Assembly (NCBI RefSeq): GCF_000238335.3
Contig: NZ_AHCB03000005.1
Location: 434,001 to 498,000, forward strand
DNA length: 64,000 bases
Direction of reading: 5' to 3'
Source: Pseudoalteromonas marina
GTDB taxonomy: Bacteria > Pseudomonadota > Gammaproteobacteria > Enterobacterales > Alteromonadaceae
The notes beneath the pieces were generated by a model. That model was not told the DNA's origin and searched no databases. It worked only from the letters and a program-made list of their open reading frames with translations. The position numbers and the translations under genes were made by a program. Of the stretch, positions 1 through 64,000 are shown piece by piece (position 1 is the first letter of the stretch; the number at the start of each line of letters is the position of its first letter).

Positions 1-257
1 TAAATAACAGAAACTTATACCCTAGGCAAATTTATTTTTAATTATTCGAATTAGCTTCAACCATGCTTTGCGAGTAAAAAGTGCGTTAAATGAGGGTGCT
101 TATTTAACTAACTTACTGGTTTGTAAAACTTGCCTTTATATGGGGGCAAAACTTTAAAAAACAAGTTTAACTCTGGAATTGATTTTTATTGCTTCAATCT
201 TTTCATCGCGTTGTTTGTTCTAATTACAATTACTGAGCTTAATGGTTGGGTTATACA

Positions 258-977
258 TTAAGCTACAAATGCTATTTTTTTATGAAGAACGACTTCGTTT
301 GCGCAAATAAGTGCTTTATAAGCGATAACTTCAACACCGCCATCGATGGCTTGTTGTAAAAGCGCTGCGTATTTTTCATCAATATGCGCCGCCGCGCTAA
401 CAATATTAATACCCTCATGCAAAACAGCGAACAGTAGTACGGCGCGATGGCCTAATTCGACCACTTCAATAAGCTCGCGAAGGTGCTTTTGTCCACGCAG
501 TGTTTGTGCATCCGGAAAATAACCTTGGCCGCTGTGTGGATCATCTTGGCTTATTAAAGTGACCGATTTAACTTCAACGTAGCAGCTTGGTTTGTTTGGG
601 GTTGTGAGTAAAAAGTCGATTCGGCTATTTTCACTGCCGTATTTAACTTCACTTTGAAGTTGCTCATAGCCTGTTAATTCATCAATCACTTTATGATTAA
701 TCGCTTCTTCTACTACTTTATTGGCTACCGCTGTATTAACACATATTAATTGCCCTAAATTGTTTTTGGTCAGCTCTAATGAATGTGGATATTTTCGTTT
801 TGCGTTATTGCTGGTTGAATAAAAAGCAGTAAAACCTGGTTCGGCGCAGCCGGTCATTTTTCCGGTGTTGGCACAATGGGCGGTAAACTCAGCGCCATTG
901 TTTAGTTTTAAATCAGCTAAAAAGCGCTTGTAGCGTTTTAATAGTGTGGCTGATCGCAGTGCAGGTGTGTACTTCAT
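258..977 (-). CDS. sfsA: SfsA family DNA/RNA nuclease-like protein
   Basis: A 239-residue protein matching the sugar fermentation stimulation protein A family, close to the 234 residues of the E. coli protein. The C-terminal half carries a PD-(D/E)XK-like core: Asp121 in 'SRIDFLL' and Glu135/Lys137 in 'VEVKSVTL', followed by 'FPDA' and 'RGQKHL' family motifs. SfsA was named from an effect on maltose metabolism genes in E. coli; its fold suggests nucleic-acid binding or cleavage, and the biological role is unsettled. I chose the ATG at 977; a TTG four codons upstream is possible. It is divergent from pepB, with about 115 bases between them. Confidence 0.9.
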
Positions 978-1092
978 GGTTGTGTCCAATGCGGTTAAAT
1001 AGCGTGATAGGGGTTATTTATCTCAAGCTGTTGGGAACTTAGGCGCACTATAGTAAACTCAACAGCACATTTAAGTGCAAGGATATTCTAAC

Positions 1093-2388
1093 ATGAGTGA
1101 AAAATTTGTTGTTCAACTAAGCGAACACGCAGCACCGAGTCATTGGGGCGAAAGCGCAACGTTGTCTTTTAACGAGCGTGGCGCAACCGTTCATTTATCT
1201 GAGCAAGAAACATTAAAAAATGTTCAAAAAGCAGCGCGTACAATTGCTAATCAAGGTGTTAAGCATGTTGAGCTTGCGGGCGACACGTGGTGCACAGAAA
1301 GCCAATGGGCTTTTTACCAAGGCTTTGTAACACCAAAATTGTTAAACGGTGTTGAATTTGTTGATAACGCACAATCAGATCTTAAAGAACTTGCGCATTT
1401 AAAAAGCTCAGCAACATGGGCGCGTGAAATGGTTAATGGCACCGCAGACGATATATACCCTGAAAGCCTTGCTGAAAAAGCAGCTGAGTTTATTCAATCG
1501 CTTGCGCCAGAGCACGTAAGCTACCAAATAATTAAAGGCGATGCGTTATTAGAGCAGCAATGGATTGGTATTCATGCTGTTGGTCGCGGAAGTGTTCGCC
1601 CTCCGGTATTGTTAGAGCTTGATTACAACCCAACAGGCGACGATAACGCACCCGTTAGTGCAGCCCTTGTGGGTAAAGGTATTACGTTTGATTCGGGCGG
1701 TTATTCAATTAAATCGAGCGAAGGCATGCTAGGGATGAAGTGCGATATGGGCGGTGCTGCAACAGTAACGGCTGGTTTAGCACTTGCTATTAATCGTGGT
1801 ATTGAAAAACGCATTAAATTATTCTTATGTTGTGCTGAGAACTTAATTTCTGGCCACGCTTACAAATTAGGCGACATTCTTACTTACAAAAATGGCACAA
1901 CCGTTGAAATTGTAAATACTGATGCAGAAGGGCGTTTAGTGCTTGCCGATGGCTTAATGGCTGCGGGTGAAACAGGCGCGCCTTTAATTATTGACGCTGC
2001 AACATTAACGGGGGCAGCGTTGGTTGCTGTTGGTCAAGAATACAATGCGTTGTTTGCACTAGATAAAGAGCTAGCGCGTGAGGTTGAAGGCTTTGCATCT
2101 CAAGAAATGGAAGCAGCTTGGCCATTACCACTTGAAAAGTGGCACCAACAAAACTGCCCATCACCTTATGCTGATACGGCTAACAGCCGAGCGCAAAAAG
2201 GGGGCGGCTATGGTGGTGCGTCAAATGCTGCAGGCTTTTTATCACGCTTTGTGCCAAACGATGGCAAAGGTTGGGTACACATTGATTTAGCTGCTGCATT
2301 TAACATGGGTAGCACGAACCAATGGGCTGCAGGCGCAACAACACAAGGTATGCGCACGGTTGCTCGTACGTTGCTAGAAAAAGCATAA
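1093..2388 (+). CDS. pepB: Aminopeptidase B (M17 leucyl aminopeptidase family)
   Basis: Cytosolic dimetal aminopeptidase of family M17, 431 residues (E. coli PepB is 427). The signature 'NTDAEGRLVLADGL' lies near residues 275-288, and the upstream metal/lysine segment 'GKGITFDSGG' is intact. The protein resembles PepB rather than PepA: it is shorter and has the 'HLKSSATWAREMVNGTADDIYPE' region split by PepB-type residues. An in-frame TTG-type start at 1075 exists, but the ATG at 1093 has an AAGGA Shine-Dalgarno about 8 bases upstream and gives the family length. It probably releases N-terminal residues from peptides during protein turnover. A hairpin terminator follows. Confidence 0.9.
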   Translation: MSEKFVVQLSEHAAPSHWGESATLSFNERGATVHLSEQETLKNVQKAARTIANQGVKHVELAGDTWCTESQWAFYQGFVTPKLLNGVEFVDNAQSDLKELAHLKSSATWAREMVNGTADDIYPESLAEKAAEFIQSLAPEHVSYQIIKGDALLEQQWIGIHAVGRGSVRPPVLLELDYNPTGDDNAPVSAALVGKGITFDSGGYSIKSSEGMLGMKCDMGGAATVTAGLALAINRGIEKRIKLFLCCAENLISGHAYKLGDILTYKNGTTVEIVNTDAEGRLVLADGLMAAGETGAPLIIDAATLTGAALVAVGQEYNALFALDKELAREVEGFASQEMEAAWPLPLEKWHQQNCPSPYADTANSRAQKGGGYGGASNAAGFLSRFVPNDGKGWVHIDLAAAFNMGSTNQWAAGATTQGMRTVARTLLEKA

Positions 2389-2422
2389 TATTAACTAAGT
2401 TAGGCTTTTTATATTAAAATTA

Positions 2423-2444
2423 GGCACCGTTTGGTGCCTTTTTT
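2423..2444 (+). terminator. Rho-independent terminator after pepB
   Basis: GGCACC/GGTGCC hairpin with a 4-base loop followed by six T, 35 bases after the pepB stop codon. Confidence 0.85.
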
Positions 2445-2570
2445 GATCTACAAGCAAGCAATTTTATTTAATTTACGGTAAAATCCATCGCCAATACCTG
2501 TTTGAGTGGCTAAGTTGGTTTTACTCTAAACTACGCTCAAATATAATATCCACCACTGGGGTTTCTAACT

Positions 2571-3137
2571 ATGTCAGATAAGTGCTATATCACAGCTCAA
2601 CAGTTACTTGAAGATTCATTCCGCGTAGCGGCACAAGTATACAAAGACGGCTTTCGTCCTGATTTTATTATAGGTATTTGGCGAGGTGGTGCACCAATTG
2701 GTATTGCTGTGCAAGAATATTACGATTACAAAGGTATTGAAACTGACCACATTGCAGTGCGCACATCGTCTTATTATGGTATTGGCCAGCAATCAAAAGA
2801 AATTAAAGTACACGGCTTACATTACATTGTAGAAAACGCTAATGCGGGTGATTCTCTGCTTATTGTTGATGATGTATTTGACTCAGGGCGCAGTATTGTT
2901 GCACTAAAAGAAAAGCTTTCAGAACTAATGCGCTTAAATTTACCGCGCGATATTCGAATTGCTTGCCCATACTACAAACCAAAAAATTCAAAAGTAGATA
3001 CCGTGCCTGATTACTACATTCATGAGTCTGAAGAATGGTTAGTATTCCCGCATGAATTGTCGGGTTTAACACCAGATGAAATTATTGAAGGTAAATCTGA
3101 CTTAGTGAAAATTCACGATATTTTGTTAGAAGACTAA
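2571..3137 (+). CDS. Phosphoribosyltransferase (purine type, HPRT-like)
   Basis: A 188-residue type I phosphoribosyltransferase. The PRPP-binding loop is 'LLIVDDVFDSGRSI' at residues 97-110, with the paired Asp100/Asp101 of the family. The N-terminal 'DFIIGIWRGGAPIG' segment fits the second PRPP contact region. The base specificity cannot be read reliably; hypoxanthine or xanthine/guanine salvage is the likely role in the cytosol. The gene stands alone, flanked by the pepB terminator and its own terminator. Confidence 0.8.
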   Translation: MSDKCYITAQQLLEDSFRVAAQVYKDGFRPDFIIGIWRGGAPIGIAVQEYYDYKGIETDHIAVRTSSYYGIGQQSKEIKVHGLHYIVENANAGDSLLIVDDVFDSGRSIVALKEKLSELMRLNLPRDIRIACPYYKPKNSKVDTVPDYYIHESEEWLVFPHELSGLTPDEIIEGKSDLVKIHDILLED

Positions 3138-3199
3138 TACAACGAGTGCATCGATTGCATATTTAGCCTTACGAACGTGTTATTTGTTTTTAGGGCAAT

Positions 3200-3227
3200 A
3201 AAAAAAGGCCTTAATTGGCCTTTTTTT
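3200..3227. terminator. Bidirectional terminator between convergent genes
   Basis: Perfect AAAAAAAGGCC/GGCCTTTTTTT palindrome with a 6-base loop. It has an A tract on one side and a T tract on the other, so it can stop the phosphoribosyltransferase (plus) and the Crp-type regulator (minus, stop at 3234). Confidence 0.85.
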
Positions 3228-3233
3228 GTGTGC

Positions 3234-3890
3234 CTAGAGTTGTGCAAAGCTATCTACATATTCACTAAGCATTGGAATATCGACCGCTTGTAAACCATTA
3301 GTGCTTCTTTGCACTAGGCCTTTTTCTACTAACTCTGTTACAACACGCCTGTAAGCTCGCTCAGTGGTTGCAAAACGTTCAGCCTCTGCGTTTACCGTTG
3401 GGTAGGCTCTAAGTAGTGTAGGGTTGCTATTCTCGGCTCTAAGCAGGCAATCTTTAGCTATATTGTAGCTAAGTGGCAGTAATAACTTATCTAAATTGAT
3501 TTTTTGATTTTCTTGAAACTTAGCCGCAATAGTTTGTGCTGTGTATAAACTTAGCTCTGGTTTTTCGAGCAATAATGCACGCCAATGCCTTAACTCAATC
3601 AGGTTGTAAGTCACATCACTAAAACACGTTACCGTATAAATACACGGATTGTTGTTAAGTGCTTCTATTTCACCTATCAGGGTATTATTACAATCCAGTT
3701 GTCCTAGCAGCAGGCGTCGTCCGTTTCCTACGTCATAACTAAATGACACAGTGCCGCTGCGCACAAGCACAAGCTTGCTTAAAGGCTGATCTTGATGGAT
3801 CAGCACTTCTTTTTTTGATTGTTGATAACTACTACCTGCAAAGGTTAATAGCTGTTCAACAAGATAACTAGAAAAATGGTATTGAAACAT
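3234..3890 (-). CDS. Crp/Fnr family transcriptional regulator (YeiL-like architecture)
   Basis: About 218 residues. The N-terminal half (about 20-125) has cyclic-nucleotide-binding-fold features ('VLIHQDQPLSKLVLVRSGTV', 'IGEIEALNNN'), and the C-terminal third a winged helix with 'ATTERAYRRVVTELVEKGLV'. Length and arrangement recall E. coli YeiL. No cysteine cluster of the Fnr type is evident at the N-terminus, so an iron-sulfur sensor is not supported. The ligand is unknown. The start is the ATG at 3890; a TTG lies one codon earlier. The 381-base region upstream contains two palindromes that could be operators, which is inference only. Confidence 0.75.
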   Translation of the reverse strand: MFQYHFSSYLVEQLLTFAGSSYQQSKKEVLIHQDQPLSKLVLVRSGTVSFSYDVGNGRRLLLGQLDCNNTLIGEIEALNNNPCIYTVTCFSDVTYNLIELRHWRALLLEKPELSLYTAQTIAAKFQENQKINLDKLLLPLSYNIAKDCLLRAENSNPTLLRAYPTVNAEAERFATTERAYRRVVTELVEKGLVQRSTNGLQAVDIPMLSEYVDSFAQL

Positions 3891-4274
3891 CAATATGCTC
3901 TTCGGACATTTGTCCTATTTATTATGTTTTAATGACGGTAGCATTAACACATTAAGAATTTACGCTAACTTGCTACTAATACTTTTAGCTTTGCTATGGG
4001 TATTATTTTACCTTCATTTCCCGTGTAATGATTTAAGAATTTGTTGGTTTTTTTGCCGGCAAACTTTTTCAGGTTTTTAAGCAAGTTAGCTTTTTATTTA
4101 CGTATGTCACTTCGCTTAATTATTAATATAAGAGAGCTACTCTCTTACTAGCCAATTATTTTTCAAAATCTAAATAACGCTCATAATTAAGCAAAGCGCT
4201 ATTACTTTGCAATACTTACAACTGTAATAAGTTAGCATTAGTGTAATGCTAACCCAAAGGTTAGGAGAGAACAA
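3891..4274. other. Non-coding region with divergent promoters and two palindromes
   Basis: A gap between the Crp-type regulator and the small membrane protein gene. A 61-codon frame at 3895-4080 has no ribosome binding site and no family resemblance, and I do not call it. A TAAGAGAG/CTCTCTTA inverted repeat with a 3-base loop lies at 4129-4147, and a perfect 10-base-arm palindrome at 4231-4253. Confidence 0.6.
4231..4253. promoter_or_regulatory. Perfect palindrome upstream of small membrane protein gene
   Basis: GTTAGCATTA and TAATGCTAAC separated by GTG, ending 21 bases before the start codon of the next gene and just before its Shine-Dalgarno. No T tract follows, so a protein operator or an mRNA leader hairpin is likelier than a terminator. 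Confidence 0.5.
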
Positions 4275-4526
4275 TTGAGTTGGGAATATTTAGGCTATAT
4301 TGCGTCAGCTTTATTGGTTGCATCACTCACTATGACCGATGTAGTAAAGCTTCGTTGGTACAACATGTTAGGATGTATTGTGTTTACGGCTTACGGTGTA
4401 GCCATTGGTGCTGTTCCCGTTGTTTTTACCAACGCGTTACTGGCATTGGTTAACTTGTATCACATTATAAAATTATACCGTCAGCCAAAAGCTGTTCAGC
4501 CAGAGGCACAGCAGCCAAAAAGCTAA
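4275..4526 (+). CDS. Small inner-membrane protein (CBU_0592-like)
   Basis: An 83-residue protein with three hydrophobic segments (about 5-20, 31-47 and 49-67) and a charged tail ending 'QPEAQQPKS'. The pattern resembles the CBU_0592 family of small membrane proteins, function unknown. The start is TTG at 4275, supported by the Shine-Dalgarno TAGGAGAG immediately upstream; no ATG fits. A strong terminator follows. The gene is monocistronic. Confidence 0.7.
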   Translation: MSWEYLGYIASALLVASLTMTDVVKLRWYNMLGCIVFTAYGVAIGAVPVVFTNALLALVNLYHIIKLYRQPKAVQPEAQQPKS

Positions 4527-4543
4527 ATGACATGGTTTGTAAT

Positions 4544-4574
4544 AAAAAGGGTTAACTTGCGTTAACCCTTTTTT
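4544..4574. terminator. Bidirectional terminator
   Basis: AAAAAGGGTTAAC/GTTAACCCTTTTTT hairpin with a 4-base loop, between the small membrane gene (plus) and the FlgO-type gene (minus, stop at 4579). Confidence 0.85.
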
Positions 4575-4578
4575 GTTT

Positions 4579-5256
4579 TTATTGAATGGCGTCTAACATT
4601 ATTCCATCTGTTTTGCGTGTCGGATATAAAGATTCAACAATAAAGCTAGGTATAAACCCTTTAGCAGAAGAGACTACAACCTTAGATTTTGCACCTATGA
4701 TGCGAGCATTAACAATCACGCCTCTGTTCGTATATGTAAGGGTTCCAGATAGTGTATATTCAATATGCGGGTAGCCTTTAATTTCTTGCCCATTACGACT
4801 AAATGAAAAATCACCCATAGGTGTAACATGAACGGCACCAGTATGTTTATAGTCTACAACTGATAGCCCAAACTCTTGCAACTCAGAAATAAAACTTTCA
4901 GCTAAGTGATTGCCAAAAATATTTGTGGTTTGCAAGTTGTCGTCAAGGTTAACAAAAGATGTAATTGCTATAGGCGTACTACTATTAATGTAGTTCATGT
5001 TTTCAATTAGCTTCATGGCTAATTGCTCAGTGTAATTACTTAATAACTTACTGCTGTTAACTGGCCGATAGTTATTCTCAGGGAATTGCCAATTGCTTAC
5101 TCTTGGGTAATTGTTTTCTTCGTATTTAACATATGATTTGTGGTGATGCTTGTTATTGTGTGGCGCATGGCCGTTATAAATAGGGTGGGTAGAACAAGCT
5201 GATAGTGAAAGAGTAAATAGTGCCGATAAACTCAAAGTTACTTTTTTTGATAACAT
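4579..5256 (-). CDS. FlgO-family outer-membrane lipoprotein (orphan)
   Basis: 225 residues with a lipoprotein signal: a Lys-rich start, hydrophobic core and lipobox 'LSACST'. The C-terminal domain matches FlgO: 'PIAITSFVNLDDNLQTTNIF', 'LAESFISELQEFGLSVVD' and 'GTLTYTNRGVIVNARII'. In Vibrio, FlgO is a flagellar outer-membrane accessory protein, but no flagellar gene is nearby here, so a flagellar role is only inferred from family. The ATG at 5256 has an AGGATG ribosome binding site 7 bases upstream; a frame extension to 5274 lacks support. Confidence 0.8.
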   Translation of the reverse strand: MLSKKVTLSLSALFTLSLSACSTHPIYNGHAPHNNKHHHKSYVKYEENNYPRVSNWQFPENNYRPVNSSKLLSNYTEQLAMKLIENMNYINSSTPIAITSFVNLDDNLQTTNIFGNHLAESFISELQEFGLSVVDYKHTGAVHVTPMGDFSFSRNGQEIKGYPHIEYTLSGTLTYTNRGVIVNARIIGAKSKVVVSSAKGFIPSFIVESLYPTRKTDGIMLDAIQ

Positions 5257-5373
5257 GCTTTCATCCTGAAACATAATAAGAAATTATAAGTACTTATGAT
5301 TATCGACACGCTTTTTAATTACTTTAGTGATATTTATTAATTTATTTATCTATTTAAAACTAATGCTTTATTG

Positions 5374-7047
5374 TTATTGTTTTTCATAGCGCTTCATACC
5401 TGCAATCCATGTTTGTAGCACCTGGGTTTTGTATATATCTTCAACGGGTACTTTAAAGTAATCTTTATCCACCAAAATAAAGTCGGCCCATTTACCTTGC
5501 TCTAAGCTCCCTATTTTAAACTCTTGATGCGCAGCATAAGCACCGCCTAGTGTAAATGCACGTAGTGCATCTTCGCGGCTTAGTACTTCGCTTGGACGCC
5601 AGCCGTTTTCAGGCAGTTTGTTATGATCCATTCGCGTTATTGCTGAATATAAACCATCAAACGGGTTTGCAAGCTCTACAGGGTAGTCAGAACCCGCAGC
5701 AACCACTGAACCTTGTTGTAAAAATGTTTGCCATGCGTATGCAAAGCTAAGTTGCTTTTCAGTTAGGCGTTGCTCTGCCATATGCATGTCAGACGTAGCG
5801 TGAACAGGTTGCATTGATGGAATAATTTTTAGTGCTTTAAATCGAGGAATATCGTCTGGTGTTACTATTTGCGCGTGTTCTATGCGGTTGCGCAGTAAAA
5901 TACCGCCTGTTTTTTTAAATACATTTTCGTAGGCGTCTAAAACCACACGATTAGCCTTGTCACCAATGGCATGGGTGTTGGCGGTAAAACCGTTTTTAAA
6001 GCTTTGCGTAAATAAAGCTTCGAGTTTTTCTTGGGTTTCAAGCATCAAACCATGATGGCCAGCACGGTCGGCATAATCTTCAATAAGCGCTGCGCCACGC
6101 GAGCCTAATGCACCATCGGCATACACTTTAACACTGCGAATTTCCATAAAATCGTAGTTATCGTGATATGGCCCCGCTTTTAACATCGCTGGTAAATCTG
6201 GGCTAGCACCACTTAGCATTGCCACAATGCGCAGAGGTAAATTACCTTGATCGCCGCGCTCTTTGTACACTTCCCATGTGGCTTTATCTATGCCAGCGTC
6301 GTGAGTAGAAGTAATACCTAAGCTTAATAAGTGCTTTCCTGCGGCATCTAGCGAGTTGCTAATATCTTGCTTTGAAGGGGCTGGCATGTGCTGCACAATT
6401 AACGACTCAGCTTTATCAACAAAAATACCGGTAGGGTGACCAAATTCATCTTTTATCACTTCACCGCCTTTTGGCGATTTTGTATCGGCGTTAATGCCCG
6501 CAAGCTCAAGCGCTTTTGAGTTAACCCAAATTGCATGGCTATCAACACGAGATAAAACAACCGGACGATCGCTTACTACTTTGTCTAAATCTTTAGCGGT
6601 AGGAAAGCGTGTATCTGGCCATAACTCTTGGTTCCAGCCTCGGCCGATGATCCAACCTTGTTTGCCTTGCGCAAATTGCTTTAGTTTATTTGTAACGTCA
6701 TCAACCGACTTAGCGCCGCGTACATCAAGTTGCGATAAGTTATCTCCTAGCCCAATAACGTGGCCGTGAGCATCTATTAAGCCGGGCAGTAATGTGTTGC
6801 CTTCTGCATTTATTAATTTGGCATCTGGAAAGCTTTCTTTTAGTGTGTCGCCGCCTACTTTTACAACTTTGCCATCTTTTATAACTAAAGTGCTAAATTG
6901 CTGAAGTTCACCTTTTTGCATTTTGCCTTTATAAAGCGGGGTGTAGCCATTAGCATTATAAATAACTTTGGTTTGTGCAATGGCAAAGCTAGAGCCCGCA
7001 CAAAGGCTGGCAAGTACAAGTGGTTTAAGTAATTTTTTGAGTAACAT
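5374..7047 (-). CDS. Exported amidohydrolase (amidohydrolase_3/YtcJ-like)
   Basis: 557 residues with a cleavable signal peptide (about 1-24, ending 'SSFAIAQ'). Metal-dependent hydrolase features: 'GLIDAHGHVIGLG' with His94/His96, 'SVKVYADGALGSRGA' in the middle, 'TANTHAIGDKANRVVLDAYE' and 'VVAAGSDYPVE' near the C-terminus. These fit the YtcJ-like branch of the amidohydrolase superfamily, with periplasmic location. The substrate is unknown; N-acyl or imide hydrolysis is possible. It is monocistronic on the minus strand, downstream of the EF-hand cluster but separated by 167 bases. Confidence 0.85.
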   Translation of the reverse strand: MLLKKLLKPLVLASLCAGSSFAIAQTKVIYNANGYTPLYKGKMQKGELQQFSTLVIKDGKVVKVGGDTLKESFPDAKLINAEGNTLLPGLIDAHGHVIGLGDNLSQLDVRGAKSVDDVTNKLKQFAQGKQGWIIGRGWNQELWPDTRFPTAKDLDKVVSDRPVVLSRVDSHAIWVNSKALELAGINADTKSPKGGEVIKDEFGHPTGIFVDKAESLIVQHMPAPSKQDISNSLDAAGKHLLSLGITSTHDAGIDKATWEVYKERGDQGNLPLRIVAMLSGASPDLPAMLKAGPYHDNYDFMEIRSVKVYADGALGSRGAALIEDYADRAGHHGLMLETQEKLEALFTQSFKNGFTANTHAIGDKANRVVLDAYENVFKKTGGILLRNRIEHAQIVTPDDIPRFKALKIIPSMQPVHATSDMHMAEQRLTEKQLSFAYAWQTFLQQGSVVAAGSDYPVELANPFDGLYSAITRMDHNKLPENGWRPSEVLSREDALRAFTLGGAYAAHQEFKIGSLEQGKWADFILVDKDYFKVPVEDIYKTQVLQTWIAGMKRYEKQ

Positions 7048-7214
7048 AGGGCACTGTTTTGTTATTTTTAGTGCAATAACACTAGCAAACCCTTTTTTAG
7101 AATACCAACAGGATGCGATAAGCTCGTAAAATAGACAGTTAAAGCTAAGCTGGTTACTTAGCTGTTAAATTAATTACCTAAAACCTAAAGTTAGAAAGGT
7201 TACTTATGTAAGGG

Positions 7215-7451
7215 CTACTTACTGGCATATAAATGGTATTCGCTAAGTGTTAGCCGGCCGTCTTTATCTTGGTCGTAACTAATAAACTTAGACCACAAGG
7301 CGGGGTCTATTGAGGCTTCAGAACGCGTTAAAAATCCGTCTTTGTTTCGGTCTATTTTTTTAAACTGGTTGTTAATAGTGTCACTTGCGGCAAAGCTTGA
7401 TGCATTAAATACGGTTAGAGTGCACACAATAAATAAGTGTATGGGGTTCAT
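7215..7451 (-). CDS. Secreted EF-hand calcium-binding protein (copy 1)
   Basis: A 78-residue exported protein: signal peptide to about residue 22 ('NASSFAASD'), then two EF-hand loops, 'DRNKDGFLTRSE' and 'DQDKDGRLTLSE'. Both keep Asp/Asn at positions 1, 3 and 5, Gly at 6 and Glu at 12, so both should bind calcium. It lies 8 bases after copy 2 and is presumably cotranscribed with it. It belongs to a cluster of four paralogues next to a sigma-54 two-component system. The partner or target is unknown. Confidence 0.85.
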   Translation of the reverse strand: MNPIHLFIVCTLTVFNASSFAASDTINNQFKKIDRNKDGFLTRSEASIDPALWSKFISYDQDKDGRLTLSEYHLYASK

Positions 7452-7459
7452 TAAAATAC

Positions 7460-7696
7460 TCAGTAAAGATTGTTAGTAAGGTAGTTTTTAAATTCAATTA
7501 ATGAAATTTGTTTATCTTGATTTTTATCCCACATTATAAACGTGCTAAGTAACTGTGGCTGGCGCTCTAATTCGTTATGGGTAAGGTAACCGCTTTTATC
7601 TGTATCAAGGTGATCAAAGCGTTGTTTTACATCAAGTGCAAAGGCATTAAAACTAAATAGCAATGCCGTGGTAGTTACAAAGCAACGTATCTTCAT
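7460..7696 (-). CDS. Secreted EF-hand calcium-binding protein (copy 2)
   Basis: 78 residues: signal peptide ending near 'FNAFA', then EF-hand loops 'DTDKSGYLTHNE' (canonical) and 'DKNQDKQISLIE'. The second loop has Lys in place of the Gly at position 6, which may weaken binding. A good ribosome binding site (AAGGA) precedes the ATG at 7696. The gene heads a pair with copy 1. The 180 bases upstream hold a long inverted repeat rather than another gene. Confidence 0.85.
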   Translation of the reverse strand: MKIRCFVTTTALLFSFNAFALDVKQRFDHLDTDKSGYLTHNELERQPQLLSTFIMWDKNQDKQISLIEFKNYLTNNLY

Positions 7697-7758
7697 GGTA
7701 GTCCTTCCAAAAGGGTAATTAGGTTGTATTTAATAACGAGGTATAAAGCTTGAAAAGA

Positions 7759-7835
7759 TAAAGCACTTGCCATAATTTAACTCCCAACATTAAATCCTTT
7801 TACACACTCCCTCAGGGATTATGGCAAATGCTTTA
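7759..7835. repeat. Inverted repeat, 18-base arms, between EF-hand gene pairs
   Basis: Arms at 7759-7776 and 7818-7835 match at 17 of 18 positions (TAAAGCACTTGCCATAAT and its complement) around a 41-base loop. It lies between the EF-hand pairs, upstream of copy 2 and downstream of copy 3. No T tract follows; it could be a terminator-like hairpin, an operator pair or a remnant of a small mobile repeat. Confidence 0.6.
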
Positions 7836-7876
7836 GTACACTTTACATGCTAAAAACTTAAGCAAAACTTAACCTG

Positions 7877-8104
7877 TTACGGCTTAAAGTTTTCAAACTC
7901 TGCTTTAGAGATCATCTCGTCGTTGTCTTCGTCTAAATCGGTAAACTGTCTAAGTAGCTCCTTGTCCTGCTTAGCTTCAACAAACGAGATACTGCCGTCC
8001 ATGTTTGTATCTAAGTGTGCAAATCGCACAGCCGAAGGGGAGGCCAATACTGTTGCACTAATAGCTAAAAATAATAATAAAAATGCGGCAATAAGTTGTT
8101 TCAT
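7877..8104 (-). CDS. Secreted EF-hand calcium-binding protein (copy 3)
   Basis: 75 residues with a signal peptide (to about 21, 'ATVLAS') and EF-hand loops 'DTNMDGSISFVE' and 'DEDNDEMISKAE'; the second has Glu instead of Gly at position 6. It starts 24 bases after copy 4 ends, so the two probably form one transcription unit. An AGGAATG-type ribosome binding site precedes the ATG. Calcium binding is predicted from the loops; the biological role is unknown. Confidence 0.85.
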   Translation of the reverse strand: MKQLIAAFLLLFLAISATVLASPSAVRFAHLDTNMDGSISFVEAKQDKELLRQFTDLDEDNDEMISKAEFENFKP

Positions 8105-8128
8105 AGTTTCATTCCTTTTGAAGTTGAA

Positions 8129-8362
8129 TTATTGAATAAATTTACTAAATTCATTTAGCGACAGTTGCCCACTTTGGTCTGTGTCTATTTGTGCAAAGTT
8201 TTCCTTAAGCACAGCATCCATTTGGGCCTCGGCTTCGCTTAACAAGCCGTTATTATCCTTATCTAGCGCATCAAACGTAGCCTCAACGTCCATAGCATGT
8301 GCGTCTGTATTAACTAAACCTAATGCAAGTAATGTTGAAAAAACCAACGCTTTTGCTGTCAT
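8129..8362 (-). CDS. Secreted EF-hand calcium-binding protein (copy 4, first of cluster)
   Basis: 77 residues from the ATG at 8362, which has an AGGAA ribosome binding site; a frame extension to 8416 would run through a sigma-54-like promoter and is rejected. Signal peptide ends near 'TDAHA'. The EF-hand loops 'DKDNNGLLSEAE' and 'DTDQSGQLSLNE' are both well formed. This is the promoter-proximal gene of the cluster, transcribed divergently from the sensor kinase gene at 8672. The sigma-54-like element at 8400-8415 and the neighbouring sigma-54 activator suggest it is a target of that system. Confidence 0.85.
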   Translation of the reverse strand: MTAKALVFSTLLALGLVNTDAHAMDVEATFDALDKDNNGLLSEAEAQMDAVLKENFAQIDTDQSGQLSLNEFSKFIQ

Positions 8363-8671
8363 GAGTATTTCCTTATTAAATTCATTTGTCGTACCTACTA
8401 ACAAAAAGGGTGCCATGTTTTGTTTTTGTTTATTTTCAATGGTTTATGTTTTGTTACTTAAAAGGGAAGGTAAAAATTACACATTATGTGTGTAATTTTG
8501 TATGAGTACAGCAACAGAGTGTGAGGTATTTTGTATGATGTTAACTAAATCAATAGGTTGTAATGTTGCTATTTAGCAACACTATAGAAAATGAATATTA
8601 ATATGGTTCAGCATGTGTATAGGCGGTATTGATAATAATAGACGAGTTATTTACTGATAGAGTTTTCTGCA
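8363..8671. other. Divergent regulatory region between EF-hand cluster and sensor kinase operon
   Basis: A 309-base AT-rich spacer with no convincing gene. It contains the sigma-54-like element at 8400-8415 (minus strand). No similar element was found facing the kinase gene. Confidence 0.6.
8400..8415 (-). promoter_or_regulatory. Sigma-54-like (-24/-12) promoter for EF-hand cluster
   Basis: On the minus strand TGGCAC, five bases, then TTGTT: the -24 box is perfect and the -12 box differs from TTGCW at one position (GC to GT). It ends 38 bases before the ATG at 8362, leaving room for a start site and ribosome binding site. The adjacent operon encodes a sigma-54 activator. Confidence 0.55.
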
Positions 8672-10129
8672 ATGGCTGCAACGTTTACTAAACATTACAA
8701 TGCAATGCTTAATTGGCGCCCTAATTTAATAGGGCAGTTTGCGTTAAGTATGCTGCTGTCGTTATTGCCACTGTCTATAGTGGTCATTGTGTTTTTAAAT
8801 GCGTTAAATAAGCAGCTAGCAACCACTCAACAAATTGTGAGTAATAATTATCAGCTTACTAAATCGTTCGCTAGTTTAAAGCAAGACCTTAACAGCCTAG
8901 AGCGCGCAACAAGACAAAACTGGGTATTAAAAAGTGAAGCGCTCGACACCCTCATAGTTGATAAATGGCAATCTTCAGTACAAAGCATAAACGACCTTAA
9001 ACACATTAATACAAACCCAGATTACACACGCCAATGGGCACAGCTTTTAAATGTTTTACAAACAGCAAACCAGCAACTTGTTGAACAAAAAAAACAAGAT
9101 GCAGTGCTATTTATACCTGTAAGCGAGTTAATGACAGAGCTAACAATATGGCTTAAAAATAAAAACGAAGCGCAAATAACCCTTAACCAAAACGAGCTAG
9201 CTAGCCTACAAACGTCGTTTATAAATTGGCTGGTGGCACTTATTCCACTTACTTTATTGGTTGGTGGTGGCTTTTTATGGCGTATAAGTGGGCGCTTAAA
9301 GGGATTAACTAGGGTTATTGATAAGCTAGGGCAAGGGGATTGGCAGCAAAAAATAGCGGTAAAAGGCTCGTCAGAGTTAGTCGAACTTGGAGAAAAACTA
9401 CAGTGGGTACAAACTCAGCTGCATATGCTTGAGCAACAAAAAGATACGTTTTTACGCCACGTAACACACGAGCTTAAAACACCGCTTGCTTCTATGGTTG
9501 AAGGAACCGATTTACTAACAGATGAAATTGTTGGCCCCATTAATGACGAACAAAAAGCAGTGCTTTCCCTTATAACTCAATCTATGGTGCGCCTTCGCAT
9601 GATGATAGACAGCCTACTGAGTTATAACGCTATTAGATCAACAATAAACAGCTCAAGCGAGGTTAATATTGATCATTTAATTAAAAAAATTAATGGCCAT
9701 TTTGAGCATCGTCTAACAGCTCGAAAGCAACGTATTCAGTGGCAAAACTCTGTTTCAAGCACTGTTATTGCGCTTCCTAATGAACTAATAGAAATGATGT
9801 TAATTCAGTTAATTTCAAATAGCTTAAAATTTTCTGATGATAACCAAGGTGTGACTGTAAATTTAAAATGCGAGCAACATCAGCTGTGTTTGGTTGTGGC
9901 CGATAATGGCTGTGGCATTAAAGAGCACGAAATAAACCATATTTTTAGTGCGTTTTATCAAGGTAAACATGACCAAAGCATTACCTTACAAGGCAGTGGT
10001 TTGGGCCTAACAATAGTAAAAGAGACGGTTGAGCAGCTACAAGGCACATTAAGTGTTGAGAAAAATAAACCACACGGTTGCCGTTTTTTAATAAAAATAC
10101 CAATCAGTAAAAGTTTAGGAGTTAATTAA
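8672..10129 (+). CDS. glrK: Sensor histidine kinase, GlrK/QseE type
   Basis: 485 residues. Two membrane segments (about 21-43 and 185-205) bracket a largely helical periplasmic domain; a HAMP linker follows, then a HisKA motif 'HVTHELKTPLASM' with His266 and a HATPase domain ('LISNSLKFSDDN', 'DNGCGI', 'GSGLGLTIVKE'). The gene order kinase, small lipoprotein, sigma-54 response regulator is that of glrK-qseG-glrR in enterobacteria, where it controls the small RNA glmY. Here the downstream target may differ: the divergent neighbour is the EF-hand cluster. The stop is 2 bases from the next start. Confidence 0.85.
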   Translation: MAATFTKHYNAMLNWRPNLIGQFALSMLLSLLPLSIVVIVFLNALNKQLATTQQIVSNNYQLTKSFASLKQDLNSLERATRQNWVLKSEALDTLIVDKWQSSVQSINDLKHINTNPDYTRQWAQLLNVLQTANQQLVEQKKQDAVLFIPVSELMTELTIWLKNKNEAQITLNQNELASLQTSFINWLVALIPLTLLVGGGFLWRISGRLKGLTRVIDKLGQGDWQQKIAVKGSSELVELGEKLQWVQTQLHMLEQQKDTFLRHVTHELKTPLASMVEGTDLLTDEIVGPINDEQKAVLSLITQSMVRLRMMIDSLLSYNAIRSTINSSSEVNIDHLIKKINGHFEHRLTARKQRIQWQNSVSSTVIALPNELIEMMLIQLISNSLKFSDDNQGVTVNLKCEQHQLCLVVADNGCGIKEHEINHIFSAFYQGKHDQSITLQGSGLGLTIVKETVEQLQGTLSVEKNKPHGCRFLIKIPISKSLGVN

Positions 10130-10131
10130 CA

Positions 10132-10647
10132 ATGCGCATACTCACTATTTTATGTGTGCTTGCAGGTAGCCTAATTGTATCGGGTTGTGAGCTTAATAAT
10201 GGCACGCAAGCGCAGGGCGGTAATAAAACATCAAATACTAAAAACGTATCTCCTAGCCCCAAGCCAATGCCTAAATTAGCCCCTGTTTATCCCTCTACTG
10301 AGCGGGTTATAGCGCTTCATGCAAATCAATGTGGTGGGTTTACATTGCCACCAACAAAGCGGTCATTTAAAGGTGAAAATGAGCTAAAAGCATTTTTTAA
10401 ATTTATGTGCTTAAAAGTAAGTACCGACCCAAATACAGTAATGACCAAGTTACTCAAACTCGACCTAGCCTATTTTTGGCCTGATGATATAAAGCAGTAT
10501 TTATGGCTGCAAAAACAGCAGATTACCTTACAAATAAATGCTCAAAAAGAGCAACAAGCACTTAATAACCAAATGCAGAAAACCCTGTCGTCGCTGGCAG
10601 ATATAGAGCAGCAGCTATTACTTCGCGAAGACACTAAGGAGCAGTAA
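10132..10647 (+). CDS. qseG: QseG-like lipoprotein
   Basis: 171 residues with a lipoprotein signal peptide and lipobox 'IVSGC' (Cys19), a Pro/Lys-rich linker, then an alpha-helical domain with a predicted coiled coil at about 130-165 ('EQQALNNQMQKTLSSLADIEQQ'). Its position between kinase and sigma-54 regulator matches QseG/YfhG, an outer-membrane lipoprotein that interacts with the GlrK sensor in E. coli. Sequence identity to QseG cannot be judged by eye, so the symbol rests on context and architecture. It is packed within 2 bases of both neighbours. Confidence 0.65.
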   Translation: MRILTILCVLAGSLIVSGCELNNGTQAQGGNKTSNTKNVSPSPKPMPKLAPVYPSTERVIALHANQCGGFTLPPTKRSFKGENELKAFFKFMCLKVSTDPNTVMTKLLKLDLAYFWPDDIKQYLWLQKQQITLQINAQKEQQALNNQMQKTLSSLADIEQQLLLREDTKEQ

Positions 10648-10649
10648 CC

Positions 10650-11999
10650 ATGGCCACAAATAGTCCGCACAAAGCAAAAGTGTTATTAGTTGATGACGAT
10701 GCAAGTTTATTAAAGTTGCTTGCTATTCGTATTGAATCAAAAGGCTATCAAGTAACAACTTGTGAAAGTGGCTTAGCAGCGCTACAAATTTTAAAAAGTC
10801 ACGTGTTTGATGCCGTAATTACCGACTTACGAATGGATGAAATGGACGGCATGGCGCTGCATCGTCAACTGCAAAGCCGATACCCTGCATTACCAGTAAT
10901 TATGATGACAGCGCATGGCTCTATTCCCGATGCGGTTGAAGCCACTAAACAAGGCATTTTTGCCTTCATTACTAAACCGGTCGATAAAGACGAGCTATTT
11001 GATAGCCTTGCAAATGCAATAGACATTCACGGTGTAAATACCGATGAAGCCCCATCAAAAAGTAATATAGTAACGCGCAGTGGTGCCATGTTGCACTTGC
11101 TTGAACAAGTTAAGTTACTTGGGCCTACTCACGTTAATGTGCTTATTTCGGGTGCTAGTGGAACGGGTAAGGAGTTATTAGCGCAGGCTATTCATCAGCA
11201 TAGCCAAGTAAGTAACGGGCCCTTTGTGGCTATAAATTGTGGTGCTGTACCAGGGGAGCTTTTAGAATCTGAATTATTTGGCCATAAAAAAGGAGCGTTT
11301 ACTGGTGCTGTAAAAGACCACCAAGGTTTATTTCAGCAAGCGCAGGGCGGTACATTATTTTTAGATGAAATTGGCGATATGCCCCTTAATCTGCAAGTAA
11401 AGTTACTGCGTGTACTGCAAGAAAAAACCATTCGCCCAGTGGGTTTTCAAGAGGAGATCTCAATTGATGTGCGTATTGTATCGGCAACTCACAAAAACTT
11501 ACCCGAAGCCATCAAAAACCAACAGTTTAGAGAAGATTTATACTACCGCCTAAATGTGGTTAATTTAAAATTACCACCACTGTGTGAACGCCGTGAGGAC
11601 ATAAGCCTACTAGCCCAATACTTTAGCGCAAGTATCGCTAAACGAATGAACCAAAATGAAAAACATTTTGCCAATGATGCTATGCACGCATTGGTACGTT
11701 ATGATTGGCCGGGAAATATTCGTCAGTTACAAAATGTTGTTGAACAAGTGGTAGCCTTAACACCCGGTGAGGTTATTTCAGCGCATTTAGTCTTAGCAGC
11801 ACTCGATAGCAACGAAAAAAGTGTAGAGCCGCTCTCATTAAACGACGCTAAAAAAGAGTTTGAACGTGATTACGTTATTAATACGCTAAAAATGGCAGGC
11901 GGCAACGTAGCAGAAGGCGCCAAGCTTGCTAAGCGTAATCGTTCAGACTTTTATAAACTCATTAAAAAACACAATATTGATGTTGATAGTTTGGCGTAA
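10650..11999 (+). CDS. glrR: Sigma-54-dependent response regulator, GlrR/QseF type
   Basis: 449 residues in three domains. Receiver (about 8-125) with phosphoacceptor Asp59 in '[12 protein letters not shown]' and '[11 protein letters not shown]'. AAA+ sigma-54 interaction domain (about 145-375) with Walker A '[12 protein letters not shown]', the sigma-54 contact 'GAFTGA' and '[14 protein letters not shown]'. A C-terminal Fis-type helix-turn-helix ('[22 protein letters not shown]'), with the GlrR-like 'RSDFYKLI' ending. It activates sigma-54 promoters when phosphorylated by the kinase. The last gene of the three-gene operon; DUF1543 follows after 18 bases and may be cotranscribed. Confidence 0.9.
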
Positions 12000-12017
12000 A
12001 AAATTAAAGGAATCCTC

Positions 12018-12518
12018 ATGCAGTTATTTATGGTGTATTTAGGCGGGCGAATTCAAGGCTGCCACATAGAAATGCACGACATTCGCTTTGTAGTTGGGCA
12101 AAACATAGAGCAAACCTACACCAAATTAAAAAGCCAATGGGTTGGCGACAAAAACAGCGTACACATGGATAGTTTTATGGCTGTTAACAATATTGATGGC
12201 TACAAAGTAGAAGTGGTAGAGGGTTATGTTGAACAAAATAAACAGCTTTATTTTGTAAACTTAGGCGCTTACAGAAGCGACTCAATGGCAGAGCAACACG
12301 ACTTTGCATTATATGTAGCAAGCAGTAGTGAAGAGGCAAAGCAGCGAGCTAAACATGATTTATTAGCAGGCCTAAGCCATATTCATAAAGACGACTTACA
12401 CGACGTAGACGATTGCTTTGCAATTGATTTACTCGACAGCCAATTAACAATAAAACTTAGCCCAAGCGGGCTTTCACAACCCATAAAACCGGATTGGTTT
12501 GGTTACCATGTTTTATAA
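12018..12518 (+). CDS. DUF1543 domain protein
   Basis: A 166-residue cytosolic protein with the DUF1543 pattern near the start ('MVYLGGRIQGCHIEMHDIRF') and a second similar half ('YFVNLGAYRSDSMAEQHDF'), suggesting an internal duplication of the domain. Function is unknown. An AAAGGAA ribosome binding site precedes the ATG. It follows glrR by 18 bases on the same strand and may be part of the operon. Confidence 0.75.
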   Translation: MQLFMVYLGGRIQGCHIEMHDIRFVVGQNIEQTYTKLKSQWVGDKNSVHMDSFMAVNNIDGYKVEVVEGYVEQNKQLYFVNLGAYRSDSMAEQHDFALYVASSSEEAKQRAKHDLLAGLSHIHKDDLHDVDDCFAIDLLDSQLTIKLSPSGLSQPIKPDWFGYHVL

Positions 12519-12561
12519 GTTAAGTAACCTGCACACTGAATAATAAAGCTATTTTAAGCCG

Positions 12562-12789
12562 CTATTTTTCTTGCTCGTTTTGCTCATTTTTTTCACTGTT
12601 TGATGCCAGCTTAAAAGCCACAATAACTAAGCCAAACATAGCAAACGGCAAGGCTGCTAACATATACTCAACCATGTTGCTCTCTTGAAAGTTAGCTTGC
12701 AATAAAAAGTGCCCCGCCACACACATAACAATAACAACGAGTAAAATTGGCAGCAGCATGAGCTCTTTTTTTGATGAATGATTTTTCAT
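12562..12789 (-). CDS. Small two-helix membrane protein
   Basis: 75 residues with two hydrophobic helices (about 11-32 and 40-62) and a strongly charged C-terminus 'NSEKNEQNEQEK'. No family was recognised. It is a single gene on the minus strand between DUF1543 and cca. Codon use looks like its neighbours. Membrane location is inferred from hydrophobicity only. Confidence 0.55.
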   Translation of the reverse strand: MKNHSSKKELMLLPILLVVIVMCVAGHFLLQANFQESNMVEYMLAALPFAMFGLVIVAFKLASNSEKNEQNEQEK

Positions 12790-12912
12790 TGAATAACAGC
12801 TTAAACAAAAAATGATGCGCTATTGTAATGAGCTTGCATATGCTTGGCAAACCACAACGCTTTTAATGATATGATTGCCATAAATGAAGTTTGTAATTAG
12901 TGTGGAAACAAC

Positions 12913-14166
12913 GTGAAAAGTAGCTTAAAAAACGTTTACCTAGTCGGTGGAGCAGTACGCGATAAACTGCTAAACATTGCATCAAAAGATAACGATTATG
13001 TGGTTATTGGCGAAACGCCCAGTTCCATGGAGTCGCTTGGCTTTTTACCAATAGGTAGCGACTTTCCTGTTTATTTGCACCCAAAAACAAAAGAAGAATA
13101 CGCACTAGGGCGTACCGAACGAAAAAGCGGTAAGGGTTATACAGGCTTTGTAGTAGACGCCAGCCCTAGCGTAACACTTGAAGAAGACCTCGCAAGGCGC
13201 GACTTAACCATAAACTCTATGGCGCTTGACGAAAACGGTAAAATTATTGACCCTTTTAATGGCCAACACGATTTACAAAACAAAATACTGCGCCACACTA
13301 CACACGCTTTTGTAGAAGACCCTGTGCGAGTGCTGCGTATTGCACGGTTTTTAGCGCGTTACGGCAGCGATTGGCAAATCCATCCCAGCACTTATGCATT
13401 AATGCGAGAGCTTAAAAACAAAGGCGAGCTTAACCACTTAGTGCCTGAACGTGTATGGTTAGAAACCGAAAAAGCGCTTGGCGAAAAACACCCCGAGCTT
13501 TACTTTCAAGCATTAGATGGGCTGGGCATTTTTCCTGAAATAGAACAAATGAAAAACGTACCACAACCTGCCAATCATCACCCTGAAGGCGATGTATTTG
13601 TGCATACAATGTTGGTGCTTAGGCGTGCGGCCGACTTAAATTTTAATTCAGAAACCCGCTTTGCTGCGCTTACCCACGATTTTGGCAAAGCCCTTAGCTA
13701 TAAAATACGCGGCAATTTACGCGGTCACGAACGCGAAGGTGTAGCGGTGGTAGAGTCATTTTGTAATCGTTTAAAAGTGCCTAATCGTTTTCGTGATATT
13801 GGCGTATTGACGAGCGATAATCACACTTTATGCCATACGATTGATCAGCTTAGGCCGCAAACTATTCATAAATTAATTGTCACTAATTTAAATGGTTTGG
13901 TGCACCCTGAGCGCTTTTTAGCATTTACTCAGGCCTGCCAATGTGACGCGCAAGGCCGCGGAGAAACACTGGTTAATAAGCCTTACCCGCAGGCAATTAA
14001 GTTGCGCGCCATTCATAGTAAATTACAGCAAATGGATAAAAAGCACATAGTGCAAGAGGCGCTTAAAAGTGGCAAAAAAGGCCCAGAAATAGGCGAGGCA
14101 GTAAAGCTAGCAGAAATAAACTGTATCAAAGCGTTTTTAAGTGATGAGCCAAGTACAACAAGCTAA
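12913..14166 (+). CDS. cca: CCA tRNA nucleotidyltransferase with HD domain
   Basis: 417 residues, similar to E. coli Cca (412). It adds or repairs the 3' CCA of tRNAs. The N-terminal 'YLVGGAVRDKLLN' and 'DNDYVV' form the catalytic nucleotidyltransferase core; 'RRDLTINSMA' follows. The C-terminal HD domain includes 'HTMLVLRRAADL' and 'ALTHDFGKAL', giving possible phosphodiesterase/phosphatase activity as in the multifunctional bacterial type. Start is GTG at 12913. It marks the left edge of the accessory block. Confidence 0.95.
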   Translation: MKSSLKNVYLVGGAVRDKLLNIASKDNDYVVIGETPSSMESLGFLPIGSDFPVYLHPKTKEEYALGRTERKSGKGYTGFVVDASPSVTLEEDLARRDLTINSMALDENGKIIDPFNGQHDLQNKILRHTTHAFVEDPVRVLRIARFLARYGSDWQIHPSTYALMRELKNKGELNHLVPERVWLETEKALGEKHPELYFQALDGLGIFPEIEQMKNVPQPANHHPEGDVFVHTMLVLRRAADLNFNSETRFAALTHDFGKALSYKIRGNLRGHEREGVAVVESFCNRLKVPNRFRDIGVLTSDNHTLCHTIDQLRPQTIHKLIVTNLNGLVHPERFLAFTQACQCDAQGRGETLVNKPYPQAIKLRAIHSKLQQMDKKHIVQEALKSGKKGPEIGEAVKLAEINCIKAFLSDEPSTTS

Positions 14167-14176
14167 CTAGTGTAAA

Positions 14177-14356
14177 TTAAGTCAAGTATTGAGATACGCC
14201 TTGCACCTCAAGGCGCGGTACTTTTTGAAGGTCGTTTATTTGCGTATGCTGTGGTTTGTTTGCCTCTGGCTCAGCGTTTTTGTCTGATTTATATAAACTA
14301 AAAATAAAGTCGAGCTCTTCTCGTTCAAGTGATGGGGTCACGGCAAATCCTACTGC
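14177..14356 (-). pseudogene. Gene 3' remnant at cassette-block boundary
   Basis: An open minus-strand frame of 59 codons with protein-like composition ('SLEREELDFIFSLYKS', then 'KVPRLEVQG') but no ATG and no ribosome binding site. It is bounded upstream by a stop at 14357-14359, eight bases from the attC-like core. It reads as the tail of a gene cut where the cassette block begins. The parent gene was not recognised. Confidence 0.35.
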
Positions 14357-14359
14357 TTA

Positions 14360-14371
14360 ATGCGTTAATAT
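14360..14371 (+). repeat. Putative left boundary of cassette array (R'-like core)
   Basis: GCGTTAATA resembles the right-hand core box of the downstream attC sites (GCGTTATGT, GCGTTAGGT). The cassette that follows has R'' ACTTAAC, whose complement GTTAAGT shares the first five bases with GTTAATA. No R'' or stem is evident to the left. Confidence 0.35.
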
Positions 14372-14658
14372 AGTCCCAGAGTATGTGAACGCGACTGAAT
14401 TAAAGGTGAATAGTTACAAAGGAAGGTGACTGTTTATTTCCTCACTGTTTATTAGTACATTACTTTTCTGTCTAATATTACTGATCTCTACCATTTTGGG
14501 GTATTTCTACATTTAGAATATTTTGAATGCTATATAACTATTTGTTTACATGCGCTTATTAGCTGGCTACATTGGATTGATTGTAATATTTGGACATATG
14601 CCGGTTTATAAAGCGACACATGTCGGATACAAAGTTGTTAAATGCACATGGAGCTTCG

Positions 14659-15084
14659 GTGAAATTTTCAATATTAATACTACTAACTTTATCTTTTTCT
14701 TTATTCGCAGAAGAAAAGTTAGATTGTGAGAAAGCTTGGACAACTATTGATGTTAATAGGTGTATGTCTATTGATTTAGCTGAGGTTGAAAAGGTAATGG
14801 AAAAATACCTTGCTAAAAGCCTTGAGCGATATAAAGAAGATAAGGTATCACTTAAATCAATAGAAGAGTCACAGGATTTATGGTTAGCATATCGTAATTC
14901 TCATTGTGGCGCTGTATATGATACATGGCGAGATGGCACTATCAGGACATCAATGGGGCTAGGTTGTAAAATTGACATTACTCAGCAACGTACTAAAAAG
15001 CTTTGGTTATACTTTTTAACTTATATGGACTCAACTCCAGCAATTTTACCAGAGCCAAAACCATATAAACCAAAAAGCTATTAG
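14659..15084 (+). CDS. Cassette gene: LprI/DUF1311-type exported protein
   Basis: 141 residues from GTG at 14659, chosen because GGAG lies 5 bases upstream and it gives a clean signal peptide ('ILILLTLSFSLFAEE'). The mature part has the DUF1311/LprI pattern: 'LDCEKAWTTIDVNRCM', then 'LKSIEESQDLWLAYRNSHC' and a later Cys in 'LGCKID'. LprI-family proteins include lysozyme inhibitors in mycobacteria; here that role is only a family-level possibility. It is the gene of the first recognised cassette and is followed 11 bases later by attC site A. Confidence 0.7.
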   Translation: MKFSILILLTLSFSLFAEEKLDCEKAWTTIDVNRCMSIDLAEVEKVMEKYLAKSLERYKEDKVSLKSIEESQDLWLAYRNSHCGAVYDTWRDGTIRTSMGLGCKIDITQQRTKKLWLYFLTYMDSTPAILPEPKPYKPKSY

Positions 15085-15094
15085 GCATAAGTGC

Positions 15095-15197
15095 ACTTAA
15101 CAAGGCCGTTAAACCAAGGACACAAAACAGCAGGCTTGTGCTCCTTCGTCGCCAATTTTAGCCTGCTATTTTGTGCCGTTTACGACAAGCGTTATGT
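15095..15197 (+). repeat. attC site A
   Basis: Left core ACTTAAC at 15095-15101, right core GCGTTATGT ending at 15197. Stem arms 15121-15136 and 15160-15175 pair at 15 of 16 positions. It follows the LprI-type gene directly. Confidence 0.8.
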
Positions 15198-15212
15198 GGC
15201 ATGGAAGGTTAA

Positions 15213-15641
15213 GTGAAAATATTTATCGGAATTGTAGTTTTAACGTCAGCTTTGATTGCGATTATTGCCTTTAGCAACCAGGCTCAAGTGTTCTTACTCC
15301 ACAAGATGTACTCTCTAGGTTCTGGTATAGACGATGGGGCAACAGAGTTATTTATTCGTAATAAACACCGCTACAAATCTGTTGTTTTGGAATTACTTAA
15401 TGCTGAAACTCCCAACACTTACAAAGCTCAAGCTTCTTTTTTGTTTGGCGAGCTACTATTAGATGACCCTGAAATTCATGAAAAGATAGAAGATATTTCG
15501 GTTAATCACCCAAACAAACAAATTAGATGCTTTTGGTTTGATGTACTGGATGGTCGGTTCGAGCATGAGCTTATAGCAGGTAGTGAATCTAGTAAGTTTG
15601 CTACTTATGTGGTTAAAGACAAAGGAAGTAGGTGCGAGTAA
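15213..15641 (+). CDS. Cassette gene: membrane-anchored protein, unknown function
   Basis: 142 residues with an N-terminal membrane anchor or uncleaved signal (about 3-20, 'FIGIVVLTSALIAIIAF') and a soluble alpha-helical remainder. No family recognised; the run of short helices ('YKAQASFLFGELLLDDPEIHEKI') resembles helical-repeat scaffolds but this is weak. Start is GTG at 15213 with a GGAAGG ribosome binding site. The gene sits 16 bases after attC A and its stop lies 6 bases before attC B, as in a typical cassette. Confidence 0.65.
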   Translation: MKIFIGIVVLTSALIAIIAFSNQAQVFLLHKMYSLGSGIDDGATELFIRNKHRYKSVVLELLNAETPNTYKAQASFLFGELLLDDPEIHEKIEDISVNHPNKQIRCFWFDVLDGRFEHELIAGSESSKFATYVVKDKGSRCE

Positions 15642-15646
15642 ATGCC

Positions 15647-15752
15647 ACATAACAAAAAAATTAAGTCACTCACTGCGTTCGCTGGGACGCAAACATGTGG
15701 GCTGCTTCGCATTATAGCCCACATGTTTGCGCCCCTTATTTAGAAGTTATGT
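15647..15752 (+). repeat. attC site B
   Basis: Left core ACATAAC at 15647-15653 and right core GTTATGT at 15746-15752. Perfect 16-base stem arms at 15688-15703 and 15716-15731. The left core is the exact complement of the right core of site A, which bounds the same cassette. Confidence 0.85.
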
Positions 15753-15768
15753 TTTCATGGAGCCCGTA

Positions 15769-16134
15769 GTGAGTTCAAGTAACTGGGATAGTGCTGTAAT
15801 AAAAAGTATTGGCTATGTTGGTATAGGAATCGCCGTTTGGTTTTTATTCAATGGACTGGCACCTTCATCACTTGATGATATTTATGGACTTGCCGTTACT
15901 TTTTTACTTTATATTAGTGTTTACCTACTAATTTCTATCGTTGGTTGGTTAGTTGTTGGCTTTCCTGTTCACTGGTTTGTAAAAAAGTACACTAACGGCT
16001 CTTATGCTTTTTATATCGCAATACCACTAATAGTTGTTGTTGGTGGCTTGTTTAACAACACTCCTCAAATATTAGGTTTGGCGGCATTATTTCAAGCCTT
16101 TTTGTTTAGGTATTATCTGAACAAAAAAACATAA
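15769..16134 (+). CDS. Cassette gene: polytopic membrane protein, unknown function
   Basis: 121 residues from GTG at 15769, which has GGAG six bases upstream; an ATG at 15757 and a TTG at 15727 are in frame, but the latter lies inside attC B. Four hydrophobic segments (roughly 12-28, 36-58, 75-92 and 95-113) predict an integral membrane protein. No family recognised. The stop codon TAA is part of the left core of attC C (ACATAACAA), a common cassette arrangement. Confidence 0.6.
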   Translation: MSSSNWDSAVIKSIGYVGIGIAVWFLFNGLAPSSLDDIYGLAVTFLLYISVYLLISIVGWLVVGFPVHWFVKKYTNGSYAFYIAIPLIVVVGGLFNNTPQILGLAALFQAFLFRYYLNKKT

Positions 16135-16229
16135 CAAGGGTTTTCAAGTCGGACAAATTACAGTTGGCTTTTGTTCGTACCTCACTTATTTTAGCCAACA
16201 ACAATTTGCCGCTTAAAGCGGCGTTAGGT
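16129..16229 (+). repeat. attC site C
   Basis: Left core ACATAAC at 16129-16135, right core GTTAGGT at 16223-16229. Stem arms 16154-16169 and 16193-16208 with an internal 3-base mismatch. Inner arm AGTTGGCT/AGCCAAC is shared with sites D and E. Its left core is the complement of the right core of site B. Confidence 0.85.
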
Positions 16230-16248
16230 ATTCAGGGAAGGTTCGAGT

Positions 16249-16587
16249 TTGTTTAATCTATTAAAATTTATAAGCATCGTTTTACAATGCTTTTTACTCT
16301 TATCATTATTTAACTTCTTTTCAGGTTTATATTCCGCATTCCTAGAATTATCTACAAACGATCCTAAATTGTTAGCAGGTCATATATCGACAGGCATAGT
16401 GCTTTCTCTTATCCAAATAATTCCTGCTTTAATCGGTCTAATTATCAGTGTTTGGTTATTGAACAAAAACCATAGCTCCAAGTTGTTTGTTATTTATTGC
16501 AAATACTTCGCGTATATATGGCTTTTATTTATTCCTATTGGTACATTCTTAGGTGTTAAGCAACTAAAAAGGTTAAAGAATACCTAA
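16249..16587 (+). CDS. Cassette gene: small membrane protein with IPIGTFLG tail motif
   Basis: 112 residues from a TTG start with GGGAAGG about 8 bases upstream; no ATG is available. Three hydrophobic segments (about 5-30, 45-70 and 82-100). The C-terminal stretch 'LLFIPIGTFLGVKQLKRL' is shared with the product of the gene at 17665 ('LFLIPIGTFLGLTGLIML'), so the two are probably members of one small membrane family. Function unknown. The stop overlaps the left core of attC D. Confidence 0.6.
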   Translation: MFNLLKFISIVLQCFLLLSLFNFFSGLYSAFLELSTNDPKLLAGHISTGIVLSLIQIIPALIGLIISVWLLNKNHSSKLFVIYCKYFAYIWLLFIPIGTFLGVKQLKRLKNT

Positions 16588-16681
16588 CAAGGCATTAAAG
16601 CAGGAAAATTTACAGTTGGCTGTTTTCACTGCGTTCAACATTTTAGCCAACTACAAATTTCCTCTTAATGAAGCGTTAGGA
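16582..16681 (+). repeat. attC site D
   Basis: Left core ACCTAAC at 16582-16588, right core GTTAGGA at 16675-16681. Stem arms 16603-16621 and 16645-16662. The left core is the exact complement of the right core of site C. The right core also supplies the AGGAG ribosome binding site of the next gene. Confidence 0.85.
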
Positions 16682-16687
16682 GTACCA

Positions 16688-17095
16688 ATGAGACCGTGTA
16701 TATTTCTAGCTTTGTGCATTGCTTCGTTGAATGTATTCGCAATAGATAAGAGTCAATATACACCTGAACAATTGTTTGTGATTGGCACTGAATTATTTAA
16801 AGAAGAAAGAAAAGAATTTAACCCTAAATTGGGGCTAGAATTCATACTTGAATCGGCGAAATTCAAATATGAACATGCTCCTTTCGGGTTGTGTGTTTCC
16901 CTATCAACTACAAAAGAAATTTTGGATTTAAAAGAAGCTTATTCGTGGTGCTACGTCGCTGAAAAAATTGGCAACAAATATTCGAAAATGGCAGCGGAAA
17001 GAAGTAAGGAAATATTAGGTAAAATACTTTTGGATGATGGTGTTGAAGCGGTTACTGAAGCAAAAGAGTTAGGAAAATTAAAGTACAGTCAATAA
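16688..17095 (+). CDS. Cassette gene: exported Sel1-repeat-like protein
   Basis: 135 residues from ATG 16688; a longer frame from 16616 would run through attC D and is rejected. The signal peptide 'CIFLALCIASLNVFA' is followed by alpha-helical pairs resembling Sel1 repeats: 'GLEFILESAKFKYEHAPFGL' and 'EAYSWCYVAEKIGNKYSKMA'. Sel1-like proteins act in protein-protein contacts in the periplasm. Its ribosome binding site (AGGAG, 16678-16682) overlaps the attC right core, so cassette insertion provides part of the translation signal. Confidence 0.7.
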   Translation: MRPCIFLALCIASLNVFAIDKSQYTPEQLFVIGTELFKEERKEFNPKLGLEFILESAKFKYEHAPFGLCVSLSTTKEILDLKEAYSWCYVAEKIGNKYSKMAAERSKEILGKILLDDGVEAVTEAKELGKLKYSQ

Positions 17096-17100
17096 GGTAC

Positions 17101-17202
17101 ACCTAACAAACGCATTAAAAATGGACGTCTAACAGTTGGCTGGCGCTCATTCTTTGCTAAGTTTAGCCAACTGTTATCCGCCACTTATGCGGGCTGTTAT
17201 GT
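17101..17202 (+). repeat. attC site E
   Basis: Left core ACCTAAC at 17101-17107, right core GTTATGT at 17196-17202. Perfect 11-base inner arms at 17131-17141 and 17165-17175 (AACAGTTGGCT and complement). Left core matches the complement of site D's right core at 6 of 7 bases. Confidence 0.85.
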
Positions 17203-17215
17203 ACAAAGGATAGCT

Positions 17216-17650
17216 GTGAGAATAATTCTAGTTTTATTAACTCTTTTATTAAGTTCTTGTTCGTTAACCCGTTACACTGAGTTCGCATAATTAAGAGCTA
17301 GGAGCGATTTTTTCGATTCTCGAAAAGGAGTTTTTAAACGCTCACTTTGCTTCGTAAACCAAGAGAATGTAGAAGTTGCTTTACTCTTTACAAAAAGTGA
17401 AAAGCAGAAACTTTTTCGCTTTGCCAAACAAGACATACGCGATGGCAATGCTGGTTTAATCGATCTAGAAAAAATATGTGTTAGCAGTTATCCATATGAA
17501 ATTAAGTATGGTGGCAGTAAGGGTGAAATCAAAACAACTTGTTTTTCATCTTTACAAGATGATGAAGCTCAATTATTAAATTTTGTGTACGCCATTGAAG
17601 CAAACAACCACGCCAACACATTGCGTGTTAGGCAAGCGTTATGTAACTAA
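17216..17650 (+). pseudogene. Cassette gene broken by in-frame stop: lipoprotein
   Basis: Starting at GTG 17216, 13 bases after attC E and preceded by AAAGGA, the frame encodes a lipoprotein signal ('VLLTLLLSSCSLTRY') and meets TAA at 17288-17290 (codon 25). The same frame then stays open for another 119 codons to a stop at 17648-17650, with protein-like content ('RSDFFDSRKGVFKRSLCF', 'IKTTCFSSLQDDEAQLL'), but no start codon near its beginning. A single nonsense change in a roughly 144-residue lipoprotein explains this. Sequencing error or readthrough are alternatives. Function unknown. Confidence 0.65.
17600..17644 (+). repeat. Degenerate attC-like site F
   Basis: Right core GCGTTATGT at 17636-17644 is intact. 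The only stem is GCCAACAC/GTGTTAGGC with one bulged base, and the expected left core ACATAAC is missing (AAACAAC at 17602-17608 is the nearest). It overlaps the 3' end of the broken lipoprotein gene. Confidence 0.45.
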
Positions 17651-17664
17651 GTAAGAGGTAGCAA

Positions 17665-18060
17665 ATGAGCAAAGAGGTTATAGGGAAGTACATTGCAATT
17701 TTAGGCTTATTGCTTTTTTGGGCATTTCCATTGGGAGTGGCAGATGCGTTTTACCCTATGTACTCATCATTCCAAGATATAAGTCTTTTTGGAACAAATG
17801 AACCTAAAATAAATCCAGAAGAAATATCAATGTTGAAATCTATTGTGGTCGGTTTTGGTATATTTATGTTGGGGCTTATGTTTTTATTAGTTTCCGCTAT
17901 AGGCCTAAATTACCGAACTAATTGGCTGTTTTGGACTCTGTTAATTTATTCAATTTTATTACTTTTTTTAATTCCTATTGGTACATTTTTGGGATTAACA
18001 GGGTTGATAATGTTAAGTTTAAATAGGAAAAAGTTCGGGTCAGATGTCCACGTTACATAG
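17665..18060 (+). CDS. Small membrane protein with IPIGTFLG tail motif
   Basis: 131 residues; ATG at 17665 with AGAGG upstream. Three hydrophobic segments (about 7-24, 58-82 and 90-118). The C-terminal part 'LFLIPIGTFLGLTGLIML' repeats the motif of the cassette gene at 16249. The gene follows the right core of degenerate site F by 20 bases, so it probably entered as a cassette, but no attC follows it. Function unknown. Confidence 0.6.
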   Translation: MSKEVIGKYIAILGLLLFWAFPLGVADAFYPMYSSFQDISLFGTNEPKINPEEISMLKSIVVGFGIFMLGLMFLLVSAIGLNYRTNWLFWTLLIYSILLLFLIPIGTFLGLTGLIMLSLNRKKFGSDVHVT

Positions 18061-18139
18061 CAAATGGATTAAGACGGACGTAATACAAGAGCGGTATTTA
18101 GCCCATTATCAAGGTATTACAGTAAGAGGAGTACTTACA

Positions 18140-18361
18140 ATGGTTCGTCAATCACGTAAATTTAAAATATTTGCTGCAATAATTACCATCCCATTATTTG
18201 CGGTATTTTTATTTGGGTACAGCTTTATTATCTTTATGTATGCTGATGGGTTAAGCAACATTAAGCACTACTTCTTATTTGGTTTAGGTTTTATTGGTAT
18301 TCTTTTGTGGGCAAAAATGTCCGTGAATATGATTAAAGACATAAGATTGATTAAGGTGTAA
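18140..18361 (+). CDS. Small two-helix membrane protein
   Basis: 73 residues from ATG 18140, which has an AAGAGGAG ribosome binding site about 9 bases upstream; a frame start at 18044 overlaps the preceding gene and lacks one. Two hydrophobic segments (about 10-30 and 42-58) are separated by a polar turn. No family recognised. Its stop lies in TAATAACAAG, which resembles the left core and following bases of attC sites in the array, possibly a relic of a lost site. Confidence 0.5.
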   Translation: MVRQSRKFKIFAAIITIPLFAVFLFGYSFIIFMYADGLSNIKHYFLFGLGFIGILLWAKMSVNMIKDIRLIKV

Positions 18362-18374
18362 TAACAAGAAAGAT

Positions 18375-18713
18375 ATGCGTTCAATTCAATTTTTAGGTTT
18401 ATTGACATCAATAGTGTCATTTTTGTGTTTGTTTTGGGCTTTAGCTCCGCTTTCGCCTGACAGTAGCGCTTCAGTAGAAGGTGCTATTGGCTTGTTTTTA
18501 ATGTTTGGTGTAGCACCACTTTTTGGTTTTTCAGCCTTGTTGTTAATTCCTTCATCTATCGCACTATTTAATGCTAAGTTAAGAGCGAACACTTATTTTT
18601 ATGGTAAGTTTTGGTACGGTGTATGGGGCATTAATAGTTTGATATCTGTAGGGTATGTGTTTGTCATTTTATACATTGGTTATATTTACTTAACTTTAAA
18701 AGTTAGCAACTAG
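18375..18713 (+). CDS. Small polytopic membrane protein
   Basis: 112 residues with three to four hydrophobic segments (about 5-25, 36-66 and 85-108). No family recognised. The ATG at 18375 has a weak AAGAAAG ribosome binding site, 14 bases after the preceding gene. Last gene of the accessory block before the sortase locus. Confidence 0.5.
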   Translation: MRSIQFLGLLTSIVSFLCLFWALAPLSPDSSASVEGAIGLFLMFGVAPLFGFSALLLIPSSIALFNAKLRANTYFYGKFWYGVWGINSLISVGYVFVILYIGYIYLTLKVSN

Positions 18714-18721
18714 CACTAGTA

Positions 18722-18844
18722 TTAAATCTCAGTAAAATAACGTTTACGTTTTGATGCCCGTTTACCCACTACTTTATACTTTAATCGCCGTTTTTCTAAT
18801 GGTTTGTAATCAGCAGGTATTAAGCTCCTTGGTTTAATTAAGTC
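18722..18844 (-). pseudogene. Short basic frame, possible gene remnant at right edge
   Basis: A 40-codon minus-strand frame ending 'KRASKRKRYFTEI' without an ATG, GTG or TTG at its start. Composition is protein-like and very basic. It may be a 3' remnant flanking the accessory block on the right, like the one on the left. Parent gene not recognised. Confidence 0.25.
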
Positions 18845-18901
18845 TTACAAGTTTCCCCGCTAGGCTAGGCTAAAACTAATCAATATTAAAAGCTCATTCA
18901 A

Positions 18902-21037
18902 CTAATTTGCTAATGGCAAACTCACTGTAAAAGTGACTCCATTATTTTGTGTATTATTTTGCGCAGTTACACTGCCTTTATGGTAATCGCACACCAGCCT
19001 TACAATATAAAGCCCTAAGCCTAAATGCGGTTGTTGCTGCATGTGCTGGCTGCGCACAGACACCATAGAATCAAATATGTGCTCGCTTAGCCCTTCGGGT
19101 AATAATGGGCCTGTATTACTTACGCTAAGAACTGCTTGTGTATCTTTGCTTTGTAACGTTACGTTAATCGCGGTATTAGCTTGGCTAAACTCTAATGCGT
19201 TATTAATGAGCTTATCAAGCAGCTGCGCTATAAACTCAGGTGCGCCTTGCATAGGTAATGAATTTGGGCATATATCAAGCGTAAATAATTGCTTAGGGTA
19301 AGTGAGTAAATACCCTTGCATGCAGCCGTTAATAACAGAGCGTAGGTCAAATGGCTCGGGGTCATTACTTTGAATACTTTGCTCAAGGCGAGTAGCCTCA
19401 CTCATGGTGGTAATTATTTTACCTAGGCGCTCTACGCCTTCACTGGCGCGATCGAGGTATTTTTGGCTAAGTTCGGTTTGTTCCAAACTTTGTAAGTTTT
19501 CAAGGGATGATCGCACCACGGCAACAGGCGTGCGTAGTTCGTGAGATAAACGCGACGACATGTTTTCTAAATAGTCGGTATAGCCGCCCAATCGGCTCAC
19601 AATATTTGCAAAGCTACGCGACAGGTCGCCAATTTCATCATTAGAATCACTGTAACTAATACTGCCGGTAACACGCCCTTGTGCATCTATTGCTTGCTCT
19701 GCGGTATCGCGAAGGCGCCTAATACGGCTCGATATTCGTGATGCAAAAAAGAATAAAGTCACGGTACCAATCAGCATAACGGCTAAAATAACGTTAAATA
19801 ACTTTTCTAGCGATTTATTACGAAGCGTACGTACACCATTTGTAGTTTCTTCTGCTATTACTGCACCAATGACTTTGTCTTCAATCCAAATAGGGTAGGC
19901 GGCAGATAAAATAACGGCTTTGCTATCGGGGGTAAGCCGCCAAGACGATGCAGGTTGGCCTTTTAATGCATTAGCTAAATGACTGCCTTGCATAGATGCT
20001 ACATCGTGTAGGGTATCTATAAATTCGTTTTCAGGTCGGGTTAAAATTTTATAATAAAGTGGGTGCAAATAGGTTTGCTCAAAGCGTTGCCAGGCATTTT
20101 TGGGTGGCTGATTTTTAAGACCATCGGCCCATACTCCATCAGCGTTTTGAATCGTGCCCGATTGCGCAAGTACGCGGTGGTGATTGTCTACCACCCATAT
20201 GCGGCTGCCACTGTGGCCCATTCCTTTTAAAATGCGGCTAATTTCTGGTGAAGGCACAAGCACTGAGCCTAAATCGCTTGGGTTATTTAAATTAGAGGTC
20301 GACATAACGTTAGCGTTAGGTAATTCGCTTAGGCTATCGGTATCTACAATAGCAAAACCCAGTTTATTTCCTAGCATGGTTAATGGAAAGCGCAGTTCAA
20401 CGGTGTAGCCTGTTTGGGTGCGTTTAAAATAACCCTGAATTTTTGTAAAAGGTGCTTTGGTGTCTGCATTAAATGCATTAACCCAGCCGTCTTGCCTTGG
20501 GGCGATAATATAGGTATTAAATTGGCCATCAGGGGCTTTTAAACCTATTTTTAAATGGTCGTTATTAGTAATGCTTAAGCTGTTTTTAGCACGATAAATA
20601 AGTGTGTTGTCGGTAACATTAAAAACGGCATATAAGTAGTTATCAAATTTGCCTACCATGTGGTCGAACGATAAATCGCTGGCTTGGTGATCTTTATTAG
20701 TTTTTTGTAAATAGCGTTTATCGTAATGCCAAAATAACGGTTTGTAGGGTTCCCAGTCGGTTAGTTTGCCATCGAGCTGAATAGGGTTTTTTAAGTTGTA
20801 GGCGTATAAATCGCGGCCTTTTATTACTTGGTCTAAAAAGTTGGTTTGCTCGTCAAATAAGGCAGGGCGTTCGTGCAGAGCAGTGGCAAGTGCACGCGTT
20901 GTGCCTACGAGTGTTTTTTCTTGGCCTTGGCGTAAAAACTTTTCCATTTCCCATACGTACTCGTAGCCTAGCCACGGCAGTAAAAATAAAAAACAAGAAA
21001 GCAAAATAAACTTACTACGTAGGCCAAATCTAAGCAT
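18902..21037 (-). CDS. pdsS: Dedicated sortase system histidine kinase PdsS
   Basis: 711 residues. An N-terminal membrane helix (about 5-22), a large periplasmic sensor region with carbohydrate-binding-like character ('AVFNVTDNTLIYRA', 'TVELRFPLTMLGNKL'), a second membrane helix near 410-430, HAMP, HisKA 'SSRLSHELRTPVAVVRSSL' and HATPase ('KLINNALEFSQ', 'LGLGLYIVRLV'). This matches the histidine kinase of the proteobacterial dedicated sortase system. The start at 21037 overlaps the regulator stop (TAATG), implying translational coupling. Confidence 0.85.
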   Translation of the reverse strand: MLRFGLRSKFILLSCFLFLLPWLGYEYVWEMEKFLRQGQEKTLVGTTRALATALHERPALFDEQTNFLDQVIKGRDLYAYNLKNPIQLDGKLTDWEPYKPLFWHYDKRYLQKTNKDHQASDLSFDHMVGKFDNYLYAVFNVTDNTLIYRAKNSLSITNNDHLKIGLKAPDGQFNTYIIAPRQDGWVNAFNADTKAPFTKIQGYFKRTQTGYTVELRFPLTMLGNKLGFAIVDTDSLSELPNANVMSTSNLNNPSDLGSVLVPSPEISRILKGMGHSGSRIWVVDNHHRVLAQSGTIQNADGVWADGLKNQPPKNAWQRFEQTYLHPLYYKILTRPENEFIDTLHDVASMQGSHLANALKGQPASSWRLTPDSKAVILSAAYPIWIEDKVIGAVIAEETTNGVRTLRNKSLEKLFNVILAVMLIGTVTLFFFASRISSRIRRLRDTAEQAIDAQGRVTGSISYSDSNDEIGDLSRSFANIVSRLGGYTDYLENMSSRLSHELRTPVAVVRSSLENLQSLEQTELSQKYLDRASEGVERLGKIITTMSEATRLEQSIQSNDPEPFDLRSVINGCMQGYLLTYPKQLFTLDICPNSLPMQGAPEFIAQLLDKLINNALEFSQANTAINVTLQSKDTQAVLSVSNTGPLLPEGLSEHIFDSMVSVRSQHMQQQPHLGLGLYIVRLVCDYHKGSVTAQNNTQNNGVTFTVSLPLAN

Positions 21038-21726
21038 TAATGCTGCTCCCACCTATAACCCATACCATACACGGTATCGATACAATCAAATTGTGAGTCG
21101 AGGGCTATAAACTTTTTACGAATGCGTTTTACATGAGAGGTGATGGTGCTGTCGTCCACATATATTTTTGCATCGCTCATTAAATCGTTACGGCTTTTTA
21201 CATGGCCTGGGCGCTGTGCCAGTGAATGCAGCATCCAAAATTCGGTCACGGTTAAATCCACTAATTGCTGTTGCCAAAAAACCTGCATGCGTTGTGTGTC
21301 GAGCGTTAACTGCCCGCGTGTTATAAGTGCATTGGCATCGGCGGGGTGCTCAAGGGCTTCCACTCTACGAAATAATGCACCTATTCGTGCTGCTAAGTGT
21401 GCCAAGCTAATGTCTTTTGTTAAGTAGTCGTCAGCGCCCATACGTAGGCCGCAAACTGTGTCTATTTCGCTATCGCGTGCGGTTAAAAAAATAATAGGGA
21501 GCGTTTTAGATAAGCTACGCAGGGTTTGGCATAGTAAAAAGCCGCCATCAATTTCGTGGCCAAGGCCTATATCAACGATGGCTAAATCGGGGAGTGCGTC
21601 TTTAAATGCACTTTCTGCCGTTATGCGGTCGCTGTAACCACTCACTTGGTAGCCTTGTGCGCCTAACATTTCCATGTAGTTTTCGCGAATGGCGGTTTCA
21701 TCTTCAATGATGGCTATTTTTTTCAT
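21037..21726 (-). CDS. pdsR: Dedicated sortase system response regulator PdsR
   Basis: 229 residues: receiver domain (1-120) with 'IIEDETAIRENYMEML', phosphoacceptor Asp in 'LAIVDIGLGHEIDGG' and 'GADDYLTKDISLAHL'; OmpR-type winged helix (about 135-228) with 'VTEFWMLHSLAQRPGHV' and 'SHVKRIRKKF'. It pairs with PdsS and presumably regulates the divergent pdsO-target-sortase operon; four TTGCCA repeats lie in the shared promoter region. ATG at 21726 chosen; three extra codons upstream are possible. Confidence 0.85.
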   Translation of the reverse strand: MKKIAIIEDETAIRENYMEMLGAQGYQVSGYSDRITAESAFKDALPDLAIVDIGLGHEIDGGFLLCQTLRSLSKTLPIIFLTARDSEIDTVCGLRMGADDYLTKDISLAHLAARIGALFRRVEALEHPADANALITRGQLTLDTQRMQVFWQQQLVDLTVTEFWMLHSLAQRPGHVKSRNDLMSDAKIYVDDSTITSHVKRIRKKFIALDSQFDCIDTVYGMGYRWEQH

Positions 21727-21797
21727 TCTACACACCCTTATTTATTTTAAAACGCACTATATCGAAGTTTTTCAGCTATGTACGGTTAAAAAGGCAA

Positions 21798-21857
21798 TTG
21801 CCATTTTTTTGCCACAATTGCTCAGCGGTTTGCCATTTTTGCTCCCCTTTGTTGCCA
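21798..21857 (+). promoter_or_regulatory. Four TTGCCA direct repeats: candidate PdsR sites
   Basis: TTGCCA occurs at 21798, 21809, 21830 and 21852, giving spacings of 11, 21 and 22 bases, that is one and two helical turns on one face. OmpR-family regulators bind direct repeats spaced near 10-11 bases. The set lies between the divergent pdsR and pdsO starts. Confidence 0.55.
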
Positions 21858-21927
21858 CTTGATGTTGTTTTAATGCACCTATCGAAACAAAACATCACTA
21901 AGTTAAATCAATTTTAAGGATCATATT

Positions 21928-22662
21928 ATGAAGAAGACATTAATCGCGCTAACGCTTGTTGCTAGTTTTTCTGCGCCGACATTTTCATCGGCTGCTGAAC
22001 ATTCGCCCTCAAAAGAAGCAACTCAAGAAACCGCAATAGGTTTAGGTACAGGCGCTATTATTGGTGGTGTGGTTGGTGGACCCATTGGTGCGTTTTTAGG
22101 CGCATTTGCTGGTGGCTTAATTGGTGATGCAAAAGTCGCCGACAACAAAATTGACGAACAACAACGCGCCTTGGCCGTAATGAAACAAAAAACCAACGAC
22201 TATCAACACGTACTTAATCATAACAATCTGTTAGAACAGCAATTAGAGGTGCTAGCACAGCAAAACGAGCAGTTAACACAATCTCAAATTAATAACCTAC
22301 TTGCAATGACCGTTCAATTTAAAACGGGTTCAAGCACCATAGCGCCTCACTTTGCTAAACAGCTCGACCAGTTAGTTGTACTTTTAAACAACCAACCTCA
22401 ATTAGCGCTTGATTTAAGTGGCTTTGCCGACCAACGAGGAGATGAACAGGCTAATTTTTTACTGTCTAAAAAACGTGTAAATGCAGTGCAAAGTTATTTA
22501 ATAAAACACGGCGTTAGCCACAAACGTTTAAGTACGCAAGCCTTTGGTGAACAACACACATTGGCAAATAGCAATACAATAGAAGATAACTTTTTTGACC
22601 GTCGAGTAACGCTGACTACCCGTTCACTAGCGCCTGTAAATGGCCAAACGGCTAGTAACTAA
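21928..22662 (+). CDS. pdsO: Dedicated sortase system OmpA-family protein PdsO
   Basis: 244 residues: signal peptide (to about 23, 'TFSSAAE'), a glycine-rich segment ('GTGAIIGGVVGGPIGAFLGA') that may insert in a membrane, a coiled-coil stretch ('LLEQQLEVLAQQNEQLTQSQ'), and a C-terminal OmpA/MotB peptidoglycan-binding domain ('VQFKTGSSTIAP', 'DLSGFADQRGDEQANFLLSK'). It matches the OmpA-like member of the dedicated sortase locus. AAGGA ribosome binding site. First gene of the sortase operon. Confidence 0.85.
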   Translation: MKKTLIALTLVASFSAPTFSSAAEHSPSKEATQETAIGLGTGAIIGGVVGGPIGAFLGAFAGGLIGDAKVADNKIDEQQRALAVMKQKTNDYQHVLNHNNLLEQQLEVLAQQNEQLTQSQINNLLAMTVQFKTGSSTIAPHFAKQLDQLVVLLNNQPQLALDLSGFADQRGDEQANFLLSKKRVNAVQSYLIKHGVSHKRLSTQAFGEQHTLANSNTIEDNFFDRRVTLTTRSLAPVNGQTASN

Positions 22663-22687
22663 TTTTAGCATTCGATGGAGTGATTTT

Positions 22688-24682
22688 ATGTTGAGTAACC
22701 CAACCAAAATGCTTGTTAAGGCAAGCATTTTTATATTCATGGCAATAGCGCTATTAGCAAGTAATAGCAGCTATGCGCAATCGCCAAAGCTTGAACTAAC
22801 CGATACCTTAGGTAAGCCCGTTAGCCCTGCCATAATATTAAAAAGCGACGCTCATATGACAGTAACAGGGTTAATTAACCATGTTGTAGTTAAGCAAACT
22901 TATCAAAACGAAAACCCATTTGCGGTGAATGCACTTTATGTGTTTCCACTACCCGACGAAAGTGCAGTGCACGCCATGACAATGCGTATTGGTGAGCGCG
23001 TTATTAAAGGGCACATTGATAAAAAAATTGAGGCCGAAAAAAAATACGCACAAGCTCAAAAGGCAGGAAAGCAGGCTGCATTGGTGCGTCAACAACGGGC
23101 AAATATGTTTGTCACTAATGTGGCAAATATTGGTCCTGGTGAACAGGTGGCCATTGAGCTTGAGTATCAAGAAATTATTAATTACCGCAATGGCACTTTT
23201 ACCATTCGTTTCCCTACCACAATTACGCCGCGCTACCATGCAATAAATGGCACATTAGAGCAGCCTAGTTCAAGCCTTATGGATCAAAACGTAGCGCCCA
23301 ATGGTTGGCTAAGCCCGGTTTATAACGTTCAAAAAAATAATGATGCACCTATCAGTGAGTTTACTTTAAATATAGATATAGATGTGGGGTTAGAGCTTGT
23401 TGATATAACCTCTAAACATCACCGTATTAATGTTAATAATCCCGCGTTTGGGCAATATAAAATAGCACTGAACGATACAAATGGGGCTAATCGTGACTTT
23501 GTTTTAGCGTTTAAGCCGCTTCAAAAAGAAAACGCGCAAGCTGCCTTTTTTACCCAGCAGTTTGAAAACGCAGACCGCTATGGCCTTGCTATGTTAATGC
23601 CGCCTGGAGATCATTTTACGCAAACTCAGCGCTTACCCCGAGAAATGGTATTTGTAGTAGATACATCTGGCTCAATGCATGGGCAGTCTATTGAGCAGGC
23701 CAAAAAGGCATTATTTTATGCGCTGTCGTTACTTGAAAGCGACGACAGTTTTAACATTATTGGTTTTGATAATAATGTCACCGCCATGAGTGATAGGCCT
23801 CTTATAGCCAGTGATTTTAACTTACGCCGAGCAGAGCGTTTTATTTACAGCCTTGAAGCCGATGGTGGCACCGAAATACAAGGCGCGCTTGACGCGGTAC
23901 TTGATGGCAGTACGTTTGATGGTTTTGTACGCCAAGTAGTGTTTTTAACAGACGGCAGTGTAAGTAACGAAGCTACTTTATTTAAAAATATTCAGGCTAA
24001 ATTAGGTGATAGCCGTTTATTTACGGTAGGAATTGGTAGTGCTCCTAATAGCTTTTTTATGCGCCGTGCAGCCGATATAGGAAAAGGCACATTTACTTTT
24101 ATCGGCAGCACACAAGAAGTACAGCCTAAAATGGAGCAGTTATTTGATAAGCTCGCCCACCCAGCCATTACAGACCTCGCTTTAAGCGATGAAAACGGTA
24201 ACAGCTTAGATTTTTGGCCGTCACCACTGCCTGATTTATATTTTGGTGAGCCAGTTATGGTTGCTATAAAACTTAATGATGCTAAAAGTGTGATACTGAC
24301 AGGGCAAACAGCACAAGGGCCTTTAAGTATTAAATTAAGCACACAAAATAGCTCTCAAGCCAAAGGCATAGCAAAATTGTGGGCGCGTCAAAAAATTAAG
24401 TCACTACTTTTATATAACGAGCAAAGTAGTGTTAAAGACGAGGTGCAAAAATTAGCTTTAACGCATCAGCTTTTAAGTCCATTTACTGCGTTTATTGCCA
24501 TTGAACACACTCAAATTAAAGACGTTGCAGATCAAACTGCGCAAGCCGCTAACCAAGTGCCGCAAGGAATGGAAATGCGTTTGCCGCAAACCGATGGTCA
24601 AAGTAGGCTGCATATAATGTTGGGTAGTATGTTACTTATAACATTTGGTGCTATTAAATTAAAAAGACGCGTTAAAACATGA
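22688..24682 (+). CDS. Marine proteobacterial sortase target protein (VIT + vWA)
   Basis: 664 residues: signal peptide (about 1-35, 'NSSYAQS'), a VIT domain (about 40-165), a von Willebrand A domain with the MIDAS motif 'FVVDTSGSMHGQSIEQAK', and a C-terminal sorting signal: 'LPQTDGQ' (LPxT-like), a hydrophobic stretch 'LHIMLGSMLLITFGAI' and basic tail 'KRRVKT'. The neighbouring sortase should cleave at the LPQT site and attach the protein to a surface amine. The ATG at 22688 has GGAG 8 bases upstream; a frame start at 22640 overlapping pdsO is less likely. Confidence 0.85.
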   Translation: MLSNPTKMLVKASIFIFMAIALLASNSSYAQSPKLELTDTLGKPVSPAIILKSDAHMTVTGLINHVVVKQTYQNENPFAVNALYVFPLPDESAVHAMTMRIGERVIKGHIDKKIEAEKKYAQAQKAGKQAALVRQQRANMFVTNVANIGPGEQVAIELEYQEIINYRNGTFTIRFPTTITPRYHAINGTLEQPSSSLMDQNVAPNGWLSPVYNVQKNNDAPISEFTLNIDIDVGLELVDITSKHHRINVNNPAFGQYKIALNDTNGANRDFVLAFKPLQKENAQAAFFTQQFENADRYGLAMLMPPGDHFTQTQRLPREMVFVVDTSGSMHGQSIEQAKKALFYALSLLESDDSFNIIGFDNNVTAMSDRPLIASDFNLRRAERFIYSLEADGGTEIQGALDAVLDGSTFDGFVRQVVFLTDGSVSNEATLFKNIQAKLGDSRLFTVGIGSAPNSFFMRRAADIGKGTFTFIGSTQEVQPKMEQLFDKLAHPAITDLALSDENGNSLDFWPSPLPDLYFGEPVMVAIKLNDAKSVILTGQTAQGPLSIKLSTQNSSQAKGIAKLWARQKIKSLLLYNEQSSVKDEVQKLALTHQLLSPFTAFIAIEHTQIKDVADQTAQAANQVPQGMEMRLPQTDGQSRLHIMLGSMLLITFGAIKLKRRVKT

Positions 24683-25272
24683 AAAAGTGGTTAACTGCAG
24701 GGCTATTAATTGTTGGGCTCAGCTTGTTTAGCCACGGTTTGTATATGCAAGCAAAGGCATGGCTTGCACAAGTGCTGATTGAGCAAGCGTGGCAGCAAGC
24801 TCTTGCAGAGCCGGGTAAAAAAGTAAAACCGTGGTTTTATGCTGACAGTTTTGTAACCGCGCAGCTTTTTTTTCGATCGCATAACAAAACGTTAAGTGTG
24901 CTCGGTGGTGCGAGTGGTCGAAATTTAGCATTTGCACCAAGCCATTTTTTGCCCGCGGGGGAATTGGGCAATCGCCAAAAGGGAGCGTTAATAGCCGGCC
25001 ATAACGACACCCACTTTGCGTTTTTACAACACGCCAAAGTGGGGGATCAGTTTACTATGCAGTTACAAAGCGGGGAGTTACAGCAGTATAAAGTCACGGC
25101 GGTTGATATAATTCATCAATCGCAGCATGGCTTTTTACGCACACCGGGGCTTTATTTACTTACCTGTTATCCCTTTGATGCATTAGCATCGGGCACCGAT
25201 TTGAGGTTATTGGTATCGGCAGAAATATCTTCACCAGATTCACTAAGTGGTATATCAACAACAAGCTCTTGA
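24679..25272 (+). CDS. Class GN sortase
   Basis: 197 residues, membrane-anchored transpeptidase. An N-terminal hydrophobic segment (about 5-22), catalytic His in 'LIAGHNDTHFAFL', catalytic Cys in 'LYLLTCYPFDAL' and the downstream Arg in 'GTDLRLLV'. These fit the Gram-negative sortase class with a single dedicated substrate, the gene just upstream, whose stop overlaps this start (ATGA). The last 35 codons overlap the oppositely oriented transporter gene; the Arg of the active site lies inside the overlap. Confidence 0.9.
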   Translation: MKKWLTAGLLIVGLSLFSHGLYMQAKAWLAQVLIEQAWQQALAEPGKKVKPWFYADSFVTAQLFFRSHNKTLSVLGGASGRNLAFAPSHFLPAGELGNRQKGALIAGHNDTHFAFLQHAKVGDQFTMQLQSGELQQYKVTAVDIIHQSQHGFLRTPGLYLLTCYPFDALASGTDLRLLVSAEISSPDSLSGISTTSS

Positions 25273-26189
25273 TGGCGCTGGCTAACCATAACGCCAATAA
25301 ATACCACAAAAATACTAAGCCACTGCCAAAGTGTAAGTACTTCTCCCAAAATAATGGCCGATAAGATAAGTGTAAAAATAGGAATTAAATTTGAATACGC
25401 CGCCGCAGTAAGCACCGATACCTTGCTAATTGCATAGTTGTACATACCGTAGCCGCCTAAAGTAACGCAAGAGCCTAAATATAAAATACTCATAAGTGCC
25501 GTTAGGTCGTGTTGATTTTCGCTGGGTAGGTCAATAAAAAATAAAAAGGGGGCAAAAAACAAACTCCCGCTAATGCCTTGTAATGCAATTAAAGTCAGTG
25601 GTGAATACCGGTTTGCTAAGTGCTTAATACTAACAGTATAAAATGCAGCGCACACCATAGCCATTAACTCTAAAAAGTTACCCAAAATAGGATTAGGCGC
25701 TTGTTCTGAACTTGGTGAGAGCAGCGTAAGTAAAATACTGCCGCCAATACATAGCGTAAAGCCCACTACAATAGCTTTACTTATATATTCTTTGAGCATA
25801 AAAAATGCTAAAAACGCCACTATTATTGGCAAGCACGACACAATAACACCCGCCTGAGATGCCGATGTATATTCCATTGCGTGCCCTTCAAATAAAAAGT
25901 ACAAGCACGGCTCAGCAAGTGACATGCCCACTAAATACTTCCAATCACCTTTTTGATATTCAAAGCGAATAACATAACGCCATAAACACAATGAAATAAC
26001 GAGCGTAGTAAGCATACGTAAAAATATCACTAATGCTGGATCGTAAATGGCAATGGCGTATTTAAGCGCTATAAACGAACTGCCCCATAAAAAAGTGGCA
26101 ATAATTAAACATAAACTGGCAGGCATAAGACGTAATTTAAACAATAAAATATAGCGCGATCCTAGCATGAATATTTTTAACTTGTTCAA
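25167..26189 (-). CDS. EamA/DMT-family transporter
   Basis: Up to 340 residues with about ten membrane helices and the EamA-typical N-terminal 'LIIATFLWGSSFIALKYA'. Drug/metabolite exporters of this family move amino acids, nucleosides or other small molecules; the substrate is not readable. The start is uncertain: TTG 26189, ATG 26168 and ATG 26126 are in frame and none has a clear ribosome binding site; 26126 gives the tightest family fit. The polar C-terminal tail (about 35 codons) overlaps the sortase gene. Confidence 0.8.
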   Translation of the reverse strand: MNKLKIFMLGSRYILLFKLRLMPASLCLIIATFLWGSSFIALKYAIAIYDPALVIFLRMLTTLVISLCLWRYVIRFEYQKGDWKYLVGMSLAEPCLYFLFEGHAMEYTSASQAGVIVSCLPIIVAFLAFFMLKEYISKAIVVGFTLCIGGSILLTLLSPSSEQAPNPILGNFLELMAMVCAAFYTVSIKHLANRYSPLTLIALQGISGSLFFAPFLFFIDLPSENQHDLTALMSILYLGSCVTLGGYGMYNYAISKVSVLTAAAYSNLIPIFTLILSAIILGEVLTLWQWLSIFVVFIGVMVSQRHQELVVDIPLSESGEDISADTNNLKSVPDANASKG

Positions 26190-26243
26190 AAATACCGAGC
26201 TGGTATAAGTTAAATCATAATAAAATTTTAATAGCTAAAAACA

Positions 26244-27347
26244 ATGCAAAGGGAACAGATAATAGTTGTAAAGTTAGGTACAAGCGTACTAACTGGTGGC
26301 ACCGATAAACTAGATAAAGCCCATATGGTTGAGTTAGTTCGCCAATGCTGCGAGCTTAAAAAGCAGGGGCATCAGGTTGTTATGGTATCGAGCGGCGCCG
26401 TAGCCGCAGGCCGTGAGCAACTATTAAAATCCTGTGGTACGAGCTTAGTGGATAAACAAATGTTAGCCGCCATTGGGCAGGGCCAACTTATTCATATATG
26501 GCAAAGTTTATTTGCCTTGTATGGTGTAAACGTAGGGCAAATGCTGCTAACACGCGCTGATGTTGATGACAGAGAGCGCTACTTAAACGCACGCGATACA
26601 TTAACGGCCTTACTTAGTTACAACGTGGTGCCTATTATAAATGAAAACGATGCGGTGGCGACGAGCGAAATAAAAGTGGGTGATAACGATAACCTATCTG
26701 CCTTGGTGGCTATATTAGCTAATGCAGACAAATTACTATTACTTACCGATCAAGACGGCTTGTTTACCAGCGATCCGCGCACCAATGCCGATGCAAAGCT
26801 TATTGACGAAGTAACTCACATAAACGATGAACTGCGTCAACTTGCTGGTGGCAGCGGTACAAGCTTAGGCACTGGCGGTATGGCAACAAAGCTTCAAGCG
26901 GCTGATATAGCAAGGCGTGCAGGCGTTGAAGTTATTATTGCCAAAGGCGCTGGCAGCAACGTTATTTTAAAATGCATGAGCGAGCAATTACCGGGTACTC
27001 GCTTTTTAAAGTTAACTGCGCCTAAAGATGGTCGCAAAAAATGGTTATTAGCCGGGCCTAAAAGTAATGGGCAAATAGCAATAGACACAGGCGCTATTAG
27101 TGCGCTGCAAAATAATGGGGCAAGTTTATTGGCCAAAGGAGTCACTTGTGCCTTTGGGGATTTTGAGCGTGGTGATTTAATAGATTTGATTGATACAAAT
27201 AACCAAGTAATTGCGCGTGGTTTAACCCGCTTTAGTCGCTCGGAGGTTAATAAAATTAAAGGCGCACATTCAAAAAATATTGCACAGTTACTTAGTTATG
27301 ACGCAGGGGCAGAAGTATTGCATAGGGATGATTTGGTACTACTTTAA
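26244..27347 (+). CDS. proB: Glutamate 5-kinase
   Basis: 367 residues, the usual length (E. coli 367). It catalyses ATP-dependent phosphorylation of glutamate, first step of proline synthesis. Amino-acid kinase domain (1-255): '[14 protein letters not shown]', '[11 protein letters not shown]', '[18 protein letters not shown]' and '[12 protein letters not shown]'. C-terminal PUA domain (about 275-360). proA is not adjacent, unlike the proBA operon of E. coli. The promoter region is short, facing the transporter gene. Confidence 0.95.
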
Positions 27348-27449
27348 TGCTTAGCTAAAAAGCATGTATTTTAATTAACTGTCTAATTATTTAGTAAAGT
27401 TATAGATTATGTCTATACTGGTTAAAAATTATTCAAATTGGGTGTGGCA

Positions 27450-28409
27450 ATGCAAGCCAATTCATGTGGCCACGAGTGGGTAGTCGAACTCACTTGTCAG
27501 GAAGACGAAAGCCATTTAGATTCGGCTTTAATAGACGTGCTAGGTGACTTACTAAGCGTAAATAATTTTGCGATTTACATAAACAAGCACGTTACCTTGC
27601 AAGCCCCACCTATACTGATAAACACACACAGCAACTTAACATACTTAGAGCCCAATCAAGCCCAATTAATACTTAATAAAGCAACACCTAGTAAAACAAG
27701 AGTTATTCATACGACTGATGATGTAACAACATACATCCCGGTTAATCATAGCGATACTATTTTGGGTGTTTTAATTATTAAAACCAAGCAGTTAATAACC
27801 GATAGAATAAGTGCATTAGCGATGTACATTTTAAATGTGTATGCGAATCAATTATGGATTTTGCATAAGTCGCGGCTTGATCCTTTAACGGGGCTTTTAA
27901 ATCGCCAAACCTTTGACAAAAAGGTAATGGAAATAGTCACCGGTAATGGTTTTTTATTACCCCGAGAGCAAGCAGATACAAAACGCTGTTGGTATTTAGC
28001 CATTGTTGACATTGATTTATTTAAAAATGTTAACGATACATTTGGCCATGTAGTTGGCGACGGTGTGATTGCACAAGTTGCTAAACTCATTAAAAATAAT
28101 TTTAGAATTGAAGATTATGCTTTTAGATACGGAGGGGAAGAGTTTGCAATAGTGTTTCAGTCGCAAACAAATACAGATGCATTTAATGCACTCACTCGTT
28201 TACGACAGCGAGTAGCCAGTCATTATTTTGAGCACATACAGCAGTTAACAATTAGCATTGGCTTTTTAGAGCTGCAGAGCGCTGACACCGTTTCAAGCAT
28301 AGTAAACCAAGCCGACATGGCGTTATATCACTCAAAAAAAACAGGACGGAATAAGGTGACATCATGTCACGAACTTACGCTCAGCAAAGAAGTCAGGATT
28401 TCTCAATAG
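27450..28409 (+). CDS. GGDEF diguanylate cyclase with GAF-like N-terminus
   Basis: 319 residues from ATG 27450 (a TTG four codons earlier is possible). The N-terminal half (about 10-140) looks like a degenerate GAF/sensor fold. The GGDEF domain (about 150-310) has 'DPLTGLLNRQTFDK', 'IVDIDLFKNVNDTFGHVVGD' and active-site motif 'RYGGEEF', so cyclase activity making c-di-GMP is expected. Soluble; no membrane helix. An inhibitory RxxD site upstream of the motif is not evident. It stands alone between proB and the glutaredoxin gene. Confidence 0.85.
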   Translation: MQANSCGHEWVVELTCQEDESHLDSALIDVLGDLLSVNNFAIYINKHVTLQAPPILINTHSNLTYLEPNQAQLILNKATPSKTRVIHTTDDVTTYIPVNHSDTILGVLIIKTKQLITDRISALAMYILNVYANQLWILHKSRLDPLTGLLNRQTFDKKVMEIVTGNGFLLPREQADTKRCWYLAIVDIDLFKNVNDTFGHVVGDGVIAQVAKLIKNNFRIEDYAFRYGGEEFAIVFQSQTNTDAFNALTRLRQRVASHYFEHIQQLTISIGFLELQSADTVSSIVNQADMALYHSKKTGRNKVTSCHELTLSKEVRISQ

Positions 28410-28481
28410 TATTGAGCTTTTTTGATTGTAAAATTGTGCTAAAATCTGGCTCCTTAAATTGTTGTAGTCAGAGTATTAAGC

Positions 28482-28841
28482 ATGAAATTCGTTCGTTGGT
28501 TTTTAGGTTGTATAATTTTATTCTTTAATTTTATATTTACTCCTCGTAGTAAAAAGCGTGCAAGCGAAGAGCAAGCCAAGCTTGATCTGCAAACCTCTCA
28601 TTTCAAACTTTACCAATTTAAAGCATGCCCGTTTTGTGTGAAAGTACGCCGTGCTATTAAGCGCGAAGGCTTAAACATAGAAACACGCGATGCAAAAGAC
28701 AATGAGCAATATCGTCAAGAGCTACTAGAACAAGGTGGCAAAATTAAAGTGCCTTGTTTACGTATAGAGCAAAATGGCCAAACTCAATGGCTTTACGAAT
28801 CTAACGATATTATTGCGTACTTAAATAAAGTAGCTGCTTAA
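28482..28841 (+). CDS. Membrane-anchored glutaredoxin
   Basis: 119 residues: an N-terminal hydrophobic helix (about 4-20, 'WFLGCIILFFNFIFTP'), a basic linker, then a glutaredoxin fold (about 42-117) with active-site 'CPFC' in 'YQFKACPFCVKVRRAI' and the cis-Pro motif 'KIKVPCLRI'. The anchor suggests a thiol-disulfide reductase held at the inner membrane, facing the cytosol by the positive-inside pattern. It is 45 bases upstream of gltX. Confidence 0.85.
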   Translation: MKFVRWFLGCIILFFNFIFTPRSKKRASEEQAKLDLQTSHFKLYQFKACPFCVKVRRAIKREGLNIETRDAKDNEQYRQELLEQGGKIKVPCLRIEQNGQTQWLYESNDIIAYLNKVAA

Positions 28842-28886
28842 ACGATTCATTTAATTTTTATCTCACTTATTTAAAGAGACATTATC

Positions 28887-30371
28887 ATGACAATCCGTAC
28901 TCGTGTTGCCCCGTCACCTACTGGTGACCCGCATCTTGGCACCGCTTATATTGCATTATTTAACTACTGTTTTGCTAAGCAGCAAGGCGGGGAATTTGTT
29001 CTTCGTATCGAAGATACAGACCAAGTACGAAGCACACCTGAGTCGGAACAAGCGATAATGGATAGCCTACGTTGGTTAGGTCTTGAGTGGGATCATGGCC
29101 CTGATGTAGGCGGTGAATTTGGCCCTTATCGTCAGTCTGAACGTAGCGATTTATATAAAAAATACGCACACCAACTTGTTGAGCAAGGCAAAGCATTTTA
29201 CTGTTTTGCAACAAGCGAAGAGCTTGACCAAATGCGCGAAGAGCAAATGGCTGAAGGTCTGCGTCCTAAATACGACGGTCGTGGTTTAAACCACACAGAA
29301 GATGAAATTAAAGCTAACCTAGCTGCAGGTAAGCCTTACGTTATCCGTATGAAAATTCCAAGCGAAGGGACCTTTAAGTTCAACGACTACCTACGCGACG
29401 AAATTGAGATCCCGTGGGAAAACGTAGACATGCAAGTGCTATTAAAAGCCGATGGCTTCCCAACGTATTTCTTAGCAAATGTGGTAGACGATCACCACAT
29501 GCAAATTAGCCATATTTTCCGTGGTGAAGAGTGGATTAACTCAGCACCTAAACTATTAAAGCTTTACGAAGATTTTGGTTGGGAAGCGCCAGTACTTGGG
29601 CACCTGCCATTATTACGTAACCCAGATAAGTCAAAGCTTTCTAAGCGTAAAAACCCTACAAGTATCAATTACTACAAAGAAATGGGTTACCTACCAGAAG
29701 CGGTACTTAACTACTTAGGCCGCATGGGCTGGTCAATGCCAGACGAGCGTGAAAAGTTCACACTTGATGAAATGATTGAACACTTTGACATGAAGCGTGT
29801 ATCGCTTGGTGGCCCAGTATTTGACGTAGATAAGTTAAGTTGGTTAAACGGGACGTGGATCCGCGAAAACTTGACTGACGAAGAGCTTGTGCAGCGCTTT
29901 GTTGATTGGAAGTTTAATGGCGAAATGCTAGCTAAAGTATTACCAGAAGCTAAAACGCGTATTAATACGCTGTCGGATATGGTTGATTTAGCAGGTCATT
30001 TTGTAGGTGGTATTCCAACTTACGACCCAGCACTGTTAACGGCGGGCAAAGCCGACGAAAATGTAATACGCCAAGCGCTACAATTTTTTGTATGGCAATT
30101 AGAAGGCTTACGTAGTTTTGATAAGCCAGCTATTTTTGCCATTGCAAAAGAGGTTGCCACATTCCACGAGCTTAAAATTAAAGACTTTTTAGAACCAATA
30201 TTTGTAGCAATCACGGGTAAAACGTCATCGACGTCGGTACTTGATGCAATGGAAATTTTAGGCTCTGACCTATCACGTGCGCGTTTACGTGTAGCACTTG
30301 CTCATTTAGGTATTTCTAAAAAGCAGGCTAAAAATATTGAGCGTGCTTACCGCACATACCCAAGCGCATAA
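28887..30371 (+). CDS. gltX: Glutamyl-tRNA synthetase
   Basis: 494 residues. Class I synthetase charging tRNA-Glu. The HIGH-type motif is '[14 protein letters not shown]' (residues 7-20) and the KMSKS-type motif '[10 protein letters not shown]' near 250. C-terminal anticodon-binding region is complete. A strong terminator follows. Slightly longer than the E. coli enzyme (471). Confidence 0.95.
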
Positions 30372-30391
30372 TCTTTAGTCATACTTTATAA

Positions 30392-30425
30392 AAAGCCGAG
30401 CTTATTAAGTAAGCTCGGCTTTTTT
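30392..30425 (+). terminator. Rho-independent terminator after gltX
   Basis: AGCCGAGCTT/AAGCTCGGCT hairpin with a 7-base loop followed by a T tract; A tract on the other side could serve the minus strand too. Confidence 0.85.
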
Positions 30426-30467
30426 GTTTTAGGGAGCCAGTGTTAATTAGTTCTGGTATTACTGCAT

Positions 30468-30866
30468 TTATTTCAAGTCGTAAGCTTGACCCGTACAAGT
30501 AACCGAAATGTCGCAATAAGATTGAGGAGTTTCTCTACAAGAATTAATAGTAAAGGCATTACCGCCTCTGCGCATTGCATCCGCTTTAAGTGAATCAATG
30601 GCACTTGATTTGGCGCGATTGTAACTAACGTTACTGTTTGCACCTCGGCCATCTCCATGACAGCTCTCGCCTACAATTCGGCCTAATAATGAAGCACCGC
30701 TTTCATGGGCTTGTTGGTCACTATAAAATTGATGCAGATCTCTTTTATTTACATAAGTACCAATTTCATCACCTAAAACATCGTTGTTTATATTGGTATG
30801 GTAAGTAACGCCAGAACACCCAGTTAGTGCAGTTAGCACACAGGTTACAGCAAAAATACGCAGCAT
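30468..30866 (-). CDS. RcsF-like envelope stress lipoprotein
   Basis: 132 residues with lipobox 'LTALTGC' (Cys17). The mature domain resembles RcsF: 'ASLLGRIVGESC', 'DALKADAMRRGGNA'-type helix and four cysteines (in 'GESC', 'INSC', 'SYCD' and 'VTCTG') that can form the two RcsF disulfides. RcsF senses outer-membrane stress for the Rcs phosphorelay in enterobacteria; no rcsBCD genes are in the window, so the pathway here is unknown. Confidence 0.75.
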   Translation of the reverse strand: MLRIFAVTCVLTALTGCSGVTYHTNINNDVLGDEIGTYVNKRDLHQFYSDQQAHESGASLLGRIVGESCHGDGRGANSNVSYNRAKSSAIDSLKADAMRRGGNAFTINSCRETPQSYCDISVTCTGQAYDLK

Positions 30867-31038
30867 AATGATTAATCCCTTAGTTATTGTTGGCTTAAGA
30901 ACAAATTATCAATAAAAACAAAAGCAAGCAAAACAAAAACAAAAGTAAGTTGTATCATTTTGTAAGTGATTCGACCTCTCTTTAAATTTTTTCTGGTAGT
31001 ATGGGTAAGTTATAAGCAGTTTAAGCAGTGAACAAACT

Positions 31039-31740
31039 ATGTTAAGTCCTTACTTTCAGCAGCACGCTGATTATGTTTCTATCTCTCGTGAGCAAGGGTG
31101 TCGTTTCGCAAAGTGCGTTGCCGATGATTACAATCCACTTCATGATAAAGATGCCAAAAAGTTTTGCGCGCCAGGAGACTTACTTTTTTCTTTAGTGTTA
31201 GACCGCTACGGTATAAGTGAGCGAATGGAATTTACCTTTGCTGGCATGGTTGACGAAAATACCAAACTTAACTTTCCACAAGGGGAGGATGAGTTTGATG
31301 TAACCAACGGCGATAAAGTAATTTTAAAGGTAAAACGCGAAGGTAAAACCAGCAAATGCCCAACACTTACTAATAGCTTAATAAAAAACTATGTTGAGTT
31401 TTCTGGTGCAGCTTTCCCGCATGTCATTATTCCGTTAATGGGCAAGCAAGATGTAATGATTAACCCAGCGCGCCCTATGGTTATTTACGAATCGATGATT
31501 ATTAATCTTGATGACATTAATATTCAAGCACCAACGCTTGAGTTTGCTGAGCCGAGCTTTGAATATACAGGTAAACGCGGCAAAATTACCCTGCGCTTTA
31601 ACCTATTAGAAAACGGCGAAAAAGTTGGTTTTGGTGAAAAGCACATGGTGGTGTCGGGTATTCGTGAATACTGCCAAGCAACGGTTGATGACTTAATCGC
31701 ATTTTATAATGAGCGAAAAGCGACCCTAAAACCAGTTTAA
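31039..31740 (+). CDS. DUF3581 family protein
   Basis: 233 residues of the DUF3581 family, found in marine gammaproteobacteria. The N-terminal part 'CVADDYNPLHDKDAKKFCAPGDLL' resembles the hot-dog-fold hydratase motif 'DxNPLH', so a thioesterase/dehydratase-like fold is possible, but activity is not shown. Cytosolic. Monocistronic with a strong terminator. Confidence 0.75.
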   Translation: MLSPYFQQHADYVSISREQGCRFAKCVADDYNPLHDKDAKKFCAPGDLLFSLVLDRYGISERMEFTFAGMVDENTKLNFPQGEDEFDVTNGDKVILKVKREGKTSKCPTLTNSLIKNYVEFSGAAFPHVIIPLMGKQDVMINPARPMVIYESMIINLDDINIQAPTLEFAEPSFEYTGKRGKITLRFNLLENGEKVGFGEKHMVVSGIREYCQATVDDLIAFYNERKATLKPV

Positions 31741-31757
31741 AATCAGCATTTAAATGA

Positions 31758-31781
31758 GGCGCTATTGATAGCGCCTTTTTT
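31758..31781 (+). terminator. Rho-independent terminator after DUF3581 gene
   Basis: GGCGCTAT/ATAGCGCC hairpin followed by six T, 18 bases after the stop. Confidence 0.85.
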
Positions 31782-31833
31782 ATTGCTAAAGCTCAGGTAT
31801 AATGGCGCTCTTTGTTATTTTAAAGCTAAGCCT

Positions 31834-33081
31834 ATGTCCGCTACATCATTTTCATCACTTAATCTCGACCCGTTATTATTAACAGCGATTGAGCAAAATA
31901 ATTACACTACGCCAACCGCAATTCAGATTAAAACTATTCCGCCAATTCTCGCGGGCAACGATGTAATGGGCAGCGCACAAACTGGCACAGGTAAAACAGC
32001 AGCCTTTGTATTGCCACTACTACATAAGCTTTTAAATACACCAAAAAAAGATGAGCCAGGCATTGCCCGAGTGGTCATTTTAACGCCTACGCGAGAGCTT
32101 GCTCAGCAAGTGTTTGCAAGCTTTGAAAAATACGCTCAAGGCAGTAATGTTCATGGCGCTTTAGCGTATGGCGGCGCAAGTATTGGCCCGCAAATTAAAG
32201 CACTTAAAACGGCGCAAGTGATAGTGGCAACACCAGGTCGTTTGCTCGATCATATAGTTAAAGGCAGTGTGGTGCTTTCTAGTGTTGATTCATTAGTATT
32301 TGATGAAGCCGATCGCATGCTCGACATGGGCTTTATTGATGAAATAAAACGTATTTTGCGCCACATTCCAGGCGATCGCCAAACCTTATTGTTCTCAGCC
32401 ACATTCGATGACAGCGTGTTTGAGCTAAGTAAAAAACTACTTAAAAACCCCGAGCTGATTGAAGTTGATAAGCGTAACTCAGCCGCCGTTGAAGTAGAGC
32501 AAATTATTTACGCAGTTGATGAAGACCGTAAGCGCGAACTTGTATCGCATATGATCGGCATGAAAAATTGGCGCCAAGTACTTATATTTACGCGTACTAA
32601 ACAAATGGCCGATAAGCTTGCCAAAGAAATGTGTAAGGACGGTTTAAAAACAGAATCCATTCATGGCGATAAATCGCAAGGTGCGCGAGACCGTGCACTA
32701 CAAAACTTTAAAGAAGGCACTACACGCGTATTAGTTGCCACTGATGTAGCTGCCCGTGGTTTAGATATTCCGGCGCTTAAATACGTAATTAACTTTGAAT
32801 TGCCATACATAGCCGAAGATTATGTCCACCGCATAGGCCGTACGGGTCGCGCAGGCGAGCAAGGCCTTGCAATGTCGCTTGTAAGTATTGACGAGCAATG
32901 GTTACTTGAAGAAATTGAAGTACTGCTTGATACGCGTTTAGCACCACAATGGTTAGAAGGTTACGAGCCTGACTTAAACAAAGCCCCTAAAGATAACCGA
33001 AAAAACACCAATAAAGCGCGTAAAGATCGTGACAAAAAGCGTATTACAGGTAAAAGGGCACCAAGCAGACGACGAAAATAA
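31834..33081 (+). CDS. DEAD-box ATP-dependent RNA helicase (RhlE-like)
   Basis: 415 residues from ATG 31834; an upstream in-frame start at 31765 lies inside the previous terminator. Motifs in order: Q motif 'FSSLNLDP..TPTAIQ', Walker A 'AQTGTGKT', 'PTRELA', 'TPGRLLD', 'DEAD', 'SAT', 'IFTRTKQMA', 'ATDVAARGLD' and 'HRIGRTGRAG'. The C-terminal tail is short and basic ('KRITGKRAPSRRRK'), likely RNA-binding. RhlE/SrmB-type helicases help ribosome assembly and RNA decay; the subfamily is not certain. Confidence 0.85.
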   Translation: MSATSFSSLNLDPLLLTAIEQNNYTTPTAIQIKTIPPILAGNDVMGSAQTGTGKTAAFVLPLLHKLLNTPKKDEPGIARVVILTPTRELAQQVFASFEKYAQGSNVHGALAYGGASIGPQIKALKTAQVIVATPGRLLDHIVKGSVVLSSVDSLVFDEADRMLDMGFIDEIKRILRHIPGDRQTLLFSATFDDSVFELSKKLLKNPELIEVDKRNSAAVEVEQIIYAVDEDRKRELVSHMIGMKNWRQVLIFTRTKQMADKLAKEMCKDGLKTESIHGDKSQGARDRALQNFKEGTTRVLVATDVAARGLDIPALKYVINFELPYIAEDYVHRIGRTGRAGEQGLAMSLVSIDEQWLLEEIEVLLDTRLAPQWLEGYEPDLNKAPKDNRKNTNKARKDRDKKRITGKRAPSRRRK

Positions 33082-33238
33082 TAGCCAATAGCATGGGGCA
33101 GTTAATGCCCCATTTAGTGATAAAAAATTAGTTTTTAAATAGTATTTAGCAATTTTATACACATCCGCTGCGCTTATTTTAATGGTCTCTTTTACATAAA
33201 GCGGCTAAATAAATACCCCCCCCATTAAATAGCAATAC

Positions 33239-33265
33239 TTTGTAAGTGTTTTTTCTTCTTACAAA
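33239..33265. promoter_or_regulatory. Inverted repeat upstream of H-NOX gene
   Basis: TTTGTAAG (33239-33246) and CTTACAAA (33258-33265), perfect 8-base arms with an 11-base spacer, 58 bases before the H-NOX start. Candidate operator. A run of eight C lies just upstream at 33216-33223. Confidence 0.45.
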
Positions 33266-33323
33266 TGTGCATTATTACAGTTTAAATCTATACTTAATCT
33301 ACGACTAATAGGTTGGTAGAGCG

Positions 33324-33863
33324 ATGAAAGGTATTATTTTTACTGAATTTTTAGAAATGGTCGAAAGCACATTTTCACCTGCCGTTGCCGATCAAATTAT
33401 TGTACAAAACGAACTGGATTCCAATGGGATTTACACCAGCGTTGGTAACTATAACAAGCAAGAGCTTTTAAAATTAGTGACTTCGTTGAGCAACATCGTC
33501 GATGTTCCAGTAGATGTACTGGTTAAAGAGTACGGAAAATATCTGTTAACACGCTTCTTGGTTTACTATCCACAGTTTTTTGAAAACCTCACTACCACGT
33601 TTGATTTTTTAGATACCATAGATAGGCACGTACATGTAGAAGTTGAAAAATTGTATACCGACGTTGAGTTACCTAGCTTTCAAACCAAGCGATTAAGTGA
33701 TACCCAAATGCAGATGGTTTACCATTCGAGTAATCCCTTTGCAGTGCTCGCTGAGGGGTTAATAGAAGGTGCAGCCGAGCATTTTAAGGAAAATATCAGC
33801 ATACGCAGCGATATCAGTGACGATCATCAAGTTGCTACATTTAACTTAACTCTGGTCGGTTAA
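33324..33863 (+). CDS. hnoX: H-NOX heme nitric oxide sensor
   Basis: 179 residues, full length for a stand-alone bacterial H-NOX (heme NO/O2-binding) domain. The proximal heme ligand is His104 in '[10 protein letters not shown]'. The heme-propionate motif, normally Tyr-x-Ser-x-Arg, reads 'YHSSN' (133-137), so the arginine is replaced by asparagine. NO binding to such proteins inhibits a partner kinase and controls biofilm or motility in Shewanella, Vibrio and Pseudoalteromonas relatives. It is followed 2 bases later by the partner-type hybrid kinase gene. Confidence 0.9.
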
Positions 33864-33865
33864 AT

Positions 33866-35599
33866 ATGGATGTAGCTCTTTTACAGCGCAGATTAGAACG
33901 AGAGCGTTTGGCACGAAAAGAAGCTGAAAAACTACTTGAAGCCAAGTCGTTACAGCTTTACGAAGCCAATAAGGTACTCAAAGGTGCGGCTGAAAATTTG
34001 GAGAAGGAGGTTGCTAACAGAACTCACGACCTTGAACTGGCTAAACAAGATGCAGAAGCTGCGAATGAGGCTAAATCAGACTTTTTAGCAAACATGAGCC
34101 ATGAGATTCGCACCCCGATGAACGCCATAATAGGCATGGCTTATTTGGCTTTAGATACTGAGCTTTCGGAAAAACAGCGCGACTATGTTGAAAAAATTCA
34201 TTATTCGGCAGAGTCTTTATTAGGAATAATTAATGATATTTTAGACTTTTCAAAGGTTGAAGCGGGTAAAATAGAGCTAGAACAAAAAGAATTCAATTTT
34301 AATACCTTCCTAGAAAATCTTGTAAATATTATTAGCACGCTAGCATCACAAAGAAAAATTGAAGTGGTGTTTGATATTGACCCCTTACTGCCTGACTTTT
34401 TTATTGGTGATGCATTAAGACTCAACCAAGTACTATTAAATCTGTTAAATAATGCACTTAAATTTTCAACACGGGGTAAGGTTATATTAGCTGTAAAACT
34501 AGTTCAGAAAGTAGATAGTTATTGCAGTGTTGCTTTCTCTATTTCAGATAACGGCATTGGGATGACCCAAGCACAAGTTGACTCACTATTTAAACCTTTT
34601 ACTCAGGCTGACGTATCGACAACCCGAAAGTTTGGTGGAACGGGGCTTGGTTTGGTAATAAGCAAAACATTGGTCGAACTAATGCAGGGCGATATTACAG
34701 TAAACAGCAAATTAAATAAGGGGAGCTGCTTTAGTTTTACTATTCCACTCAATTATTCGACTAAGCAAAATGAGTTTGACATATCACATATTAGAGCCAA
34801 GCGAGCACTTGTTATTGAGAGTTCAGATAGTCAGTTAACATCATTACAAACGCTGCTTTTAGGTTTTGAAGTAAAATTTGACACTGTAAATAACATCAAC
34901 CAAGTATTAGACCGGCTAGGTATGCTTCATGATTACGATTTTATATTTATAGATTGGCGAACTTTAACTTTAAATCATGATAGTGCTGCGCAGTCTTTGC
35001 GCAATAAGCTTAAATTAAATGCAAAAAAGCTAATTGTAATAGCGCCTTGTGAAAATAAAGCGCTAAACGAAAGCCTACTAGGGTTTGGTAATAACACTTA
35101 TAAAGTACTCATAAAACCAATAATTAAAAGTACTTTGCATAACGTACTTTTACAAATTATGCATATAAAAACACTAAAAAAACCAGAATCACAAGAGAGC
35201 TTAAATACACAAAACACACAACAAAAACTGCAAGGCATTCATATTTTATTGGTTGAAGATAACCCGCTCAATCAACAAGTAGCAACACAAATACTGCGTA
35301 AAAATGGCTTAATTGTTGATATTGCTAACGATGGCCTTGAGGCATTAGATGCGCTAAAACATAAAACTTACGATGGTGTGTTAATGGACTGCCAAATGCC
35401 TAGAATGGATGGTTATACGGCAGCCACAGAAATAAAAAAACAAGCAAAGTTTAAAAATTTACCCATTATTGCAATGACTGCTAATACAAGAGAAACGGAT
35501 TTATTAAAGGCGCAAGATTGCGGTATGGATGGCTATATTTCAAAGCCCATTAAGGTTGAAAGTATGTTTGAAGTAATAGCAAAGTGGGTGTGTATTTAA
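33866..35599 (+). CDS. hnoK: H-NOX-associated hybrid histidine kinase
   Basis: 577 residues, soluble. An N-terminal coiled coil (about 1-65), HisKA '[19 protein letters not shown]' (His79), HATPase ('[16 protein letters not shown]', 'ISDNGIGM', '[10 protein letters not shown]'), a degenerate receiver-like segment (about 310-430) and a C-terminal receiver (about 455-572) with Asp in '[16 protein letters not shown]'. There is no transmembrane sensor; sensing is expected through the adjacent H-NOX protein. The phosphorelay output (HPt, phosphodiesterase) is not adjacent. Confidence 0.85.
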
Positions 35600-35639
35600 T
35601 TTTTGTTTTTGAGTTGTTTACTAAATAAGTTAGTGAGAC

Positions 35640-35663
35640 AAAAAAGGCAAGCATTAGCTTGCC
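35640..35663 (-). terminator. Terminator for the MTHFR-family gene
   Basis: On the minus strand GGCAAGC/GCTTGCC hairpin with a 4-base loop followed by six T, 26 bases after the stop at 35689. Confidence 0.75.
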
Positions 35664-35688
35664 AAGAAGGGTGTAAATTAGTTTAACT

Positions 35689-36654
35689 TTATGCTATTTG
35701 TTTCTCAGCTAGGTTGAGCTCCATAGTTGCTTTTAATAAACGGTATAGGTTAATTGATGCGTCAATTTCTTCTTTACGGTTTGTTAAGCTTTCAATGTTT
35801 AAACCCAGTGGCACGTCTAGGTGTGCACAGCTTTTTAAAATTGAATCGAGATTTTCGCGGCAAATACGCACCGATTCACTCAAGGTGTTGTCTGCGTCAA
35901 GCATGCGCCATTTGGTCGCCTCTGGTACTGAAATACCCAACCACTGCATAAACTCTAGGGTTTTTTCACCGCCACATGGTGTAAACGTGAGTATAATACG
36001 TTTTGGTGTAACGCCTTGTGCCTTGCAGGTACGCGCGTAACTTGTTATTAAATCAATAGTAGCTTGAGCATTATAAACCGCTTGCGATATAAAAAACTGG
36101 CAACCTTGTGTTGTTTTTTCTATTAAGCGTTCGTGTTCATTGCGCTTGCTTGCATGTCGCTCTGCAATGGTTACGCCTCCTAAAAAGAAGTCATCACTTT
36201 GCTCAGCTAATGTTTTATAAGCGTCAGGCAGGCTTAGTTTAATATCACCTTCCGACGATGGGCTACCCACTAAAACGACATTTTTTAAATCAAACTCGTT
36301 TTTAGTTTCATCTAGCCACTCTTTAAATTCTGCTACACCGCGTTGCGCTACGCTTTTGTAGGTAATTACATCTAGGCGTGATAAGTCTTTTAGCAACTTA
36401 CTGTACTCACGCGGATCAACCGTTTGTTTAAATGGAAACGGACGAGCCTGATTAGTACGGCTGCTCTCATCTTGAATATCGTAAATTACAACACCGTCGT
36501 ATTCGATTTCGTGTAAGCGGCCTAATAGTTTTTCTGCAATGGTTTTTAACTGCGCTTTATCAGTGCCTATTTTGGGTGGCGTTGTGCCAATAAGATAAAC
36601 ACCTTGATTAGTGTCCTCAATTTTCTCTTGAAGTGATAAAGCCATAATCCTCAT
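35689..36654 (-). CDS. Methylenetetrahydrofolate reductase-family protein
   Basis: About 320 residues with the TIM-barrel pattern of MetF-like flavoproteins: 'YDGVVIYDIQDESSRTNQARPF', 'DVITYKSVAQRG', 'FFLGGVTIAERHASKRNEHERL' and 'GCQFFISQAVYNAQATID'. The usual role is reduction of methylene-THF to methyl-THF, but the sequence is divergent from canonical MetF, so a related folate or one-carbon reaction is possible. In-frame starts at 36654 and 36645. Monocistronic. Confidence 0.7.
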   Translation of the reverse strand: MRIMALSLQEKIEDTNQGVYLIGTTPPKIGTDKAQLKTIAEKLLGRLHEIEYDGVVIYDIQDESSRTNQARPFPFKQTVDPREYSKLLKDLSRLDVITYKSVAQRGVAEFKEWLDETKNEFDLKNVVLVGSPSSEGDIKLSLPDAYKTLAEQSDDFFLGGVTIAERHASKRNEHERLIEKTTQGCQFFISQAVYNAQATIDLITSYARTCKAQGVTPKRIILTFTPCGGEKTLEFMQWLGISVPEATKWRMLDADNTLSESVRICRENLDSILKSCAHLDVPLGLNIESLTNRKEEIDASINLYRLLKATMELNLAEKQIA

Positions 36655-36902
36655 TCCAGCTCAATGGTTGATGGATTAAATATAGCAGCCATTTAGACGT
36701 CTAGATAGATTTTTTAAGTGAAAGTTTTTCAAGCAACGTGAGGGTTATTCATACAAAGGAGTTCCTAAATTAAGTGCATGACACAGTTGTTTACATAATA
36801 AAGCGACTGAGGGCTCTTATATTCATTGGCTTTGGGGCATAATTAGTAGTGAAATTGTAAATATTTTGACAACAACTTTGCTCAATTTACTAAAGGACAA
36901 TT

Positions 36903-39782
36903 ATGAAATTTAAATTATTAGCAACAAGCCTTGCGGTATCACTCGCTTTAACTGGCTGTGCAATGCAAAAAAATGAAACGACGCAAACAGCAAAACAAGA
37001 ACAAATAAAAAAAGCTGATGACCGTGTTTTTTCACAAGATTACCTAATTGAAGAGCTTGAGAATGGCTTACGTGTAATGGTTGTAAAAACGGATTACCCT
37101 GATGTCGTTTCGCTGCAAATACCGGTTTCTGTTGGCTCGCGCAATGAAGTGGAAGCGGGTAAAACTGGTTTTGCTCATTTTTTTGAACATATGGTATTTA
37201 AAGGCTCTAAAAAATTTCCGCAAGACGAATACACCGCCATATTCAAAAATGCAGGGGTTGATAACCGTGCATACACTACCAACGATTACACTAACTACCA
37301 TTTAAACTTTTCAAAGCAGCACCTTGATAAAGTACTTGAGATTGAAGCTGATATTTTCCAAAACTTAACCTATACCGAAGAGCAATTTAGAACCGAAGCA
37401 TTGACGGTAAAAGGTGAGTACTTAAAAAATAACGCCAGTCCAATTCGTAAGTTGTTAAGTGCTGTGCGTGCAGAGGCTTTTGAAAAGCACACTTATAAAC
37501 ACACCACAATGGGCTTTTTTGAAGACATAGAAGCCATGCCAGACCAAATGGCTTACGGTAAAGAATTTTTTGATAAGTTTTATAAGCCAGAATATGTATC
37601 GCTAGTTATTGTGGGTGATGTTGACCCAAAAGCCACAATGGCAATGGTTAAAAAACACTGGGGTGGTTGGGAAAAAGGCAATTACGTTGCCGATATTAAA
37701 GCTGAGCCAAAACAGCAAGCTCCTAAATATTTGCATGAACAAAATAAAGCCTTGCCGGGGCATTGGCTATTGGTATCGTATAAGGGTGCTGCGTGGGAAC
37801 CCGCTAAAAAAGACAGAGCTGCACTTGATTTAATCTCGCAGCTTTATTTTTCAAGTAACTCAGATTTATATCAAGAGCTCGTTGTTGATAAACAAATAGC
37901 GAGTCAAATGTTTACTTATAATCCAGAAACCAAAGATCCAGGCTTACTGCATGTATTTGTAAAAGTAGAAAACGCTGATGATTTAGCAAAAGCGCGTGAT
38001 GCCATTAACCGCACTTATGCAAAAGCCAGAACAGAATTGGTCGATGCACAAAAATTAAGTGACTTAAAGTCTAACCTTAAATATGGCTTTATTAATGGTT
38101 TAGATTCTTCGCAAGCAATTGCATCAACGCTTGCAAGTTACATGCATTTTGAACGCGATCCTGAAGTAATTAACCAGCTTTATAAGTCGGCCGACAACAT
38201 CACAGCAGAAGATATTAAAGCGGTTGCTAATAAATACTTTGTAGATAACACGCGTACTACTGTAACCATGTCGGCACTTGATAAAGCACCGGGGTTTGCA
38301 GAAGAGGCGAGTTTAAGTGCAGTAGTTGCAAAACTTGAACAAGCCCCAGAGGCACCTGTATTTAAAGTGCTTGATAAAACCAATAGCTCGCCGCTGATTG
38401 ATGTAAACTTTTTATTTAATACAGGGGCTGCTGCTGATCCTCAAGGTAAAAAAGGTGTAGCTGCGCTTACCGCCGCAATGCTTGCTCAAGGTGGGTCGCA
38501 AAGTACCAGCTACAAAGAAATTCAAAAAGCGCTTTATCCGCTTGCAGGTAGTTTTGGTTACCAGATTGACAAAGAAATGCTGTCGTTCCAAGGGCGTATT
38601 CATAAAGATAACGCTGAAACTTGGTATGCACTTGTAAGCGAACAATTACTTAACCCAGGCTTTAGAGACGATGACTTTAAACGCCTTAAAAAAGAAATGA
38701 TCGACGGTATTAAGTCAGGATTAAAAGCATCTAACGATGAAGAGCTAGGTAAAGAAGTACTCTACAGCACGCTTTACAAAGGCCACCCATACGAAAGCTA
38801 CAACTACGGTGATATTTCTGATTTAGAAGCATTAACGCTTGATGATGTAAAAGCATTTTACAATTCAGAGCTTACTCAATCTAAACTAACACTGGGTTTA
38901 ATTGGCGCCGTGCCAAAAGCGCTTAAAGCAAATATTATGAGCGATTTAGCAACCTTACCTAAAGGTGAAAAGAGCCGTTTAAGTATTCCTGATGCACCAG
39001 TACTTAAAGGTCATCATGCAACGATTGTAGAAAAATCAGCGCAATCGACGGCAGTGTCGTTTGGCTTCCCAATTGATACTATTCGCAGCAGCGAAGATTG
39101 GACTGCCCTTTGGCTTGTGCGTTCGTACTTTGGTGAGCATCGTAGTTCTAACTCATACTTATATGAACGAATTCGCCAAACGCGCGGTATGAACTACGGC
39201 GATTACGCATATATTGAATACTTCCCACGTGGTATGTTTCAAACTAAGCCTGATGCAAATTTAGGGCGTTCTGAGCAAATATTCCAAGTATGGTTGCGCC
39301 CACTTCGCTCTAACAACGACGCGCACTTTGCAACGCGTACCGCATTATTTGAGCTGGATAAGCTTATTAAAAACGGCTTAACCGAAAAAGACTTTGAGGC
39401 AACACGTAACTTTTTAATTAACTACGTGCCGCAGCTTGTAGCAAGTCAAAACCGCCAGTTAGGTTATGCACTTGATAGCGAATTTTATAACACAGAATCG
39501 TTTGTAAAATATGTAACAAGTAAACTTGAAAAGCTAACGCTTGCTGATGTGAATCGCGTGATTAAAGATAATCTACAAACCGATAACGTGCAGTACGTGT
39601 TTATTACCGGTGACGGTGAAGATATGAAAAAACGTTTAGTGTCAGAGCAAACATCGCCAATGGTTTACAACACAGAAAAACCAGCGGCGCTTGTTGCAGA
39701 GGATAAAGTTATTGCCGATTACGCATTAGCTATTCCGGCTAACAATATTGAAGTAGTGAAAGTTGACAGTGTTTTTAAATAA
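36903..39782 (+). CDS. M16-family zinc metalloprotease lipoprotein
   Basis: 959 residues: lipoprotein signal with 'LALTGCAM' (Cys19), then four M16 lobes in two halves. The inverted zinc motif 'HFFEH' is at residues 92-96 in 'GFAHFFEHMVFKG', with the downstream Glu in 'EALTVKGEYLKN'. The second half is the inactive lobe with 'RIRQTRGMNYGDYAYIEYF'. These proteases degrade peptides in the periplasm or at the outer membrane. AAAGGA ribosome binding site. A strong bidirectional terminator follows. Confidence 0.9.
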   Translation: MKFKLLATSLAVSLALTGCAMQKNETTQTAKQEQIKKADDRVFSQDYLIEELENGLRVMVVKTDYPDVVSLQIPVSVGSRNEVEAGKTGFAHFFEHMVFKGSKKFPQDEYTAIFKNAGVDNRAYTTNDYTNYHLNFSKQHLDKVLEIEADIFQNLTYTEEQFRTEALTVKGEYLKNNASPIRKLLSAVRAEAFEKHTYKHTTMGFFEDIEAMPDQMAYGKEFFDKFYKPEYVSLVIVGDVDPKATMAMVKKHWGGWEKGNYVADIKAEPKQQAPKYLHEQNKALPGHWLLVSYKGAAWEPAKKDRAALDLISQLYFSSNSDLYQELVVDKQIASQMFTYNPETKDPGLLHVFVKVENADDLAKARDAINRTYAKARTELVDAQKLSDLKSNLKYGFINGLDSSQAIASTLASYMHFERDPEVINQLYKSADNITAEDIKAVANKYFVDNTRTTVTMSALDKAPGFAEEASLSAVVAKLEQAPEAPVFKVLDKTNSSPLIDVNFLFNTGAAADPQGKKGVAALTAAMLAQGGSQSTSYKEIQKALYPLAGSFGYQIDKEMLSFQGRIHKDNAETWYALVSEQLLNPGFRDDDFKRLKKEMIDGIKSGLKASNDEELGKEVLYSTLYKGHPYESYNYGDISDLEALTLDDVKAFYNSELTQSKLTLGLIGAVPKALKANIMSDLATLPKGEKSRLSIPDAPVLKGHHATIVEKSAQSTAVSFGFPIDTIRSSEDWTALWLVRSYFGEHRSSNSYLYERIRQTRGMNYGDYAYIEYFPRGMFQTKPDANLGRSEQIFQVWLRPLRSNNDAHFATRTALFELDKLIKNGLTEKDFEATRNFLINYVPQLVASQNRQLGYALDSEFYNTESFVKYVTSKLEKLTLADVNRVIKDNLQTDNVQYVFITGDGEDMKKRLVSEQTSPMVYNTEKPAALVAEDKVIADYALAIPANNIEVVKVDSVFK

Positions 39783-39809
39783 ACCTTAAAAAAAGACTTG
39801 TAGATAATT

Positions 39810-39836
39810 AAAAGCCCCACGTTTGGGGCTTTTTTA
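39810..39836. terminator. Bidirectional terminator
   Basis: AAAAGCCCCA/TGGGGCTTTTTT hairpin between the M16 protease gene and the convergent minus-strand operon; its right arm touches the stop codon of the 35-residue protein. Confidence 0.8.
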
Positions 39837-39941
39837 TAGCATTGAGCCAACCTTTATCCCTAACCCTAAAATTATTACTGCGCTTATTATGGCTATTAAT
39901 GTGATATGGCCTCGTCGTTCTTTTTCTTTACGTTCTGACAT
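39834..39941 (-). CDS. 35-residue single-helix membrane protein
   Basis: A short gene reading 'MSERKEKERRGHITLIAI' then 'ISAVIILGLGIKVGSML': a strongly basic N-terminus and one transmembrane helix. GAGG lies 10 bases upstream of the ATG, and it starts 11 bases after the XRE regulator gene, so it is the last gene of that operon. Function unknown; small basic one-helix proteins often modulate a membrane partner. Confidence 0.6.
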   Translation of the reverse strand: MSERKEKERRGHITLIAIISAVIILGLGIKVGSML

Positions 39942-39952
39942 TTTTTAGCGCC

Positions 39953-40273
39953 TCAACTCATTATAAAAAATACAGTGATCATCCCCAATATAAAGCTGAC
40001 TACTGACGATAGTGCTAAAATTGAGGTTATATTACGCGTGTTTAAAGCTGGACTAACATCGCAAGAGTTAGTGTTATCTTCAAGTTTAATTAATTCACCT
40101 TGGCGTACTTCCAATACAGCACATAAAGCCATTGTTGTTTCTTTTGATGCTGCACCTTCTTTCTCTACCCGTTGAATTGTTCGTAAACTAACATCGCAGG
40201 CGTCAGCAAGTTGCTGCTGAGTCCAATTTAACTGGCCTCTGAGTGATTTAACAGTTGTAGGATTTAATTGCAC
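39953..40273 (-). CDS. XRE-family regulator with C-terminal membrane helix
   Basis: 106 residues: an HTH domain (about 8-62; 'LNWTQQQLADACDVSLRTIQRVEKEG') followed by a linker and one transmembrane helix (about 82-104, 'SILALSSVVSFILGMITVFF'). Membrane-tethered HTH proteins of this kind usually control a neighbouring membrane protein. It is 1 base from the upstream gene, in one operon. The palindrome TGTCATATGACA in front of the operon is a candidate operator for it. Confidence 0.75.
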   Translation of the reverse strand: MQLNPTTVKSLRGQLNWTQQQLADACDVSLRTIQRVEKEGAASKETTMALCAVLEVRQGELIKLEDNTNSCDVSPALNTRNITSILALSSVVSFILGMITVFFIMS

Positions 40274-40274
40274 G

Positions 40275-40679
40275 TTAAAGCTTCCCTACAAATAGTTCAA
40301 CAATGGTTGCAGTTGCATAGCCAAACATTGCACCGCCTAATGCGCAACCAGCAATAAAAAAGAAAGCCTTTTTAGGATCGTCAGGAAGACTGCATTGAAT
40401 TTGTTTGGCAACGACTTTTGCATCTTTATAAAGTGTGCACTCCATTCGCCCTGTTAGTATGTTGAGCATGTCAAACTTTACTTGGTACTGCGAGTTCTCA
40501 AAATCAAAAGAGTGGGTGCTTGTGCAATTTACATTGCGCTTTTTACTAAATAAATCATCGTTTATGTACACCTCTTCTTTACCAGTAAAGTAACTTCCAA
40601 AACAGGCTATTTGATTGTCGCCATCTTGAAAATAAAATTTATAGCCGAGTTTTTTAGTATTTAATATGTCGTTTTTCAT
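40275..40679 (-). CDS. Membrane protein of unknown function in XRE operon
   Basis: 134 residues with a soluble N-terminal beta-rich part ('YKFYFQDGDNQIACFGSYF', 'SFDFENSQYQVKFDML') and a C-terminal hydrophobic hairpin or helix with glycine-rich 'FIAGCALGGAMFGYATATIV'. No family recognised. First gene of a three-gene minus-strand operon with the XRE regulator and the 35-residue protein. Confidence 0.6.
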   Translation of the reverse strand: MKNDILNTKKLGYKFYFQDGDNQIACFGSYFTGKEEVYINDDLFSKKRNVNCTSTHSFDFENSQYQVKFDMLNILTGRMECTLYKDAKVVAKQIQCSLPDDPKKAFFFIAGCALGGAMFGYATATIVELFVGKL

Positions 40680-40682
40680 CAT

Positions 40683-40984
40683 CGTTATCCTTGTTGAGTT
40701 GATGATGCTAATTTAGCGTTTATTATTATTTTTTACGCCGTCATGAATATGCCAGTGAGCAGTTTGTCATATGACACTGTGTATGTCATGTGTGTTTAAC
40801 TACTGATTTTAATGTGTTTTATTTGATTTTCGTTCAGGTTTAAAATGAGTGTTGCTGTCGTATCATTTTTATTCTTTGATTGAGTAAATAATAAATTTAA
40901 AGAAAAGTACGCATTTATTTTTGTCATAAAAACGCTAAGTACATATACTTTCAGACAATTATTCTTATAAGTCTGAAGGTAAGC
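40683..40984. other. Divergent spacer with candidate XRE operator
   Basis: 302 bases, AT-rich, no gene seen. Contains the perfect palindrome at 40765-40776 and a related half site TGTCAT at 40784-40789. Confidence 0.6.
40765..40776. promoter_or_regulatory. Palindrome TGTCATATGACA, candidate XRE operator
   Basis: A perfect 12-base palindrome 86 bases upstream of the first gene of the XRE operon, with a second TGTCAT half site 13 bases further. Typical size for an HTH_3 dimer site; binding is inferred. Confidence 0.45.
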
Positions 40985-41914
40985 GTGCTAGATGATAAAT
41001 TATTTTTAAAGTTAGTTTTGGACACTATGCCAGAGCAGGTTGTTGTAATTAATAAAGAAGGAGAAATGGTTTTTATAAATAAAGGATGGCAAAACTTTGG
41101 TGAAGAAAATGACTGCTCATGCGGTGCTTGGGAAAAAGAAAATTATTTATTTACCTGTAAAAAGGCCGCAGACAACGGTGACGAAATAGGCGAAAGGGCA
41201 TTGAAGGGAATTAATGCTGTTATTAATGCAGAGCAAGAAGCGTTTTATTTAGAATACCCATGCCATAGTGATGATGAAAAACGCTGGTTTATGATGCGCG
41301 TAGTACCATTTAAGTACAGTACTGATTTTTATTATGTAATTACGCATCAAAATATTACAGAGCGAAAGCTCGCTGAAGAAGAAGTCCAGAAACTGGCCAA
41401 TATTGATGGGCTAACTGATATATTTAATCGTGGTTATTTTGATAGCTTTTTAGAGCAAGAATGGAATAGGTGCAAGCGTTTAAACATGCCTCTTTCATTG
41501 GCATTAATTGATTTAGATGACTTTAAGCTACTTAACGACACTTATGGCCATCAACAAGGTGATGAGTGTTTAAAACAAGTTGCGGCAGTCCTTAAGCAAT
41601 ATACAAAAAGACCCAGTGATATTTGCGCACGTTTTGGCGGAGAGGAGTTTGTACTTGTTTATGGCAACACAAACTCTGAGCAAGCAACAATAATTATTAA
41701 TGCTATTGTAGAGCAGCTAAAGCAGCTTAATATTTGTAATGAGCTGTCATTACCAAGTAAAACACTTACTGTTAGTGTTGGGCTGGCAAGTGTTATTCCT
41801 TGTAACAGTTATAAAATACAAAATATGGTCAAAGAAGCCGATGACTTATTATACAAAGCAAAAACTGCGGGTAAAAATTTAGTATGTGCAGCCGATTTAA
41901 CCGTGGTTGACTAA
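40985..41914 (+). CDS. PAS-GGDEF diguanylate cyclase
   Basis: 309 residues from GTG 40985 with a GAAGG ribosome binding site. N-terminal PAS domain (about 8-125: 'VVINKEGEMVFINKGWQNFG', ending 'ITHQNITERKLAEEEVQKL'). It contains a 'CSCGAWEKENYLFTC' segment with three cysteines, which may bind metal or cofactor. GGDEF domain (about 140-300) with 'LIDLDDFKLLNDTYGHQQGD' and active 'RFGGEEF'. Soluble c-di-GMP synthase. Confidence 0.85.
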   Translation: MLDDKLFLKLVLDTMPEQVVVINKEGEMVFINKGWQNFGEENDCSCGAWEKENYLFTCKKAADNGDEIGERALKGINAVINAEQEAFYLEYPCHSDDEKRWFMMRVVPFKYSTDFYYVITHQNITERKLAEEEVQKLANIDGLTDIFNRGYFDSFLEQEWNRCKRLNMPLSLALIDLDDFKLLNDTYGHQQGDECLKQVAAVLKQYTKRPSDICARFGGEEFVLVYGNTNSEQATIIINAIVEQLKQLNICNELSLPSKTLTVSVGLASVIPCNSYKIQNMVKEADDLLYKAKTAGKNLVCAADLTVVD

Positions 41915-42056
41915 ATTTTAAATACTTAGTTGTTAAATGTGCTTTGTTATACCTAATAACCAGAACAAATAACTAAGGCGTTAACACCTTGAGCTTTAAA
42001 TCCGTTAGACTTAGCAAAAGGCTCTTTTTTATATCAATTTAAGGCAGTTCAGTATT

Positions 42057-42875
42057 ATGCGTCATGAAATTTGGCAACAGCTTCGAAGTGAAGCAAATGA
42101 AGTCGTCACTCGCGAACCACTTTTAGCAAGTCATGTGTATTCATGTATTTTGAACCATGAGTGTTTAGGTTCGGCGTTAAGCTTTATTGTTGCTAATAAA
42201 TTGGCGGATGCTGTTGTATCTGCATTTACTATTCGTGAATTATTCGATCAATCATTTGTAAAATGCGATCGCATGCTGTCTTTTGTCGCAGAAGACATTA
42301 AAGCTGTAAAAGATAGAGACCCTGCCGCAGAAACCTACCTGACTGTTATTTTAAATTTAAAGGGGTTTCATGCTATTCAGGCTCACCGTTTAGCTAACTG
42401 CTTGTGGCAGCAAAACCGTAAAGAACTGGCGCGTTTTATTCAAAGCCGTACCTCTGAGGTGTTTGGCGTAGATATTCACCCTGCGTGTCAGGTTGGTAAA
42501 GGCATAATGTTTGACCACGCAACGGGTATTGTTATTGGTGAAACGGCAGTCATTGAAGATAACGTATCAATACTGCAATCGGTTACGCTTGGTGGTACAG
42601 GTAATGAGCAGGGCGATCGTCATCCTAAGATTAGAGCGGGTGTGTTAATTGGCGCAGGTGCAAAAGTGCTGGGTAATATTGAAGTGGGTGAGGGCGCACG
42701 TATTGGTGCAGGGTCGGTGGTATTAACTGCTGTGCCACCTCATACAACGGCCGTTGGCGTACCTGCCAAAATTATTGGCAGACCTGAATGCCCGTGTCCT
42801 GCGCAAAGTATGAACCAAAACTTTTTAGCTACACCAGAGCCTGAAAACGAATCGCATACCAGCGCTATGCTGTGA
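42057..42875 (+). CDS. cysE: Serine O-acetyltransferase
   Basis: 272 residues (E. coli CysE 273). It makes O-acetylserine for cysteine synthesis. N-terminal helical domain, then left-handed beta-helix hexapeptide repeats ('VDIHPACQVGKGIMFDHATG', 'VIGETAVIEDNVSILQSVTL', 'GAKVLGNIEVGEGARIGAGS'). The C-terminus 'NESHTSAML' may bind CysK, whose C-terminal partner needs a terminal Ile in E. coli; here Leu. Confidence 0.95.
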   Translation: MRHEIWQQLRSEANEVVTREPLLASHVYSCILNHECLGSALSFIVANKLADAVVSAFTIRELFDQSFVKCDRMLSFVAEDIKAVKDRDPAAETYLTVILNLKGFHAIQAHRLANCLWQQNRKELARFIQSRTSEVFGVDIHPACQVGKGIMFDHATGIVIGETAVIEDNVSILQSVTLGGTGNEQGDRHPKIRAGVLIGAGAKVLGNIEVGEGARIGAGSVVLTAVPPHTTAVGVPAKIIGRPECPCPAQSMNQNFLATPEPENESHTSAML

Positions 42876-42910
42876 CATAGAATAAAAAATAAAATTTAAA
42901 GGGAATTAAT

Positions 42911-43591
42911 ATGAACAAAGAAAACGTTTTAATCCTTGGAATTGGGTTTATTGCTGGTGTGGGTTTAACTTGGGGATATTTTAGTTTGGCTTCAAGTGAC
43001 TCAACTCCCGCAAAGGTACAGCATGCTGATACAAAGCAGCAGATCCCTCTTGTTCAGCCAGCTAAAATAAGTGAAGCAACAGCAAAGCGTGTTGTACCAG
43101 CTGCGCCTGAGCAAAGTGCTCGCTTAGAGCAAAAAGATATTTCCCCTAAACCAGATCCACAACCCCTTGATGAGCTTCCCCTAGAAGAGCAAGTTACACA
43201 GCTTAAGCTTCAATTAGCTCAGCAAAAGTCGGTAATGGAAAGTGTGGTCAAGCAGTTGCGAGCTCCAAATGATGTGCAAGCCGCTTTACAGGCACAGTTT
43301 GATGAACAACAACGTGATGAAGAGTGGGCTTATCAAACTGAAACCGCATTACAGGATTTTTTACTTACCGCAGATTTAGCATCGATACCTGATATTGTCA
43401 GCGCAGAATGTAAAACATCGGTTTGTAAATTTAAACTTGCAGCGCCAACGGATAACGATTCATTCGATCATACCCAATGGCGAGAGCTAAACGATAAGTT
43501 AATGAAGCAAAAGCTTTGGTTGCAATTTAAAAGAACAACCTCGACTTCAAGCGACACCGAACTAACGTTACTAATGGCAACAGAGCTTTAA
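42911..43591 (+). CDS. Membrane-anchored protein, unknown function
   Basis: 226 residues: an N-terminal transmembrane helix (about 7-27, 'LILGIGFIAGVGLTWGYFSL'), a Pro/Ala/Gln-rich linker to about 95, a short coiled coil, then a C-terminal domain with a CxxxxC pair ('SAECKTSVCKFKL') possibly a disulfide. No family recognised. It follows cysE by 35 bases; the last 4 bases overlap the convergent xseA gene. Confidence 0.6.
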   Translation: MNKENVLILGIGFIAGVGLTWGYFSLASSDSTPAKVQHADTKQQIPLVQPAKISEATAKRVVPAAPEQSARLEQKDISPKPDPQPLDELPLEEQVTQLKLQLAQQKSVMESVVKQLRAPNDVQAALQAQFDEQQRDEEWAYQTETALQDFLLTADLASIPDIVSAECKTSVCKFKLAAPTDNDSFDHTQWRELNDKLMKQKLWLQFKRTTSTSSDTELTLLMATEL

Positions 43592-44919
43592 AGCGCTGTT
43601 GACTTTACAGAGCCATCGACCAGCTCTGTAACTAAAACATCACCGGCTTTAATTTGACCCACAGATTTAACCACCTTCCCTTGTTGTGTTTTAGTGATGC
43701 TATAACCGCGTGATAAAACATTAAGCGGGCTTACCGAATCTAGCTTACTTGCTTGTAATGCCAGGCTATTATTGGCTTGTTGTAATTGTTGTTGTATAGC
43801 TTGGTTTAATCTTGCTTGTAACTGCGACAGCTGATGAGAAGCTTGCGCTAGCTTTTTGTCGGGAGATTGACGCATTAAACGTGGCGTTAAATTATTAAGC
43901 GTGCGCTCTTGTTGGTACAACCGGCTTTGCATAGCTTGTTGTAAGGCAATACTTAACTCATCTAATCGCTGCGCTTTTTGATTTAGCTGATTGCGCGGGT
44001 GGCATAGATTTAAACGATGTTGCAATTGGGTTGCGAGTGCACGCTTATCTGCAATGCTATGTTTAAATGCATTATTTAAGCGGTTAATAAGCTGGGTTAC
44101 TTTGCTATGCAACTCTTGCGTGTTAGGACTGACAAGCTCAGCCGCCGCAGAGGGGGTAGGGGCCCGCATATCGGCAACATAATCACTGATTGTGGTGTCT
44201 ATTTCATGGCCTACGGCACTTATAATAGGTAAATCACTGTTATGAATAGCGCGGGCGAGTTGTTCGTGATTAAAACACCACAGATCTTCAAGTGAACCAC
44301 CGCCGCGCCCTAAAATAAGTATGTCTACTTCGTTGCGTGCATTGGCTAACTCTATTTGGTTAATCAAATGTATGTGGGCTTCTTTACCTTGCACCATGGC
44401 TGGGTAAATAATGACTTCTAATTGCGGTGCGCGGCGTTTAAGTACGGTTAATATATCTTTTATAGCTGCGCCCGTTGCAGAGGTGATTACACCAATACGG
44501 TTTATATTTTGCGGCAGTGGTTTTTTGTATGCAGAGCTAAACAGTCCTTCAGCAGCAAGACGCATTTTTAGCGCATCAAACTCTTGCTTGAGTTGGCCTT
44601 CGCCTGCCGGTTCCATATGTTCAACAATAAGCTGGTAATCGCCGCGGGGCTCATAAAGTGATACGCGTGCTTTTACTGTTACTTGTGCGCCGTTTTCTGG
44701 GCGGTAACTTTGGCTTCGGTTATTACCTCGCCACATAGCCGCTTTAATTTGTGCTTTGTCATCTTTTAACGAAAAATACCAATGCCCAGAAGCTGGCGCA
44801 ATAAAATTAGAAATTTCACCAGTAAGCACTAATGAAGCAAAGCCTTGCTCAAGTACTGTTCTGATCTCTCTATTAAGGCGCGAGACGGTATAAACCGTTT
44901 GCGAAGGCTTTGAAAACAT
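43588..44919 (-). CDS. xseA: Exodeoxyribonuclease VII large subunit
   Basis: 443 residues. N-terminal OB-fold ('GEISNFIAPASGHWYFSLKD'), catalytic domain with 'GVITSATGAAIKDILTVLKRR', 'ILGRGGGSLEDLW' and 'SAVGHEIDTTISDYVADMRAPTPSAAAEL', and a long C-terminal coiled coil that recruits XseB. ATG at 44919 chosen; a TTG three codons upstream is possible. Divergent from guaB. Confidence 0.95.
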   Translation of the reverse strand: MFSKPSQTVYTVSRLNREIRTVLEQGFASLVLTGEISNFIAPASGHWYFSLKDDKAQIKAAMWRGNNRSQSYRPENGAQVTVKARVSLYEPRGDYQLIVEHMEPAGEGQLKQEFDALKMRLAAEGLFSSAYKKPLPQNINRIGVITSATGAAIKDILTVLKRRAPQLEVIIYPAMVQGKEAHIHLINQIELANARNEVDILILGRGGGSLEDLWCFNHEQLARAIHNSDLPIISAVGHEIDTTISDYVADMRAPTPSAAAELVSPNTQELHSKVTQLINRLNNAFKHSIADKRALATQLQHRLNLCHPRNQLNQKAQRLDELSIALQQAMQSRLYQQERTLNNLTPRLMRQSPDKKLAQASHQLSQLQARLNQAIQQQLQQANNSLALQASKLDSVSPLNVLSRGYSITKTQQGKVVKSVGQIKAGDVLVTELVDGSVKSTAL

Positions 44920-44973
44920 AAAAAACAACCTAAAACTATTTATGAGGCAAGTTATAAGGGAAGTTTATCATAA

Positions 44974-45000
44974 ATATTTGCGAAATATTTGCGAAATATT
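44974..45000. repeat. Tandem 11-base repeat in xseA-guaB promoter region
   Basis: ATATTTGCGAA occurs at 44974-44984 and 44985-44995, followed by a partial third copy ATATT. One helical turn apart, 78 bases before guaB; possible regulator site. A PurR-like TTTGCG half site is included, but a full PurR palindrome is not present. Confidence 0.45.
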
Positions 45001-45077
45001 ATTTACGAATGCTTATAACGCTGTTAAAATTTGGCCGCAATTCCTTATCTTAGATCCACATGTGAGAAGTTGCCAAA

Positions 45078-46547
45078 ATGCTTAGAATTGCTAAAGAAGC
45101 TCTTACCTTTGATGACGTACTTTTAGTACCAGGTCATTCTACTGTTTTGCCACACACGGCAAATATTTCAACTCGCTTAACGCGTGGTATCAAACTTAAC
45201 TTGCCGCTTATTTCAGCATCTATGGATACTGTTACAGAAGCTCGTTTAGCTATTGCCCTTGCGCAAGAAGGTGGTCTTGGTTTTATTCATAAAAACATGA
45301 CTATTGAAGAACAAGCGAAAAACGTACGAAAAGTTAAAACCTACGAAGCGGGTATTGTGTCTTACCCTGTAACAGTGACTGCTGATTTAACAATTGCAGA
45401 TGCTATGGACCTTGCTGAAGAAAAAGGGTTCTCAGGCTTTCCTGTTACCGACCCAGAAAACACTTTAGTAGGTATTGTTACAAGCCGCGATATGCGTTTT
45501 GAGACAAAACTTGAACAGCCAATTTCGACTGTTATGACTAAAAAAGAAAAGCTAGTTACCGTTAAGGAAGGCGCAGCTCGCGAAGAAATTTTAGGTTTAA
45601 TGCACGAACACCGCATTGAGAAGATTTTAGTTGTTGATGATGCGTTTAAACTTAAAGGCATGATCACCGTAAAAGATTACCAAAAAGCGCAAGATAAACC
45701 ACATGCATGTAAAGACGAGTTAGGTCGTTTACGTGTAGGTGCTGCGGTAGGCGTTGGTGCGGGTACTGATGAGCGTATTGCTGCACTAGTTGAAGCGGGT
45801 GTTGATGTTCTACTTATCGATACTTCTCATGGCCACTCTCAAGGTGTTATTGACCGTGTATCTGCAACTCGTCAGGCTTATCCAGATCTTCAAATTGTAG
45901 CGGGTAACGTCGCAACTGCCGAGGGAGCAATAGCGCTAGCTGATGCAGGTGTTGATGCAGTAAAAGTAGGGATCGGCCCTGGTTCTATTTGTACAACCCG
46001 TATTGTTACCGGTTGTGGTGTTCCACAAATCACGGCTATTTCAGATGCAGTTGATGGTTTAAAAGGTCGCGACATTCCAGTAATTGCCGATGGTGGTATT
46101 CGTTTTTCAGGCGACATTGTGAAAGCGCTTGTTGCGGGTGCATCGTGTGTAATGGTGGGCTCAATGCTCGCAGGTACCGAAGAAGCGCCAGGCGAAGTAG
46201 AACTATATCAAGGCCGTTACTACAAATCATACCGTGGTATGGGCAGCTTAGGCGCGATGGATCAAAAAGAAGGTTCATCAGATCGCTACTTCCAAAAATC
46301 AAACGAAGCTGACAAGTTAGTCCCTGAAGGTATTGAAGGTCGCGTAGCGTATAAAGGGCCAATAGCGACTATTATTCACCAGCAGGTAGGTGGCCTTCGC
46401 AGCGCAATGGGCTTAACGGGTTGTGCAACAATTGAAGAGCTAAACACTAAGCCTCAGTTTGTGCGTGTTACATCTGCAGGTATGGGTGAGTCGCATGTTC
46501 ATGATGTGCAAATTACCAAAGAAGCACCAAATTACCGCTTAGGTTAA
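45078..46547 (+). CDS. guaB: IMP dehydrogenase
   Basis: 489 residues. It oxidises IMP to XMP, the committed step of GMP synthesis. TIM barrel with catalytic Cys in '[18 protein letters not shown]'; two CBS domains inserted at about 90-205. 'GMGSLGAM' and '[20 protein letters not shown]' flap motifs are intact. Operon with guaA, 97 bases apart, with an intervening hairpin. Confidence 0.95.
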
Positions 46548-46566
46548 ACAACGACTTGAAATTACG

Positions 46567-46586
46567 GGGCTGGCTTTTACCAGCCC
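46567..46586 (+). terminator. Weak hairpin between guaB and guaA
   Basis: GGGCTGG/CCAGCCC hairpin with a 6-base loop and only a short interrupted T run; partial terminator or mRNA processing structure. Confidence 0.5.
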
Positions 46587-46644
46587 TCTTTAATAGCCAC
46601 TAAGCAAATTAGTGGAATTTAGCATCTACTTTACGAGATACTCC

Positions 46645-48222
46645 ATGAGCAAAGATATTCACGATTCACGAATTCTCATTTTAGACTTTGGTTCACAATA
46701 CACTCAGCTAATCGCTCGCCGTATACGCGAAATTGGTGTTTACTGTGAGCTGTGGGCATGGGATGTGACTGAAGAGCAAATTCGCGAGTTTAACCCACAA
46801 GGTATTATTCTTTCTGGTGGCCCAGAGTCAACCACACTTGAAAACAGCCCGCGCGCTCCTGAGTATGTGTTTAATGCAGGCGTTCCTGTATTAGGCATTT
46901 GTTATGGCATGCAAACAATGGCTACTCAACTTGGTGGTAGTGTTCACAGCTCTGATAAAAAAGAGTTTGGTTATGCGCAAGTTGAAAAGGTAGGCAACTG
47001 TGCATTGTTTGATGCAATTGAAGATCATATTACCGATGGTGGCAACGGCGTTTTAGACGTATGGATGAGCCACGGCGATAAAGTAATGGAAGTACCAGCA
47101 AGCTTTAGCACAACAGCTAAAACACCAACGTGTCCGCATGCTGCTATGTCTAACGAAGAAAAACGTTTTTACGGCGTACAGTTTCACCCAGAAGTAACGC
47201 ACACTCATCAAGGGCAACGTTTATTAGAGCGCTTTGCTATTGATATTTGTGATTGTGAAAAACTGTGGACTCCAGCAAAAATTATTGATGATGCCATTGA
47301 GCGCATTAAAGAAACCGTTGGCGACGACGAAGTTATTTTAGGCCTATCAGGCGGTGTTGATTCATCGGTTGTTGCTATGCTTATTCATCGTGCCATTGGT
47401 GATAGATTAACATGTGTATTTGTTGATAACGGTTTACTTCGTTTAAACGAAGGTCAGCAAGTAATGGACATGTTTGGCAACAAGTTTGGTTTAAACATTG
47501 TTAAGGTTGATGCTGAAGATCAATTTTTAGCTGACCTTGCCGGTAAGTCAGATCCAGAAGATAAGCGTAAAGCTATTGGCCACACGTTCATTAATGTATT
47601 TGACGAGCAAGCTAAAAAACTTAAGAACGCTAAATGGTTAGGTCAAGGTACCATTTACCCAGACGTTATTGAGTCAGCAGCATCTGCTACAGGTAAAGCA
47701 CACGTTATTAAATCTCACCACAATGTGGGCGGATTACCAGATGACATGAAAATGGGCCTAGTTGAGCCACTGCGTGAGTTATTTAAAGATGAAGTACGTA
47801 AAATTGGTTTAGAGCTAGGTTTACCGTACGACATGCTTTACCGCCACCCATTCCCGGGCCCTGGTTTAGGTGTACGTGTACTTGGTGAAATTAAAAAAGA
47901 GTACTGTGATTTACTTCGCCGTGCAGATGCTATTTTCATTGAAGAGCTGCACAAAGCCGAGCTTTACCATAAAGTAAGCCAAGCGTTTACCGTGTTCTTA
48001 CCAGTTAAATCGGTAGGTGTTATGGGCGATGCCCGTAAGTACGATTGGGTTGTGTCACTGCGCTGTGTTGAAACTATCGACTTTATGACTGCGCGTTGGT
48101 CACATTTACCGTATGAGTTTTTGGGTGTGGTTTCTAACCGTATCATTAACGAAATTGATGGTATTTCACGCGTTGTTTACGATATTTCTGGTAAGCCACC
48201 GGCAACTATTGAGTGGGAATAA
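46645..48222 (+). CDS. guaA: GMP synthase (glutamine-hydrolysing)
   Basis: 525 residues from ATG 46645, the E. coli length; an upstream frame start at 46612 is not needed. Class I glutamine amidotransferase with nucleophile Cys in 'GICYGMQ' and His/Glu in '[10 protein letters not shown]'; ATP-pyrophosphatase P-loop '[10 protein letters not shown]'; C-terminal dimerisation domain ending '[10 protein letters not shown]'. Converts XMP to GMP. Confidence 0.97.
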
Positions 48223-48259
48223 TTTACCCTGCATTTAGTTATGTAAATTAAAGTGATAA

Positions 48260-48293
48260 AAAACGGCGAATTAGCATGCTAATTCGCCGTTTT
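48260..48293. terminator. Terminator after guaA
   Basis: Perfect palindrome: AAAACGGCGAATTAGCA paired with TGCTAATTCGCCGTTTT, giving a long stem with a T-rich end. Confidence 0.8.
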
Positions 48294-48376
48294 GTTTATT
48301 TAAAAAGCAGTTAAACTAAATGTGTGATTTTTCTCTTTACCTTTAGCGAAACTTCTCTATAATTCGTCGTCATTGC

Positions 48377-48453
48377 AGGGGCGTAGTTCCAATTGGTAGA
48401 ACAGCGGTCTCCAAAACCGACGGTTGGGAGTTCGAATCTCTCCGCCCCTGCCA
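48377..48453 (+). tRNA. tRNA-Trp (anticodon CCA)
   Basis: A 77-base cloverleaf: acceptor arms AGGGGCG/CGCCCCT, D arm GTTC/GAAC, anticodon loop CTCCAAA, T arm with TTCGAAT, and encoded 3' GCCA. The anticodon CCA reads UGG. The first anticodon-stem pair is a G/A mismatch. Confidence 0.97.
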
Positions 48454-48518
48454 TTTCTTCTTTACATCGTATTTATTAATTCTTATATTATCTTACTTCC
48501 TCATTTCATCGAGTCGTT

Positions 48519-48836
48519 ATGCATTCACGGTACGCAGCTGTTTTTGATATTGAAAATCTCGAATTAAATACTCATTTTCGACCAGGAAATACTGACCCCC
48601 TTAGAAATAATGTTGAAAAAGAATTAACGCCTGCTTCATTTGAATCCCTTGAGCTTTCTAGCCAATTACTTGCAGATATTAATCGTGCAGCAGTGCCTTT
48701 AGCTATAAATAGCGTGGTGAAAAGCAAGCACATGCAATTAACGGGTGATCAGCTTGAATTGCCATCCCCACAACTAAGTGCAACCGATAAACGTGCTTTG
48801 TGGGCTTTAATAAGTGAACACCTTGATAAACTTTAA
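48519..48836 (+). CDS. Putative DNA polymerase III psi subunit (HolD-like)
   Basis: 105 residues. The C-terminal segment 'LTGDQLELPSPQLSATDKRALWALISEH' fits the HolD end pattern, and the gene lies directly before rimI as holD does in E. coli. It is shorter than E. coli HolD (137) and the N-terminal region is not clearly similar, so this is positional and partial evidence only. The end overlaps the rimI start by 23 bases. Confidence 0.5.
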   Translation: MHSRYAAVFDIENLELNTHFRPGNTDPLRNNVEKELTPASFESLELSSQLLADINRAAVPLAINSVVKSKHMQLTGDQLELPSPQLSATDKRALWALISEHLDKL

Positions 48837-49290
48837 ACCTGTAAATAACGATGCCTTAGAAGCGCTTATGGCTATTGAAAACGCGTGTCATAGTCATCCT
48901 TGGACTTTAAAAACGATGAGTTCATGTATTGGTGGGCGTTATTTTAATTTAGCGGCTTTTGATAGTGACCTACTCGTTGGTTTTTACATTGGTGAAAAAG
49001 CAGGGCCAGATTTTACGCTTATGGATATATGCGTGACGCCTGAGCACCAAGGTAAGGGGATTGCTAAGCGGCTATTGAGTAAATTTATAGAGCACGGTGA
49101 ACAGCAAAATGCCGAAAATTTATTTTTAGAAGTTCGAGAGTCAAATACGCGTGCAATTAAACTTTATGAGCAAGCTGGGTTTATAGAGATGTCGGTACGA
49201 AAGAATTATTACCCAAGTGATGATGCAACTAAAAACGGTTTTGAAGATGCTATTTTAATGGGTATGGCATTAAGCTTAGGGTTTATGTAA
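48814..49290 (+). CDS. rimI: Ribosomal protein alanine N-acetyltransferase
   Basis: 158 residues (GTG 48814; TTG 48823 also possible). GNAT fold with acetyl-CoA motif 'VTPEHQGKGIAKRLLSKFIEH' and 'LFLEVRESNTRAIKLYEQAGF', the RimI-type C-terminal helix. It acetylates the N-terminal alanine of ribosomal protein S18 in E. coli. Overlaps the HolD-like gene, implying coupling. Confidence 0.85.
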   Translation: MNTLINFKPVNNDALEALMAIENACHSHPWTLKTMSSCIGGRYFNLAAFDSDLLVGFYIGEKAGPDFTLMDICVTPEHQGKGIAKRLLSKFIEHGEQQNAENLFLEVRESNTRAIKLYEQAGFIEMSVRKNYYPSDDATKNGFEDAILMGMALSLGFM

Positions 49291-49319
49291 TTCTTTTTAG
49301 TTGCAGGCAGCTAACTGTT

Positions 49320-51980
49320 TTATTTTGAGTTAATAGCCTGCTGTATTGCCACCATTACTGAGTTTATAATTTCATCTCTTTGTGATTTATTGCTACTTTT
49401 TAGGTTTTCTTCAAGCTCGCCTGCGCTTTTGTAAACAGCATCAAAGTTAAAACATCCTGCACTGCCTTTAACACTATGCGCAACTGCTTTTAGGCTTTCC
49501 CAATCTTGTGCATGGTGAAATGTTTTTATTTGTTCCAAATAACTGGGTAAGTTTGCTAAGTAATTATCAGATATCTGCTGAAATTTTTCACTTTTTAACA
49601 AGTCATCCCACTTATTTTGATTATCCTTTTCAAGGTGCAAGTAGCTAACAAGTACGTTTTCGAGGGCATCTTTATCTATTGGTTTTCCAAGCGCTTTGTC
49701 GCAGCCAGCTTCTATATAGGTGCCGATATCGTGATTCATTACGTTTGCGGTGAGTGCAATAATGGGACCGTCGTAAGCAGCATGTCGTAGCATTTTGGTG
49801 GCTTCAAGCCCACCCATGACGGGCATTTGCATATCCATAATAATGAGTTGATAGTCGTTTACTAGCGCCATTTCTACGGCTTGTGCACCATTATTAGCTA
49901 TGTCAGGCTCAAGCCCCCAAGTTTGCAACAGTAACTTAATCAGTAGCTGATTATCTGGGTTATCTTCAGCAACCAAAATATTTGCGTCAAAGCTGTTAGT
50001 CGCAAATGATAATAGAGGGTCTTTTTCAGGGGTTAATTGTGCATGATCGACAAGCAGCTCAAGCTCGGGTGTTTTGCCTTTTAAGTGGCAAGCAGCACTA
50101 ATTGAAAATTCACTTCCTTCGCCCACTTCGCTTTCTAGTTTTATGTCGCCACCCAATAAATTTGCCAGATTTTTGGATATACATAATCCTAAACCAGTAC
50201 CACCAAAGCGACGTGTAGTTGTCGCATCTGCTTGTTCAAACGGTTTAAATACACGAGAAATTTGATGCTCAGACATACCAATACCGGTGTCGGTTATTAC
50301 AAACTCAATGAGGTTGCTTTTAGCATGATAATGCACACAAATAGAGACATGCCCTTGCTCTGTAAATTTAACGGCGTTGTTGGCCACATTAATTAAAATT
50401 TGTTTTAAGCGTGTTACATCCGTGTATATAGTTTGCGGTATTGGTAAGTCAAAAATAATATTAAGTTCTAAACGCTTTTCTTGCGCCAGTGGCGTTATGA
50501 TTGACTCAATATCATGGACTAACTGCACAACGTTTACAGAGGCTTGCTCCACAGCTAGTTTTTCAGCTTCAATTTTAGATAAATCCAAAATATTGTTAAT
50601 GAGTTCAAGTAAGTGCTTCGAATTTCGTAAAATAGTACTTAAATGTTGTTTGTCGTTTACTATTTTATCGTTATGTAGCAACTGCTCTGTAAAGCCCATA
50701 ATAGCGGTGAGAGGGGTTCGTATTTCATGGCTCATGTTTGCTAAAAAACGACTTTTAAGTTGGTTAGCTTGCTCTGCTTGAGTAATTGCGAGTTCAAGTT
50801 GGCTATTCATAGACTCAAGCGCTTGAGTTCGGCTTTCCACCTTGTCTTCTAGGTGATGTTTGTATTCTTCGAGTTGTTGTTGATAGTGCCTAATTTGATT
50901 AACCATGTGGTTAAAGTCGTTAAACAGTATGCCTACTTCATCATCGGTATGAGCGGGTAAGCTTACTGCTAAGTCACCGTCACCTACTCGGTGACTGGCT
51001 GCACCTAATAGCTCTATTGGATTTAACAATAGGTTACGTACAACAACAAATATCAAGATAGGTAACGAGATCACTGAAATAATAACAATCAGACCCGTAA
51101 TTAGGCTAATGGCTTTGCCCGACTGATGAAGTACCGCTTTGGGAATTGTTGATACGTAATAATAGCCGCCGCTCATTTGTACGGCAAAAATCATACGTTC
51201 GATTTTATCAATGCTCGATAACTCAATGGTAGAAAGTGAGCCTATGTCGGCCAAATCGCGAACCTTATTAAGTTCATATTCGCTAATGTACTGGCCTCGT
51301 AAATTATAATTAGAGCTAAATAGTATTTTACCGTCTTTGGTCAACAATAAATTGAGCGTATTGTTATAAGGCGCTTCTAAAATACTGGTATTTAAAATTG
51401 AAGGCTCAACATTTACAACAATAAACCCCAGTTGTTGTGGACGTTTTAGGTAATAACCCACGCTGTCTATTCGTTGCACAAAATACAGGCTGGTTGTGCC
51501 GTCGGGTTTTTGAACCATAAACTGCTGTTGGCTCAAATTGCTTTGTATAACCTGATTAAAAAAGGGGTAGTTTTTAGGCGCTATGGTTAAATTATTTGAA
51601 TGATAGGCGTCACTTTTACCACTAGCCGACACTAGATTTATACTAATAATGTCAGGGTAGGCTTCGCTGTAACTGGCAAATACATCCATTAGAGCGCCAA
51701 GCCTGCGCGTATAATTTCCGTCTAAAAGTGCGTCATTGGCCAAAAAGTCGTTAAGTACCGGAGAGCGAGAAAGTAGCTTAGTGGTAGAGTGGAATGAGTC
51801 TATGTAGTTAAACGCTTTTTGTTGTTGCTGCTCAACAAAGCGGCTCATGATTAGATCGGCTTGTTTTTGCGTAGAGTTAGTTACATTAGTTAACGTAAAC
51901 CCACCTAAAAATAGCAGGGGCAATATAACAAGCGGGGTTATATACCATAATAATCTAATGCTTAACTTACTGGTTTTCAT
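49320..51980 (-). CDS. Hybrid histidine kinase with extracytoplasmic Cache-type sensor
   Basis: 886 residues: transmembrane helix (about 8-28), periplasmic sensor with Cache-like features (about 30-280), second helix (about 285-312), HAMP, coiled coil, HisKA '[18 protein letters not shown]', HATPase, receiver with Asp in 'YQLIIMDMQMPVMGG', and C-terminal HPt domain with His in 'AVAHSVKGSAGCF'. A BarA/LuxQ-like phosphorelay protein. The ligand and response regulator are unknown. Confidence 0.85.
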   Translation of the reverse strand: MKTSKLSIRLLWYITPLVILPLLFLGGFTLTNVTNSTQKQADLIMSRFVEQQQQKAFNYIDSFHSTTKLLSRSPVLNDFLANDALLDGNYTRRLGALMDVFASYSEAYPDIISINLVSASGKSDAYHSNNLTIAPKNYPFFNQVIQSNLSQQQFMVQKPDGTTSLYFVQRIDSVGYYLKRPQQLGFIVVNVEPSILNTSILEAPYNNTLNLLLTKDGKILFSSNYNLRGQYISEYELNKVRDLADIGSLSTIELSSIDKIERMIFAVQMSGGYYYVSTIPKAVLHQSGKAISLITGLIVIISVISLPILIFVVVRNLLLNPIELLGAASHRVGDGDLAVSLPAHTDDEVGILFNDFNHMVNQIRHYQQQLEEYKHHLEDKVESRTQALESMNSQLELAITQAEQANQLKSRFLANMSHEIRTPLTAIMGFTEQLLHNDKIVNDKQHLSTILRNSKHLLELINNILDLSKIEAEKLAVEQASVNVVQLVHDIESIITPLAQEKRLELNIIFDLPIPQTIYTDVTRLKQILINVANNAVKFTEQGHVSICVHYHAKSNLIEFVITDTGIGMSEHQISRVFKPFEQADATTTRRFGGTGLGLCISKNLANLLGGDIKLESEVGEGSEFSISAACHLKGKTPELELLVDHAQLTPEKDPLLSFATNSFDANILVAEDNPDNQLLIKLLLQTWGLEPDIANNGAQAVEMALVNDYQLIIMDMQMPVMGGLEATKMLRHAAYDGPIIALTANVMNHDIGTYIEAGCDKALGKPIDKDALENVLVSYLHLEKDNQNKWDDLLKSEKFQQISDNYLANLPSYLEQIKTFHHAQDWESLKAVAHSVKGSAGCFNFDAVYKSAGELEENLKSSNKSQRDEIINSVMVAIQQAINSK

Positions 51981-52404
51981 TAACTAACTAATATCCTTGA
52001 CGCAATCTTTTTATAGTATGCGTTACAAGTTTATTAAACAAGCCTGCGCTTAACTCATCGCTAAAATATAAACTTTAGTTAGAGGTAACTTCCCCTTTAT
52101 GCGTAGGTTTTAATTACTTAATTAGGTAAAAGTTTTTATTTAGCTTGAGTCAAATTACAAACTAAACGGCCTGAGCTTAAATATTAATAAAAAAGATCAG
52201 TTAATAACTAACCATTGATTGTTTAAAAGGCCAAGATCAGCGAAAATAGTCTTTAATTACGATTAACATAACGGATCGCAAACTAGGGGCTAATTTACTC
52301 TTGGTTTTGGTGTGTTGAGGTTTCGAGGTTTAGCAGTTTTAGCCTTTAAACGTCTGCACACTTTATGGTGATATTATCCGTATACAAACTATAAGAATTT
52401 TTTA
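51981..52404. other. Non-coding spacer between hybrid kinase and prfC
   Basis: 424 bases, AT-rich, no open frame with gene character. It must hold the divergent promoters of the kinase gene and prfC; no clear operator or terminator was recognised. Confidence 0.5.
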
Positions 52405-53994
52405 ATGGCAGACCAAAATCTCCTTAGCGAAATAAATAAACGACGTACTTTTGCAATTATATCTCACCCGGATGCAGGTAAAACCACCATCACCGAAAAA
52501 GTACTTTTGTTCGGACAAGCGATTCAAAAAGCCGGTACAGTAAAAGGCCGTGGCTCTAATCAGCATGCAAAGTCTGACTGGATGGAAATGGAAAAAGAGC
52601 GTGGTATATCGGTTACTACCTCTGTAATGCAGTTTCCGTATAACAATGCGCTGGTTAATTTACTTGATACCCCTGGACACGAAGACTTCTCAGAAGATAC
52701 GTACCGTACATTGACCGCGGTAGATTCGTGTTTAATGGTTATTGATGCCGCAAAAGGTGTAGAAGAACGTACCCGTAAGCTAATGGAAGTTACGCGCCTA
52801 CGTACCACGCCAATTGTAACCTTTATGAATAAGTGTGACCGTGATATTCGTGACCCAATGGAACTACTTGATGAAGTAGAAACAGAGCTCAATATTGCCT
52901 GTGCGCCTATCACTTGGCCAATTGGTTGTGGTAAAGAGTTTAAAGGTGTTTATCACATTCATAATGACGAAGCGGTTTTATACAAAACAGGCCAAGGTCA
53001 TACAATTCAGGAAGTTCGCACTGTTAAAGGCCTTGATAACCCAGAGCTAGATATCGCCATTGGTGAAGAACTCGCTGAACAACTGCGTGAAGAACTAGAG
53101 CTTGTTATAGGGGCTTCAAACGAGTTTGACCTTGAACTATTTTTAGCAGGTGAGCTTTCGCCAGTATACTTTGGTACCGCCCTTGGTAACTTTGGTGTAG
53201 ACCATGTACTTGATGGTTTAACACAGTGGGCGCCAACGCCACTACCGCGTGAAACAGAAGACCGCCAAGTAATCGCAACGGAAGAGAACTTTACTGGTTT
53301 TGTATTTAAAATACAGGCTAACATGGATCCAAAACACCGTGACCGTATTGCCTTTATGCGTATTGTGTCGGGTAAATACAGTCAAGGCATGAAGATGAAT
53401 CATGTACGCCTTGGTAAACAGGTGAGTATTTCAGATGCAGTAACCTTTATGGCAGGCGATCGTGAGCGTGCAGCAGATGCATTCGCAGGCGATATTATAG
53501 GCCTACATAACCACGGTACAATCCAAATTGGTGATACCTTTACGCAAGGCGAAAAGCTTAAGTTTAGCGGTATTCCTAACTTTGCGCCTGAGCTATTTCG
53601 TCGTATTCGTTTGCGTGATCCGCTTAAACAAAAGCAGCTATTAAAAGGCTTAGTACAGCTTTCTGAAGAAGGTGCGGTACAAGTATTTAGACCGCTCATT
53701 AATAACGACTTAATTGTAGGCGCGGTAGGTGTACTACAGTTTGACGTAGTTGTAGCGCGCTTAAAAGCTGAGTACAACGTAGATGCAATTTACGAAGGTG
53801 TAAACGTAAATACAGCGCGCTGGGTAAGCTCAACTGACGTTAAAAAGTTTGAAGAGTTTAAACGTAAGTGCGAAAGCAACTTAGCACTTGATGGTGGCGA
53901 TAACTTAACTTACATAGCACCGAGCCGTGTAAACCTTAATTTATCGATAGAGCGTTACCCAGAAGTAACCTTTAACCACACGCGCGAAAACTAG
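52405..53994 (+). CDS. prfC: Peptide chain release factor 3
   Basis: 529 residues, the RF3 length. Translational GTPase that recycles RF1/RF2. G motifs: '[15 protein letters not shown]', '[14 protein letters not shown]' and 'MNKCDRD'; the family-specific '[16 protein letters not shown]' is present. No adjacent translation genes except argS downstream. Confidence 0.95.
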
Positions 53995-54056
53995 AATTGA
54001 CTGACTAAAGTTAACTGAAAGCCTGCTATGGCGGGCTTACAAAGGTAAATAATATA

Positions 54057-55799
54057 ATGAACATTCGTACTATTTTAGTAGAAAAAGCCATTGCCGCCAT
54101 GACCGCAGCAGGCCTACCAGAAGACACAAACCCAGCGGTTACACAAAGCACACGCCCACAATTTGGTGACTACCAAATTAATGGTGCAATGGGCGCCGCT
54201 AAAAAAATGAAAAGCAACCCACGTGAGCTTGCGCAAAAAATTATTGATAACCTAGATGTAACCGACATTGCAGAAAAAACTGAAATTGCCGGCCCGGGTT
54301 TTATTAATATTCATTTAAAGCCGGAGTTTTTAGCCAACAGTGTTAAAGCAGCAAACAGCGATGCAAAACTGGCTGTAAACGAGCACGCTAATCCGCAAAC
54401 TGTTGTTGTAGATTACTCATCACCTAACCTTGCAAAAGAAATGCACGTAGGTCATTTACGTTCAACCATTATTGGTGATGCCATTGTGCGTGCGCTTGAA
54501 TTTAGAGGCGACAAAGTCATTCGTCAAAACCACATGGGCGATTGGGGCACACAATTTGGTATGCTAATTGCGCATTTAGAAGATCAAATTAGCCAAGGCG
54601 TAGACTTAGAGTCGGTAGCGCTTGCTGATTTAGAAACGTTTTACCGCGATGCTAAAAAACGTTTTGACGATGAAGAAGGCTTTGCCGATAAAGCCCGTGA
54701 TTACGTAGTTAAACTACAAGGCGGCGACGCGCACTGTGAAAAGCTATGGAAGCTATTTATAGCGACCTCAGTTAAACACTCTGAAGAAGTTTACAAACGC
54801 TTAAACGTAACGCTTACTCAAGCTGATATTATGGCTGAAAGTGCTTATAATAGTGAGCTTAACGACATTATTAGCTTATTAAAAGATAAAAACATAGCGG
54901 TAGAGTCGCAAGGCGCACAGGTTGTGTTTTTAGATGAACTTGCAAATAAAGATGGCGAGCCATCGGCGTTTATCGTGCAAAAATCAGGTGGTGGCTTTTT
55001 ATATGCAACCACCGATTTAGCCGCGTGTGATTACCGCTCAAATAAATTGGGTGCTGAACGTATTTTAATATTTGTTGATGCACGCCAAAGCCTTCACTTT
55101 AATCAAGTAGAGCTTACAGCACGAAAAGCTGGCCTTTTACGCGATGAAACAAGCTACGAGTTTTGCCCGTTTGGCACCATGATGGGCGCCGATGGTAAAC
55201 CATTTAAAACCCGTACAGGTGGCACTGTTAAGCTTGCCGACTTACTTGAAGAGTCGATTAGTCGTGCAGCAACAAAACTTGCTGAGCGTGAATCTGATTT
55301 ATCGGATCATGAACGTAGCGAAATTGCCCGTAAAGTAGGTATTGGCGCCGTTAAATATGCTGATCTTTCTAAACATCGTACCAGCGATTACATATTCAAC
55401 TGGGACAGCATGTTAAGCTTTGAAGGCGCGACAGCACCTTACTTACAATATGCTTATACCCGTGTACGCAGTATTTTCCGTAAATCAGGTGTCGATGCCG
55501 CTACGCTAAATGCTGATGTAGCCATAGCCGAGCCGCAAGAAAAAGCACTCGCGCTTAAACTACTGCAGCTTGAAGAAGTGCTTGATTTAATGATCTCAGA
55601 GGCTACTCCTCACGTATTATGTGGGTACTTGTACGAGCTTGCTAGCCTATACATGACGTTCTACGAAGCCTGCCCAGTACTCAAAGAAGGGGTAGAGCCA
55701 AGCGTACGTGACAGCCGTTTAGTGTTGTGTAATTTAGTGGCAGATACGCTAAAAACAGGATTGGATTTGTTAGGCATTGAAGTCATGGAGCAAATGTAA
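54057..55799 (+). CDS. argS: Arginyl-tRNA synthetase
   Basis: 580 residues (E. coli 577). Class I synthetase with N-terminal Add-1 domain, HIGH-type '[20 protein letters not shown]', and the C-terminal anticodon-binding domain with '[17 protein letters not shown]' and '[15 protein letters not shown]'. No canonical KMSKS; as usual for many ArgRS. Codes from ATG 54057, 62 bases after prfC. Confidence 0.95.
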
Positions 55800-55833
55800 T
55801 CACCGTCGTATTTTAACCTAATACTGCGTTATC

Positions 55834-55891
55834 CACCCCGACTTACCCTAATCACATACAAATCGTATGCTCATAGGGATAAGTAGGGGTG
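55834..55891. repeat. Large hairpin 1, REP-like
   Basis: 58 bases: CACCCCGACTTACCCTA pairs with TAGGGATAAGTAGGGGTG, with apical CATAC/GTATG followed by CTC. Same apex as hairpin 2. Confidence 0.65.
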
Positions 55892-55962
55892 AATGCCTTG
55901 TCTTAGGCTAAACTACTTAGGTGAACCTTCTGTTTCGTGTAGTTCGCTTTGACTACGTTGTC

Positions 55963-56019
55963 GTGCTTTTTTAGCCTAAGTCATATACTAATTGTATGCT
56001 CCTTGGCATAAAAAAGCAC
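55963..56019. repeat. Large hairpin 2, REP-like
   Basis: 57 bases: GTGCTTTTTTAGCC pairs with GGCATAAAAAAGCAC, with apical ATACTAATTGTAT palindrome followed by GCTC. Stem sequence differs from hairpin 1, apex and size are alike. Confidence 0.65.
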
Positions 56020-56066
56020 TTCGCCTTGTCAGCACTCCTACACTTGCAGATGATTTTAGGCTTTAC

Positions 56067-56092
56067 TTGATTAACTCTTGTAAGTTAATCAA
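56067..56092 (+). terminator. Palindrome with T tract, possible argS terminator
   Basis: TTGATTAACT/AGTTAATCAA with a 6-base loop then TTTT. AT-rich stem, far (267 bases) from the argS stop. Confidence 0.4.
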
Positions 56093-56249
56093 TTTTGTAG
56101 CTGATAGCACCGTAGGTTGAGTAGAGTGAAACGAAACCCAACACTAAACTAACATTAAACAAAACATTTTTATTTTTGCTCTTAAAACGATTAACAGCCT
56201 GACCTTAACTTACCCACATACGCTTTAATAAACAGAGAAGGATTTGTTT

Positions 56250-56888
56250 ATGAAACTCGAAGACATCCGCCGTGAATACCTGCAAGACGCGCTAAGCGAA
56301 GATAACTTGCAAGATGATCCATTCAAACAATTTGAAACGTGGCTTGAGCATGCTGTGGGCAGTAATATCCCAGACCCAACGGCCATGGTGGTCGCTACGG
56401 TTGATGAAACCGGGCAACCTTCACAGCGTATTGTATTGTTAAAACATTTAGACGATAACGGGTTTGTATTTTTTACTAATACCGGCTCACGTAAAGCACA
56501 AGAGCTAAAAGGCAATAACAAAATATCGCTGCACTTTCCGTGGCACCATATGGAGCGCCAAGTGATTGTATACGGCGAGGCAAACCCATTACCTACATCA
56601 GCCGTGGCAAAATACTTTTTATCGCGTCCTAAAGAAAGCCAATTAGCAGCATGGGCGTCGCAACAAAGCAGGCCAGTGTCGTCGCGAAAAGTACTTATGG
56701 AAACCTTTGCTAATATGAAGAGCAAGTTTGCTAAAGGTGAAATCCCATTGCCTGATTTTTGGGGCGGTTACTGTGTAGTGCCTACTAAAATTGAGTTTTG
56801 GCAGGGTGGTGCACACCGTTTACATGACCGTTTTATGTACCAGCGCCAAGCAGATAACAGCTGGCAAGTTACACGCTTAAACCCTTAA
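56250..56888 (+). CDS. pdxH: Pyridoxamine 5'-phosphate oxidase
   Basis: 212 residues (E. coli 218). FMN enzyme making pyridoxal 5'-phosphate. Family features: '[20 protein letters not shown]', '[22 protein letters not shown]', '[13 protein letters not shown]' and the C-terminal '[15 protein letters not shown]'. ATG 56250 with AGAAGGA 8 bases upstream. Confidence 0.95.
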
Positions 56889-56909
56889 TAAAGTGATGAT
56901 TAAGTAACC

Positions 56910-57677
56910 GTGCAATTTATTGACTCTCATTGCCATCTCGACTTTAGCGAGTTTGATTCAATTCGTGAATCGCTCATAAACGAGTGTATAGCAAAGGGAG
57001 TCAATCAGTTTGTTGTACCGGGTATTACGCTCGCCCAATCGCATACTCTTATCAAACTCAAAGCTACTTTTCCAAGTATAAAAATAGCTGCGGGGTTACA
57101 TCCTTACTTTTTAGATCAACATAAAGAATCGCACATAGAAGCACTTTTTGAGTTCGGGGTTGCAAATAAGCATCATTTAATAGCTATAGGTGAGTGTGGG
57201 CTTGATAGAAGTATCGAAGACCTTGCAAAACAAACGAGTTTGTTTGAGCAGCAAATAAAAATTGCTAATGAGCTAAATTTGCCGCTTATTGTGCATCATC
57301 GGCAAAGTCATGATTTAATTGCGCAATCGTTTAAACGCTGTAAGCCAAAATATGGTGGAGTGATACATGCGTTTTCTGGCTCACTACAGCAAGCACAGTA
57401 TTATATTAAACAGGGTTTTAAATTAGGCGTGGGTGGGGTTATAACTTACGAGCGCGCAGCTAAAACCCGTAATGTAATTACTCAAATTGAACCTCAGCAC
57501 TTAGTGCTCGAAACCGATTCGCCCTCAATGCCACTAAATGGTCATCAAGGTGAGATTAATACGCCGCTTCATATCCCTAATGTGTTCAACGCTCTGTGTA
57601 GTTTAAAACAAAGTAGCGATAAAGAGGTGTTAGCTAAAATGCTCTACGACTCTTGCTCTGAGGTTTTTCGTATATAG
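56910..57677 (+). CDS. TatD-family metal-dependent hydrolase
   Basis: 255 residues from GTG 56910. TatD nuclease fold with metal ligands in 'FIDSHCHLDFSEF', 'IGECGLDRS', 'PLIVHHRQSHDLI' and 'LVLETDSPSMPLNGHQG'. Resembles YjjV among E. coli paralogues. Likely a deoxyribonuclease or deaminase-like hydrolase. The 3' end overlaps the convergent AhpA/YtjB gene by 34 bases. Confidence 0.85.
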   Translation: MQFIDSHCHLDFSEFDSIRESLINECIAKGVNQFVVPGITLAQSHTLIKLKATFPSIKIAAGLHPYFLDQHKESHIEALFEFGVANKHHLIAIGECGLDRSIEDLAKQTSLFEQQIKIANELNLPLIVHHRQSHDLIAQSFKRCKPKYGGVIHAFSGSLQQAQYYIKQGFKLGVGGVITYERAAKTRNVITQIEPQHLVLETDSPSMPLNGHQGEINTPLHIPNVFNALCSLKQSSDKEVLAKMLYDSCSEVFRI

Positions 57678-58264
57678 CGGTTTACTTGCCAACGCTTTAA
57701 GCCACGGCCCAATTGCCATGTAAAAATACATGCAATAACTAGCATTAATAAAACCTGACGACCCAAATCATGAAAATGGCTGTGGCTATCTGAAATAGCA
57801 GCTCGTGTTAAATAGGTTACCGAAACAAACCCTAGAGGGCGATCATCATCGCTTATAACGGGTTCAACAAATGGTGTTTTAAGTTTACTTATTCCTGGAG
57901 TCGATTCTGGAAGTTGACCTAAAATATGGTGTGACTGCCAATTATCACTGCTGGCGACTAAAATCCCCTGATGATCATAAATGGTAGCCGACAGTACAAA
58001 TTCGTCTTTAGCTATGTCGTTACAAATAGTGTTTAACTGAGGTTTGTTTTTTTCTATCAGTGGTGTTTTAACATTTAAAGCCATAAATTGAGTTAAGCTT
58101 TGTGCTGTGTTGTCGGCGCTATCATATAATAACTGATGGCTTTGAAAGCTACTATTTACACCTACCCAACTAAGCAATACAAAACAGCCAGCAGCTAATA
58201 ATAACCGTAAAAGTCGTTTTTTCTGTGATGCTGATATTGGATTTTTAAGATGGTTATTTTTCAT
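57644..58264 (-). CDS. AhpA/YtjB family membrane protein
   Basis: 206 residues with a membrane helix near the N-terminus (about 20-38) and another at about 165-185 around a periplasmic domain that includes 'ATIYDHQGILVASSDNWQSH'. The family (YtjB/Smp) lies divergent from serB in E. coli, as here. Function is poorly known. ATG 58264; a start two codons upstream is possible. Confidence 0.8.
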   Translation of the reverse strand: MKNNHLKNPISASQKKRLLRLLLAAGCFVLLSWVGVNSSFQSHQLLYDSADNTAQSLTQFMALNVKTPLIEKNKPQLNTICNDIAKDEFVLSATIYDHQGILVASSDNWQSHHILGQLPESTPGISKLKTPFVEPVISDDDRPLGFVSVTYLTRAAISDSHSHFHDLGRQVLLMLVIACIFTWQLGRGLKRWQVNRYIRKTSEQES

Positions 58265-58412
58265 AGTCACCGTATATGCTACTGACAGAATTTTGATTTG
58301 ATGTTACAACTACTACTATAACCTTAAATTAACCCCGATGGCGAATTTAGCATTCATATTACCGCTTCAATTCGTTTTATATCAGTGGAATAAAAATAAA
58401 CACGGAGATCCC

Positions 58413-59432
58413 ATGTCGCAAATCAGCATGGCACAGCTTACTTCTCAGCAATCATTGTCAATGTTAACGCTCAATCAATGGTTTGCTCATAACAACGGGA
58501 TTTTTACACTATTTGATGGTGTTCCAAATACACAAGAAGGGTTGTTTAGTATTGCATTTGCAGGTGATTTTAATGCGACAAGTATAGATACGTTTATTCA
58601 GTTTTTAGCTCACCACGGGCAAACGGTCACAGCATTATGCCAATACCAGCCTGATTTGGGCTTATCTCCAGCACTGTGTTTTTATACTCAAAATACAACG
58701 CAATCTATTAATCCATTAACGCTTAAAGCGTTTTCAGAAACACTAGAGTGCCAATTAGTACAAATTAATACACCGCCTAACCTTTACGAGCCGGGTTTGT
58801 TAGTGATGGATATGGATTCAACAGCGATTACTATTGAATGTATTGATGAAATAGCACGCTTAGCAAATGTGTACGATGATGTGGCATCTGTAACAGCCCT
58901 CGCAATGGCAGGTAAACTCGATTTTAGTGAAAGCTTAAATCAACGCGTAGGTAAGCTTAAAGGCATTGAAAAAAAACTTATTGAAGAATTAAAAAATACC
59001 TTGCCACTAATGCCGGGCATAAAAGCCTTGTGCCAAGTACTAAAACATCACAATTGGTATTTAGCAATTGCATCGGGCGGTTTTGTGCCATTTGCAGAGC
59101 GTGTTCAGGAGCTAATTAATTTAGATGAAGTACATGCAAATGTGCTTGAATTTAAAGATGATAAATTAACTGGTAAGGTACTTGGTACGATTGTGGATGC
59201 ACAGCAAAAAGCGGTTATTTTAGAGTCTTTGCAAGCTAAGCTCGGACTTGAAAAAATACAAACAGTGGCGATTGGCGATGGTGCAAATGATCTCGTTATG
59301 ATGGCAAAGGCTGGGCTTGGGGTTGCTGTTCATGGTAAACCAAAAGTAGTTGAGCAAGCGCAAGCAGCTATTTGTAAAGGCTCATTATTACAGTTACTTT
59401 ATATGCTTGCTATTCCGTTAAACAAAAAATAA
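58413..59432 (+). CDS. serB: Phosphoserine phosphatase
   Basis: 339 residues from ATG 58413 (GGAG 6 bases upstream); a frame start at 58338 is unsupported. HAD-family enzyme ending serine synthesis: nucleophile motif 'VMDMDSTAITIECIDEIA', Mg site 'GDGANDLVMMAKAGLG', and 'IASGGFVPFAERVQ'. The N-terminal part is a divergent ACT-like region. Divergent from the YtjB gene as in enterobacteria. Confidence 0.95.
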   Translation: MSQISMAQLTSQQSLSMLTLNQWFAHNNGIFTLFDGVPNTQEGLFSIAFAGDFNATSIDTFIQFLAHHGQTVTALCQYQPDLGLSPALCFYTQNTTQSINPLTLKAFSETLECQLVQINTPPNLYEPGLLVMDMDSTAITIECIDEIARLANVYDDVASVTALAMAGKLDFSESLNQRVGKLKGIEKKLIEELKNTLPLMPGIKALCQVLKHHNWYLAIASGGFVPFAERVQELINLDEVHANVLEFKDDKLTGKVLGTIVDAQQKAVILESLQAKLGLEKIQTVAIGDGANDLVMMAKAGLGVAVHGKPKVVEQAQAAICKGSLLQLLYMLAIPLNKK

Positions 59433-59447
59433 CGATGGCATATTAGC

Positions 59448-59475
59448 GTTAAACCGCTTAGCGAGAGCGGTTTAA
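59448..59475. terminator. Hairpin between serB and PilZ gene
   Basis: GTTAAACCGCT/AGCGGTTTAAC with a 6-base loop, overlapping the last codons of the convergent PilZ gene. No long T tract; moderate terminator. Confidence 0.5.
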
Positions 59476-61935
59476 CCAAAGCAGTTTACGACGGCCCATT
59501 TGGTCAACCTTTTGTTGATCTAACTCAAAATGACTTAAAGCTTCTTCAGTAATATCAACCACATCACCCACACCTGTTACCGACCATAAAGCTTCTTCCA
59601 ACTCTTTAGCTTTATGTAACGCGTATTGACTCACATAGCTAAGCTCGTTGGATAGGTAATCTGTATCTGGGCGACCAGTACGTGAAATATATAGTCGCAT
59701 AACAAATATAATTTGAGACTTAATTCCCTTGCTAATTTGTTCATTAAAGCTGCTGTAATCTTCACCTAATATACACTGGCTTTGAATAGCTTCGGTGACT
59801 TTATCTTGTCGAGGATCAAAATTGATTGCCAGTGTAAACGCAAGTGGCGGATCTTGTCTGCTGCGATCTTTTATATTTGGGGTGATCACATTTAAAATTT
59901 GCTCGTTAGTTATTATACTCGACACGTCTGTTTTATTGCTCAGTAAACCAAAGTTTTGTAAAAGTACATGCAGCGGGCTTGAATATAAACCATAACCAAT
60001 TGCACCCACTTTAAAATGTGCCGCTTCTTTGTGTAAATACAGCGGAAATTGGCAAACGCTTTTTGTTACCATGTTTCTAAGTGCTGTAGAAAGCCCTTCA
60101 ATTTTAGGAGCCTCTTCACTTACCTTTAATTTGTCTTTGTTATTTTCAATCAATTGTGTAAAAAAACTAACGCCAGCATGGGGTAAGTCAGCCACTCTAT
60201 TGGCTTTTAAGTTAACAGTGGTCAGTGACTTACTGATAGCCATAACCTCGTACTTGAGTTCGTTTAATGCATGCTTTTTAGTTATTTTTTGTAAATCAGG
60301 GAATGTTAAAAAGACAATGTCGCCTTTTTTAAAGCTAACAGGCTGATCGCACTCTAGTTGTAGTCCCATGACTGAAAAATCGCGTGTATGTCCACTCAAT
60401 ACCGTATCATTTATATGTAATTTAACGTCGGTTTTATATAAATAGCGTTTATGCGAGCGTAAATTTACATACTCAAGCGCAACAATGTCTAAATAGGGAG
60501 CCGTTTTATGTTTGGCATGCCCAAAAAGTTTAAGCTGATTGACCAAAGCTTTATCGTAAGTTACTTGTTTATAACGCGATTGCTCAACGCTATTACCTAT
60601 ACTAGTTAGTACAACAATATATTTTACGTCTTTAACTAATCCTTCAACGCGAGGCGAAGGAGGTTTGTTAAGTTTTTCAATCTTACTACCAGCAGAATTT
60701 GGCAGTGAAAGTGGTATGTAAGCATCATCAGGATGACTCGGCATTATTTGAATTTTAAAGCATTGCCAGCTTTCTTTTTGACTACCAAACCCTAAAAATA
60801 AATCACGTAGTTTGGCATTATTGTTTAATTCAGTGCGGGTTGCTGAATAGTAATAAATCTTTCCAGAGGACACATGTGTAAAGGTGTACAGGTAATCTTC
60901 TTTAACTGCTGTTGGTTGTGTTAATAACCCACTGACCCGTTTATGGTTAAGCACGTTGTATAAGCAAGGTACACTTCTTTCATCGGTAAAGTAGCGCTGA
61001 ATAAAAATATTATTTTCGGTTGTTAGGCTTAAACTAGGATAATACTGATCGTCTTTTTTACTTAAAAACACATACAATGAAGTAACACGAGGTATGTAAT
61101 ATTGCTCATAACCTTTTGATACAACCGCATCGAGTGTGTTATCTAAATTAACTTTGTAGCGGCGTTTATTTCCGTGAATAAAGCTTTCTAAAAAGTTATC
61201 AAAGGCTTCATTATTTTCAACGTAAGTTCGCTTTAAACGAATATGATTAAATTCACGTGAGATATTCTCAACGGCAACTACTTCATATTGAATGCCATTT
61301 TTTAAACCCAGTTCAAAGTCTTGCTCTAGACCCACCAAACGCATTGCTATTAGTTGGCCTTTTCTGATTATGTTTCGCTTTGCCAGCTTTATTTTACAGC
61401 CGCTCAAGGAAATATCAGAGGTACTTGCTTTAATATTTTTCTTATCGTTATATTCAATAGTAACTTTTATTGAATAATTCATTCTTTCTTCTGCACGGCT
61501 TTCGTAAGATGCAAATTTAATAACACTGGTATTTAGTAAATCTTCTTGCTCTTGCTTATTCCCTTTTTCGGCGGCTTCTTTTTGCATTACGCGGTGATTA
61601 TTTTCCGTATTCATAACCGCTTCGTAAACAGCAAGTGTGTATTTACCATGCTGTTTTAATGCGCTTTCAAACACTTCAATGGCCGTTTCATCCATAAAGT
61701 GCTGTTTACCATTATGTTCGTAAGGTTTTACTTGTCCTGTAACTAAACCGCGTAGATCAATAAAGCGCTCGACAGGCTGAGAAAGGCGCGACATTTCCAT
61801 TTTAATTAAAAACTGTTCAGGCTTCGTAAGCTCTGCTGTTTTTGATTTAAAAATTAGGTCAAACTTGGCGTTGCCTAAATATTGTTTTAGCTCATTAACG
61901 AGGGACTCGTGTTTGAGCATGATGTCATCAGCCAT
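59458..61935 (-). CDS. Large multi-PilZ c-di-GMP effector-type protein
   Basis: 825 residues. At least two PilZ domains are visible: residues about 150-240 ('RAEERMNYSIKVTIEYND' and 'DISLSGCKIKL') and about 470-560 ('NLRSHKRYLYKTDVKLHIND' and 'DFSVMGLQLEC'). Both keep the Rxxx(x)R and (D/N)xSxxG patterns for c-di-GMP binding. A middle segment begins 'GNKRRYKVNLDNTLDAVVSK'. No membrane helix or enzymatic domain was recognised. Output unknown; possibly a surface or motility regulator. Confidence 0.75.
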   Translation of the reverse strand: MADDIMLKHESLVNELKQYLGNAKFDLIFKSKTAELTKPEQFLIKMEMSRLSQPVERFIDLRGLVTGQVKPYEHNGKQHFMDETAIEVFESALKQHGKYTLAVYEAVMNTENNHRVMQKEAAEKGNKQEQEDLLNTSVIKFASYESRAEERMNYSIKVTIEYNDKKNIKASTSDISLSGCKIKLAKRNIIRKGQLIAMRLVGLEQDFELGLKNGIQYEVVAVENISREFNHIRLKRTYVENNEAFDNFLESFIHGNKRRYKVNLDNTLDAVVSKGYEQYYIPRVTSLYVFLSKKDDQYYPSLSLTTENNIFIQRYFTDERSVPCLYNVLNHKRVSGLLTQPTAVKEDYLYTFTHVSSGKIYYYSATRTELNNNAKLRDLFLGFGSQKESWQCFKIQIMPSHPDDAYIPLSLPNSAGSKIEKLNKPPSPRVEGLVKDVKYIVVLTSIGNSVEQSRYKQVTYDKALVNQLKLFGHAKHKTAPYLDIVALEYVNLRSHKRYLYKTDVKLHINDTVLSGHTRDFSVMGLQLECDQPVSFKKGDIVFLTFPDLQKITKKHALNELKYEVMAISKSLTTVNLKANRVADLPHAGVSFFTQLIENNKDKLKVSEEAPKIEGLSTALRNMVTKSVCQFPLYLHKEAAHFKVGAIGYGLYSSPLHVLLQNFGLLSNKTDVSSIITNEQILNVITPNIKDRSRQDPPLAFTLAINFDPRQDKVTEAIQSQCILGEDYSSFNEQISKGIKSQIIFVMRLYISRTGRPDTDYLSNELSYVSQYALHKAKELEEALWSVTGVGDVVDITEEALSHFELDQQKVDQMGRRKLLWLNRSR

Positions 61936-62293
61936 TTATAAAACCATCACCGTCTCTTTGAAAAAGTAGGTATACTATTAAATCCATTTATTAGAAATTC
62001 AATAAACGTGAACCGTGCTATGTTGTTAATATAGGTACGGTTTTGGAGCAACTACCATTTAGTTTTTGTTATTATGTGTTATGTGCCATTTTATTGGCAA
62101 GTTACTTTTATTCAATTTTAAAGCAAAAACTATGCCCTAAGATATATAAAGGTAAAACAGTTAATTAGGTAATGATTGTGGCTTAAGAAATTTGCACAGG
62201 CAAGCTATGTTGCTATGTAAATAGATGAAATGGCAAAATAACAACAAAACAGTACGCATTTTTAAATTCAATGATTAATAAATAAGGTTATTA
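61936..62293. other. Non-coding spacer before radA
   Basis: 358 AT-rich bases between divergent genes. No gene, terminator or convincing operator seen. Confidence 0.5.
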
Positions 62294-63679
62294 ATGGCTA
62301 AAGCGGCAAAAGTAGAGTTTGTTTGTACAGAGTGTGGCATGAACTATCAACGTTGGCAGGGGCAATGTCGTTGCGGTGCGTGGAATACATTAGCTGAATT
62401 TAAACCTTCAGCAGGGCAAAGTAAAAAAGCTACTGCACGCTCAAGTGTTGGCGGGTATGCCGGAGGTATTGGTGGTGGTTCTAAAAAAATTAATGACATA
62501 GCGACCGTTGAAGCCGAAAAACAACTCACAGAAATAGGCGAGCTTGACCGTGTTTTAAGTGGTGGTGTTACTACGGGTTCTGTAAATATTATTTCGGGCG
62601 ATCCGGGGGCGGGTAAAACAACGCTTTTATCTGACTTGGTGGCAAGAATGTCAAAGCGTATGCCATCTCTTTACTGTACCGCTGAGGAATCTTTGTCGCA
62701 GTTTAAAAATCGTGTTAACCGCTTAAAGTTAGACTATAACGCCGATGAGCTTTATTTGCTTTCAGAAACCAGCGTTGAGACCATTATTGAAGAGCTTGAT
62801 AAAAATAAAATAAAGTTTGCAGTCATCGACTCCATTCAAGCCGTTGTTACAGACACTGCAAATGGCAGTCCAGGCTCTCCTTCGCAAGTTAAAAGTGCTG
62901 CTCAAGCATTAACTCAATATTGTAAGCAGAATGATGTGACCATGTTTATTATTGCTCACGTGAATAAAAATAACGAAATTGCAGGCCCGCAAACCTTGGT
63001 GCATATTGTTGATGCGCTATTACACATAGACACCAATGATGGACAAATACGTACCCTACGTGCCAATAAAAACCGCTTTGGTGACATTGATACTGTGGGT
63101 ATTTTTAAAATGTGTGAACGTGGAATGTTAAGCGTAGACAACCCGAGTGAGATATTTTTATCGGGCTCGACGACTGAATCCCCGGGGTCGTCTATTACCT
63201 GTATCCGTAAAGGTAATCGGAATCTATTGCTTGAAATACAATGTTTAACAACAGAAACCGAGGCTGAATTTCCACAGCGTGTTTGTGTAGGTTTAAATAT
63301 GAACCGAATAAAAATGCTCACAGGTATTTTACGTAAACATACAAAAACAAAAATATTTCACGACACCTTTTTTAATATTGTGGGTGGTTTAAAAATTGAT
63401 GAATCAGAAACCTGTATAGATTTAGCCCTTGTTACTGCGTTACTAAGTAGTTTGAACGAATTTGTTGTGCCTCGAACCACTTGTATTATGGGGGAGTTGA
63501 GTTTAAACGGTGATGTGCGCCCAATAGACAGCGGCGTACCACGAGTTAAAGAAGCTGCGCAGCATGGTTTTACAGAAATATTTATCCCGTTTCGTAACTA
63601 CCATAAATCAATGGAAGGCCTAGGCGCTAAAATAATTCCAGTAAAAACGGTACATGAGTTATTGAGCCTGATTAATTAA
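62294..63679 (+). CDS. radA: DNA repair protein RadA
   Basis: 461 residues (E. coli RadA/Sms 460). N-terminal zinc finger 'CTECGMNYQRWQGQCRCGAW', RecA-like ATPase with Walker A 'GDPGAGKTTLLSDL', the RadA-specific 'KNRFGDIDTVGIFKM', and a C-terminal Lon-like domain. It promotes branch migration in homologous recombination. ATG 62294 with AAGG upstream. Confidence 0.95.
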   Translation: MAKAAKVEFVCTECGMNYQRWQGQCRCGAWNTLAEFKPSAGQSKKATARSSVGGYAGGIGGGSKKINDIATVEAEKQLTEIGELDRVLSGGVTTGSVNIISGDPGAGKTTLLSDLVARMSKRMPSLYCTAEESLSQFKNRVNRLKLDYNADELYLLSETSVETIIEELDKNKIKFAVIDSIQAVVTDTANGSPGSPSQVKSAAQALTQYCKQNDVTMFIIAHVNKNNEIAGPQTLVHIVDALLHIDTNDGQIRTLRANKNRFGDIDTVGIFKMCERGMLSVDNPSEIFLSGSTTESPGSSITCIRKGNRNLLLEIQCLTTETEAEFPQRVCVGLNMNRIKMLTGILRKHTKTKIFHDTFFNIVGGLKIDESETCIDLALVTALLSSLNEFVVPRTTCIMGELSLNGDVRPIDSGVPRVKEAAQHGFTEIFIPFRNYHKSMEGLGAKIIPVKTVHELLSLIN

Positions 63680-63754
63680 CGCTTACAGCGACTGGTATGC
63701 AATGTTACTCTTGGGTTAATACAATTTTTATAAAAAATAGAATAAGGAAATAAC

Positions 63755-64000
63755 ATGAAAAAGTTAATTATAGCTGCAGCGATTATTGCCGCAGGTGTTG
63801 GCGGCGTTAGCTATGCTAACTATGTTGCAACCCAAGAGGTTCGTGTTGAAGTAGACAAGCAGCTGGCCATGGTGAGTGAGCAAACGGGTGCAACATTTAA
63901 ATATGCTGGCTTATCTGCAAGTGTTATTTCAAAAAGTGTTGAAATTACAAGTATGGAAGTAATAAGCCCTGAGGGCGAGAGTGTAGCCAACGTTCAAAGT
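63755..64000 (+). CDS. Exported protein, cut by the window end
   Basis: First 82 codons only. ATG 63755 with a AAGGA ribosome binding site. The signal peptide or N-terminal anchor is 'LIIAAAIIAAGVGGVSYANY'; the start of the mature part contains 'VEVDKQLAMVSEQTGATFKY'. It resembles the start of YdgA/DUF945-like exported proteins, which is a weak impression. No stop before the window ends. Confidence 0.6.
   Translation, partial: MKKLIIAAAIIAAGVGGVSYANYVATQEVRVEVDKQLAMVSEQTGATFKYAGLSASVISKSVEITSMEVISPEGESVANVQS

Follow-up and report, generated by a model that had tools for sequence, protein, structure and literature searches.

Sedentary chromosomal integrons of the Vibrio and Xanthomonas type consist of a chromosomal attI followed by attC cassettes, with an attC family that is related within the genome. 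The array described here has in common with them an attI, attC cassettes, a chromosomal location and a related attC family. However, it has no adjoining intI, and its genome carries many platforms. Clusters of attC sites lacking an integron integrase are termed CALINs, following Cury et al. (as cited in PMC8618304 and PMC9024848). The present locus is likewise an attC array without a neighbouring integrase, but CALINs are defined by attC alone, whereas this locus adds an attI of its own. Integrase-less arrays are usually interpreted as relics or off-target insertions. A widely used annotation tool seeks attC and intI, and attI solely for class 1 integrons; according to the description of IntegronFinder 2.0 (PMC9024848), attI sites outside class 1 integrons are poorly described and go undetected. 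In Xanthomonas, integrase-less arrays occupy several conserved chromosomal sites and are, in the view of the authors, mobilisable in trans; the part of that paper covered here (PMC12444791) describes no attI at those loci, whereas in our case there is an attI and the turnover breaks at the crossover. In Treponema phagedenis, attC sites and cassettes persist in an integron remnant after intI loss, and its structure is called static in the relevant part of PMC3607928. Unlike that remnant, the arrays considered here differ between relatives with a common integrase-less flank. Dispersed attI platforms without an integrase were not described in the literature searched, which took in parts of its sources, among them PMC12901181, and ended short of the original CALIN and attG papers.

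The window is the whole stretch of Pseudoalteromonas marina DNA that was analysed, 64,000 nucleotides in length. Its integron locus is made up of the following features, of which cca takes its name from the initial annotation:

12913..14166, plus strand: cca (tRNA nucleotidyltransferase), adjoining the platform on its left; ORF whose protein is 98% identical to that of Pseudoalteromonas sp. H71
14464..14640, plus strand: attI platform of type T1 with a conserved block (14466-14488), an imperfect palindrome (14593-14627) and the crossover G^TT (14637)
14659..15084, plus strand: cassette 1 gene, 141 aa, GTG start, LprI family, signal-peptide-like start by eye
15095..15197, plus strand: attC site A, matched at 91% identity by an attC of the platform at C11:208 kb
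15213..15641, plus strand: cassette 2 gene, 142 aa, without Pfam match
15647..15752, plus strand: attC site B, from sequence, folding and covariance models
15757..16134, plus strand: cassette 3 gene, 125 aa, without Pfam match, membrane-protein-like by eye
16129..16229, plus strand: attC site C, from sequence, folding and covariance models
16249..16587, plus strand: cassette 4 gene, 112 aa, without Pfam match
16582..16681, plus strand: attC site D, matched at 97% identity by an attC of the array at C4:1469 kb
16688..17095, plus strand: cassette 5 gene, 135 aa, without Pfam match, exported-like by eye
17101..17202, plus strand: attC site E, from sequence, folding and covariance models
17203..17650, plus strand: cassette 6, decayed; frame interrupted and attC reduced to its right end, by eye
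17651..18130, plus strand: cassette 7, with its gene at 17665-18060 and an attC that is degenerate, by eye
18136..18713, plus strand: right part common with H71, small ORFs 18140-18361 and 18375-18713

The initial annotation had placed five attC sites here, and its coordinates all proved exact when read from the sequence. These sites have RYYYAAC/GTTRRRY-type cores, some of them one base off the consensus, and imperfect palindromes that fold as hairpins. Covariance model R1 was built from the five sites themselves, and R2 is R1 with the outer pairs corrected. All five were recovered, scoring 55-87 bits with R2, although these scores are partly circular since both models were trained on the same sites. 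The R1 scan gave 33 matches in all; eight additional stretches of this genome were covered, and the other 28 matches were spread over four of them. Evidence independent of the models comes from the folding of the bottom strand (z-scores of -2.3 to -5.8) and from compensatory changes, since 11 of the 18 pairs in the consensus show at least one. Folding of the top strand is of similar strength (z of -2.6 to -5.8), so that a preference for the bottom strand is unsupported. An Rfam scan of the window returned a single tRNA and no attC family match.

Over 11 bases, the start of each cassette is complementary to its own left core at 52 of 55 positions, with cassette 1 counted from attI, and this pairing is the best among the 120 possible (runner-up 48, mean 38.6). 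All five attC-terminated cassettes thus bear the mark of a circular intermediate. The initial annotation was correct in reporting exact matches for the cassettes that follow sites A, B and C and a mismatch of one base for the cassette after D, and the conclusion that an integron integrase left its insertion marks at a genuine cassette array stands. Four of the five products have no Pfam match, in line with their description as mostly unfamiliar; the first matches LprI (PF07007) with 52.7 bits against a cut-off of 22. Considering the decayed cassette 6, in whose region no plus-strand ORF of 60 aa or more was listed, and cassette 7, both read by eye, the array extends to about 18.1 kb. By eye, the degenerate attC of cassette 7 begins GTTATGTAAC and ends GTTACATAGC; the covariance models did not call it.

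Directly 5' of cassette 1 lies an attI of about 175 bp (14464-14640), which matches the attI profile with 151.6 bits (the profile includes the window copy itself) and fits as the crossover of cassette 1 at 10 of 11 bases. It is 90% identical to the H71 copy and 74% identical (E 9e-28) to the attI beside the only intact intI of the genome. This gene (C4:1271398-1272345) encodes 326-327 aa, is free of stops, matches TIGR02249 with 492 bits and is adjoined by an attI of the same type, T1, as that of the window; two further integron integrase copies in the genome are broken. Between 9 and 24 kb of the window, a panel of ten IntI proteins found no match, in agreement with the earlier statement that none is in the window. 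The name CALIN given to the locus is therefore incomplete: there are at least two attC sites without intI nearby, but the attI upstream of cassette 1 had been overlooked. Judged by its sequence, the locus is an integron comprising attI and cassettes but no intI; a complete integron would also have intI next to the attI. Promoter-like sites, which are relevant to a possible cassette promoter (Pc), are no more frequent in the attI region than in shuffles. The attI, cassettes 6 and 7 and the intact integrase elsewhere were absent from the initial annotation.

We therefore propose, with a probability of about 0.7, that the window locus is a satellite integron platform, consisting of attI and array with the neighbouring intI gone, and served in trans by an integrase encoded elsewhere. 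The IntI from C4:1271398-1272345 would insert and remove cassettes at dispersed attI sites, and the genome would operate with one or few integrases for many such platforms. The layout is met again at other places in this genome and also in relatives, a recurrence suggesting that a single integrase may serve many scattered capture sites. At least 59 attC matches were found in the genome (150 scored out of 2532 candidates), which we grouped into 15 loci: one with an intact intI, two with a broken intI and 12 others. The three intI-bearing loci supplied sequences to the attI library and thus match themselves. Each of the other 12 is preceded, on the strand of the array, by an attI-type match, at E <=4e-22 in 11 cases and weakly in one (L236, 8e-11). 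Of 18 further loci tested from four relatives, 16 had an attI-type match and two had none; two more were weak (L399 and L402). No clear relation between array size and the presence of a matching integrase was seen by eye. The unmatched and weak loci of the relatives count against the proposal, as do three loci of this genome with a single recognised attC and an attC in L239 that precedes its attI.

Could the attI-like sequence be unrelated to integrons, a dispersed repeat or a promoter element placed before arrays by chance? Many loci carry copies with promoter-like hexamers, though these are no commoner than in shuffles. However, attI matches were absent from all 67 control stretches from other genera (1.29 Mb) and from all 14 (0.31 Mb) that covered the remainder of the window and cca loci of Pseudoalteromonas, 1.6 Mb altogether, and the T1 copies (three) and T5 copies (six places) found in this genome are all at attC loci. 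There are also several distinct attI types, each matching the region beside a different intI, and when the query extends beyond the crossover, most matches end there or within about 15 bases. Chance placement is thus scarcely credible. An ordinary CALIN, created by off-target insertion of cassettes by the resident integrase at a chromosomal attG, is also highly improbable. In its favour, the cca site is empty in relatives, and the flanks of occupied sites seem to pick up again close to a GTT in the empty one (GAAG^TTGTAC; judged by eye on short alignments with an inexact junction), as expected of insertion at attG. Insertion at attG would bring no attI, so the one before cassette 1 leads us to reject this origin for the array, and the attI at all 12 loci of this genome without substantial intI points the same way. 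It could remain solely as the route by which the whole platform reached cca.

It is also conceivable, though unlikely, that these loci are passive relics, i.e. once complete integrons that have become static after the loss of intI, with array differences older than the losses and attI merely persisting. This agrees with the decay series of intI, which runs from intact copies through copies with stops to N-terminal scraps and absence. Small N-terminal scraps (23-72 aa) are retained beside attI at three of the 12 other loci of this genome (L238, L240 and L242), and a scrap of 45 aa lies beside attI in L398; among 42 T1 attI copies examined in the genus, intI is intact at seven, broken at four and absent at 31. 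Degenerate attCs at the 3' end of the window array and in H71 also fit static relics, as does the attI of locus B, whose conservation is barely above that of its flank. On the other hand, the window has five well-formed attCs, and it has attCs and a cassette in common with other arrays. Cassette 4 occurs in three contexts, the window, C11:596.8 kb of the same genome (92%) and G049 (96%), with left junctions at the core or at most three bases from it; the same cassette is thus found at different loci. At 11 integrase-less platforms beside serS, the attI palindrome (94% pairwise identity; whole attI 85%, serS coding sequence 90.5%) is more conserved than the adjoining intergenic DNA (75%, with 33% gaps). 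Finally, integrase-less left flanks are held in common while the arrays diverge from the crossover on. In all 77 orthologous pairs of integrase-less platforms at five loci, which are mutually non-independent and include the window versus H71, agreement over the 60 bases to the right of the crossover reaches 43% at most, whereas over the 43 bases to its left it is 84-99% (mean per locus).

Between the window and H71, alignment at 92% runs from cca through 14640, gives way to different arrays and resumes at 18136 (92.7% from there). At the 12 other named Pseudoalteromonas cca loci that were examined, no attC was detected. The content of the locus is thus not identical among relatives; identical content would have counted against the initial annotation. 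The attCs of the H71 array are degenerate, which fits decay equally well as service by an integrase; no intact T1-type integrase was among the matches listed for that strain, the listed IntI being 58% identical. Flanks at cca and at loci B and D have diverged too far for exact insertion ends. Such cassette differences prove action in trans only if the loss of intI predates the split of the lineages, which fits cca and loci B, C and D, where intI is absent from every fetched copy. The stretches carrying attI number 12 of 17 for locus D and six of 22 (one partial) for locus B, in no case with intI beside it. Repeated independent loss of intI, or exchange of whole arrays between strains, retains some residual probability as another source of the array differences.

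Returning to the satellite reading, the platforms were most likely once complete integrons, given that intact, broken, N-terminal-scrap and absent states of intI are all seen; they would have started as such and then lost intI, and some integrase-less lineages may have been inherited long after that loss. Phylogenetically, the cca copies are nested within the integrase-less serS clade (12 rows, support 100/100), and the cca platform appears to descend from a lineage now without intI beside serS. Evidence against service in trans comes from a review that, in the part concerned, reports poor recombination for non-cognate IntI/attI pairs (PMC8946536), since the only intact integrase is T1 and attI types at 12 of the 15 loci of this genome differ from T1. 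We give even odds to the broader proposal that the integron of this genus is a distributed system, in which one or a few integrases would serve roughly a dozen attI platforms that have several specificities and are dispersed across the replicons, would-be CALINs would mostly be attI-anchored satellites, and integrase-less platforms could be relocated and inherited as independent lineages.

If most integrase-less arrays of a genus have a conserved attI and still exchange cassettes, a genome would have many expressed first positions rather than one, intI loss would not freeze an array, and active integrons would at present be undercounted. The attI types collected here open the question to sequence search and to the standard recombination assay. 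An IS91-like element at the crossover was also considered as the spreader of attI, which proved unsupported. In G001 the IS is present at two attI copies, with 2,381 bases identical between the two insertions, but the attI sequences themselves differ, so the IS seems to have inserted there twice.

The initial annotation described a cassette array without an integrase (CALIN) between cca and the sortase locus. A panel of ten IntI proteins found no integrase at 9-24 kb of the window (C4:434001-498000; genome of 4.19 Mb in 11 contigs), so that part of the description stands, but the description is incomplete, since an attI site precedes cassette 1. This site shares 74% identity with the attI adjoining the genome's one intact integron integrase (E 9e-28).

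Window 14464-14640: attI, upstream of cassette 1, 151.6 bits to an attI profile (42 copies, window copy included)
C4:1271398-1272345: intact integron integrase, the genome's one intact copy
C4:1471253: broken intI copy
C5:244816: broken intI copy

All five attC sites previously annotated are present at their assigned positions in the window sequence. Folded as single-stranded DNA, their bottom strands gave z-scores of -2.3 to -5.8 (n=5), the top strands scored about the same, and 11 of the 18 consensus pairs showed compensatory change. The proposed boundary rule, by which a cassette start complements the cassette's own left core, was borne out at 52/55 bases with cassette 1 counted from attI, and the true start/left-core pairing was the best among all 120 pairings. 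By eye, a decayed cassette 6 follows site E and is itself followed by cassette 7, which has a degenerate attC. One of the five cassette proteins matched Pfam (LprI, 52.7 bits), with no Pfam match for the other four. A short minus-strand reading frame (14180-14345), apparently kept in relatives as judged by eye, lies between cca and attI. A LexA-like box (CTGT-N8-ACAG) stands ahead of nearly every intI, in 48 of the 51 intI-adjacent regions (48 distinct) of our attI library, three places being counted twice (e.g. L017, about 68-84); by eye, the cca platform may retain a degenerate remnant of it at most (about 14445-14460).

Comparison of the cca interval between relatives, as proposed in the initial annotation, revealed differing array content. 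Among named relatives, Pseudoalteromonas sp. H71 is the closest at this locus (cca protein identity 98%). Its alignment with the window covers 13900 (within cca) to 14640 at 92% identity, with a net gap of one base. Beyond 14640, only a 72-base attC-like stretch (76%) is common until 18136, from where the alignment resumes at 92.7%. The H71 array holds two different cassettes, both with degenerate-looking attC sites. In the 12 further cca loci examined from named Pseudoalteromonas, no attC was detected; the nine of these compared in detail have an uninterrupted intergenic site.

An attC covariance model built from the window's five sites retrieved at least 59 matches in the genome (150 of 2532 candidates scored), which we assigned to 15 loci; a lone attC was recognised at three of these. 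intI was found at three of the 15 (one intact, two broken), all of which belong to the attI library and match themselves. At each of the remaining loci (12/12), a sequence matching an attI type lies upstream of the array on its strand; E values are 4e-22 or better for 11 of them and 8e-11 for L236. The first recognised attC lies 237-3659 bases from attI; at L239, one attC stands before its attI. In four relatives (G097, G067, G105 and G100), attI was present in the right orientation at 16 of 18 further attC loci, weakly matched at L399 and L402, with no match at L393 and L401. Controls returned no attI match in 67 stretches from other genera (1.29 Mb), nor in 14 stretches (0.31 Mb) made up of the remainder of the window and the 12 Pseudoalteromonas cca loci without attC.

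Genus-wide, the window attI matched in 32 of 108 genomes, with up to six matches per genome among at most seven candidates scored in each. We inspected 42 of the 75 matches listed, for the most part those with the best scores; beside these copies of the window's attI type (T1), intI was intact in 7, broken in 4 and absent in 31. attI sequence varies with intI type, with a length of about 171-178 bp. The T1 copies (3) and T5 copies (6 places) found in the genome are all at attC loci, and T5 attI is multi-copy in other genomes too, e.g. six in G064. In L194 (G005:C2), two attI copies (about 1735-1902 and 2997-3172) lie 1.2 kb apart on either side of a gene, and part of the left flank accompanies the second copy as well. 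The broken integron on C5 has, by eye, a short tandem repeat within its attI region, which is of type T5 (L020, 14820-14945).

When the query was extended beyond the crossover, matches mostly ended at that point or no more than about 15 bases away. We compared, without gaps, 77 orthologous but non-independent pairs of integrase-less platforms at five loci (B, C, D, cca and one beside a gene that we take to be serS). To the left of the crossover, agreement over 43 bases averaged 84-99% per locus, with a minimum of 35% for one serS pair; over the 60 bases to the right, it was at most 43% in 77/77 pairs. The left flank of one locus B member, L190, is common in part only. attI was present in 12 of 17 stretches at locus D and in 6 of 22 at locus B, where one copy is partial; no intI adjoins any of these copies. 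Of the five D stretches that lack a complete attI, one, L308, keeps an 89-base piece. Empty-site junctions at B and D are not exact. Platform anatomy and turnover at the crossover are evident from the sequences compared.

Among 11 integrase-less serS platforms, mean pairwise identity was 94% for the attI palindrome, 85% for the whole attI, 75% for the adjoining intergenic stretch (a third of columns gapped) and 90.5% for serS coding sequence, a pattern that would be expected if attI were still used. Locus B shows little such contrast between attI and flank. Intact intI occurs at the serS site in the genome under study and in G063, and in none of 11 others. In a tree of the 42 attI copies, both cca copies fall within the clade of serS copies that have no integrase (12 rows, support 100/100), suggesting that the cca platform is a copy of a platform already lacking its integrase. 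The serS copy of G100 (L179) is not part of that clade; it appears to be a chimera of two attI lineages, with a serS-type left flank and a right half of intI-adjacent type, and may have arisen by recombination between attI sites or by gene conversion.

In the passages cited, CALINs are cassette arrays without an integrase, proposed to originate by intI loss, off-target insertion or rearrangement (PMC8618304); attI outside class 1 is not detected, per IntegronFinder 2.0 (PMC9024848); conserved loci hold CALINs in Xanthomonas (PMC12444791); and an intI-less remnant in Treponema is termed static (PMC3607928). No description of dispersed integrase-less attI platforms was found in the literature searched. 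Most likely, many loci acquired complete integrons, the majority of which lost intI but kept attI and array, and the retained attI sites were then served in trans by an integrase encoded elsewhere. Intermediate states of intI comprise stops, absence and N-terminal scraps beside attI (L238, L240, L242 and L398). We infer the trans action of a distant integrase on attI, to which specificity is the strongest objection. According to a review (PMC8946536), non-cognate IntI/attI pairs are generally inefficient, and T1 is the sole integrase type intact in this genome; platforms of other types may therefore be idle here.

Window cassette 4 recurs in the same genome at C11:596.8 kb (92%), behind a sequence that by eye is another attC and that the model leaves uncalled. 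In G049, a copy (96%) directly follows an attI of type T2 that matches the library at 92%; the 2.5 kb retrieved there yielded no IntI. At both places, homology begins at the GTTAG core or within 3 bases of it. The window attC sites are up to 97% identical to those of the genome's other arrays. In five of the 42 T1 copies (L168, L178, L184, L186 and L198), a 2.4-kb element that seems to target attI lies to its right, exactly at the crossover (GTT^GAAC...). It encodes a tyrosine recombinase that is about 28% identical to IntI, followed by a transposase, presumably IS91-like. Very similar start sequences occur at L127 and L251, which have other attI types, and at L388 a gene similar to the element's recombinase gene follows attI.
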